Shown here in pieces: positions 1-38,671 of a stretch of DNA of 38,671 nt (within the stretch, counting starts at the first letter, position 1; every line of letters starts with the position of its first letter). Under the pieces are notes generated by a model. That model searched no databases, was not told where the DNA came from, and saw only the letters and a list, made by a program, of their open reading frames with translations. This DNA comes from Bacteroidales bacterium. GTDB lineage: Bacteria > Bacteroidota > Bacteroidia > Bacteroidales > UBA932. A program made the translations under genes and the position numbers. The stretch spans positions 1 to 38,671 of the forward strand of contig JABUTT010000126.1 of assembly GCA_021443515.1 (NCBI GenBank). Reading direction: 5' to 3'.

Positions 1-480
1 AAAAGGGAGATACTTTCCCTCGAAAACGTGAATGAGGTGTCTTATCAGAGGGGTATTGTGAATTCCCTTAACGAAAACATAAAGAAAATATCCATAGTGA
101 TTGCCGTTTTCGTGGCCCTGCTTATGTTTATTTCAATAGTTCTTATCGGCAACACGGTGAGACTGAATGTCTATGCACACCGTTTCAGCATACACACGAT
201 GAAACTTGTCGGAGCCACAAAAAGGTTTATAAGAAGGCCTTTCATAGTGCAGGCGGTAATCCAAGGCCTCATTGCTTCACTTCTTGCGATAGCAATGCTC
301 CTCGGACTCATGTACTACCTCCGCAGCGAAATCATCCAGCTTTTCAAGGTTTTTCCTCTCGAGCTGCTGCTTGAGGTCATTGCCATCGTAGTCGCAACAG
401 GAGTGCTGCTCTGCACCCTGACCTCCGCAAGAATCGTGAACAAACTCACAAAACTCAAGAAAGAAGAATTATACTATTAG
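1..480 (+). CDS. ftsX: Cell-division ABC transporter permease FtsX, C-terminal part (cut by window start)
   Basis: The frame is open from base 1, reading a charged stretch that contains SLENVNEVSYQ, so the gene begins outside the window; the track start at 28 is an internal GTG. The visible part has one membrane segment near residues 28-48, a cytoplasmic loop with the FtsX-like MKLVGATKRFIRRPF, and two further membrane segments, ending in a basic tail. In the family, FtsX partners the ATPase FtsE and transmits ATP hydrolysis across the inner membrane to switch on peptidoglycan hydrolases during division. The next gene starts 4 bases after the stop, and the DUF3098-uppP order that follows is typical of Bacteroidota. 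ftsE is not in view. Confidence 0.88.
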   Translation, partial: KREILSLENVNEVSYQRGIVNSLNENIKKISIVIAVFVALLMFISIVLIGNTVRLNVYAHRFSIHTMKLVGATKRFIRRPFIVQAVIQGLIASLLAIAMLLGLMYYLRSEIIQLFKVFPLELLLEVIAIVVATGVLLCTLTSARIVNKLTKLKKEELYY

Positions 481-484
481 ACTA

Positions 485-715
485 ATGAATACAAAATTCG
501 CAATAACAAAAAAAGGTCTGCTTCTGCTCGCCTCCGGGGTGGCTATCATGTGTTTGGGTTTCGTCCTTATGGCAGGCCCTGCAGTAAAAGACCCGGCAGT
601 TTTCAATGAGGCGATGTTCTCGTTCCGCAGGACAGTCCTCGCTCCAATTCTCATCATCGCAGGTCTTGGCATAGACATTTTTGCCATTATGTTCAAACCT
701 AAGAAAGAAGAGTAA
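485..715 (+). CDS. DUF3098 family small membrane protein
   Basis: This 76-residue protein has a short basic N-terminus (FAITKKGLL), a membrane helix near residues 13-31, a linker with FSFRRTVLAPI, and a second helix near residues 50-68 before a lysine-rich tail. This is the DUF3098 layout, and the family is commonly found next to ftsX in Bacteroidota. The biochemical role is unknown. Its stop codon overlaps the start of uppP in a TAATG junction, so translation is probably coupled. Position between ftsX and uppP suggests a minor role in envelope biogenesis, which is inference from context only. Confidence 0.8.
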   Translation: MNTKFAITKKGLLLLASGVAIMCLGFVLMAGPAVKDPAVFNEAMFSFRRTVLAPILIIAGLGIDIFAIMFKPKKEE

Positions 716-1536
716 TGGAGTGGTTTCAGGCCATAATTCTCGGCCTCATTCAAGGTCTCACTGAGTTTCTTCCGGTGTCCTCAAGCGGCCATCTGGTGAT
801 AGCTCGGGATGTGTTGGGACTTGATGCTCCAGAAAACCTTACCTTTGAAATCACAGTCCATACCGCCACAGTTCTCAGTACGATAGTGGTATTCCGTAAG
901 GAAATATGGACTTTGCTAAAGGGTTTCTTCTCATTCAAAAGCCAGTTCCGCTCTCGTGCAATCAACGACCAGACCGACTACCTGCTGAAAATTGCCGTTT
1001 CGATGATACCTGTTTTCATAGTCGGCGTTTTCTTCAAGGATGTTGTTACCGATGCCTTTGGAAGCATTCGAAGTGTGGCTTTCTGTCTTTTAATCACAGC
1101 CATCCTTCTGGTAATCTCTGATTTTACAGCCTCGAAAGCAAACAAGTTCAGGGAACACCGGGGCGGCATAGGCTACCTTCAGGCTTTTATCGTGGGATTG
1201 GGTCAGGCGTTTGCCGTCCTCCCGGGACTAAGCCGCAGCGGCACAACCATATCCGTAGGATTACTGAGCGGAGTCAAGAAGGAAAATGTGGCACAATTCT
1301 CCTTCCTTATGGTGCTCATTCCTGTTCTTGGAGAGGCTTTTCTCGATATTCTCGACGGAGGACTTTCTTCAGGAAGCATTGGGGCAGCGCCTCTGCTTCT
1401 CGGCTTCATTTCGGCCTTTGCTTCGGGTCTTTTCGCCTGCAAGGTGATGATAGCCTTTGTCAAGAAGGCACGCCTTAGCTGGTTTGCCCTTTATTGCGCC
1501 ATCCTCTCCTGTCTCCTTTTAATTTTCGCCTGCTGA
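715..1536 (+). CDS. uppP: Undecaprenyl-diphosphatase UppP (BacA type)
   Basis: The 273-residue integral membrane protein removes a phosphate from undecaprenyl diphosphate, recycling the lipid carrier for peptidoglycan and O-antigen-type glycans; overproduction in other bacteria gives bacitracin resistance. The family signatures are visible: QGLTEFLPVSSSGHL near residues 13-27, with the essential Glu and Ser cluster, and LPGLSRSGTTI near residues 169-179, which holds the catalytic Arg. Several hydrophobic helices fill the rest, and the length matches the family. It starts at a TAATG overlap with the DUF3098 gene and ends in a TGATG overlap with the next gene. Confidence 0.96.
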   Translation: MEWFQAIILGLIQGLTEFLPVSSSGHLVIARDVLGLDAPENLTFEITVHTATVLSTIVVFRKEIWTLLKGFFSFKSQFRSRAINDQTDYLLKIAVSMIPVFIVGVFFKDVVTDAFGSIRSVAFCLLITAILLVISDFTASKANKFREHRGGIGYLQAFIVGLGQAFAVLPGLSRSGTTISVGLLSGVKKENVAQFSFLMVLIPVLGEAFLDILDGGLSSGSIGAAPLLLGFISAFASGLFACKVMIAFVKKARLSWFALYCAILSCLLLIFAC

Positions 1537-2285
1537 TGAAAAATACCTACTTTGTAAGCGATGTCCACCTCGGACTGAAAGTAAATGACCCTGCCGACCG
1601 CGAGAAGCGTTTTGTGGGGTTCTTGAAAAATATATGCAACGAAAACACCGAAGCAGTTTATCTTCTCGGAGATATCTGGGACTTCTGGTATGAATACAAA
1701 TATGTGGTTCCAAAGGGTTATGTGAGGGTTTTTGCTGCCATTCTGGAACTTATAGAAGCAGGTGTAAAGGTCTATTTCTTTGAAGGCAACCACGATGTCT
1801 GGTCTTACCACTATTTTGAGGAACTCGGGATGATTAAGCTCAAACAACCTCACATAGTGAAGATAGGCGATGCCGTTTTCTGCATAGGTCACGGCGATAA
1901 CCTCGGCAAGACAAAGGCTGGCTACAAGTTTATGATGTGGGTTTGGCACAACAAGGTTCTTCAGACACTTTTCTCGGCCATCCATCCACGCCTTGCCTTC
2001 AAACTCGGCTACAGTTGGTCCAAGAAAAACCGCCTTGCCCGCCAGGAAGATTATATTTTCATAGGGAAGGGGGAGCCTATCGCACAATGGGCAGACAAAT
2101 TCTCAAAAGATTATGCAGACGCTCACGAGGGGCAGATTATCGACTTCTTCGTTTTCGGCCACTACCATTGCGACATTCTCCTTAGACTCGATGGCGAAAG
2201 CGAACTCTACATTTTGAAAGACTGGATAGAAAAAAGCCCTTACGCAGTCTTCGACGGCACTAATCTTTATAAAGAGTATTTGTAG
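1536..2285 (+). CDS. lpxH: UDP-2,3-diacylglucosamine diphosphatase LpxH-type phosphoesterase
   Basis: This cytoplasmic or membrane-peripheral metallophosphoesterase should hydrolyse UDP-2,3-diacylglucosamine to lipid X, the fourth step of lipid A synthesis. The binuclear metal motifs are all present: SDVHLG (residues 8-13), GDIWDFW, GNHD, GHGD and FGHYH. The track start at 1494 lies 42 bases inside uppP. I chose the ATG at 1536 because it forms a TGATG overlap with the uppP stop and puts the first metal motif 8 residues in, as in the family, giving 249 residues. It is the last gene of the operon, followed by a hairpin terminator. Some Bacteroidota homologues are only loosely assigned as LpxH, so substrate certainty is slightly below family certainty. 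Confidence 0.88.
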   Translation: MKNTYFVSDVHLGLKVNDPADREKRFVGFLKNICNENTEAVYLLGDIWDFWYEYKYVVPKGYVRVFAAILELIEAGVKVYFFEGNHDVWSYHYFEELGMIKLKQPHIVKIGDAVFCIGHGDNLGKTKAGYKFMMWVWHNKVLQTLFSAIHPRLAFKLGYSWSKKNRLARQEDYIFIGKGEPIAQWADKFSKDYADAHEGQIIDFFVFGHYHCDILLRLDGESELYILKDWIEKSPYAVFDGTNLYKEYL

Positions 2286-2329
2286 GCCTGACTGAGCAGA
2301 GAAGCCAAAGATGCCAAAAGAAACCATAA

Positions 2330-2366
2330 AAAAAGGATGACTCAATTAATCTGAATCATCCTTTTT
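2330..2366. terminator. Bidirectional intrinsic terminator between lpxH and rpsC
   Basis: An 11-bp perfect stem (AAAAAGGATGA with TCATCCTTTTT) closes a 15-base loop. On the plus strand it ends in five T, and on the minus strand in seven T. It sits between two convergent operons, so it can stop both lpxH and rpsC transcription. Confidence 0.85.
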
Positions 2367-2384
2367 ATTATAATAAGGTTAGAA

Positions 2385-3125
2385 CTATTTCTCGCGACGT
2401 TCTGAGCGACCGCCTCTACGACGTTCGCCACCCCTGCGGCCACCCTGCTGGCCCTGCTGAGCAGCACCTGCGGCTACGCCTGCATTAGGAGTGAGGTCAC
2501 GCTTTCCATAAACTTCACCCTTGCAAATCCATACCTTGATACCGAGAGCACCAACCTTGGTGTTAGCCACTGCGAGTGCGTAGTCAATATCTGCACGGAA
2601 TGTATGGAGTGGAGTACGGCCTTCCTTAATCATCTCGGTACGAGCCATTTCAGCGCCGCCTACACGACCGCTAATCTGAACCTTGATACCTTCAGCACCT
2701 GCACGCATTGTGGATGCGATAGCCATTTTGATGGCACGACGATAAGAAACACGACCTTCAATCTGACGAGCAATCTGGTCTGCAACGATGTTTGCATCAA
2801 CCTCAGGTTTCTTAACCTCGAAGATGTTGATCTGAACATCCTTGCCTGTTACCTTCTTAAGTTCCTCGCGGAGTTTGTTAACCTCCTCACCACCCTTACC
2901 GATGATAACACCAGGCTTTGCAGTGTTGATGGTTACGGTTACAAGCTTAAGAGTACGCTCGATGACGATTTTAGAAAGTTGAGCCTTTGAAAGACGAGAT
3001 GTAAGATACTTTCTGATCTCGTAGTCCTCGGCAATTTTCTCACGATAGTTGCCTCCGACCCAGTTGGAGTCCCAACCACGGGTGATACCTATACGGTTTG
3101 AAATCGGATTTGTTTTCTGTCCCAT
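2385..3125 (-). CDS. rpsC: 30S ribosomal protein S3
   Basis: S3 is a small-subunit protein at the mRNA entry channel. The 246-residue sequence begins MGQKTNPIS and has the KH domain with [12 protein letters not shown] near residues 72-84, then the conserved RRAIKMAI and [12 protein letters not shown] segments. The C-terminus is a Gly/Arg/Gln-rich tail from about residue 213, as often seen in Bacteroidota S3. The start lies 2 bases after the rplV stop. A terminator follows directly, so rplP (L16) does not follow as it does in the usual S10 operon. Confidence 0.97.
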
Positions 3126-3127
3126 AA

Positions 3128-3541
3128 TTATGCCTCCTTAACTGCTTTTACATCGAGAATAATAGTGATATGGTTGCTTCTCTTGCGAATCCTGCCGGCG
3201 CGTCCCTGAGGGCAAGGGCGGATACGTTTGATAGTTTTACCTTCGTCAACCATAAGAGTCTTGATATAGACATTGCCATTTTCAAGTTCCTGAGCTTTGT
3301 CCTGATTCTTAGACTCCCAGTTTGCAAGAGCGCTGCGAAGAACCTTCTCAAGATCCTTAGTTGCACCTCTCTTGGTGAACTTAAGAATATCAAGAGCCTG
3401 ATTCACTTCCTTACCACGAATGTTGTCTGCCAAAAGGCGCATCTTACGTGGAGAGGTAGGAACATCATTCAGCTTAGCGACAGCTGTCTTTGCTTTTATT
3501 TCTTTAAGCCTCTCGGCCATTAGTCTTTTACGTTTTCCCAT
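3128..3541 (-). CDS. rplV: 50S ribosomal protein L22
   Basis: L22 binds 23S rRNA and its long beta-hairpin lines the peptide exit tunnel. The 137-residue protein carries the family core: [15 protein letters not shown], the ALANW helix, and the C-terminal hairpin with [18 protein letters not shown]. An extra basic N-terminal stretch of about 20 residues precedes the core, which is usual for Bacteroidota L22. It sits between rpsS and rpsC on the minus strand, in the conserved order. Confidence 0.96.
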
Positions 3542-3558
3542 AATGCTTTTCCTTTACA

Positions 3559-3828
3559 TTATTTACGATTGCCTGAATGGCCTTTGAAGGTACGTGTTGG
3601 AGCGAATTCTCCAAGTTTGTGACCTACCATGTTCTCAGTGACATAAACAGGAATAAACTTGTTTCCATTATGAACTGCGATGGTGTGGCCGACAAAATCA
3701 GGAGAGATCATGCTTGCGCGTGACCAGGTCTTGACAACCTCTTTTTTCATTGTGCCTTCATTCATTGCGATGACCCTCTTCTCGAGAGCTTCCTGAATGT
3801 AAGGACCTTTTCTTAATGAACGACTCAT
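3559..3828 (-). CDS. rpsS: 30S ribosomal protein S19
   Basis: S19 lies in the head of the small subunit and contacts 16S rRNA and S13. The sequence starts [11 protein letters not shown] and contains [21 protein letters not shown] and [11 protein letters not shown], all hallmark segments. The length of 89 residues is standard. It lies between rplB and rplV in the conserved order, with gaps of 21 and 17 bases. Confidence 0.97.
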
Positions 3829-3849
3829 AATTTAATCAGTTTTATTCCG

Positions 3850-4674
3850 TTATTTCTTTCTTCTTTCAATAATGAACTTGTTAGAAGGAGCCTGTGGATT
3901 ACGGGTCTTGTAGCCCTTAGCAGGCATACCCTTACGTGAACGTGGGTGTCCACCGGAAGCTCTACCTTCACCACCACCCATTGGGTGATCTACAGGGTTC
4001 ATTACAACACCACGGTTACGAGGACGGCGGCCAAGGTGGCGAACACGACCTGCTTTACCGTGAGACTCCAGACTGTGGTCCGGATTAGATACGATACCTA
4101 CTGTTGCACGGCAAGATGCGAGCACCATACGAGTCTCGCCTGAAGGGAGGCGGAGGATTACATGGTTGCCCTCACGAGCTGCTATCTGAGCGAAAGTACC
4201 GGCTGAACGTGCCATTGCAGCACCCTGACCAGGACGAAGCTCGATGTTGTGAACAAGTGTACCGAGTGGAATTTCACCGAGTGGGAGGCAGTTTCCAAGC
4301 TCAGGAGCGACGCCGCTACCTGAAGCGATAACTGCTCCAACTTTGAGTCCGTTAGGAGCGATGATGTATTTCTTTACACCATCTTCGTATTGAACTAATG
4401 CTATACGTGCGCTGCGGTTTGGATCGTACTCGATTGTAAGCACAGTTGCCTTGCACTCATCCTTAAGACGTGTGAAGTCAATGATACGATACATTCTCTT
4501 GTGACCGCCACCGATGTAGCGCATTGTCATTTTACCCTGATTGTTGCGACCGCCTGATTTGCGGATTGGCTCAAGGAGAGACTTTTCAGGTTTCTTGGCG
4601 GTAATATCGTCAAAAGCGCTGATTGCCTTATTCCTCTGACCAGGGGTTGTAGGTTTGAATTTTCTTATTGCCAT
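3850..4674 (-). CDS. rplB: 50S ribosomal protein L2
   Basis: L2 is a primary 23S rRNA-binding protein needed for subunit association and the peptidyl transferase centre. The 274-residue sequence starts [14 protein letters not shown], has the OB-fold segment KRMYRIIDF and the SH3-like part, and ends with the diagnostic [14 protein letters not shown] (including the conserved His near the active centre) and GHPRSRKG. Length and order between rplW and rpsS are normal. Confidence 0.98.
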
Positions 4675-4687
4675 GACTTATATTACC

Positions 4688-4978
4688 TTAAATGTTGCTG
4701 TAAAAATCAATCTTATCCTCGCCCTGGAGAGTCACATAAGCTTTCTTATAGTGATTCATGCGGCCTGAAAGGATACCTGCTTTGGTATAGCGTGATTTAC
4801 GCTTACCATGATAGTTGACGGTATTCACGTCAGCTACTGTAACATTGTATGCGGCCTCAACAGCTTCCTTAATCTGGAGCTTGTTGGCATCGCGGTCAAC
4901 GATGAAGCCGTAACGGTTCAACTTTTCGCCCTGAACCGTCATCTTTTCTGTTACTACTGGCTTAATAATAATTCCCAT
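4688..4978 (-). CDS. rplW: 50S ribosomal protein L23
   Basis: L23 sits at the tunnel exit and docks trigger factor and SRP. The 96-residue protein has the family start IIKPVVTEKM, the segment DANKLQIKEAVEAAYNV, and a basic loop (KRKSRYTKAG) that contacts rRNA. It is flanked by rplD and rplB with gaps of about 12 bases, as expected within this operon. Confidence 0.96.
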   Translation of the reverse strand: MGIIIKPVVTEKMTVQGEKLNRYGFIVDRDANKLQIKEAVEAAYNVTVADVNTVNYHGKRKSRYTKAGILSGRMNHYKKAYVTLQGEDKIDFYSNI

Positions 4979-4990
4979 TGTCGTAAAATT

Positions 4991-5620
4991 TTAACGTTTG
5001 ATTCTTTCTGCGAGAATATCCTGAACGCCATCTACGATAACGAGGCTGTTTGCATTCATGATCTCATAAGTGTTGATTTCGTCAACTGTGATCACCTTTG
5101 CATAAGGAAGGTTACGTGATGAGAGGAAGATATTGTCTGTGTTTTCAGGAAGAACGAAAAGAACTTTACGATCACCTGCTTTGATGTTAGAAAGAATTGT
5201 TGCAAATTCTTTAGTCTTTGGAGCATTCATTGTGAAAGGCTCAACAACGATGAGTTTCTCCTCCTGTGCCTTGTAAGAAAGGGCTGAGAAACGTGCAAGC
5301 TGCTTAACCTTCTTGTTGAGTTTGAATCCATAAAGACGAGGCTGAGGACCGAATACACGACCACCACCTACATAAGTGTTGGCCTTGAGGGAACCGTGAC
5401 GTGCGCCACCGCCGCCCTTCTGACGACCCTGCTTTTTAGTTGAGTGGGCATTCTCCCATCTCTCTTTGGTCTTGGCTGTACCCTGACGACGGTTTGCAAG
5501 TATCTGCTTTACGTCGAGATAGATGGCGTGATCGTTAGGGGTTATTGCAAAGATTTCGTCGCTGAGAACCGCAACCTTTCCTGACTGAGTTCCGTCGATT
5601 TTAATTACTTGTAATTCCAT
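4991..5620 (-). CDS. rplD: 50S ribosomal protein L4
   Basis: L4 contributes a long basic loop to the peptide exit tunnel. The 209-residue protein shows the conserved loop KKQGRQKGGGGARHGS, then GGGRVFGPQPR, and a C-terminal Rossmann-like half ending near NSLVIVDGVQ. In enteric bacteria L4 represses its own operon; nothing in this sequence shows whether that holds here. It starts 3 bases after the rplC stop. Confidence 0.96.
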   Translation of the reverse strand: MELQVIKIDGTQSGKVAVLSDEIFAITPNDHAIYLDVKQILANRRQGTAKTKERWENAHSTKKQGRQKGGGGARHGSLKANTYVGGGRVFGPQPRLYGFKLNKKVKQLARFSALSYKAQEEKLIVVEPFTMNAPKTKEFATILSNIKAGDRKVLFVLPENTDNIFLSSRNLPYAKVITVDEINTYEIMNANSLVIVDGVQDILAERIKR

Positions 5621-5623
5621 AAC

Positions 5624-6244
5624 TTAAGCCTCCAATACTACGTAAGAACCTTTAGCTCCTGGTACAGAGCCCTTAATTACGATGAGGTTATTCTCAGGCA
5701 TAATCTTGATAATTTCAAGGTTAGCCACCTTAACTCTCTCGTTACCCATTTGACCTGCCATTCTCATGCCTTTGAAGACACGTGATGGCCATGAACATGC
5801 ACCCAGTGAACCAGGGTGACGAAGGCGGTTGTGCTGGCCGTGAGTCTTGCCACCGACTCCTTGGAAGCCGTGACGTTTAACTACGCCCTGAAAACCATGA
5901 CCTTTGGAAGTACCGACAACGTCAAGGAAGTCGCCTTCTGCGAAAACGTCTTCAATCTTAACAGTGTCGCCCAGTTTGATCTCCTCGCCGAAGCCCTTGA
6001 ATTCAACGAGCTTGCGCTTTGGAGTGGTTCCTGCCTTTTCGAAGTGGCCTTTGAGAGGCGCGCTGGTGTGTTTAGGAGTAGTCTCGTCATAGGCAAGCTG
6101 TACAGCGGCATAACCATCTTTTTCGACTGTACGAATTTGCGTAACAACACACGGACCAGCTTCAATAACAGTGCATGGAAGATTCTTTCCCTCGGCACTG
6201 AAAACGGATGTCATTCCGATTTTTTTTCCAATTAATCCAGGCAT
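5624..6244 (-). CDS. rplC: 50S ribosomal protein L3
   Basis: L3 nucleates large-subunit assembly and reaches the peptidyl transferase centre. The 206-residue sequence begins [15 protein letters not shown] and contains the diagnostic core [25 protein letters not shown] and [10 protein letters not shown]. It is the first gene of this ribosomal operon: a Bacteroidota-type promoter lies about 90 bases upstream, and rpsJ, normally the gene before rplC, is not present. Confidence 0.97.
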
Positions 6245-6331
6245 TGGTTGTTAAAAATTAAAAATAAAAAATTACATTTTTTCTTCGCCCTCGGAGATGG
6301 TGTCAACACCAGCCCTCAAAAGAGCGGACCG

Positions 6332-6362
6332 CAAAGATAGGCATTTTACGGGAGAATACAAA
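6332..6362 (-). promoter_or_regulatory. Bacteroidota-type promoter for the rplC-rpsC operon
   Basis: On the minus strand a TTTG (6362-6359) is followed, after exactly 19 bases, by TATCTTTG (6339-6332). This matches the phylum consensus TTTG-N19/21-TAnnTTTG. Predicted transcription starts near 6326, giving a leader of roughly 80 bases before rplC. The leader holds a 14-base palindrome (TGGTGTTGACACCA, 6298-6311) and an A/T-rich tract before the start codon. Confidence 0.8.
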
Positions 6363-6385
6363 ATATTTTTAGAAAAAGATGGATT

Positions 6386-7600
6386 CTATCTGAGTTTTAT
6401 CAGGAAACCAAGCCCCTGAGGCTGAGGCACAAAAGCGGTTATCGACCAGCCGTGAAGAAGTACGGCATTTTTTACGATGGACAGACCGAGACCCGAGCCC
6501 TGACTCTCGCTGCGGACGGTGCTGCTGCGCCAGAAACGCTCGAAGATATGTTCCAAATCCTCACTTGAAACCCCTCGTCCGGAGTCCCTGAAGACTATTC
6601 CTCCGTCCGGAGTCCCCTCTATCCTGACCTCAACCCCATCACCTGCATATTTCACGCTGTTTTCGAGAAGATTGCGGAAAATGGCATAGAGAAGCTGGCT
6701 GTTAGCCTCGATTTCGCATCCCTCAGGGATGTTGTTCAGGCACGACATCTTGTGCTCGGTCAAACGATCCGACATTTCGTCTATAATCTCGTCAACGACA
6801 GCCTTGAGGTAAAGTTTCCGGCAGGAGAACTGGGAAGGAGCCTCCTCCATCTTGGTCACAAGCGAAATATCCCTTATAAGGTCAGACAACCTGAGAGACT
6901 GCATATAGGCTCTTTCAGTGTAGAGTTTTCTCTTGTCCTGGGGACAGTCGGGATGGTTCACGAGAATTTCGAGATAACCTTGCAGGCCTGCCACGGGAGT
7001 CTTCAATTCGTGGGAGATATTACCCGTCATTTCGTGTTTTAGGCGACGTTTTTCATCTTCCTGGAGAGCCTTTTCAAGACTCTGGTGTTTATCTATGAGA
7101 ATATATATACTGAGAAGGGCCGCAAGCGCTATGGCTATAATTCCCGCAAGCAGAGGCCAGTCTGTCTGAAGAAAGTGCTGAAGATCCGCCTCGAATACCT
7201 GCGCCACACGAATTATGCCTCCACCCTCAGTTTTGCGTGCATAATATATATACGGAAGATCCGAAGTCTCAGACTTTCTCAGAGACAGACCCTTGCCCTT
7301 TTCGAGAGCCTCGCGTATTTCGGGACGGTCTGCGTGACTTGAGAGATTCACATCATAAGAATCGAAGATCACATTTCCAACGCTGTCGATGAGGGTGAGT
7401 CTCAAATCGGCGGGAAGGAAAGGCAGAAGGCTGTCGGGATGGTCAATCCTTTCCACCATCTCCACATATCCCTCCATCCTCGAAAGAATTATGGCCTTCT
7501 TCCTCGACTGCTCACTCCCTTTGTACAGAAGAAGTGAAGCCACGATAAAGATGGCAAAGACCACACAGATTCCGACTATGGTTTTGTTCTTAAGTGTCAT
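6386..7600 (-). CDS. Membrane sensor histidine kinase, PhoR-like
   Basis: This 404-residue kinase has a membrane helix at about 7-26, an extracytoplasmic sensor region of about 120 residues, a second helix near 148-169, a HisKA domain with NISHELKTPVAG (phospho-acceptor His197), and an HATPase domain with NLLENSVKYAG (N box), DSGRGV (G1), FERFWR (F box) and GSGLGLSIV (G2). I chose the ATG at 7600 rather than 7627 because it makes an ATGA overlap with the response regulator stop. It should autophosphorylate and pass phosphate to the regulator encoded just upstream. Being in one operon with a Na/Pi cotransporter suggests phosphate sensing (PhoR role), which is inference. The stop lies 24 bases from the promoter of the rplC operon. 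Confidence 0.92.
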   Translation of the reverse strand: MTLKNKTIVGICVVFAIFIVASLLLYKGSEQSRKKAIILSRMEGYVEMVERIDHPDSLLPFLPADLRLTLIDSVGNVIFDSYDVNLSSHADRPEIREALEKGKGLSLRKSETSDLPYIYYARKTEGGGIIRVAQVFEADLQHFLQTDWPLLAGIIAIALAALLSIYILIDKHQSLEKALQEDEKRRLKHEMTGNISHELKTPVAGLQGYLEILVNHPDCPQDKRKLYTERAYMQSLRLSDLIRDISLVTKMEEAPSQFSCRKLYLKAVVDEIIDEMSDRLTEHKMSCLNNIPEGCEIEANSQLLYAIFRNLLENSVKYAGDGVEVRIEGTPDGGIVFRDSGRGVSSEDLEHIFERFWRSSTVRSESQGSGLGLSIVKNAVLLHGWSITAFVPQPQGLGFLIKLR

Positions 7601-8280
7601 TTTACATCGAATTCGGGGTCTGCACAATAGCCAAAACCTGATTTATTCTTGATTATGTCACGATAGTCTCCGAGTTTGCCACGAATTCTTGCAATATGGA
7701 CATCTATCGTCCTGTCTATCACGTATGGGGTTTCCTTCCAGAGTTTGGCTATGATTTCGGAACGTGGGATGTAGGTTCCCGCATTTGACACGAGAAGTTC
7801 GAGCAGTTGGTATTCCTTGCGTGAAAGTTCAACTTCCTCTCCGCAAAGAGTCACGCTCGCCGTTTTTCTGTCTATTTTCAAAGGCCCGAGCGTAAGGCAA
7901 TCAGACTCGGAAGCAGCAGGTGCGCCACGCTTCAGTACAGCCTTTACTCTCGCCAAAAGTTCGCCTGTGGAGAAAGGTTTGCCGAGATAATCATCGCCAC
8001 CTGCCGAGAATCCTGTGAGTATGTCGTTTTCTGTCGTTCGCGCCGTTAGAAATATGATTGGAACATTATTGCCTTCTGCCCTGAGTTCCTTAGCCATCTG
8101 ATAGCCCGATTTGCCGGGAAGCATGACGTCAAGCAGGACAAGACTTGTCTCAGAAGAAATTTTCGTCAACGCCTCCTCTGCACTTGAAGCACATCCCACA
8201 AGATAGCCCGCGTTCTCCAGATTGAACGAGAGTATCTCCCTTATGTCGGCGTCGTCTTCTACTATGAGTATCTTCTTCAT
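7597..8280 (-). CDS. OmpR/PhoB-family response regulator
   Basis: The 227-residue protein has an N-terminal receiver domain with the acidic pocket VEDD (Asp9/Asp10), phospho-acceptor Asp51 in LLDVMLPG, Thr79 and Lys101 in GKPF, followed by a C-terminal winged helix (about 128-220) with ELSRKEYQLLELL and DVHIARIRGKLG. This is the PhoB/OmpR architecture. It overlaps its partner kinase by 4 bases and follows the Na/Pi transporter by 31 bases, so a PhoB-like role in phosphate control is likely but not proven. A separate -7-like TATCTTTG lies just before its start. Confidence 0.93.
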   Translation of the reverse strand: MKKILIVEDDADIREILSFNLENAGYLVGCASSAEEALTKISSETSLVLLDVMLPGKSGYQMAKELRAEGNNVPIIFLTARTTENDILTGFSAGGDDYLGKPFSTGELLARVKAVLKRGAPAASESDCLTLGPLKIDRKTASVTLCGEEVELSRKEYQLLELLVSNAGTYIPRSEIIAKLWKETPYVIDRTIDVHIARIRGKLGDYRDIIKNKSGFGYCADPEFDVK

Positions 8281-8296
8281 AAGCGCGTTCTCCGTT

Positions 8297-8304
8297 CAAA
8301 GATA
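8297..8304 (-). promoter_or_regulatory. Possible internal promoter (-7 element) before the response regulator
   Basis: The gap between the transporter and the response regulator holds TATCTTTG on the minus strand, a full match to the -7 consensus TAnnTTTG. No TTTG stands 19-21 bases upstream, so the -33 part is weak. If active, it would give a leader of only about 12 bases and allow the two-component genes to be made without the transporter. Confidence 0.4.
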
Positions 8305-8311
8305 ATAACTT

Positions 8312-9988
8312 TTATGATTTTTTGCCGAAGACTGCCTGGGATATGTTTATTATGTAGTCGCCCATTTCCTCAAGACGTTCAATAAGGTCGAGATAGAATA
8401 CACTCTCAAAATACTCCTCAGGATGTTCCTCAACTATCTTGAGCTGGGCATCGCGAAGTTCAGCCCTCCTCTCGTTGATTGCCTTCTCTGCCATTACGGC
8501 ATTATCTATATCGGTTATTTTTTCGCCGTTCTTGAGATTGTAAGACATTGCATCGTAGGCGTCGGAAATCAAAAGGAGCATAGACTCTATGTCAATTTTG
8601 TGGGCGTGAGAAAGGCTCTGGTGATGCTCCCTCGCTCTTTCGAGAAGCCTTCCTATGGCCTCTCCGCTGTCGCCAAGACTCTCCATCTCGCTGATTATCC
8701 TGTACATAGATCTGATTTTATCTTCAGAACCCTCACTCAAAGCGCTACGGTCAATATTGTTCAGGAAGGTTGCAATTTCATATTCTATGTTGTCGGCGAC
8801 CTCCTCATACTTTATGAGTTTCTCCTTCCATTTCGGAAAGTCGCTTTCGGAAGCATTTATTGCATGGCGAATATATTCCAAATCTTCCCTCACCACTTGA
8901 CCGAAATGCAGGATTTCCTTCTCCGCCTCAGTCACGGCAAGTTCCGGTGTTGAAATGGCGCCACCCTTTCCGATATACATGAGTTTAGGGCTGTCGTCAG
9001 CTTCATTTGCCCTCGGCTTGATGATGGAACAAACTATCTTTTCAATGAGAGGGGTAAACCATATCAGTATGCCCGTATTTATTAAATTGAAGACAGTATG
9101 GAGCATAGATATGCTGTAGAGCGGTGTTTGAGAGGTGCCGCCAAGACCTATGGAGTTTATTATCAGCGCTATCAGAGAAAGGAAAGGTTTGAACAGGCAT
9201 ATTGCCCACAAAACACCGAAGACATTGAATACCGTATGGGCAAAGGCGGCCCTGCGAGCGCTCACGTTACCCATAGAAGCGGCTATATTGGCGGTAATAG
9301 TCGTACCTATGTTTTCTCCAAGCACCATTGCCGCAGCCATATCGAACTCTATGTAGCCCATGTTGAGAAAGATGAGGGTGAGGGCAACTGTGGCGCTGGA
9401 CGACTGCAACACGATTGTCAGCAATGTTCCCACCGTTACGAAGAAAAGCACGGAAAATACGCCCTTCCCCGAAAAATTGGAGATAAAGGCCATCGCCTCC
9501 GGATTATGACCAAGATCCGGAATTGCGTTCTTCATAAAGGAAAGACCTATGAAAAGCAGACAGAAACCCACAACAGCCTCGCCTATATTGCGCATTCTGC
9601 CGCGTTTCGATATGCTCAGAAGAAAGCCTACTGCCATAAGAGGAACAGCAAGGGAGGCTATGTCTGCCGAAAATCCAAATATCGAAACTATCCACGCAGT
9701 CATGGTCGTGCCTATATTCGCGCCCATAATTACGCCTATCGCCTGTGTCAGAGTGAGAATGCCTGCACTTACGAAACTCACCACCATTACCGTCGTGGCG
9801 CTCGAAGACTGGATTGCAGCAGTCACACCCATACCGGTAAGCACCCCCTTGAATGGATTTGAGGTTATTGAAGCAACGAATTTTCTAAGCCCGGAGCCGG
9901 CTGCTTTCTGAAGTCCGCTTGAGAGCATATTCATTCCGAAAAGGAACATTCCGAGAGCTCCCAAAAGAGTTATAATCATCATTAACAT
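8312..9988 (-). CDS. Na/Pi cotransporter (NptA/PF02690 type) with PhoU-like C-terminal domain
   Basis: This 558-residue inner-membrane protein should import inorganic phosphate with sodium. Two inverted Na_Pi repeats are visible, each with the signature QSSSAT: one near residue 60 (AAIQSSSATTVMVV) and one near residue 195 (IVLQSSSATVALTL). About nine hydrophobic helices fill residues 1-320. From about 350 on, the sequence is soluble, helical and acidic, with paired helices like PhoU domains (EYIRHAINASE, EMESLGDSGEAIGR). The start could be Met1, Met3 or Met4 (ATG TTA ATG ATG). It is the first gene of a module with a PhoB/PhoR-like pair. Upstream lies a terminator-ended structured RNA and a TTAACA-type repeat array. 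Confidence 0.9.
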   Translation of the reverse strand: MLMMIITLLGALGMFLFGMNMLSSGLQKAAGSGLRKFVASITSNPFKGVLTGMGVTAAIQSSSATTVMVVSFVSAGILTLTQAIGVIMGANIGTTMTAWIVSIFGFSADIASLAVPLMAVGFLLSISKRGRMRNIGEAVVGFCLLFIGLSFMKNAIPDLGHNPEAMAFISNFSGKGVFSVLFFVTVGTLLTIVLQSSSATVALTLIFLNMGYIEFDMAAAMVLGENIGTTITANIAASMGNVSARRAAFAHTVFNVFGVLWAICLFKPFLSLIALIINSIGLGGTSQTPLYSISMLHTVFNLINTGILIWFTPLIEKIVCSIIKPRANEADDSPKLMYIGKGGAISTPELAVTEAEKEILHFGQVVREDLEYIRHAINASESDFPKWKEKLIKYEEVADNIEYEIATFLNNIDRSALSEGSEDKIRSMYRIISEMESLGDSGEAIGRLLERAREHHQSLSHAHKIDIESMLLLISDAYDAMSYNLKNGEKITDIDNAVMAEKAINERRAELRDAQLKIVEEHPEEYFESVFYLDLIERLEEMGDYIINISQAVFGKKS

Positions 9989-9992
9989 ACCA

Positions 9993-10023
9993 CAAAAGTG
10001 ATGTTAATTTCCGGGATGACAAT
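9993..10023 (-). promoter_or_regulatory. Weak candidate promoter directly before the Na/Pi transporter
   Basis: On the minus strand ATTG (10023-10020) and CACTTTTG (10000-9993) are spaced by 19 bases. Each has one mismatch to the consensus. Transcription would begin at or within a few bases of the ATG cluster, making a nearly leaderless mRNA. The alternative is transcription from the TACCTTTG element at 10307-10314 through the structured leader. Confidence 0.3.
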
Positions 10024-10025
10024 GC

Positions 10026-10080
10026 AAAAAAAACCGACCCTGAGTTGATTTAACTAAAGTTTAACAACGGAGGGCCGATT
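10026..10080 (-). terminator. Intrinsic terminator or attenuator upstream of the Na/Pi transporter
   Basis: On the minus strand the arms AATCGGCCCT and AGGGTCGGTT pair over 10 bp using two wobble pairs. Inside, GTTG pairs with CAAC and TTAA with TTAA around a short loop. Eight T follow directly. The wobbles become A-C mismatches on the plus strand, so it is directional toward the transporter, whose start lies about 38 bases downstream. Confidence 0.72.
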
Positions 10081-10096
10081 TTAACATTATTTTAAC
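10049..10096. repeat. Array of four TTTAAC direct repeats (Pho-box-like)
   Basis: TTTAAC occurs at 10049, 10060, 10080 and 10091, forming two pairs each with an exact 11-base period. Three of the four continue as TTAACA. In Bacillus, PhoP binds TTAACA-type repeats with about 5-base spacing, so a site for the PhoB-like regulator encoded downstream is possible. The region is AT-rich, and the first pair also forms the inner stem of the terminator hairpin, so coincidence cannot be excluded. Confidence 0.35.
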
Positions 10097-10306
10097 AAAA
10101 CCAAATTGCGAATGTCTTAAAATGTTCATCTGCTTCTATCCTGGAGAGTGTTTTGGGCACTTGCTTGTCTTGATTTGAGAGAGATTTCGGTTAAGTTTCT
10201 TTTTCTAAGCCTTGTCTCCCCAGGATTCTTGCAGAATTTTTTGTTGGTTGAGGTTTTTAGTAAAAGTTTAGTATGTTTCGCTATAATATCAATCGTTTTG
10301 CGAAGA

Positions 10307-10314
10307 CAAAGGTA
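10307..10314 (-). promoter_or_regulatory. Promoter -7 element for the candidate RNA/leader
   Basis: TACCTTTG on the minus strand is a full match to TAnnTTTG. Upstream is a T-rich run rather than a clean TTTG at 19-21 bases; the nearest TTTG is 16 bases away. Transcription would start near 10302 and run toward the Na/Pi transporter. Confidence 0.5.
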
Positions 10315-10355
10315 GAGGCTTTAAATGGTTCAAAAAAGGTCAATTTTTTATAAAT

Positions 10356-10388
10356 TTTGTGCTATTTTAATTTTTTTGACTATTTTTG
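10356..10388 (+). promoter_or_regulatory. Promoter for the AraC-family regulator
   Basis: TTTG (10356-10359) and TATTTTTG (10381-10388) are separated by 21 bases on the plus strand, matching the phylum consensus. The predicted start near 10393 leaves a leader of about 30 bases before the ATG at 10422. It is divergent from the candidate RNA promoter. Confidence 0.65.
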
Positions 10389-10421
10389 CGAACTTTTTTT
10401 TGATTTTTACGTAAGACTTAT

Positions 10422-11312
10422 ATGTCAACATTCGATACTATACCCTGGAGATTTTCTTCCGCACTGCCCAAGAAGGATTACCTTCGCTCGGTCGGCCAGA
10501 ATATCATCCTTGTAAAAAAACCCTCTGTCCAGGCGCTAATAGGACAACCATTTAAGACAGGAAATTTTGCCTTTCTTCTTTGTACTAAAGGAAGCATAGT
10601 AGGCGAGATAAATATGGCAGAAAGAACACTTAACGGAGGCGGACTCATATTCATCCGTCCCGAACAGGTCGTGCAGTTCACATCCGTAAGTGAAGATTTT
10701 GAAATGCACCTTCTCGTAGCCTCAAAGGAATTTCTCTCAAGACTCGACATCCATATAACCGAAGTCCTGCCCGTAAAGTTTATCGGAAAGATGCAGGACT
10801 CCCCTATTATCAAACTCCAAAGGAGAGATGTCACAGACGTGCTTGCGATATTCAACCTCCTGTTCAGAGTGGCGATTAACGATGACAATCCTTTCCTTGA
10901 GAACACCATACTTAATGTGATGAGGGCTTTCTGCTATGAATCCGGCTACTACATAGTCCGCAACAATCCTGATGTGCTTATTCCGGAAAAGAATTCCATA
11001 GTGGAAAAACTCATTCCTCTGATTAAGCAGCATTTCCGCCAGCATAAAGACATAGGATATTATGCCGAGAAACTCAATCTCTCCCCTAATTATCTCTACA
11101 AACTGGTAATGACATCTTCGGGCAGAAGCGTGCGTGAATGGATTGAAGAATATGTTGTGACTGAAGCGAAGGCCCAACTGCGAAGCACAACCAAGTCCAT
11201 AAAGGAAATCTCCGACGACCTCAACTTCCCTTCACAAACCTTCTTCGGCAAATACTTCAAGCGAATCACCGGTACTTCCCCTAAGAAATACCGTGAAATG
11301 ATCGACAATTAG
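10422..11312 (+). CDS. AraC-family transcriptional regulator
   Basis: This 296-residue regulator has an N-terminal cupin-like sensing region (about 25-160) and a C-terminal AraC DNA-binding domain (about 190-293). The latter carries two helix-turn-helix parts, DIGYYAEKLNLSPNYLYKL and IKEISDDLNFPSQTFFGKYFKRITGTSPKKYR, the second matching the AraC signature closely. No signal peptide or membrane helix is seen. It is convergent with the six-gene operon at 11314-19599: the stop codons are only one base apart, with no hairpin between them. It is the closest candidate regulator of that operon, by position only. The ligand cannot be read from the sequence. Confidence 0.92.
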   Translation: MSTFDTIPWRFSSALPKKDYLRSVGQNIILVKKPSVQALIGQPFKTGNFAFLLCTKGSIVGEINMAERTLNGGGLIFIRPEQVVQFTSVSEDFEMHLLVASKEFLSRLDIHITEVLPVKFIGKMQDSPIIKLQRRDVTDVLAIFNLLFRVAINDDNPFLENTILNVMRAFCYESGYYIVRNNPDVLIPEKNSIVEKLIPLIKQHFRQHKDIGYYAEKLNLSPNYLYKLVMTSSGRSVREWIEEYVVTEAKAQLRSTTKSIKEISDDLNFPSQTFFGKYFKRITGTSPKKYREMIDN

Positions 11313-11313
11313 G

Positions 11314-12420
11314 CTATCTTATCCCGTATTTGCGGAGGATTTTGAGGACGGGCTTTTCGATGGATTTTGCCCAAAGGGAGTAGCCGTAACTGTTTGGATG
11401 GGTTCCATCCACGGTGTTGTCGTGGGAAACTGCGGCCTTGGGGGTAATCAGATAGACATCCTTGTAGCGAGGGTCTTTGAGAATGGCCTTGAACATCTCC
11501 TCCACAACATCCTCTTTTGCCTTGTCGAATTCATCTATTTCCTTTTCAAAACAGCGACATTCCTGATAAATGGTACGCTGGAAGATGAGAGGCTTGCCCG
11601 GATGAGCCTCAACCATTCTGTCGAGGAAAGGAATAAGACGCTCCCTTATCGTTTCGGCATCAGGATTCGAAAAAGTGTCGAAGATATAGGCATCAGCCTC
11701 GACATCTGCAAGTACATCCGCCATATAAGGCTGCATACGGCATCGTCCGCTCGTGGCGAGAGAAACAATCTGAAGCCCCGTATTGCGCATAAACTGCATT
11801 GGATAACTCATGCCTGCCCTGTCTGTGCCCACTCCCTGGGTGTAAGAAGAACCGTAAATTGCAATTTTATGACGAAATTCTGACTGCAAAGGCTCAATCA
11901 CAGCATCCGCATCCACTCCAATCTGACAGGAAAGCACCTCCGAATACATCGGCATATAGAGCATACACTCGTGCATCGTGCCGTCCATCGTGAATATGAG
12001 AGGAAAAGTTTCCTTTTTGTCACCGCGGCGGTAAGTCTTGCTTGTTCCGCTCGCTGCATACTGCCACTTGCCGTTTTCATCCTTTATGTAAAGGTCATAA
12101 CCCTTGTATGAAATAGGCATTGTGGATGTACCTCCATAAACATAGCCCCAGCGAGTTGTGACCTCTATGGCGCGGGTGTTTGTCTTGAAAAGGATTGCTA
12201 TGCCTGCCGAGCAACGTACCTGACGGTTTTCGGTGCGGTTGAAGCCCTTATATACGACAGTGTCAACCCTGTGGTAAGGGTTTGGAGTGTTCTCGAAAGC
12301 TTTTCCTATAAGATTGAGGGAAGAAGCCTCAACCCATTTGAGTTCCGACTGGGCATAAGAGGAAAAGTGAAGGCATAAAACTGCAAAAAAACTTAACAAA
12401 AAAGACTTGCGGACAGACAT
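11314..12420 (-). CDS. Exported GxDLY/SGNH-type esterase
   Basis: The 368-residue protein starts with a signal peptide (MSVRKSFLLSFFAVLCLHFSSYAQ). Residues of about 28-180 form a beta-rich N-terminal domain with the GYDLY signature of the GxDLY family. Residues of about 184-365 are an SGNH hydrolase: the nucleophile block YGSSYTQG (Ser192), the Gly in ATSGR, Asn in FSNP, and the Asp/His pair DGTHPN (Asp338, His341). The expected reaction is hydrolysis of an ester such as an acetyl or other acyl group on a carbohydrate, outside the inner membrane. It is the last gene of the operon, 13 bases after the phosphatase gene. Its substrate is not known. Confidence 0.85.
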   Translation of the reverse strand: MSVRKSFLLSFFAVLCLHFSSYAQSELKWVEASSLNLIGKAFENTPNPYHRVDTVVYKGFNRTENRQVRCSAGIAILFKTNTRAIEVTTRWGYVYGGTSTMPISYKGYDLYIKDENGKWQYAASGTSKTYRRGDKKETFPLIFTMDGTMHECMLYMPMYSEVLSCQIGVDADAVIEPLQSEFRHKIAIYGSSYTQGVGTDRAGMSYPMQFMRNTGLQIVSLATSGRCRMQPYMADVLADVEADAYIFDTFSNPDAETIRERLIPFLDRMVEAHPGKPLIFQRTIYQECRCFEKEIDEFDKAKEDVVEEMFKAILKDPRYKDVYLITPKAAVSHDNTVDGTHPNSYGYSLWAKSIEKPVLKILRKYGIR

Positions 12421-12433
12421 AAATAAGGAGATT

Positions 12434-13702
12434 TTAATTCAGCGGAGTGAGAAAGAGTTTTTTGAGGTCGGACCAGCGGTAGAGTCCCGGAGCGGCCTGC
12501 TCAAGAGGGAAGGTTGCCGGAACTTCGTTCATAAGGGCAAGAACGAGAACATTGTCGGCGGTGGCCTTTTTATGTTTCGGGCGGAAAAAGACTAACTGGA
12601 GATTTGCCGCCATAGGAGACATCAGGGCAACTGACCATTTTAAGGAAATTTCATCGGGATCGGTAAGACGCTCATCATAACCATTCATTCTCATCTGAGG
12701 CAAGAAGGCCATAATATCACCGTCATGTCCGAACCTTAAATCTGCGGAATTCGGATTGGTGCCGTCTATTGCGCCATCAGCCTTTGCCACGAAATCTTCT
12801 ATTAGTATCATCGAGTATTCCTGAGGATAACCTTTGGTGAGATGATGTGGCCCGCGTGAAGTGTAGAACCAGAGGTCTTCGGCAACCCCGTATGCGTCCA
12901 ACTGCTCAGGGGTGAACAAGTCCCAGAGGCGATGAGGCAGTTCGGTATTTGGCAGAGCCTTGGCTATTTTGAATAGTTCCTTGCCGAGAGAATGGGTGTC
13001 AACTCCTTTGAGATATTCCTTGTCCGAAAACAGCGGATCAATTATGTCTTTGCTGTTCACCCTTGCTCGAATAAGAGAATCATTCATTGCCTTCCAAGGG
13101 CCTGCAGCCATATAGTCGAGATATTCCTTACACATAGGGCTGTCGGGAAACTTGTAGAAGAAGTTCAGTATTCTTGTGTTGCGGTTGCTCGAAGATCGGG
13201 TTATGACTAAACGCGGATTATAGTCCCTGAGGGCATCGCAGGCAGAGGCCATGGAAAGCACACAGCGCACAATTATAGTACTTCGTGCATCGACTTTCGC
13301 AGATTTTGCAAAAATTTTAGGAAAGTTTGCAGCCATTCTCGAGGCAATTTCATAGTGCTGCCTCTCTCCAAGAGGAGTAAGTTCCCCTTCCCTGTCGAGA
13401 CCGTCCTTATAGCACTCACGGACTATTTCATAGACCTCCACGCCACGAGGAGTCAAAGCCCCTGCATTGTAGGCGTCTTCGAGAGTCTGATATGGCTTTG
13501 TATATTCCTCTTTTTCGAGCATCCACCTCGAGCCGTGGCGTCCGTAGTGGGATAGATAGAAGGCCTCATAACCCTTAGGCGCCTTTACCGAAAGGGCCTG
13601 AGGAGTCGGATAGAGATGGTATATTCCGCTGTACTTGTCTGATGCCTTCGCTGAGACTGCCCCGACAAGAAACAAGGCAAGGCCCAGCAAAAACCTATTC
13701 AC
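12434..13702 (-). CDS. Exported histidine-type (acid) phosphatase
   Basis: The 422-residue protein has a signal peptide (MNRFLLGLALFLVGAVSAKA) and the histidine phosphatase motif YGRHGSRW, with catalytic His56 flanked by Arg55 and Arg59. A second conserved site, RFGHDGDIM near residue 325, supplies the HD proton-donor motif. The family removes phosphate monoesters from sugar phosphates, phytate and inositol polyphosphates; the related inositol-polyphosphate phosphatase (MINPP) group is known in Bacteroides. The HD rather than HAE motif leaves the exact subgroup open. It overlaps the FAD oxidoreductase gene by 8 bases. Together with the metallophosphoesterase it gives the operon two exported phosphatases. 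Confidence 0.87.
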   Translation of the reverse strand: MNRFLLGLALFLVGAVSAKASDKYSGIYHLYPTPQALSVKAPKGYEAFYLSHYGRHGSRWMLEKEEYTKPYQTLEDAYNAGALTPRGVEVYEIVRECYKDGLDREGELTPLGERQHYEIASRMAANFPKIFAKSAKVDARSTIIVRCVLSMASACDALRDYNPRLVITRSSSNRNTRILNFFYKFPDSPMCKEYLDYMAAGPWKAMNDSLIRARVNSKDIIDPLFSDKEYLKGVDTHSLGKELFKIAKALPNTELPHRLWDLFTPEQLDAYGVAEDLWFYTSRGPHHLTKGYPQEYSMILIEDFVAKADGAIDGTNPNSADLRFGHDGDIMAFLPQMRMNGYDERLTDPDEISLKWSVALMSPMAANLQLVFFRPKHKKATADNVLVLALMNEVPATFPLEQAAPGLYRWSDLKKLFLTPLN

Positions 13703-15065
13703 CGAGATAGGCCCCGTCTTTAATCAGAGCCTTGCGGAGTTCATCTGTATTCACCTCAGATGGGAGGATGTTATGCAGGGTGCAGAGTCTTGCTGCCGTA
13801 CCTACTGCCTGGCCCATTGCCATACAGGTACTCATAACTCGGGTTGAGGCCATGGCTTCGTGGGTGGTAGAAGCGCAACGACCAGCAACGAGAAGCCCCT
13901 CTATCTTCTGAGGAACAAAGCAGCCGTAAGGTATGTCGTAACTTTCGTCGCAATAACGAAGTGTGCAGTCGCCTCCCTTCGGATGGTGCATATCCACAGG
14001 ATAACTTGCCACCAAAACCGCATCAGGGAAGCGGCGACATGTGAGAATATCATTTTCTGTAAGCACATATTTTCCTATCACACGGCGACTTTCGCGAATA
14101 CCCATAAACGAAGCGACTTTTTCAACCCACGCATTCTCGAAACCAGGAATGAACCTTTTGAGATACTCGGCAATCTGCTCATTCTGGCGGCGGGCTTCAA
14201 TCTCTCCGTGGGTGTAGGATGAAGGAGAAGTGGAATCGACTCCGCACACACGGCTCATGTTCACCCAAATCTCATCCTTTGCAAGGCCTGTGATGAGGAT
14301 GGTGCGGTCAACGGCTATTTTAAGACCTGCTGCACGAGCCTTGTTTATCATATCTCTGAAACCTACAATGATGAAGTTTTTGTCGGGACGGAAATACTCG
14401 TTCTTCATTATGTCTATGTCGAAAATCTCAGGATGATCGGCGACATTTTCTCTCAACTCTGCCACATTCACGCCCTTCATGCAGAACATAAGCGTAGGTG
14501 GCTGCATGCCGCCGTCCTCTTTGCTGCCTTTTTCGCAAATGGCGCCAGCATGGAAAGCCACATCACCATCTCCGGTGCAGTCTATGACGGTCTTTGCAAG
14601 AATGACCTGAGTTCCTTCCTTGCTCTCGATAACCACGCCCTTGATTCTGTCTCCGTCCATAATCACATTGCTGACAAAAACATACATCAGGACTTCCACG
14701 CCTTTTTCTTCCATAATTTCGAGAGCAATTGTCTTGACCTTTTCGCAATCAATCATCGTATGGGAAACGTGAAGGTCGCAAGGACGGTGAGGCGTAGCGG
14801 CATTCTGTGCCCTGAGACGGTCTATGAGGTTCTGGGGCATGCCCTGAATTATAGGCTTGCCTTTGCGGTCGAGAAAGGAGAGAATCGGCAGACCTATGGT
14901 AAGATTACCGCCGAGATAACCTCTGCTTTCTATAAGCATAACCTTTACTCCGGGAGCAGAAGCAGCCTCTGCGGCCATAATGCCGGAAGGACCTCCACCG
15001 ACTACGAGGACATCTACTTCGGCTCTAACAGGAATTTCACGAGAAGGAATAGTTATTGTTTTCAT
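13695..15065 (-). CDS. FAD-dependent oxidoreductase (PF12831 type)
   Basis: The chosen start at 15065 gives 456 residues beginning MKTITIPSREI; the track start at 15122 lies inside the transporter gene. An N-terminal FAD-binding Rossmann fold shows VLVVGGGPSGIMAA and the Glu of LIESRGYLGG. Further FAD contacts are VIDCTGDGDVAFHAGA near the middle and LLVAGRCASTTHEAMASTRVM near the C-terminus. These are features of the FAD_oxidored family. No signal peptide is seen, so it is cytoplasmic. Its substrate is not known. In this operon it sits between transporter and phosphatase, so oxidation of an imported polyol or sugar to a ketose is a reasonable inference. Confidence 0.85.
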   Translation of the reverse strand: MKTITIPSREIPVRAEVDVLVVGGGPSGIMAAEAASAPGVKVMLIESRGYLGGNLTIGLPILSFLDRKGKPIIQGMPQNLIDRLRAQNAATPHRPCDLHVSHTMIDCEKVKTIALEIMEEKGVEVLMYVFVSNVIMDGDRIKGVVIESKEGTQVILAKTVIDCTGDGDVAFHAGAICEKGSKEDGGMQPPTLMFCMKGVNVAELRENVADHPEIFDIDIMKNEYFRPDKNFIIVGFRDMINKARAAGLKIAVDRTILITGLAKDEIWVNMSRVCGVDSTSPSSYTHGEIEARRQNEQIAEYLKRFIPGFENAWVEKVASFMGIRESRRVIGKYVLTENDILTCRRFPDAVLVASYPVDMHHPKGGDCTLRYCDESYDIPYGCFVPQKIEGLLVAGRCASTTHEAMASTRVMSTCMAMGQAVGTAARLCTLHNILPSEVNTDELRKALIKDGAYLGE

Positions 15066-15078
15066 ATTATTATGTGTT

Positions 15079-16368
15079 TTATTTGGCAATTTGTGAAGGT
15101 TTTGGAGTTTCGGGATGAACAAGTTTTATGAGGCAGACGGAAGCGATGATGTGAAGACAGCCCATAATGATGAAGACCATACCGCCCATTGTGCTCATAA
15201 GATAACCCACTATGAGATTGAAAAGAGTTCCGCCTATAGCACCCGCGCCGCAGCAAATTCCGCTAACGCTTGCAACATTCTTCAATGGGAAGGACTCTGC
15301 AATGACAACCATGATAGTATAAAGCCAGGAGAGGCACATAACGGCAGTAAGGCTGAAGATGCCGATTATGAGATAGAGTCTCACATCAAAACTCAGCCCT
15401 GCGGCGTTTGAAACCAAAGGGGTGAGCATACACAGAGGAGCGAAGACCACAAGGGAAACCATCATAACCTTCCTCGCCTTGAGGGAAGGCATGCCACGTT
15501 TGACCATACTGTCGCTCCAGAAGCCTGCAAGCACACCGCCTATCGCCCCTATGAAGAATGGAATCCCTCCAACATACTGAATCATGTCGAGGGTCTCCTG
15601 ATGTGAGAGTCCCTGAGCCTGTCCCATATCGCGAAGGAAGCCCGGAAGCCAGAAGCAGCAGAAGTACCACACAGGGTCTGAGATGAGTCTCACAAGAAGG
15701 CAGCCCCAAAGAGATTTTGTTCCCCAGAGAGCGCCCCAGGAGAAGGCCGGTGCGGATTTTTTCTCGTCCGAGTCGGCGGATTCGGTTTCAACTGTGAGAG
15801 CAAGCACCTCTGCAGGAGGATTTTTATAGATAAAACACCAGAAAACGGCGATTACGAGACCTATTGCTCCGGCAACCATAAACACATCCTGCCAAGGAAG
15901 ATAACGCGACAACCAGGCAATGAGAAGAGGTGCCACGACCGTACCGATAGAACCTCCGGCCTGACAAATCGAGTTTGCAGTGGCTCGCTTTTTACGCTCA
16001 AACCACAAGGTTACGGCCACAATCTGACCTGCAAATATCGTAGGTTCGGCAAGTCCGAGCAAGCCTCGGCAGATGGAGAACTGCCATACGGTATTGGAAA
16101 GACCTCCTCCTATGCAGGCGAGGCTCCACACAACAATACCACCGAGGAGCACCTTTTTCGGTCCGAACTTATCCACAAGGATACCCGAAACAGGGTACAT
16201 TATCGCATAGCAGATAAGGAAAATGTTCACTATCCACGCATATTCAACATCCCCTATCCTGAAATGTTCAAGGATTTCCGGTTTGAGGATGGAAAGCAAC
16301 TGCCTGTCAAGATAGTTGCATATTATCGCAATAAAAATTGTGGCGACTATGTATATTCTTCTTTTCAT
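15079..16368 (-). CDS. MFS transporter, hexuronate/anion-cation symporter-like
   Basis: The 429-residue protein has about twelve membrane helices, beginning IYIVATIFIAIICNYLDRQLLS. The YLDRQLL segment after helix 1 and the loop DKFGPKKVLLGG between helices 2 and 3 match the ACS family that includes ExuT-type hexuronate and related sugar-acid carriers. GLAEPTIFAGQIVAVTLWF and FERKKRATANSICQAGGSIG are also typical. It should import a small organic substrate with protons or sodium. The kinase and FAD enzyme genes lie on either side with gaps of 9 and 13 bases, so it most likely carries their substrate. Confidence 0.9.
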   Translation of the reverse strand: MKRRIYIVATIFIAIICNYLDRQLLSILKPEILEHFRIGDVEYAWIVNIFLICYAIMYPVSGILVDKFGPKKVLLGGIVVWSLACIGGGLSNTVWQFSICRGLLGLAEPTIFAGQIVAVTLWFERKKRATANSICQAGGSIGTVVAPLLIAWLSRYLPWQDVFMVAGAIGLVIAVFWCFIYKNPPAEVLALTVETESADSDEKKSAPAFSWGALWGTKSLWGCLLVRLISDPVWYFCCFWLPGFLRDMGQAQGLSHQETLDMIQYVGGIPFFIGAIGGVLAGFWSDSMVKRGMPSLKARKVMMVSLVVFAPLCMLTPLVSNAAGLSFDVRLYLIIGIFSLTAVMCLSWLYTIMVVIAESFPLKNVASVSGICCGAGAIGGTLFNLIVGYLMSTMGGMVFIIMGCLHIIASVCLIKLVHPETPKPSQIAK

Positions 16369-16377
16369 CGAAAAAAT

Positions 16378-17952
16378 TTATTTACAAAGTTCAAGATAGC
16401 GGGCATAACGAAGGTCGAGAATTGCCTTGCGTTCTGCTCGAGGACAGTAGGTCTTGGCAATTGGAGATGAGAGGGCATTTTGGGCCGCAAAAATGTCGGG
16501 ATAGACGCCGGCAACCACTGCTGCGTGAATCACAGAACCAAGTACACAGCCCTCATTTGCAGAAACCACCGAGAGAGGCAGGCCTATGGTATCTGCCATA
16601 AGCTGCATAAGGAACGGAGATTTTTGGGATATACCTCCGACACCTATGAGACTTTCCACAGGGATACCGTTGGATGTAAAATGCTCCAGCACCCTCCTTG
16701 AAGCGAAGGCGAGAGATTCTCCCAAAGCATAGTAAATCTCAATAGGAGAAGTGCCCAAACGAAGGCCCTCGATACAGGCTGAGAGGTTTGGATTCGGATC
16801 GGGGGTGCGACGGCCGTTGAAATAATCTGTTGCTATCGGTGTTTTGTCGGTAGGGACTATTTTTTCTGCCTCCTTTCCGAGTGTGGCGAGAAGATTTTCC
16901 TTTTTATCCCTGCCCCAAAGAAGCAGATTCTGGAACCAGGCAAACACATCCCCAAAGGCAGAAAGTCCCGCCTCATAGCCCGTATATCCCGGAAGCATAG
17001 TATTCGCTCCCTGACCGAAAACTCCCGAAACAGGACTATGGCTTGTGCCTTTGCGAACAGCCATATAGCAGGCGGATGTTCCCATATTCAAAACCACCTT
17101 GCCATCGCCCACACCGCCTCCGATTGCTCCTGCGTAGGCATCTACTGCGCCTGCGCCAACCTTGACATGAGTGCCCAGAGAAAGCTTTTCAGCCCACTCC
17201 TGAGAGAGCGTACCAACACTTTCAAAGGCATTTTTGACTGTCTTTGGATAAGCCTCAACAATGCGTGGAAGATCAGGATGAATCGCCGCGAAGAATGACT
17301 GAGGAGGGTAACCGCCGGGGAGGGCAGAATCATAAAGTCCCTTAACCCTTGCGCAAGTTTCCCCAACGCACACTTTTGCAACATCCCTGACTCCCGTAAG
17401 TTCAGCGGCAAGATAGTCGCAAGCCTCAATTGCCGTTGTGGCAGCCGAAGTGACCGCAGGATTGGTTGAGACTATGTGAGCAGCCTTGCTCCAGAAGTTC
17501 TCCGGGCCGTAAAAACCTCCACTCTGATAGTGATATGATTTGTTTTTGCACAAACTCTCGATTTTTTCAGACTCGGAGGCTGCCGTATGATCTTTCCAAA
17601 GGATGAACATTGCATCGGGATCTTCGGCAAACTCCTTCCTCAAAGACAAAGGCCTTGCCTGAGCATCCACAAAACAAGGTGTGCTTGCAGTCACATCTAT
17701 GCCTATGGCCTGTATGTCGGCAGGATTAGGGGCAGAAGAAACAACCTCCCTAATAATTTTCTCCAGCACCTCCAAATAATCCAGGGGATGATGGCGGAAA
17801 CGAGCCTCGGAAACATCCGAATATCTGCCTTCCGCCCAACGAGGATAAGGTTCAGAAGCGCTCGCAAGGGTTTGTCCCGAAATGGCATCGGTAAGAGAGG
17901 CTCTCGCTGAATCCGAGCCGTAATCTATTCCTATTACTAATGGATTTGCCAT
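16378..17952 (-). CDS. araB: FGGY-family ribulokinase (AraB-like)
   Basis: The 524-residue kinase has the FGGY N-terminal phosphate motif VIGIDYGSDSARASL, the segment AIGIDVTASTPCFVD, the C-terminal ATP-side motif VVLNMGTSACYMAV, and the AraB-like stretch GYEAGLSAFGDVFAWF. The last is diagnostic for ribulokinases. It phosphorylates a ketopentose or pentitol, in the known case L-ribulose, with ATP. It is slightly shorter than enteric AraB of about 565 residues. No araA or araD is in the window, so the usual arabinose pathway is not encoded here. Known AraB enzymes accept several pentuloses and pentitols, which fits use with the FAD oxidoreductase. It starts 6 bases after the phosphoesterase stop. 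Confidence 0.85.
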   Translation of the reverse strand: MANPLVIGIDYGSDSARASLTDAISGQTLASASEPYPRWAEGRYSDVSEARFRHHPLDYLEVLEKIIREVVSSAPNPADIQAIGIDVTASTPCFVDAQARPLSLRKEFAEDPDAMFILWKDHTAASESEKIESLCKNKSYHYQSGGFYGPENFWSKAAHIVSTNPAVTSAATTAIEACDYLAAELTGVRDVAKVCVGETCARVKGLYDSALPGGYPPQSFFAAIHPDLPRIVEAYPKTVKNAFESVGTLSQEWAEKLSLGTHVKVGAGAVDAYAGAIGGGVGDGKVVLNMGTSACYMAVRKGTSHSPVSGVFGQGANTMLPGYTGYEAGLSAFGDVFAWFQNLLLWGRDKKENLLATLGKEAEKIVPTDKTPIATDYFNGRRTPDPNPNLSACIEGLRLGTSPIEIYYALGESLAFASRRVLEHFTSNGIPVESLIGVGGISQKSPFLMQLMADTIGLPLSVVSANEGCVLGSVIHAAVVAGVYPDIFAAQNALSSPIAKTYCPRAERKAILDLRYARYLELCK

Positions 17953-17958
17953 AATGTC

Positions 17959-19599
17959 TTAATGCATAAATACGTGGAAAGCCTTCGGGCGAACCATTGT
18001 CTCGGTGTGAGTGCGGCCGAAACGGTCGGTGACAGTGATGATGAGAGTGCTTTCCGCCTCAGAGGCCTGCACGGTGAACATGTGGTTCAATCGGGTGGAG
18101 GCAAACTTTTCCGGAACTTTGTCAGTGATTTTCGGCAACTGGTAGGCAAGGGTGAGCATAGGGTCTTCCACCCTTTCATGAACGACAGGAAGTTCCTTGC
18201 CGTTTTCGGTGACCGTTATCTTCCAGTCGGGTGCCCAGTCGAATACGTTGATATATACCATATTGTCCGGAATGTCGAGAATTTCGCCGCGGGCAGGATA
18301 TTTTTCAACAAGTTTCTGCCAAGCGTCATTTGACTTATAAACTTCTTTCACAACATTCATGTCGCAGGCACGGAAACTCAGGGTGACATCTTCTTCAAGA
18401 GCCCTCATCTCCCAATCCATATCGTTTCCATAAACATTGAAAACATTGTAGCCTGCAGGGCCGCCGTTAGGGCTTATGAGCTGACCGCCGTGATGACCAG
18501 TCTCCCACCAGCAACCTCCCAAGCTCACCGTATTATGCTCTGTTAGAGTCGGACTGACGTATGTAGTGTAATTCTGGTGGGTGTGACCCGTGAGGAAATG
18601 CACATTGTTGAAGCCTTCGAAGCAGTCCGCAAGTTCTTTGCTGTATTCAGGCTCCGAGAACCAACTTATGACCTGAACGGTTTCCCCCGAATAATGATAG
18701 GCAGGGCAATGCATACCAACGAAAACGGGGGCATCCTTGTCGCTCAGCGTGGCAAGGTCTTTTTTTATCCACTCCAACTGGTCAGCCGTCACCCTTTTGA
18801 TATAATTTCGTGCTCCTTTTATTCCCTTGAATTTCTTTCCTCCGGGCTCATTGAGATAAATCACGTTGTCGAGACTTATGTAGTGGGCCTTTCCTATGTT
18901 GAAACTGTAGTAGTTCGGTCCCATAGTCTTGACATAGCGGCGAGCCGAGGCAAAATCGGTTGAATCTCCGCATTGAACAGCCCCATCATTGTCGTGATTT
19001 CCTACGCAGGAATACATTTGAGAAGGATATTTCAGGACCTTCATAGTGTGTTTGAAAGATTCTATCGTATATTCGTCAGTGTACCAGAACATATCGAAAC
19101 TCGAGTCTCCGAGATTGTAGGTATAGACAGGTACGCTGCCCGCACGGGCAATTTCTCTTTTTACCGCCGCAGGAAAGAGGGCGCAGAACTGTTCACGGTC
19201 GCTATAACGGTCAGCAAGATGCATATCTGCCACCACAAGCAGCACATAATGGTCGTTATACACAGGCTTGAGAGAAAAATTCACGGTGTCAACCCCTACG
19301 CCTCCGACTTCACTCCAGAACAGAGGGAAACAACCGTCGGAAAGCGCCTCATAGCCTCTCGGAACACTCATAAACACCCAGCCGTTGCGCTTTGCAGAGA
19401 CTATTGCATATCGGCCGTCCTTGTCGGTTTTCACTACTTCGTCACCATCGCTCACGACAACTCCTTCCACAGGTTTGCCCGAAATATCGGTAATGGTTCC
19501 CACTATGGTTGGAACAGGTTTGGTATTTGTTTTCTTTGCAGATGCTCCAAGAGCAAAAGTCAGCAGAATGGCAATAGTTAAGAACAGAGTTTTCCTCAT
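17959..19599 (-). CDS. Exported calcineurin-like metallophosphoesterase with MetallophosN/C domains
   Basis: The 546-residue protein has a signal peptide (MRKTLFLTIAILLTFALGASA), then a carboxypeptidase-regulatory-like beta domain of about 30-110 (GTITDISGKPVEGVVVSD). A calcineurin-type catalytic domain follows at about 115-365, with metal motifs VADMHLADR, LGDSSFD, GNHDNDG, GMHCPAYH and TGHTHQNY. The C-terminal beta domain ends FGRTHTETMVRPKAF. This three-part layout is a Bacteroidota family (PF16371/PF00149/PF16370) of unknown exact substrate. As the first gene of the six-gene operon it probably cleaves a phosphodiester or monoester in the periplasm or outside the cell. Confidence 0.87.
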   Translation of the reverse strand: MRKTLFLTIAILLTFALGASAKKTNTKPVPTIVGTITDISGKPVEGVVVSDGDEVVKTDKDGRYAIVSAKRNGWVFMSVPRGYEALSDGCFPLFWSEVGGVGVDTVNFSLKPVYNDHYVLLVVADMHLADRYSDREQFCALFPAAVKREIARAGSVPVYTYNLGDSSFDMFWYTDEYTIESFKHTMKVLKYPSQMYSCVGNHDNDGAVQCGDSTDFASARRYVKTMGPNYYSFNIGKAHYISLDNVIYLNEPGGKKFKGIKGARNYIKRVTADQLEWIKKDLATLSDKDAPVFVGMHCPAYHYSGETVQVISWFSEPEYSKELADCFEGFNNVHFLTGHTHQNYTTYVSPTLTEHNTVSLGGCWWETGHHGGQLISPNGGPAGYNVFNVYGNDMDWEMRALEEDVTLSFRACDMNVVKEVYKSNDAWQKLVEKYPARGEILDIPDNMVYINVFDWAPDWKITVTENGKELPVVHERVEDPMLTLAYQLPKITDKVPEKFASTRLNHMFTVQASEAESTLIITVTDRFGRTHTETMVRPKAFHVFMH

Positions 19600-19619
19600 A
19601 GCGTTATCAGTTTTATGCG

Positions 19620-19657
19620 AGTTTTTAGAAGCCGTTTAATCGGCTTCTTACAAAACT
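19620..19657. promoter_or_regulatory. Long imperfect inverted repeat before the six-gene operon
   Basis: The core AGAAGCCG-N6-CGGCTTCT (19627-19648) is a perfect 8-bp stem. It extends through a small internal loop into AGTTTT pairing with AAAACT, giving 14 paired bases. No T-run follows in the minus direction, so it is a poor terminator for mutS2. It overlaps the candidate -7 element and the start of the operon mRNA, so an operator or 5' mRNA stem is more likely. Confidence 0.5.
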
Positions 19658-19658
19658 A
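19651..19658 (-). promoter_or_regulatory. Candidate -7 element for the metallophosphoesterase operon
   Basis: TAGTTTTG on the minus strand matches TAnnTTTG. No TTTG is seen 19-21 bases upstream, as is common at promoters that need an activator. Predicted transcription begins near 19646, about 45 bases before the start codon and inside the inverted repeat. Confidence 0.45.
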
Positions 19659-19693
19659 AATATTTTTTCTTAAAAATACTCTTTGTAAGCCCA

Positions 19694-22228
19694 CTATTCC
19701 AACGTAACTATGGTAACTCCCGAGCCGCCGAACTGAATGTGTTCGTCTGTGGCAGATGCGACTCCCGGAGTAGCGCGCAGCATTTTCTGGATTTCATCGT
19801 GAAGCACGCCCGTACCCTTGCCGTGAATTATGCGCACTGAGCCCACCGAAAGCATAATTGCATCGTCTATGTAACGGGACACTTCGTCAAGCGCATCGTA
19901 AAGTCTGACTCCACGCACATCGAGCTCGGTTTTGAAGTTTTGCTTGCGTTCCTGAATGCCCGAATCAATCTTCACATCGGTCTTGGTCTTTGGAGCTGTG
20001 TCCCTGGATGCCGTGCGGAACTCGTTTGAGGATATTCTCTCAAGGCGTGAAGCAGGAACTTTTGATGTGAAATTCCCCAAAGACACGATAATCGACTTTT
20101 CTCCGAGTTTTATGACCTCTCCAACCATTCCGCTCTGCTTGTCACGAACTTTTTCGCCCACAGCCAGAGGTGCGTTGCGAAACTCTTTCTCCCGCTTTTC
20201 TGCGGCAAGTTGTTCGGCAGCCTTCTTTTCTCCGGCCACTGCAGCCCTTTCCGCTTTTCGCTCTGCCTGACGTGCCTTTCGAGCATCTATGCGGGCTATT
20301 TTCCTATCGACATCCTCCGAAGATGCTGTACCTTTCTGAGATATAAGAGCGGACATAAAGCCCTGAAGTTCCGCCCTTGCTTCTTTCGTGGCCTCTTTTT
20401 CCGCCTGGGCCTCCTTTATTGTACGTATGGTGTTCTCAACCTGAGCGCGTGAAGATGAAATTATCTGTTGCGCCTGGGCCGTGGCTTCATCTATTATCTT
20501 CTTGCGAAGTTGCTTTATTTCAAGAAGTTCCTTCTGATATTGGTCAGTTATGTTCTCGAGAGTCTTGTCGGCTGTCTTTACCCTCTGGAGTTTTTCGTCA
20601 AGGGCCTTGCGACTGCGCGCGATCTTGCGAAGGTTGCGCTCGATGTCCACAAAGTCGTCGCCTGCCCTCTTTTCCGCATCCTTTACAATTTCTTCCGAAA
20701 GCCCTATCTTGCGCGCCATTTCAAAGGCAAAAGAGTTGCCCGGAAGTCCCATTTCCATTTTGAACATAGGACGAATCGCGGCAGAATCAAACATCATGGC
20801 ACCATTCACCACTCCGCACTCCGGCTTGGAAGCATACATCTTGAGGTTAGAATAGTGGGTGGTTATGACTCCGTAAGTTCCGCGAGAGTCAAGTTCCGCA
20901 AGTATTGCCTCCGCGATTGCGCCTCCAGCAGTAGGCTCGGTTCCGCTGCCGAACTCGTCTATGAGAACAAGGGTGCGGTTGTCTGCCTCACGGAGCATAG
21001 TCTTCATATCCTGAAGGAAGGAACTGTAGGTGCTAAGGTCGTTTTCAAGGCTCTGATCGTCTCCAATGCTCACAAGAATACGATCAAAGACCATCATTTC
21101 CGAGGTCTCACTCGTAGGTATGAGCATACCCCATTGGAACATATATTGGAGCAGGCCCATTGTCTTGAGACACACGCTCTTTCCTCCCGCATTCGGGCCT
21201 GAAATCAAAAGTATGTGCTTTGCGGGATTGAGGCTTAGAGTTAAAGGAACTATCTGCTTCTTCTCCTTTCGGAGAGCAGCTTCAAGAAGAGGGTGGCGTG
21301 CTTTGCGAAGGTCTATGCGGGGATGGGCGTCTTCCGAGATTATAGGCATACCGGCAATAAAGTCGAGTGCAACGTGTGCCTTTGCCTTGATAAAATCTAT
21401 TTCCCCAAGGAAAATCGCACTTTTTATCATCTCCTTCACGTATGGACGCACGAAGGTACTGAATTCGATGAGAATGCGAAGTATCTCCCTCTCCTCTGCA
21501 AAGTGAAGTTCGGTTATCCTGTTTTCAAGTTCAACCACCTCGCCAGGCTCCACAAACACGGTCTTTCCTGAGGCTGAAGCGTCATAAACGAAGCCTTGAA
21601 CCTTGTTTTTGTAGGTATTGGCAACAGGCAGAAGAAGTTTTCCATCCCTTATGCTTATCGTGGCATCCTTGTCTATGATGCCATCTGCCTGATATTGTCT
21701 GAGAACAGCGGCCGCGCGTTTCGATATGCTCGCTTCGGCATCCTTCAGATTCTTCCTTATCGAGGCAAGTTCTGAAGAAGCGTTGTCCCTTACCTCTCCA
21801 TATCGGTCAAGAATGAGGTCTATGCGTCTGAGAACCTCAGGGAAACTGAAAACCGAAGACGACATGGCGCCGAGAAGAGGATAAATCGCACATCTGTCCT
21901 CATTGAAAAAGCCTGTAACCTTACGAAGAGTATCCACAAAGGTGCGCATCTTCCTAAGGTTCTGAAGGTCGAGAGAATAATTATCGCTCTCGAGAGGACG
22001 GAGAAAATCTAGGGTGTCGAGATAACCGCTTGTCGGGAAACTGTCCTCAAACATGAGGATGAGCCTCATTTCGTCGGTGAGGGCAAGACGATGGCGAATA
22101 TCTTCGGCTGAGGTGGAAAAGTTTTCCTCTTCACAACGCATTGCGGCATAATGACTGCCACAGGCATTGGAAATCAGAGTCCTGACCTTGTCAAATCCGA
22201 GTTTTTCCTCAATCCTGCTGTTCGTCAT
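19694..22228 (-). CDS. mutS2: MutS2 endonuclease/ATPase with Smr domain
   Basis: The 844-residue protein has the MutS-type lever and ATPase but lacks the mismatch-recognition domain. Walker A is GPNAGGKS (344-351), Walker B is VLIDEFGSGTEP, and GVITTHYSNLK follows. A long coiled coil with many Lys/Glu/Ala runs from about 520 to 690, then a KOW-like part, and a C-terminal Smr nuclease domain with ELDVRGVRLYDALDEV and IIHGKGTGVL. The family acts against recombination intermediates and, in other bacteria, rescues collided ribosomes. Its start lies 20 bases inside the cdaA gene, so the two are translationally linked. It is the last gene of the aroB-mutS2 operon. Confidence 0.95.
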   Translation of the reverse strand: MTNSRIEEKLGFDKVRTLISNACGSHYAAMRCEEENFSTSAEDIRHRLALTDEMRLILMFEDSFPTSGYLDTLDFLRPLESDNYSLDLQNLRKMRTFVDTLRKVTGFFNEDRCAIYPLLGAMSSSVFSFPEVLRRIDLILDRYGEVRDNASSELASIRKNLKDAEASISKRAAAVLRQYQADGIIDKDATISIRDGKLLLPVANTYKNKVQGFVYDASASGKTVFVEPGEVVELENRITELHFAEEREILRILIEFSTFVRPYVKEMIKSAIFLGEIDFIKAKAHVALDFIAGMPIISEDAHPRIDLRKARHPLLEAALRKEKKQIVPLTLSLNPAKHILLISGPNAGGKSVCLKTMGLLQYMFQWGMLIPTSETSEMMVFDRILVSIGDDQSLENDLSTYSSFLQDMKTMLREADNRTLVLIDEFGSGTEPTAGGAIAEAILAELDSRGTYGVITTHYSNLKMYASKPECGVVNGAMMFDSAAIRPMFKMEMGLPGNSFAFEMARKIGLSEEIVKDAEKRAGDDFVDIERNLRKIARSRKALDEKLQRVKTADKTLENITDQYQKELLEIKQLRKKIIDEATAQAQQIISSSRAQVENTIRTIKEAQAEKEATKEARAELQGFMSALISQKGTASSEDVDRKIARIDARKARQAERKAERAAVAGEKKAAEQLAAEKREKEFRNAPLAVGEKVRDKQSGMVGEVIKLGEKSIIVSLGNFTSKVPASRLERISSNEFRTASRDTAPKTKTDVKIDSGIQERKQNFKTELDVRGVRLYDALDEVSRYIDDAIMLSVGSVRIIHGKGTGVLHDEIQKMLRATPGVASATDEHIQFGGSGVTIVTLE

Positions 22229-23027
22229 GACTCATCAAGAGTTGTTTGAGATTGTTGATATTGTCTATGGCCACTATCTCATTGCCCTTTGCAAGACGGA
22301 TTTGACCTGTCTCCTCCGAAACCAGGATTACATATACATCCGTTTCCTCGCCTATGCCGAGAGCAGCCCTGTGACGCATTCCATAGTGAGCCGGAATATC
22401 AGTCTGGGAAGTGTTCGGAAGGGTGCAGCGAGCCGCGACAATTTTGTCGTTGCTGATTATCATTGCTCCGTCATGGAGAGGCGAATTCTTGAAGAAGATA
22501 TTCATTATCAGTCGCTTGCTTATCTTTGAATCGATAAGGTCGCCTGTGCCTATAACGTCATCAAGAGGGTCATCCTGCTGAAGAACTATGAGAGCGCCTG
22601 TCTTGGCATCCGACATTTCCTGAACGGCCTTACACAACTCGTTGATTGAGTCGGTGGTCATCTTGCCGGGACCGTATGCAGCGTTCTCGTGGTGGGAAAA
22701 GATGTTTGAAAAGAAATTTCTCGCAGACTTTATTCTGGAATTGCCTCCCATCTTCATCAGGAAGCGCCTGATTTCCGGTTGGAATATGACTATTATGGCA
22801 AGCACACCGACATCCAGCACCCTTCCCATAATGGCGCTCGTAATCTTCAAATTGAAGGCATCCACCACAATCCAAAGCAAATAGAGAGAAACGATTGCCA
22901 CGAAGATACTTACGGCATTCGAACCCCTCATTGCCCTGAACACGAAGAATATCAGCAGAGCGACAAGAATAACGTCAACAACATCTACTATTGTAAAATG
23001 AAGAAAGTCTGAGGCTGTAAGTATCAT
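22209..23027 (-). CDS. cdaA: Diadenylate cyclase (CdaA/DacA type)
   Basis: The 272-residue enzyme makes cyclic di-AMP from two ATP. Three membrane helices occupy about residues 10-90 (VVDVILVALLIFFVF, VSIFVAIVSLYLLWIVV, VGVLAIIVIFQPEIRRFL), followed by a cytoplasmic DisA_N/DAC domain. The catalytic motifs NSPLHDGAMII (DGA) and YGMRHRAALGI (RHR) are intact. The membrane layout is that of CdaA, the housekeeping form, which controls potassium and cell-wall homeostasis. The neighbouring upstream gene encodes a peptidoglycan peptidase lipoprotein, but the usual cdaR and glmM partners are not nearby. Confidence 0.95.
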   Translation of the reverse strand: MILTASDFLHFTIVDVVDVILVALLIFFVFRAMRGSNAVSIFVAIVSLYLLWIVVDAFNLKITSAIMGRVLDVGVLAIIVIFQPEIRRFLMKMGGNSRIKSARNFFSNIFSHHENAAYGPGKMTTDSINELCKAVQEMSDAKTGALIVLQQDDPLDDVIGTGDLIDSKISKRLIMNIFFKNSPLHDGAMIISNDKIVAARCTLPNTSQTDIPAHYGMRHRAALGIGEETDVYVILVSEETGQIRLAKGNEIVAIDNINNLKQLLMSHDEQQD

Positions 23028-23034
23028 TGGTCTG

Positions 23035-24225
23035 TTATTTAACTATTATGCCGTAAAGGGCTGCAGTATCCGCAAAAGCCGACATATTCTCTTTTTTGAG
23101 AGGGACTGCCGGAGGAGACTGCATTGTAAGAGGATTTATAGGAGAGCCGTTCTTCCAAACACGAAAATCGAGGTGAGGACCTGTGCTTCGGCCTGTTGAT
23201 CCGACATAACCTATGACCTGTCCCTGACTCACGCGAGCCCCTGCCTTTATACCCTTTCCGTATGATTTAAGGTGGAGATAGGCCGTCTTGTATACCGAAT
23301 TATGCTTGATGCGTACTGTGTTTCCACCAGCACCCTCGTTCTTGGCGCTTATAACCACACCGTCACCGATCGACATTACCGGAGTGCCCATTGGAGCAGC
23401 ATAATCCACTCCCGTATGAGGCTGGACGCGACGTGTGATAGGATGTTTTCTCGCGTATGAGAACTGGGACGAAACCCTCGAGAACTTCAAAGGAGCCTTG
23501 AGAAATGCCTTACGCATACTTTCTCCCTTTTCGTTCCAATAGCAGTTTCCGCCATCCTTTTGATTGAACATCACACAAGGGAAATCCTTGCCTGCACTCG
23601 AAAATACCACGGCACGCACAGTGTCTATCTTATAACTCTCCCCTTCTACGAAAAGTTCGTCATACACCACGTGGAAGCGGTCCCCCTTGCGAAGTCCGAA
23701 GAAATCCACTGTCCACGCATAGATGTCCGAAACGTCGAGGATGAGTTGAGGATTTACGCCTGCGTCAGTCATATCCTGCCATAGTGAATTTTCTATGGTC
23801 ACATCCGCCACTCTGCGCTCACTTGTTACAGGCTTGTCGTAGAACCAGGATGTGAACGGCTGCTGACAAGAGAAAATAATCTGACGGATTTTACTCTCCT
23901 TATAGACTATGTAATCCAGTTCGGTTGAGTCCTTGAGATTGTAGTAGCAGTCATAGTTCACTCCCGCCCTGAGACGACGCGGGTCAAAATTCTCACGGTT
24001 TGCGCTCACAAAGTTTGCAACATCCGAAGCAGCGAGTCCCCTGCGTTGGAGAAGAGTGGAGAAATACTCATCCTTCTTCACCGTGAAACTCTCGAGGCGA
24101 AGAGTGTCCGGATTGAACCCAAGCGGATAGAATGCAGGTTCCTTCTCGGCCTCCTCAGAAGTACATTTGCAGGAAACCAGAAGCGAAGAAGCAAGAAGCA
24201 GGATTATAAGACGCTCTATTTTCAT
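23035..24225 (-). CDS. M23-family peptidoglycan peptidase lipoprotein
   Basis: The 396-residue protein starts with a lipoprotein signal whose lipobox is LLVSC (Cys19). A middle region of about 50-240 resembles the LysM/OapA-like part of Bacteroidota M23 proteins. The LytM domain follows, with HTGVDYAAPMGTPV (zinc ligands His and Asp), the segment KTAYLHLKSYGKGI, and GPHLDFRVWKNG. The family motif HxH near the end reads HLD here, replacing one expected zinc-ligand His by Asp. It may still bind zinc or act as a scaffold for amidases. It starts in a TAATG overlap with the aspS stop. Confidence 0.88.
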   Translation of the reverse strand: MKIERLIILLLASSLLVSCKCTSEEAEKEPAFYPLGFNPDTLRLESFTVKKDEYFSTLLQRRGLAASDVANFVSANRENFDPRRLRAGVNYDCYYNLKDSTELDYIVYKESKIRQIIFSCQQPFTSWFYDKPVTSERRVADVTIENSLWQDMTDAGVNPQLILDVSDIYAWTVDFFGLRKGDRFHVVYDELFVEGESYKIDTVRAVVFSSAGKDFPCVMFNQKDGGNCYWNEKGESMRKAFLKAPLKFSRVSSQFSYARKHPITRRVQPHTGVDYAAPMGTPVMSIGDGVVISAKNEGAGGNTVRIKHNSVYKTAYLHLKSYGKGIKAGARVSQGQVIGYVGSTGRSTGPHLDFRVWKNGSPINPLTMQSPPAVPLKKENMSAFADTAALYGIIVK

Positions 24226-25991
24226 TATTGTCTCGGTGCTGTAGATTTTAGTGCAAGTTCGTCCATCTGGACATCGTCGATATAAGAAGGGGAATCTATC
24301 ATCACATCACGGCCCTGATTATTCTTAGGGAAGGCAATGTAGTCACGGATAGTCTCCTGTCCGCCGAAGAGGGCGCATACGCGGTCAAAACCGAAGGCGA
24401 GTCCTCCGTGAGGCGGTGCTCCGAACTTGAAGGCGTTGATGATGAAACCAAACTTGTAGTCGGCATCTTCGGCTGAGAAACCAAGGATTTCAAACATCCT
24501 CTTCTGAACCTCTGCATCGTGGATACGGATACTGCCACCGCCAAGTTCAGTGCCGTTGAGTACAAAGTCGTAAGCATTTGCACAAACTCTCTCAAGGTCT
24601 TCCTTCTTGTTGCTGTAGTACCAGTCGAGATGCTCGGGTTTTGGAGAGGTGAAAGGATGGTGCATAGCATAGAAGCGGTTGTCTTCCTCGCTCCATTCGA
24701 AGAGAGGAAAATCCACAATCCAAAGAGGAGCGAAGTTGAATGGGTCGCGAAGGCCGAGGCGATTGCCCATTTCGAGACGGAGAGTGCCGAGTTGGCCCTG
24801 AGTTTTGCGCTTTGGTCCACAAAGGGCAAGGATGAGGTCGCCTTTGTCTGCGCCCACCTTTTCTGCAATTTTTGCAAGGTCTTCAGGAGTGAAGAACTTG
24901 TCTATGCTGCTCTTGAATGTGCCGTCAGAGTTGCACTTGATATAAACGAGACCTTTGGCTCCAATCTGCGGACGCTTAACCCATTCGGTGAGCTCGTCTA
25001 TTTGCTTGCGGGTGTATTCAGAACAACCTTTGGCTGCTATGGCACCGATATACTCTGCTGAATCGAAGACACTGAATTCGTGGCCGTGGGCAAGGGAGGT
25101 GATGTCGGCTATTTTCATCTCAAAACGAACGTCTGGCTTGTCGCTTCCATAGAAGTCCATGGCGTCATACCAACTCATTCTCTGGAGTTTTGCCGGGATA
25201 TCCACGCCGAGGGCATTTTTGAAAAGTGTCCTCATCATTCTTTCGAATACGTCGAGAACATCGTCCCTTTCCACGAATGACATTTCACAGTCTATCTGGG
25301 TGAACTCAGGCTGACGGTCAGCACGGAGGTCTTCGTCACGGAAACAGCGTACAATCTGGAAATAGCGGTCATAGCCTGCAACCATAAGAAGCTGCTTGAA
25401 GGTCTGAGGGCTCTGTGGAAGAGCATAGAACTGGCCCGGATTCATACGGCTTGGTACCACAAAGTCACGAGCGCCCTCCGGAGTCGATTTTATCAGATAA
25501 GGGGTTTCAATCTCAAGGAAGCCTTCTCCATCGAGGAAGTTGCGAACCTCGTGAGCCAAACGATGGCGAAGTTGGAGAGCATTCTTGAGAGGATTGCGGC
25601 GAAGGTCGAGATAACGGTATTTTGCACGAATATCCTCACCTCCGTCACTCTCATCCTCGATTGTGAAAGGAGGAGTCTGAGCCTTGTTGAGAATGTTTAT
25701 CGTTTCAAGGGCTATCTCAATGTCGCCTGTAGGCATTTTCGAGTTCTTGCTCTGGCGCTCCACAACTGTTCCCACAATCTGGATTACGAATTCGCGACCA
25801 AGAGAAGAAGCCGTAGCCATAAGGTCGGTATTCCCCTCGTCAACTACGAGTTGGGTTATGCCATAACGGTCACGAAGATCGATAAATGTCATACCGCCAA
25901 GTTTGCGGGACCTCTGTACCCAACCGGCAAGAGTCACCTTCTGACCTACATTTTCAATGCGGAGTTGTCCGCAAGTATGTGTTCTGTACAT
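24225..25991 (-). CDS. aspS: Aspartate-tRNA ligase, bacterial type
   Basis: AspRS charges tRNA-Asp with aspartate. The 588-residue length and order are those of the bacterial enzyme: an OB-fold anticodon-binding domain at about 1-110 ([23 protein letters not shown]), class II catalytic core with motif 2 [18 protein letters not shown], an inserted GAD domain near the middle, and motif 3 [15 protein letters not shown] followed by [10 protein letters not shown]. It sits between aroC (6-base gap) and the M23 lipoprotein gene (1-base overlap), so it belongs to the aroB-mutS2 operon. The sequence does not decide whether it also charges tRNA-Asn. Confidence 0.97.
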
Positions 25992-25997
25992 ATCTTG

Positions 25998-26966
25998 TTA
26001 AAGTATAAAATTTGCAAAAGCTATTGCGGCGCACGCCTCAACCACCACCGGAGTACGGAGGGCGAAGCAGGCATCGTGGCGACCCTTACAAGTAAGGGTC
26101 TCGATTTTACCGGATACAAAGTTATAAGTATTTTGGGCTTTGGCAATGGATGAAGTGGGCTTAAATGCAACACGGAACACAATATCGTTGCCGTTTGACA
26201 GTCCGCCGTTCACTCCGCCCGCCCCATTTTTCGCTGTGTGGCCCTCTGCATCCATTATCGGGTCATTATGTTGCGAGCCCTTCATTGAAGAGGCCTTGAA
26301 GCCATCTCCGAATTCGATTCCCCTCACTCCGGGGATAGAGAACACAAGGTGGCTGATTACCGCCTCAACGCTGTCGAAGAAGGGTTCTCCAAGACCTACA
26401 GGCACGCCTCCGACCACACATTCGACTACTCCGCCAAGGCTATCACCCTCTTTTTGCGCTGCGGAAATTGCTGCGTCCCAAGAAGTGCTGTCACTCTGCC
26501 CACCGACTTCCACAAGGCGTGCAGCGTATGAAAAGTCTGCTATTTTCTTTGCCACAACTCCGGCTGCAACAAGAGCAAGAGTCATTCTTCCCGAAAAATG
26601 GCCTCCGCCACGAAGGTCATTGAAGTCCCAGAACTTCCTTGAAGCGGCAAAATCTGCGTGACCGGGGCGAGGGCAATCCCTGAAGGAAGCATAATCTTCA
26701 CTGTGAGCCTCTAAGTTTGCAAAAGTAATTGCCACTGGAGCGCCTGTGGTGTAACCTTCCAACACACCTGAAAGTATTGTTGGGACATCTTCCTCCCTGC
26801 GAGGAGTAGTCCCTTTCACATCAGCCCTGCGACGGTCAAGGTCAGATTTGAAATCTTCAACCGTAAGAGACAGTCCGGCAGGGACTCCGTCAAGAAGTAC
26901 TCCAACCACATCTGCGTGCGATTCGCCGAAGACGCTTACCCTGAATTTGTTGCCGAAAGTGTTCAT
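25998..26966 (-). CDS. aroC: Chorismate synthase
   Basis: AroC converts 5-enolpyruvylshikimate-3-phosphate to chorismate, the last step of the shikimate pathway, with reduced FMN. Conserved parts are VSVFGESHADVVGVLLDG, DLDRRRADVKGTTPRREED, RPGHADF, RGGGHFSGRMT, GLGEPFFDS and KGRHDACFALR. At 322 residues it is shorter than the enteric enzyme of about 360, mainly through a compact middle after RGGGHFSGR and a short C-terminus. The GGGHFSGR variant replaces the GGGRSSARE of enteric AroC. Its ATG overlaps the stop of the aroD/aroA fusion. Confidence 0.95.
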   Translation of the reverse strand: MNTFGNKFRVSVFGESHADVVGVLLDGVPAGLSLTVEDFKSDLDRRRADVKGTTPRREEDVPTILSGVLEGYTTGAPVAITFANLEAHSEDYASFRDCPRPGHADFAASRKFWDFNDLRGGGHFSGRMTLALVAAGVVAKKIADFSYAARLVEVGGQSDSTSWDAAISAAQKEGDSLGGVVECVVGGVPVGLGEPFFDSVEAVISHLVFSIPGVRGIEFGDGFKASSMKGSQHNDPIMDAEGHTAKNGAGGVNGGLSNGNDIVFRVAFKPTSSIAKAQNTYNFVSGKIETLTCKGRHDACFALRTPVVVEACAAIAFANFIL

Positions 26967-28915
26967 TTTCTTATCTTGTTAAAATCCCCAATAAATCCGG
27001 GATAGGATTTTTTCGTACATTCCGTGTCGTCAATCACTACGGGAGAGTCTGTGCAAAGTCCCGCAACTTTCAGTGCCATTGCAATGCGATGATCCTTGTG
27101 GGACGAGAATCTGCCTCCGTGAAGCATCATTCCGTTGAGGCTGCGATAAGCAAGAGAATGTCCCGTAATGGTCATTTCGTCATCTTCAACCTCGACTTCC
27201 ACTCCGAAATTGCGAAGCATTGAGACTATAGCCTCCGCCCTGTCGCTCTCCTTGTGTTCAAGCCTTTTCACACCCTTAAGGTGGCTCTTCCCCGCACAGA
27301 AGGCCGCGAGAACGGATATTATCAGGAAAAGGTCGGGACAGTTGTTGGCATCCACATCGAATGCTGTAAGCGGAGCCCTCTGAACAGTGATTGTGCCTTT
27401 TGAACCGTCCGTCTGGCTCATCGCCGCACCAGCATCCATCAGTATATCCATAATCGAGAGGTCTGCCTGAAGCGAAGATGTATCGACCCCCTCTATCGTG
27501 GCCTTGCCTGCAATTGCGCCTGCAACGAGGAAGTTGGCAGCGGCGCTCCAGTCTCCCTCAAGGTCGATTTTTGCTGACTTATAGCGTTTGTCTCCATATA
27601 TTGAGAACTCTATTTCGGTGCATAAATCCCAGTTACCTTCGCTGTCGATGAAGTCCTGACCACCGGAAAGTTCATTCTTGAGTCTGACTCCGAAAGCCTT
27701 CATCACATCGAGAGTTATGAACATATAGGGTATGCTCTTTGGATCTTCCACCACCATGGTCGTATTGCCTTTAAGGAGTGGCAGACTCATCAGAAGTCCC
27801 GAAATGAGTTGGGATGAATGGCGGCCGCTAATAGTCTTATGTCCCGTCTGTGGAGTGCCTGAAAGAGTGATTGGAACTGTTTCCGAATTTGCTTTCACAC
27901 CGAAGCACCCGAGCATTTCCTTAGAGCCCAAGAGTTGGCGCGCTTCGAGCGTTCCGGAGCCGTTAATTGTAACCTCTCCGGAGCAAAGCGTTGGGAGAAG
28001 CCCCATCATAAGTCTTGCGAGAAGCCCGCTTTCAGACACGTTCAGACTCTGTAAGTTAAGGCACCCCGGCTCTGCGGCTATGCCTGTGATTATGAGTTCG
28101 TCGCCAATCTTCTGAACTCTCGCACCGAGAGCCTGAGCAACAGAGAGAGCCGCCTGACAGTCTTCACAAGGGGTGTAGTGGCTAAGTACGCTCGTTCCTT
28201 CCGCAAGAGCGGCTACGACTATCGCCCTCTGGGCAAAAGACTTTGAAGCCGGCATTCTAATCGGCTCGTCAGTGGATATGAATGACGTCGTGTATATGTC
28301 CCCCGCAAGGCTGTTCTGAGGGAGTTGTCCACTAATTGCAGCTTCCTCGTCGATGGCAGCATACGTGAAAGGCGCACCCATCCTCAAGGCATCAACCCTT
28401 GTGGCAGTAGCCTGCTCGCCCGTGCAGAAGGCCACCAATGTCCCCTCGTCAAAGACCTCGTACAACTTTGCAACTTTGTCAAAATCTTCTTGAGAATATC
28501 CCTGCACCGCAATTTTCACTATATCTCCTCCGTGGCGGCGACACCTTTGGGCAACCTCTTTCAACTCCTCGAAAGATGGTGTGCAGTCAAGGTTGTGATA
28601 AGAACGGATAACGCTCGTGCCGTTTTCATGGGCGATATGCTCAATGTCCTTGGACACCGCCTTCGGCATCTCAATTTCAATATCCACATAGTTTGCTCCT
28701 GCAAGTATTGCCCTTTCAAGAAGCGTAAAACTCCTCCTTGCGCTTTCATAGTCATCCACATCTGCCCTGCATGTTGCAATCAGCGGAGTGTCCGAGAGAA
28801 AGACCTCATCGATCTCATCAAGAGAGAGATTCAGCAGGTCGAGACGAATTTCGGCCATCTCGAGTTCTGCAAGCCTTTTCAGGTCTTTCTTTCTATGAAT
28901 CGTGGTGCAAATCAT
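26963..28915 (-). CDS. Fused type I 3-dehydroquinate dehydratase / EPSP synthase (AroD-AroA)
   Basis: One uninterrupted 650-residue frame joins two shikimate enzymes. Residues of about 1-205 are a type I dehydroquinase: AEIRLDLL, LIATCRA, NYVDIE, RSYHNLD (catalytic His) and IVKIAVQ (Schiff-base Lys), ending AISGQLPQNSL. From about 208 an EPSP synthase begins: PASKSFAQRAIVVAAL (phosphate-binding Lys and Arg), SSQLISGLLMSLPLL, GDWSAAANFLVAGAI, NNCPDLFLI (catalytic Asp), LEHKESDRAEAI and SHKDHRIAMAL. Both halves look complete and active. It would carry out steps 3 and 6 of the pathway, while aroB and aroC on either side cover steps 2 and 7; aroE and aroK are not here. It overlaps both neighbours by 4 bases. 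Confidence 0.92.
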   Translation of the reverse strand: MICTTIHRKKDLKRLAELEMAEIRLDLLNLSLDEIDEVFLSDTPLIATCRADVDDYESARRSFTLLERAILAGANYVDIEIEMPKAVSKDIEHIAHENGTSVIRSYHNLDCTPSFEELKEVAQRCRRHGGDIVKIAVQGYSQEDFDKVAKLYEVFDEGTLVAFCTGEQATATRVDALRMGAPFTYAAIDEEAAISGQLPQNSLAGDIYTTSFISTDEPIRMPASKSFAQRAIVVAALAEGTSVLSHYTPCEDCQAALSVAQALGARVQKIGDELIITGIAAEPGCLNLQSLNVSESGLLARLMMGLLPTLCSGEVTINGSGTLEARQLLGSKEMLGCFGVKANSETVPITLSGTPQTGHKTISGRHSSQLISGLLMSLPLLKGNTTMVVEDPKSIPYMFITLDVMKAFGVRLKNELSGGQDFIDSEGNWDLCTEIEFSIYGDKRYKSAKIDLEGDWSAAANFLVAGAIAGKATIEGVDTSSLQADLSIMDILMDAGAAMSQTDGSKGTITVQRAPLTAFDVDANNCPDLFLIISVLAAFCAGKSHLKGVKRLEHKESDRAEAIVSMLRNFGVEVEVEDDEMTITGHSLAYRSLNGMMLHGGRFSSHKDHRIAMALKVAGLCTDSPVVIDDTECTKKSYPGFIGDFNKIRK

Positions 28916-29904
28916 AAGAGTTCGGGTTCTATGAGAACATCAACAACATCGAAAAGGTTGCGTATGGCTATGAAATGTATCTTGCCGCCTTCCATCTTCT
29001 TGTCGTTGCAGATGGCTGCGAGCATATCCGGTTTTGAATATGGGCAATCCACAGGTAGGCCGTAGGAAAGAAGTTTCTTCTTTATTACCTCGACTATTCC
29101 CGGACTTTTGCATATTCCAAGCCTTACGGAAGTCTCCGCAGAGAGCACGAGACCTATTGAAACGGCATTTCCGTGAGAAACAGCCCCGCTTGAGAGTGCC
29201 TCAATGGCGTGGGCGTAGGTATGGCCGAGATTGAGAATACGTCTTAGGTTTTGCTCTGTCTCATCAGCCTCAACTATGTCGAGTTTCGCCCTTGCAGCAG
29301 CAAAAATGGCGGCTTCCGACGGCGAGGCTCCCCTGTTCACATATTTTGCGGTAAGCACGTTGAGATTGCGTATAATCTGCATTTTCACAAGTTCTGCCCA
29401 CCCCTCAGCGGCAACTTCATCGGGAATCGACTCCCAAAGTGCAGGACAGAAGAACACGAACTTCGGCTGACGAATTGCCCCAAGCATATTCTTCAATTCT
29501 CCCACATTCACTCCGCTCTTTCCTCCAACAGCTGCATCCACAGCCCCGAGTACCGTCGTCGGCACATAACCACAGGCAACTCCCCTCTTGTAAATGGCAG
29601 CGGCAAAGCCTACAATATCGGTGGTAATGCCTCCGCCTATTCCCACTACGAGAGCCTTTCTGTCGGCATGCTTTGCAATGAGAAAATTACACACAGCCTC
29701 AACCGTGGTCATCGTCTTGGTCTTTTCAGTCGCTTCAAGAAGGAAAGTCGTGTCCTTATGCTCCTGCACATAGGCTGCGATTATGGGATTTGAATCTGCA
29801 ACCTTGGAGTCAACCACATTGAACACTCCGGAATAACCCCCAAAAAAGGAGGTCAAACCCGTAAAAGAAGCGTCTAAATGAAGGTATGAAGAGTCCAACT
29901 GCAT
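28912..29904 (-). CDS. aroB: 3-dehydroquinate synthase
   Basis: AroB cyclises DAHP to 3-dehydroquinate using NAD and a divalent metal. The NAD site and core are clear: VGIGGGITTDIVGFAAAIYKRG, VPTTVLGAVDAAVGGKSGVN, and metal ligands in EGWAELVKM, LNLGHTYAHAIE and SHGNAVSIG. The track ORF starts at 29958, but the first 18 residues overlap a strong promoter element. I chose the ATG at 29904, giving 330 residues starting MQLDSSYLHL. It is the first gene of the long operon aroB to mutS2 and overlaps the fusion gene by 4 bases. Confidence 0.94.
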   Translation of the reverse strand: MQLDSSYLHLDASFTGLTSFFGGYSGVFNVVDSKVADSNPIIAAYVQEHKDTTFLLEATEKTKTMTTVEAVCNFLIAKHADRKALVVGIGGGITTDIVGFAAAIYKRGVACGYVPTTVLGAVDAAVGGKSGVNVGELKNMLGAIRQPKFVFFCPALWESIPDEVAAEGWAELVKMQIIRNLNVLTAKYVNRGASPSEAAIFAAARAKLDIVEADETEQNLRRILNLGHTYAHAIEALSSGAVSHGNAVSIGLVLSAETSVRLGICKSPGIVEVIKKKLLSYGLPVDCPYSKPDMLAAICNDKKMEGGKIHFIAIRNLFDVVDVLIEPELL

Positions 29905-29923
29905 AGTTTCTGCGTATAATAGG

Positions 29924-29931
29924 CAAAGATA
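29924..29931 (-). promoter_or_regulatory. Promoter -7 element for the aroB operon
   Basis: TATCTTTG on the minus strand is a full match to TAnnTTTG and predicts transcription from about 29919, with a leader of about 15 bases. This placement also decides the aroB start at 29904. The -33 element is not clear. It is arranged head-to-head with the tRNA promoter, 12 bases away. Confidence 0.65.
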
Positions 29932-29943
29932 CAAAATTTTTCG

Positions 29944-29951
29944 TACCTTTG
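29944..29951 (+). promoter_or_regulatory. Promoter -7 element for tRNA-Leu
   Basis: TACCTTTG on the plus strand matches TAnnTTTG and lies about 37 bases before the tRNA. A second partial copy, GACCTTTG at 29971-29978, stands nearer the tRNA within a repeated ACCTTTGCA motif. Confidence 0.6.
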
Positions 29952-29987
29952 CACCCACGCAAAAGTCTCAGACCTTTGCAGCCACAA

Positions 29988-30069
29988 GCCCGGATGGCGG
30001 AATTGGTAGACGCGCTGGTCTCAAACACCAGTATTGAAAGATGTACCGGTTCGATCCCGGTTCCGGGCA
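29988..30069 (+). tRNA. tRNA-Leu (anticodon CAA)
   Basis: The 82-base sequence folds as a class II tRNA. The acceptor GCCCGGA pairs with TCCGGGC and is followed by discriminator A. The anticodon stem CTGGT/ACCAG encloses CTCAAAC, giving anticodon CAA for UUG codons. A long variable arm follows (TATTGAAAGATGTA), then the T arm CCGG-TTCGATC-CCGG. The 3' CCA is not encoded and must be added after transcription. It has its own promoter and terminator and no neighbouring tRNA. Confidence 0.96.
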
Positions 30070-30070
30070 C

Positions 30071-30103
30071 AAAAAGTGCGGATGTCATGTCCGCACTTTT
30101 TTT
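30071..30103. terminator. Bidirectional terminator between tRNA-Leu and the GH3 gene
   Basis: A 12-bp perfect stem (AAAAAGTGCGGA with TCCGCACTTTTT) closes a 7-base loop, with seven T on the plus strand and five on the minus strand. It stands two bases after the tRNA and just after the GH3 stop, so it serves both. Confidence 0.9.
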
Positions 30104-30108
30104 ATACC

Positions 30109-32208
30109 CTATTTCTTTTCGATGGTTACTTTGTGGGCGATGGCGTCCGAAGCGGTGCCGATGTAGAGTGTATAAGTTCCCGGATTTGCCTTCCATGAGT
30201 GAGATTCCACATCCCAAAATGCAAGGTCCGAAGCCTTAACCTTGAGTTCGACGGTAGTCTTGCCACCTTGAGGAATAAAAACCTTTGAGAAAGCCTTGAG
30301 TTCTTTTACAGGGCGTTCCACAGTAGGATTGTCTTCGCCTACATAAAGTTGCACAACCTCCCTGCCGTCACAAGCGCCGATATTCTTAACCTGAAGCTTT
30401 ATCACAATTTCGTCCGCATCGGTAAGTTCCTTTGATGAAAGCGAAGGCTTGCCAAGAGAGAACTTTGTGTAGGAAAGGCCGTGACCGAAAGCATAGAGAG
30501 GCTCTATTGCCTTAGCCTCATACCAACGATAACCTACAAGCACTCCCTCATCATATTCCACATCATAAATTGGAACTGTATGTTCATCCTTATTGCGCTC
30601 TCCAAGTACTGCACAAGACGGAATGTCGCACGCAGCGGGAGAATCACTGAATGATTTTTCGATGGTGAAAGGCAGTTTTCCCGAAGGACAAACCTTACCG
30701 CGTATAATGTCGGCAATGGCTGTCATACCGCTCTGTCCCGGATAGAACCCGAAAATGACGGCAGCGGCAGAGGAAACCCAGTCGGACATATTTATACCCG
30801 AGCCGCTGTTCACGAGAACTATTGTGTTCGCATTGTTTGCGACCACCTTTTTTGCAAACTCATTTTCTTTGCTTGGAAGGTCAAAAGGCCTCTCAATAGA
30901 CTCCCTGTCCATAGTTCCCACTGAAAGAAGAACAGCTGAAGCCGACCTTATTTCTTCAATGGTTGGATTTTCCTTAAACACAGCCTTGTAGCCATAATCG
31001 TTTTCAATGGCCTCGCGAAGACTTACATTGCTGTAGCCCTTCACGTCTCCTGATCCCTTGCCTCGAGGAAGTTCATCGATAAATCTTCCACACACAAGAA
31101 GTTTGCCCGAGGAAATTGATGTGGGTTTAAGTGGAAGTATGCCGTTGTTTTTAAGCAGTACAGTGCCCTCGGCTGCCACGGAATATGACCTTGCGGCATG
31201 CTCTGGGAACTTTGCCTGAAGGCTCTTGTCCCAGGCATCACGGTCGTAAAGATTGAAAGCAATACAGGTGGCAATCAAAGGACGGATCATATTCTCGATG
31301 TCCTTTTCGGTGATTTCACCCTGCTTCATCCATTGAGAAAGAGTTCCGCGAGTGATAGTGTCGTCTCCTCCCGGCATCTCGATATTCTGACCGCTGAGAA
31401 TGACTTTTTTATAGTTGTAAACCGAACGCCAGTCAGTCATGACACCTCCCCTGAAACCGAGTTCCTTACGAAGAAGACCGTTAATCACATAGTCGCTCTG
31501 ACCGCACCATTCGCCGTTCACAAGGTTGTAGGAAGTCATAACGAAGGCTAGTCCCGCATCGACTCCCGCCTTGAAAACCGGAAGATATATCTCGTGAAGC
31601 GTACGCTCGTCAACAATCACATTGCAGTTGCGGCGCTGATATTCGATATTGTTGCAGAGAAAGTGTTTCATACAGGCTGCCGTACCAGTAGTCTGCATAC
31701 CCTTGACATAGTTTGCGGCAATCTGACCGGCAAGGTAAGGGTCCTCACCCATATATTCGAAATTTCTGCCGCACTGTGAATCGCGATAGATGTTCACACC
31801 CGGACCGAGAAGCACACGGATATTTCCCGCATTACATTCCTCTCCCACATCTTTACCATAGTTCCACGCAAGAATGGGATTGAATGTCGCAGCAAGCATC
31901 ACGGGACAAGGGAAGGCGGTGGTGCGAGGCAATTGGCGAACAGTTGTGGTGTCTGCAAGTTTATTGTTGATACGCACTCCCTGTGTAGCGTCACTCAGGT
32001 ATATCGCGTTTATGCCCTTCTCGGGAATTCCCGGAAAGTAAAAACTCGAATAACCTCTTGTCATCTTGATTTTTTCCTCAAGTGTGAGGGTTGCAATAAT
32101 CTCATCAGCCTTGGAATATGCCTCATCCCAACTCATTACCATCTGGGCAGAAGCCCTGAAGCCAAGAAGAGATCCTAAAAAAGAGAGTAGAAGAGCAGTT
32201 TTTTTCAT
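30109..32208 (-). CDS. Exported glycoside hydrolase family 3 (beta-glucosidase-like)
   Basis: The 699-residue protein has a signal peptide (to about residue 22) and the two-domain GH3 core plus a C-terminal fibronectin-III-like domain. The N-terminal barrel contains CMKHFLCN (substrate-binding Lys/His) and GGVMTDW with nucleophile Asp259. The second domain contains TIVLVNSGSGINMSDW and FGFYPGQSGMTAIADI. GFGHG-like YAFGHGLSYTKFSLG precedes the final domain. It should cleave terminal beta-linked sugars in the periplasm. The unusual SGSGINM in place of the common GxPxxM segment may alter specificity. It lies one base after the S46 peptidase gene and is the last gene of that operon. Confidence 0.92.
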   Translation of the reverse strand: MKKTALLLSFLGSLLGFRASAQMVMSWDEAYSKADEIIATLTLEEKIKMTRGYSSFYFPGIPEKGINAIYLSDATQGVRINNKLADTTTVRQLPRTTAFPCPVMLAATFNPILAWNYGKDVGEECNAGNIRVLLGPGVNIYRDSQCGRNFEYMGEDPYLAGQIAANYVKGMQTTGTAACMKHFLCNNIEYQRRNCNVIVDERTLHEIYLPVFKAGVDAGLAFVMTSYNLVNGEWCGQSDYVINGLLRKELGFRGGVMTDWRSVYNYKKVILSGQNIEMPGGDDTITRGTLSQWMKQGEITEKDIENMIRPLIATCIAFNLYDRDAWDKSLQAKFPEHAARSYSVAAEGTVLLKNNGILPLKPTSISSGKLLVCGRFIDELPRGKGSGDVKGYSNVSLREAIENDYGYKAVFKENPTIEEIRSASAVLLSVGTMDRESIERPFDLPSKENEFAKKVVANNANTIVLVNSGSGINMSDWVSSAAAVIFGFYPGQSGMTAIADIIRGKVCPSGKLPFTIEKSFSDSPAACDIPSCAVLGERNKDEHTVPIYDVEYDEGVLVGYRWYEAKAIEPLYAFGHGLSYTKFSLGKPSLSSKELTDADEIVIKLQVKNIGACDGREVVQLYVGEDNPTVERPVKELKAFSKVFIPQGGKTTVELKVKASDLAFWDVESHSWKANPGTYTLYIGTASDAIAHKVTIEKK

Positions 32209-32209
32209 G

Positions 32210-34357
32210 TTATTTTATTGTGAGTTCTGAACGAATGTATGGAATGTAGTTGTCAATTATCCAAAGCACGTAGCGAATATCCACGCAGACGCACTTGTTG
32301 TAACCTTCTGTGAAATCCACATCTGAAGCCAGTCCTTCAGTGTTTCCATCAAAGGCAAGACCTATGAGTTCGCCTTTTGCGTTCATAACCGGAGAACCCG
32401 AATTGCCACCGGTGATGTCGTTGTCGGTAAGAAAGTTCACTTTCATATCCTTAATCTTCTCAAGTTTGGCCTTCTGTTCATCGGTCAAAGTGAAGTCGAA
32501 TGAATATGGGTCATATTTCTCGAGAATACCCGCCACGGTTGAGAAGTAACTCTTTGAAACGCCATCCGCAGGATTGAGACTGCTCACTCTACCATAAGTT
32601 ATACGCATAGATGAGTTTGCATCAGGATATTGCGGAACACCCTTGTCGCGACGCCATTCATACACAGCGTGGGTGTATTGTTTGCCGAGAGCCGAAACGG
32701 TATTCTTGCCCTGAACCTGGGAAATTTTCTGGTTGAAGTTCACCGCTCCAATATCGTTGAAGAACACAACCATAGGATCTGAGACGAGTTCTCCGAGAGT
32801 ATGAAGGGTGTCGGCGGTGAGGAATTCGATGGCGTCTCTGCCTGTGAGGAAACTTTCCTTCCATAGATATTCGGCGAGATCGTCCGCATTCCTTCCACAT
32901 AGATTGTAGAGAGAATCCTGCGCGTGGCCCACCCAAACGGGGTCAATCAAAGAAAAATATGTCCTTATCGAGTTGGTGAACAATTCTTTCTCGAGCCTCA
33001 TGTCGCAGTTTTCATATATCCTCTGGAGATTTGCCAAACTCTTGTTGCCTTTCAAATCAATCTTCTGGTCGAAAGGTACAGCCTTTGCCGCATTGCGTCC
33101 CCTTGGGCGGAAATCTGTTACTATGTTGTTTATGCGATAGACAAAATATGTAGCCTGAGAGCCTCTGAGAAGTGTTTCCCTATAGTAACTGAGTTGCTGG
33201 TCTATCTTTGCAACCTTGGCGTAAGTCTCCCAGAGATCGTTAATCAGAGTCCCCCATTTTTCCTTTCTCTCAGGGTCGGAGTCAATCCATTTCTGGAGCT
33301 CCTTTTCCTCTTCTTTTCTCTGATCAACCACTCCGAAACGACGGATACATTTCTCCTCACCCTCGAAACATTCCTGCATATTGCTGAGAGAGAAGAATCT
33401 CTGCGCATATTTGAGAGCGATTGCAGGATTGCTTTCCATCGCGCTCTTTATGATATTCATCGTGGTCTTGCGAATCTGATTCTCAGTGTGGAGTTTGGTG
33501 TTCGCAAGATAGTCGATTTTCGCACTTGAAGAATATCTCTCGGTTGTGCCCGGATAACCTATGACCATCGAAAATGAGCCCGGCTTGTAACCCTTTGAAG
33601 AAATCGTGAGAGTCCTTGTAGGCTGGAGAGGAATGTTGTCCTCGCTGTATTTTGCAGGTTTTCCGTCAGGGGCGGTATATATTCTGTAAAGAGCAAAATC
33701 TCCCTTGTGTTGAGGCCAGTCCCAGTTGTCGATGTCGCCACCGAAGGCAGAAAGAGAAGTTGGAGGAGCAGCCACGAGTCTGACGTCGCTATACACCACA
33801 TAATATGCCATATAGTATTTCTCGCCGCTCCACATCGAGTAGAACATATTCTCAAGGCCCGGTTTTTTTAAATGTTCTTCAATGTCGCCTACAACACGGC
33901 GCATCCTCATTCCTGTAACTTCTCCCTGGTCCTTGAGATAATCTTTCACATAGTCGGTGATGTCCTCGACGCTTTTAAGAAAGAATATCTGCTTGCCCGG
34001 AATGCTGATTTCCTGAGCCCTGTTCATCGCCCAGAAGCCATCCTTGAGATAATTGTGCTCCTCTGTGCTGAGATTGAAAACATCGGAATAGGCGCAGTGG
34101 TGGTTGGTTATCATCAAGCCTTCCTTTGAAATCATACTGCCCGAGCAGCCGAACTCGAGAGACACCACGGCATCTGTCAGCGAGGCACCCTCGGCATCTG
34201 CGTTATATATCTCATTTGCGGAGAGTTTTAATCCACGAGCCCTCATATTCTTTTCGAGAGCCTTGTCGATGCTCTGAACGAGCCACATTCCCTCGTCAGC
34301 ACGCATAGTCGCAACTGACAAAAGGGTAAATAATGCTATAATTATTGCCTTTTTCAT
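32210..34357 (-). CDS. S46-family dipeptidyl-peptidase (DPP7/DPP11 type)
   Basis: The 715-residue exported serine peptidase removes dipeptides from the N-terminus of peptides in the periplasm. A signal peptide ends near ATMRA (residue 20). The catalytic triad regions are MITNHHCAYSD (His), GGDIDNWDWPQHKGDFALYR (Asp) and TGGNSGSPV (Ser653). The residue 18 positions after the Ser, which in the family is Gly in DPP7 and Arg in the acid-specific DPP11, is Gly here (LAFDG), so a DPP7-like preference for hydrophobic P1 residues is inferred. It sits between the C69 dipeptidase and GH3 genes with gaps of only 1-3 bases. Confidence 0.93.
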   Translation of the reverse strand: MKKAIIIALFTLLSVATMRADEGMWLVQSIDKALEKNMRARGLKLSANEIYNADAEGASLTDAVVSLEFGCSGSMISKEGLMITNHHCAYSDVFNLSTEEHNYLKDGFWAMNRAQEISIPGKQIFFLKSVEDITDYVKDYLKDQGEVTGMRMRRVVGDIEEHLKKPGLENMFYSMWSGEKYYMAYYVVYSDVRLVAAPPTSLSAFGGDIDNWDWPQHKGDFALYRIYTAPDGKPAKYSEDNIPLQPTRTLTISSKGYKPGSFSMVIGYPGTTERYSSSAKIDYLANTKLHTENQIRKTTMNIIKSAMESNPAIALKYAQRFFSLSNMQECFEGEEKCIRRFGVVDQRKEEEKELQKWIDSDPERKEKWGTLINDLWETYAKVAKIDQQLSYYRETLLRGSQATYFVYRINNIVTDFRPRGRNAAKAVPFDQKIDLKGNKSLANLQRIYENCDMRLEKELFTNSIRTYFSLIDPVWVGHAQDSLYNLCGRNADDLAEYLWKESFLTGRDAIEFLTADTLHTLGELVSDPMVVFFNDIGAVNFNQKISQVQGKNTVSALGKQYTHAVYEWRRDKGVPQYPDANSSMRITYGRVSSLNPADGVSKSYFSTVAGILEKYDPYSFDFTLTDEQKAKLEKIKDMKVNFLTDNDITGGNSGSPVMNAKGELIGLAFDGNTEGLASDVDFTEGYNKCVCVDIRYVLWIIDNYIPYIRSELTIK

Positions 34358-34360
34358 AAT

Positions 34361-36070
34361 CTATTTTGCTTCAAGAACTTTACCGTGGTCGAGAGCAGTA
34401 GCCTTCTTCCAGTACTCAGTATATTCGGGATGCAGAATCTTGCCCTCTTCAGTCAGGACATTGCCATCTATGAACTTGACGGTAATCCTCTCTTCAAGGT
34501 TGCACCAGTATTCAAACATAGTGTTGGCGGCACCCACACACTCGCTTGTAACATATTCCTTAACAGCTGCTAGAGGGTCTTCTGTTGGGTTCTTCTTGCC
34601 GAAAACACGCCTTATGAACTTATTTTGTTTTGCCAAGGCGGCGTTGTAAAGTTCGGTTGCTTCGGCATCGATTCTCACGATTTCCTCTGCCATCTTATTC
34701 TCCCAGGTGTCTATTTCTTTTCTTACCTCCGGAGCCATTTGATTATACATTTTGTAGCAGTCGTTTGCCACGCGGTTGTTAATCCAGAATGAACTCTTTG
34801 CATAGTGGCTTATGTCTCCGTTGCCTTCGCGATAACATTCAGGTATGTCACTTACACAGGCATAGATTGGAGTAAGGTATGAAGTTGCGGCATCGTCTGT
34901 TCCGAACCAGGTTACAGGAGCTATGACATCAGGAACATTGTTGCGGACCTGCGCTACGAACCAGAAAGCAGTCTGCTGGGTGGCAATAGCCCTTTCGTTG
35001 ATATAAGTCTTGCCGTTATATTCCCAAGACATAGGTCTCCAACGATATGGAAGAGCGTTTCCGCCCGCGCCTATATCCTTTGTCATATCCATAGGAGTTC
35101 CTTCGAAATGGTCTCTCATGACGTCTGCAAGCATCTTCACGCTCACAGGCTTTGCAGGCTTGATGAAAAGAGGAAAACGATTTGCGGCATTGTAGCCCAT
35201 CGCATAGTCCAGATATTTTGAAGCGCTGTCGGTGACTTCTTTGCCTTTCTCGTTGAGATAGGTGAACTTGCCCTCGCCAAGAATGTTGAAGCCTGACCAT
35301 ACACGAGCCTCGCATGCCCTCATTCCGCTGAAGTCGAGCGGATTATAGGCATCTGCAAAACTGAAATCTTTGTCCTTGCCGGAGAAGTAGCCCTTCCCTC
35401 TTGCCAATGAAATCACATCCTCGGCATAGAGGCAGTTCTCCTTGTCGTTGAGAGGGAAGGTGGTGATTCTTGCCTGGTTTGCGTGACCGCAGATGTAGCC
35501 ATCTGGGACCCTTCTTGCTACCCATACGATACCTTTCTTGCCTTTTCCACGGCCTATAAGGTCCATAACCCAGACCTCGTTCTTGTCGGCGATTGAGAAA
35601 CTTTCTCCTTCTGACACATAGCCGTATTCATCGGCAAGAGAAACTATCACTTCTATCGCCTCTCGCGCGGAAGCAGACCGCTCAAGAGCGATGTAAATCA
35701 ATGAACCATAGTCAAGTCCGCCACATTCAAAATCCCAAAGATCTTCACGGCCGCCATAGGTTGTTTCGCCTATTATGACGCCCATTTCATTTATATTGCC
35801 GACTCTCTGGTAGGTGTGGCTTGCCTCAGGTATGTCACGGAGATATTTTCCACTATCCCATTCATATACGGGACGCATTGCGCCCTTATCGTGAGAAGCT
35901 GCCTTGCGGAAATACAGGCTGCCATACATTCCGTGAGAATCCGCAGAATATGAAATCATTGTACTGCCGTCTGCGCTTGCACCCTTTGTAATCAGGAAAT
36001 TGGTGCAGCAGAAAACGTTTTGAACTGAAAGCAGAATAAATAATACTGCAAGAGAAACTACTTTTTTCAT
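34361..36070 (-). CDS. Exported C69-family dipeptidase
   Basis: The preferred start at 36070 gives 569 residues beginning MKKVVSLAVLFILL; the longer track start adds a stretch overlapping divergent promoters. After the signal peptide (ending VFCC) the sequence CTNFLITKGASADGS fits a peptidase C69 with an N-terminal-nucleophile Cys exposed after cleavage. Further family segments are GVIIGETTYGG, GLDYGSLIYIALERS and EGESFSIADKNEVWVMD. It should hydrolyse dipeptides in the periplasm, completing the work of the dipeptidyl-peptidase encoded next. It is the first gene of the C69-S46-GH3 operon. Confidence 0.91.
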   Translation of the reverse strand: MKKVVSLAVLFILLSVQNVFCCTNFLITKGASADGSTMISYSADSHGMYGSLYFRKAASHDKGAMRPVYEWDSGKYLRDIPEASHTYQRVGNINEMGVIIGETTYGGREDLWDFECGGLDYGSLIYIALERSASAREAIEVIVSLADEYGYVSEGESFSIADKNEVWVMDLIGRGKGKKGIVWVARRVPDGYICGHANQARITTFPLNDKENCLYAEDVISLARGKGYFSGKDKDFSFADAYNPLDFSGMRACEARVWSGFNILGEGKFTYLNEKGKEVTDSASKYLDYAMGYNAANRFPLFIKPAKPVSVKMLADVMRDHFEGTPMDMTKDIGAGGNALPYRWRPMSWEYNGKTYINERAIATQQTAFWFVAQVRNNVPDVIAPVTWFGTDDAATSYLTPIYACVSDIPECYREGNGDISHYAKSSFWINNRVANDCYKMYNQMAPEVRKEIDTWENKMAEEIVRIDAEATELYNAALAKQNKFIRRVFGKKNPTEDPLAAVKEYVTSECVGAANTMFEYWCNLEERITVKFIDGNVLTEEGKILHPEYTEYWKKATALDHGKVLEAK

Positions 36071-36079
36071 TCTATTTGT

Positions 36080-36108
36080 TAACTTTGCATTTCGCAAAGG
36101 CAAAATTA
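36080..36108. promoter_or_regulatory. Overlapping divergent promoter elements
   Basis: The 47-base gap between the C69 gene and the small exported gene holds TAACTTTG on the plus strand (36080-36087). On the minus strand it holds TAATTTTG (36108-36101) and TGCCTTTG (36102-36095). The region is nearly palindromic (GTTAACTTTGC and GCAAAGGCAAAATTAAC). Both directions could not be initiated at once. Confidence 0.5.
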
Positions 36109-36117
36109 ACATTTTTT

Positions 36118-36504
36118 ATGAAAAGATTAGCCATAAGCCTGATAGCTTGTATGATTTCTCTTGGGATTTATGCCCAGGTACAGAATGAGTATGACCCTGT
36201 TGCGGCTGCCGATACCGAGGCCAAGAGACTGACCGAACTCCTCAAACTGGAGTATTGGCAGACCTTTTATGTGGATTCTACTCTTCAGCACGACCTAACG
36301 GCTATGTACGAGGAGACCAAGAAACTCCAGAAAGAAAATGTGACTTCTTACGAAGCCTATCTTGATGTGCAGGACAAGTGGGTAGATAAAATCGAAGAAA
36401 GTTATCAGAAGTTTTTCACTGACGAGCAGTGGAATAAATACCTCAAGACAGGTGCCGAAAAGGCTCGCAGACAGAGGGACAAACGAAGAGCAGAAAAGAA
36501 ATAA
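36118..36504 (+). CDS. Small exported protein of unknown function
   Basis: The start at 36118 gives 128 residues; the track start at 36076 would read through the promoter. A signal peptide (MKRLAISLIACMISLGIYAQ) is followed by a helical, charged domain with ELLKLEYWQTFYVDSTL and EAYLDVQDKWVDKIEESYQKFFTDEQWNKYLKTG, and a very basic tail (ARRQRDKRRAEKK). The pattern FTDEQWNKYL resembles small periplasmic helical proteins of Spy type, but I cannot assign a family. It lies 6 bases before pheS in the same direction, so they probably share a transcript. Confidence 0.75.
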   Translation: MKRLAISLIACMISLGIYAQVQNEYDPVAAADTEAKRLTELLKLEYWQTFYVDSTLQHDLTAMYEETKKLQKENVTSYEAYLDVQDKWVDKIEESYQKFFTDEQWNKYLKTGAEKARRQRDKRRAEKK

Positions 36505-36510
36505 AAAGAT

Positions 36511-37539
36511 ATGAAAGAAAGAATTGAAGCCATCTCCAAGGAACTTGAACAGTTGAAGGCCGACAGTGTGGCCGCTGCCGAAGAACTCAGAATTCGCTTT
36601 TTGGGAAAGAAAGGTGAAGTAACCCAACTTTTTGAAGAATTCAGAACCATTGCCCCTGAATACAAAAAGGAATTCGGACGCCGCCTCAACGAACTCAAAA
36701 ATCTCGCAACCGCAAGAATTGAGGAAATCAAGGCTGCCGCAGAAGAGGCAAACAATTCTGCATCGGCATCAAAAACAGACCTCACAGTGCCCGGCGACCC
36801 GATGAATCTCGGTTCACGCCACCCTGTGTCAATAGCACGCAAGGACATTCTCGATATCTTCAATCGTCTTGGATACACTGTTGCCGAAGGTCCTGAAATT
36901 GAAGACGATTATCACGTTTTTGAGGCTCTCAACTTCCCTGTTGACCATCCTGCCCGTGAAATGCAGGACACATTCTTCATATCTTCCGGTATCAACCCTA
37001 TCCTTCTCCGCACCCACACATCTAGCGTGCAGGTTCGTTCTATGGAAAAAATGGAACTGCCTATCAGGGTGGTTTGTCCGGGAAGAGTGTTCCGCAATGA
37101 GGCTATATCCGCAAGAGCCCACTGCATATTCCATCAGGTAGAAGGCCTCTACATCGACCAGAATGTCACTTTTGCCGATATGAAGCAGGCTATCCTTATG
37201 TTCGCCAAAGAAATGTTTGGTCCTGAAACCCAGATTCGTATGCGTCCGTCATACTTCCCATTCACCGAGCCAAGTGCAGAGGTCGATGTAAGTTGCAATA
37301 TATGCAAGGGCAAAGGCTGCAACATCTGCAAGGGCACCGGCTGGCTTGAAATTCTCGGCTGCGGTATGGTTGACCCTAACGTTCTCGAAGCCAGCGGCAT
37401 AGACTCCAAGAAATACAGCGGTTTTGCCTTCGGTATGGGTGTGGAGCGTATCGCAATGCTCAAATGGCAGGTAAAAGACCTCCGCAATTACTTTGAAAAC
37501 GACCTCCGCTTCCTCAAAGAATTCGAAGCCAATCTTTAA
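36511..37539 (+). CDS. pheS: Phenylalanine-tRNA ligase, alpha subunit
   Basis: The 342-residue subunit holds the catalytic site of the alpha2-beta2 enzyme that charges tRNA-Phe. An N-terminal coiled coil (about 1-85) binds tRNA. The class II core follows, with GSRHPVSIARKDI, motif 1 region YTVAEGPEIEDDYHVFEALN, motif 2 RVFRNEAISARAHCIFHQVEG, and motif 3 GFAFGMGVERIAMLKW. An insert with CNICKGKGCNICKGTGW carries four Cys in a zinc-knuckle-like arrangement, as in many bacterial PheS proteins. The beta subunit gene pheT is not in the window. No convincing terminator follows; a T7 run on the minus strand lies at 37555-37561. Confidence 0.97.
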   Translation: MKERIEAISKELEQLKADSVAAAEELRIRFLGKKGEVTQLFEEFRTIAPEYKKEFGRRLNELKNLATARIEEIKAAAEEANNSASASKTDLTVPGDPMNLGSRHPVSIARKDILDIFNRLGYTVAEGPEIEDDYHVFEALNFPVDHPAREMQDTFFISSGINPILLRTHTSSVQVRSMEKMELPIRVVCPGRVFRNEAISARAHCIFHQVEGLYIDQNVTFADMKQAILMFAKEMFGPETQIRMRPSYFPFTEPSAEVDVSCNICKGKGCNICKGTGWLEILGCGMVDPNVLEASGIDSKKYSGFAFGMGVERIAMLKWQVKDLRNYFENDLRFLKEFEANL

Positions 37540-37569
37540 CAGATCTTATTCTTCCAAAAAAAGGTTACA

Positions 37570-38100
37570 CTACCACTCAATTGTAGTTACGTCAAGGGTG
37601 GAAATCCATGCGTATTGATAGAATTCTAACCCTCCAACGGATATATCGACCATCTCGTGTGGAGCAGAAAAAAGCCAAGGATCATTACAATTGAAAAGAT
37701 TTCCTTTCTCTTTTCGATCTGACGCATACCACACTTTTCGAGGATTCGCAGCTATGCCCGATTCTGGAGAATAATCATACCAGGCAATTTGTGCCATTTC
37801 TGGATTGGTTCCCTCCAAACACATAGCTTTTAAGAAATTCTCTCTCCATATTCCTTCTTCAACACGCTCATTCAACCAGTTTTCAAATTTATACGGGTTC
37901 TCCTTTGAAATAATGACTGTATCCTGAGTAAAACAGTTCTTAAAAACAAGAGCTATCTCAAGGGATTCTGAAGATGATGTTATATTAAAGACATAATGCC
38001 TATTAACATTTGTACCAAGTCTTTCATATAAACTTGTCACACAAGAGGTATTTACAAGCATAACCAGTAAAATCGCAATATATTGTATTATTTTCTTCAT
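37570..38100 (-). CDS. Lipoprotein of unknown function, tandem paralogue B
   Basis: The 176-residue protein has a lipoprotein signal (LVMLVNTSC, Cys20) and no recognised domain. It aligns with the next gene upstream through YVFNI, ALVFKNCFT, RENFLKA, KVWYASDRKEKGNLFN and DPWLF, so the pair arose by duplication. Conserved Cys in FKNC and the KGN(L/F)FN segment may be structural. The gene pair is separated by 8 bases and lies in DNA clearly richer in A and T than the neighbouring operons, which may indicate acquisition. Function is not known; a surface or periplasmic role is inferred from the lipobox. Confidence 0.78.
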   Translation of the reverse strand: MKKIIQYIAILLVMLVNTSCVTSLYERLGTNVNRHYVFNITSSSESLEIALVFKNCFTQDTVIISKENPYKFENWLNERVEEGIWRENFLKAMCLEGTNPEMAQIAWYDYSPESGIAANPRKVWYASDRKEKGNLFNCNDPWLFSAPHEMVDISVGGLEFYQYAWISTLDVTTIEW

Positions 38101-38108
38101 TTTCGTAC

Positions 38109-38648
38109 TTAGTTAGCACTTAGATTCTTCGAAAAATGCCATACTTGACGCATTTTCATATCAAAAGAATCATGAAATAAGTTTTCTTTGCTTTCTCTAA
38201 ATGACCAACTCTCTATATTAAAAAAATTTCCCTTCTGATCCTTATCTACAAGTTTCCACACATAAAGAGGATCCTCTGCAAGCTCTTCTTTTTCAACATC
38301 GTACTTATACAATTCTACTGATACTGTATTTTCATCTTCATCACAATCCAGAGCAAGAATGAAATTATCTCTATAAATTTTATCTAATGTAAGCTCATGA
38401 AATTCATTATAAAAAGTATAGGCAACTCTATACCCTCTCTTAAATATAATTTGTTTTCTTGTGCAACAATTATTAAAAACAAGAGCAAAAGGAGTATTTT
38501 CATCTTTGTTGTTAATTTCAAATACATATTTATCCTTTTTGAGAGCGACCATTTTATAAAACCATGGATCAATAGCAGTCCTTGAGCATGAGGATACCCC
38601 TGCTATCGTCAACAAAAAAAGTATAAGGAAAATAACTACTCTTTTCAT
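38109..38648 (-). CDS. Lipoprotein of unknown function, tandem paralogue A
   Basis: The 179-residue protein begins with a lipoprotein signal (LLTIAGVSSC, Cys21). It shares KYVFEIN, FALVFNNCCT, YRDNFILAL, YVWKLVDKDQKGNFFN and ESWSF with the downstream paralogue, but the two diverge strongly elsewhere, so the duplication is old. No known domain was recognised. It is the first of the pair in transcription order; upstream sequence to the window edge is too short to show a promoter. Confidence 0.78.
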   Translation of the reverse strand: MKRVVIFLILFLLTIAGVSSCSRTAIDPWFYKMVALKKDKYVFEINNKDENTPFALVFNNCCTRKQIIFKRGYRVAYTFYNEFHELTLDKIYRDNFILALDCDEDENTVSVELYKYDVEKEELAEDPLYVWKLVDKDQKGNFFNIESWSFRESKENLFHDSFDMKMRQVWHFSKNLSAN

Positions 38649-38671
38649 GGCCTATAAATTACTGGGATTAA

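Follow-up and report, generated by a model that had tools for sequence, protein, structure and literature searches.

A six-gene operon of a gut or rumen Bacteroidales bacterium appears to recover carbon from an alditol phosphate, a sugar alcohol that carries phosphate, by means of a kinase derived from AraB, a reading to which we assign a probability of about 45%. The operon lies in a stretch of 38,671 nucleotides (hereafter the window), and the host genome consists of 1.63 Mb in 251 contigs. The observations taken directly from the sequence are the gene content, its conservation and co-occurrence in related genomes, the absence of araA, and the retention of the core of the kinase pocket.

Organization of the Operon

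The six genes are transcribed from the minus strand between positions 11314 and 19599 in the order MPE, Kin, MFS, FAD, HisP, and SGNH, and all the corresponding open reading frames were present at these coordinates (Table 1). In transcription order they are separated by 6, 9, 10, -8, and 13 bp, in agreement with an earlier reading of the DNA made from its letters (the sequence-only reading), which had described one operon with short gaps or overlap. The six products named in that reading were confirmed as well, with the expected domains recovered by Pfam in every case. Signal-peptide-like N-termini, judged by eye, were present in MPE, HisP, and SGNH and absent from Kin and FAD, which fits the proposed export of the first three and the cytoplasmic location of the FAD enzyme.

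Table 1. Features of the operon and its surroundings in the window
Feature	Position	Strand	Evidence or remarks
MPE, exported calcineurin-like phosphoesterase	17959..19599	-	Pfam PF16371/PF00149/PF16370 (MetallophosN-Metallophos-MetallophosC)
Kin, AraB-like FGGY kinase of a separate clade	16378..17952	-	PRK04123 passed, TIGR01234 not; match to 3qdk, E=4e-69; tree; pocket
MFS importer	15079..16368	-	Pfam; nearest to D-galactonate/organophosphate subfamilies
FAD, cytoplasmic FAD-dependent oxidoreductase (FAD_oxidored)	13695..15068	-	PF12831, E=6e-117; ATG start; mechanical ORF reaches 15122
HisP, exported histidine phosphatase (branch 2), MINPP-like	12434..13702	-	GTG start; BtMINPP homologue
SGNH, exported GxDLY-GDSL hydrolase	11314..12420	-	PF14607/PF14606; 4lhs, E=9e-59
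AraC-family regulator, convergent	10422..11312	+	PF12833, E=1e-19
Perfect 8-bp inverted repeat AGAAGCCG-ATTAAA-CGGCTTCT	19627..19648	-	Upstream of first gene; fold z = -3.6
Na_Pi_cotrans	8312..9988		Just downstream of operon
PhoB-like regulator	7597..8280		Just downstream of operon
PhoR-like kinase	6386..7627		Just downstream of operon

The convergent AraC-family gene, on which the sequence-only reading was silent, is, by its adjacency, a candidate regulator of the operon. The inverted repeat upstream of MPE may be read as a leader hairpin, as an operator, or as the end of the transcript of the upstream mutS2 gene; scans for promoters and terminators gave nothing decisive.

The Kinase Belongs to a Clade Separate from AraB

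Kin scored 513 bits against the ribulokinase model PRK04123 (cut-off 428) and 416 bits against TIGR01234 (cut-off 583). A tree of 101 kinases, obtained by a quick search and with the window Kin on a long branch, placed it in a group of 22 sequences split from the other 79 by a branch with 100% SH-aLRT support. The group of 22 comes nearly entirely from the genus of the host or from unnamed Bacteroidales, the AraB side of 79 takes in almost all araA-linked kinases, and Kin does not group with the AraB proteins of arabinose operons; its closest named relatives are from rumen Bacteroidales MAGs. The positions that contact L-ribulose in 3qdk, which we take to be A96, W126, K208, D274, and E329, correspond in Kin to A89, W119, K204, D271, and E327. 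The last four are invariant in 39-40 of 40 Kin and in 47/47 AraB sequences, and A89 is occupied by G or A. Two positions differ consistently between both groups: L330 and F312 of Kin are Gln and Cys, respectively, in all 47 AraB. Since the core of the pocket is kept and L330 and F312 are changed, the substrate of Kin is likely to be related to that of AraB yet altered, and the enzyme was probably re-purposed from the arabinose pathway.

The Kinase and the FAD Enzyme Form a Conserved Pair

The predicted model of the FAD enzyme was of good confidence (AF2 pLDDT 92), and a structure search with it retrieved generic flavoproteins only (best TM 0.51), with no close solved structure among them; neither this search nor the literature searches yielded a characterized close relative. 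As the family lacks a close solved relative, the function that we propose for this enzyme, alditol dehydrogenase, is drawn from its gene context. Among 400 genomes of the host's genus, 42 have an orthologue, and all 42 also carry an AraB-like kinase, counted by similarity (41-50%) and not by position in the tree. The 21 FAD-negative genomes examined contained one partial Kin-like match (G394) and four AraB-type kinases 41-42% identical, which is the level of AraB; three of these four (G399, G409, and G413) share a contig with araA, at a distance of no more than about 3 kb. In 28 of the 42 FAD-positive genomes Kin and FAD adjoin each other (same strand, less than 200 bp), and in four more, the host included, they are within 1.4 kb; in one they are 2 kb apart on opposite strands, and in the remaining nine they are unlinked. 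An open reading frame in which both are fused (locus L039) was given no weight, because the loss of one stop codon in a single MAG contig could yield it.

A scan for the kinase through 84,980 species genomes ranked 11 loci from Bacteroidales MAGs highest (45-47% identity). In most of them a FAD gene 59-64% identical adjoins the kinase, an MFS gene (63-67% identity) occurs in some, and histidine phosphatases in many. A search for the FAD enzyme in 393 genomes of the order gave no orthologue at E<=1e-110 save that of the host itself. Thus, in this sample, the Kin-FAD module looks confined to the genus. Gene labels in the relatives were assigned by BLAST to labelled queries and not by trees.

This conservation bears on whether the operon mainly takes phosphate from organic phosphates, the use of carbon being secondary. 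Such a role would fit the phosphate-related genes found just downstream, namely a Na_Pi_cotrans gene, a PhoB-like regulator that narrowly misses its equivalog cut-off (262.5 vs 270 bits), and a PhoR-like kinase clearly below its own. Nevertheless, the harvest of phosphate needs neither a dedicated FAD enzyme nor a sugar kinase, yet these two constitute the most conserved pair, and we regard this alternative as unlikely.

Absence of araA and the Polyol-Phosphate Context

The operon resembles the L-arabinose operons (araBAD; araMPRDAB) in its AraB-type kinase, in the AraC-family regulator alongside, and in the existence of AraD elsewhere in the genome. It differs from them in that the kinase belongs to a separate clade, that a FAD oxidoreductase and secreted phosphatases are found instead, and that no araA (PF02610) exists in the whole host genome, which is 93.6% complete. 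The lack of araA had already been claimed for the operon, and it extends to the relatives: araA was found in 0/42 FAD-positive vs 9/21 FAD-negative genomes (Fisher, p=1.2e-5) and, considering only genomes at least 90% complete, in 0/20 vs 4/7 (p=0.002), although the genomes are related drafts, many of them MAGs 75-99% complete, and these p-values overstate their independence. These genome-level counts rest on PF02610, and the AraA probe used for the loci was an Escherichia coli sequence.

The accompanying claim that araD is missing holds within the window and fails for the genome, in which araD follows a GDPD gene on contig C10, in the run SusC, SusD, BACON protein, GDPD, and AraD; the product passes the NCBIfam AraD cut-offs NF006047 and NF009003. 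AraD was found in 29 of the 42 FAD-positive genomes vs 11 of the 21 FAD-negative ones, which is no difference (p=0.27). In the latter it mostly accompanies araA, so that AraD without araA occurs in 29/42 vs 2/21. Since AraD was not found in 13 of the 42, L-ribulose-5-phosphate would not be the sole product of the pathway, unless the assemblies are incomplete.

A strong Fe-ADH_2 match (E<1e-20) occurs in all 42 FAD-positive genomes vs 7/21 FAD-negative ones. This protein is glycerol-1-phosphate-dehydrogenase-like and is named AraM in Bacillus. The araM of the Bacteroides arabinose operon araMPRDAB codes for a mutarotase (PMC4666351). In the host, Fe-ADH_2 is paired with GlpT on contig C69, and contig C21 carries SusC/SusD with GpsA-like and GlpT-like genes. 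Related arrangements were found in other genomes: Fe-ADH_2-AraD-GDPD (G485), mannitol PTS-AraD-PtsI (G647), HisP-Fe-ADH_2 (G713), and MPE-Fe-ADH_2 (G554). Two loci bring many of these genes together with Kin: L051, with GDPD, mannitol-1-phosphate dehydrogenase, Fe-ADH_2, and GlpT; and L040, with Fe-ADH_2, GlpT, GDPD, a mannitol-type PTS, PtsI, MFS, and EEP. Clusters of Apibacter and of a Tannerellaceae MAG (L050-L054) likewise combine AraB and AraD, with no araA nearby, with the polyol channel GlpF, Fe-ADH_2, and a HAD-IIA phosphatase. Unlike the window operon, they have Fe-ADH_2 in place of the FAD enzyme, no secreted phosphatases, and a kinase that falls with AraB in the tree. The theme common to all these loci is sugar alcohols and their phosphates, and polyol phosphates are the probable context of the module, to judge from the AraD, GDPD, GlpT, Fe-ADH_2, and mannitol-PTS genes that surround it in relatives.

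Part of this context would also be expected if the operon used glycerophosphodiesters or phospholipid head groups, that is, if the substrate contained glycerol phosphate and the kinase handled another polyol released from it. In the host, whose contig C21 is of this kind, and in several relatives, Kin or AraD has GDPD, GlpT, and glycerol-1-phosphate-dehydrogenase-like genes for company, and the folds nearest to the model of MPE are those of the phosphodiesterases Rv0805 and GpdQ, matches that are only suggestive, as the model was built from six sequences and reached a pLDDT of only 72. However, none of these three genes is present in the window operon, and Kin and AraD would be superfluous for glycerol phosphate; this explanation is improbable.

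Secreted Phosphatases Accompany the Pair

The metal-ligand motifs of MPE (D125, D165, GN201H202D, H297, and H339/H341) are invariant in six homologues. HisP carries the branch-2 RHGxR motif (YGRHGSRWM). In one genome (G475) HisP and MPE are joined in a single exported protein of 957 residues with one signal peptide, and the same fused frame, running off the contig end, was found in G412; this fusion ties together the first and the fifth genes of the operon. Of the 37 genomes inspected, most of which contain Kin, FAD, and one or more phosphatases, 34 have a secreted phosphatase or diesterase of at least one of the families HisP, MPE, EEP, and GDPD in the vicinity of Kin or of FAD. Genes per 100 kb near Kin/FAD vs far from it in the retrieved loci were 5.0 vs 1.3 for HisP, 2.4 vs 0.2 for EEP, 2.1 vs 0 for MFS, and 0.9 vs 0.2 for SSS symporters, with no enrichment by this simple density for MPE, GDPD, and SGNH, the far set including loci fetched for AraD and Fe-ADH_2 and being thus biased towards GDPD and GlpT. 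MFS genes 62-68% identical adjoin Kin/FAD in relatives. HisP, MPE, and EEP were absent from all of 69 other AraB-type kinase loci. One locus (L177) shows the run GDPD-MPE-SSS-HisP-MPE-Kin-FAD-FAD, i.e., the module with parts exchanged.

Salvage of a phosphorylated polyol, as put forward in the sequence-only reading, is thus supported in part, with the pair conserved together with exported phosphatases and a transporter in a polyol-phosphate context, and has to be amended in three of its details. The full six-gene set was absent from every other genome of the 37, where what recurs is the Kin-FAD core with secreted phosphatases. The proposal that the substrate is esterified is weak, as SGNH neighbours the module in only two of the 37 genomes; we took SGNH for an accessory of this locus that does not belong to the conserved module. 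Inositol phosphates, also named as possible substrates, are disfavoured by the HD motif of HisP.

The last point requires comparison with the Bacteroides MINPP (BT4744; PDB 4fdt/9qyw), to which HisP, also exported, is homologous over residues 21-414, nearly the whole length (E=5e-52). If HisP were a MINPP-type phytase, the FAD enzyme and the kinase would process inositol, and the EEP family genes common near Kin/FAD could have a place, since the EEP superfamily includes inositol-phosphate phosphatases. However, HisP lies in a kinase-FAD operon and has LRFGHD at the HAE proton-donor motif of BtMINPP, with HD and not HAE in 40/40 HisP homologues of these loci; moreover, the pocket core of Kin is that of a ketopentose kinase, and the links to AraD, GlpT, and the mannitol PTS have no role in known inositol catabolism; we consider the use of phytate or inositol phosphates improbable. 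Least probable is the use of L-arabinose or another free pentose or pentitol without AraA, the phosphatases being neighbours with a different job: Kin is closest to L-ribulokinase, AraD is present, and in a yeast arabinose is known to be routed through arabitol (PMC10398940), but most genomes have phosphatases next to the pair, whereas the 69 other AraB-type loci lack them, and only 16/37 genomes, the host not among them, have an AKR gene nearby.

Proposed Pathway for Alditol Phosphate Salvage

For the salvage of an alditol phosphate, we infer the substrate, the order of the steps, and the reaction of the FAD enzyme as follows. The diesterase-like MPE would open a diester outside the cytoplasm, and HisP, acting as a phosphomonoesterase, would remove the remaining phosphate, so that the alditol would be freed there and taken in by MFS. 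The cytoplasmic FAD enzyme would then oxidize it to a ketose, to be phosphorylated by Kin. If the product were L-ribulose-5-phosphate, AraD, encoded elsewhere in the genome, would convert it to D-xylulose-5-phosphate; if it were D-ribulose-5-phosphate, it would enter the pentose phosphate pathway directly. In this way, the cell would retain the araB-araD part of arabinose catabolism and put an oxidation in place of the araA part.

The leading candidate for the alditol is ribitol, from ribitol-phosphate polymers or fragments; arabitol and others are possible. Teichoic acid is a natural source of ribitol phosphate and a possible substrate. Ribitol is the simplest alditol that fits, since acetic acid bacteria are known to oxidize it to L-ribulose in an NAD-independent manner (Adachi 2001, cited in PMC9171043) and D-ribulose is phosphorylated in vivo by AraB (PMC12307932). 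The proposed reaction would be the same as that of the acetic acid bacteria, whereas their enzyme is membrane-bound, of another type, and without a kinase or phosphatase operon. The logic of transporter, alditol dehydrogenase, and pentulose kinase proposed here is also that of the ribitol and arabitol operons (Klebsiella type; the Sphingomonas RDH operon, PMC7343156), with the difference that the dehydrogenase would be a PF12831 flavoprotein and not an SDR/MDR NAD enzyme, that the kinase is AraB-derived, and that secreted phosphatases are added.

A broader version of this proposal, which we hold to be doubtful, is a Bacteroidales system that eats alditol-phosphate polymers, e.g., the ribitol-phosphate teichoic acids of Gram-positive neighbours, with a secreted diesterase and phosphatase, import of the alditol, a flavin-dependent alditol dehydrogenase of a new class, and a kinase of AraB origin feeding AraD; no description of such a system was found in our literature searches. 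If true, the arabinose pathway would have been rewired to sugar alcohols. If salvage of an alditol phosphate is right, a function would be gained for one branch of the FAD_oxidored family (PF12831), which is large and poorly characterized, and for a clade of AraB-like kinases labelled as ribulokinase by annotation pipelines. It would also explain the presence of araB- and araD-type genes without araA in many gut and rumen Bacteroidales, and would point to sugar-alcohol phosphates as nutrients of these bacteria.

Fused genes and neighbouring loci

The only araD of the sequenced genome (93.6% complete) is found in the SusC/SusD group on contig C10. Another SusC/SusD locus, on contig C21, also contains genes for a lipoprotein with a metallo-beta-lactamase fold, for a dehydrogenase resembling GpsA and for a GlpT-like transporter, and it looks like a locus targeting a glycerol-phosphate compound. 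In Apibacter and one Tannerellaceae MAG (L050, L052, L053, L054), AraD and AraB are clustered with Fe-ADH_2 and a HAD-IIA phosphatase, AraA not being nearby; GlpF adjoins these clusters, as do GlpABC or transaldolase/transketolase in the parts covered.

Features near the operon and in related loci
Feature	Location	Strand/remark
Na/Pi symporter with PhoU-like tail, PhoB-like regulator, PhoR-like kinase	window 6386-9988	consecutive
Histidine phosphatase-metallophosphoesterase natural fusion, single exported protein	L162:3468-6341	(-)
Same fusion	L165:2-1762	(-)
AraB-like kinase and FAD oxidoreductase, single open frame	L039:8992-12054	(+), 1020 aa
Secreted protein, no Pfam match	L040:8067-8990	
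Secreted protein, no Pfam match	L193:12231-13052	
Perhaps a third such protein	L235:4839-5849	
SusC/SusD locus	L235 (C21)	two exported FAD_oxidored paralogues inside
SusC, SusD, BACON/fn3 protein, GDPD, AraD	L234:695-10220 (C10)	grouped

The L039 frame is either a genuine fusion or a stop lost in a single MAG contig. The Pfam-less secreted proteins, of which those of L040 and L193 apparently resemble each other, neighbour EEP, kinase or exported FAD genes. Several loci (L043-L049, L172, L187, L192 and others) carry a second FAD copy in a FAD-histidine phosphatase-polyferredoxin-aldo/keto reductase (with 4Fe-4S) run, divergent to the TlpA-kinase-FAD run and possibly an electron-transfer partner set. 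Immediately past the convergent AraC gene lies the symporter-PhoB-PhoR row, through which phosphate could control the operon.
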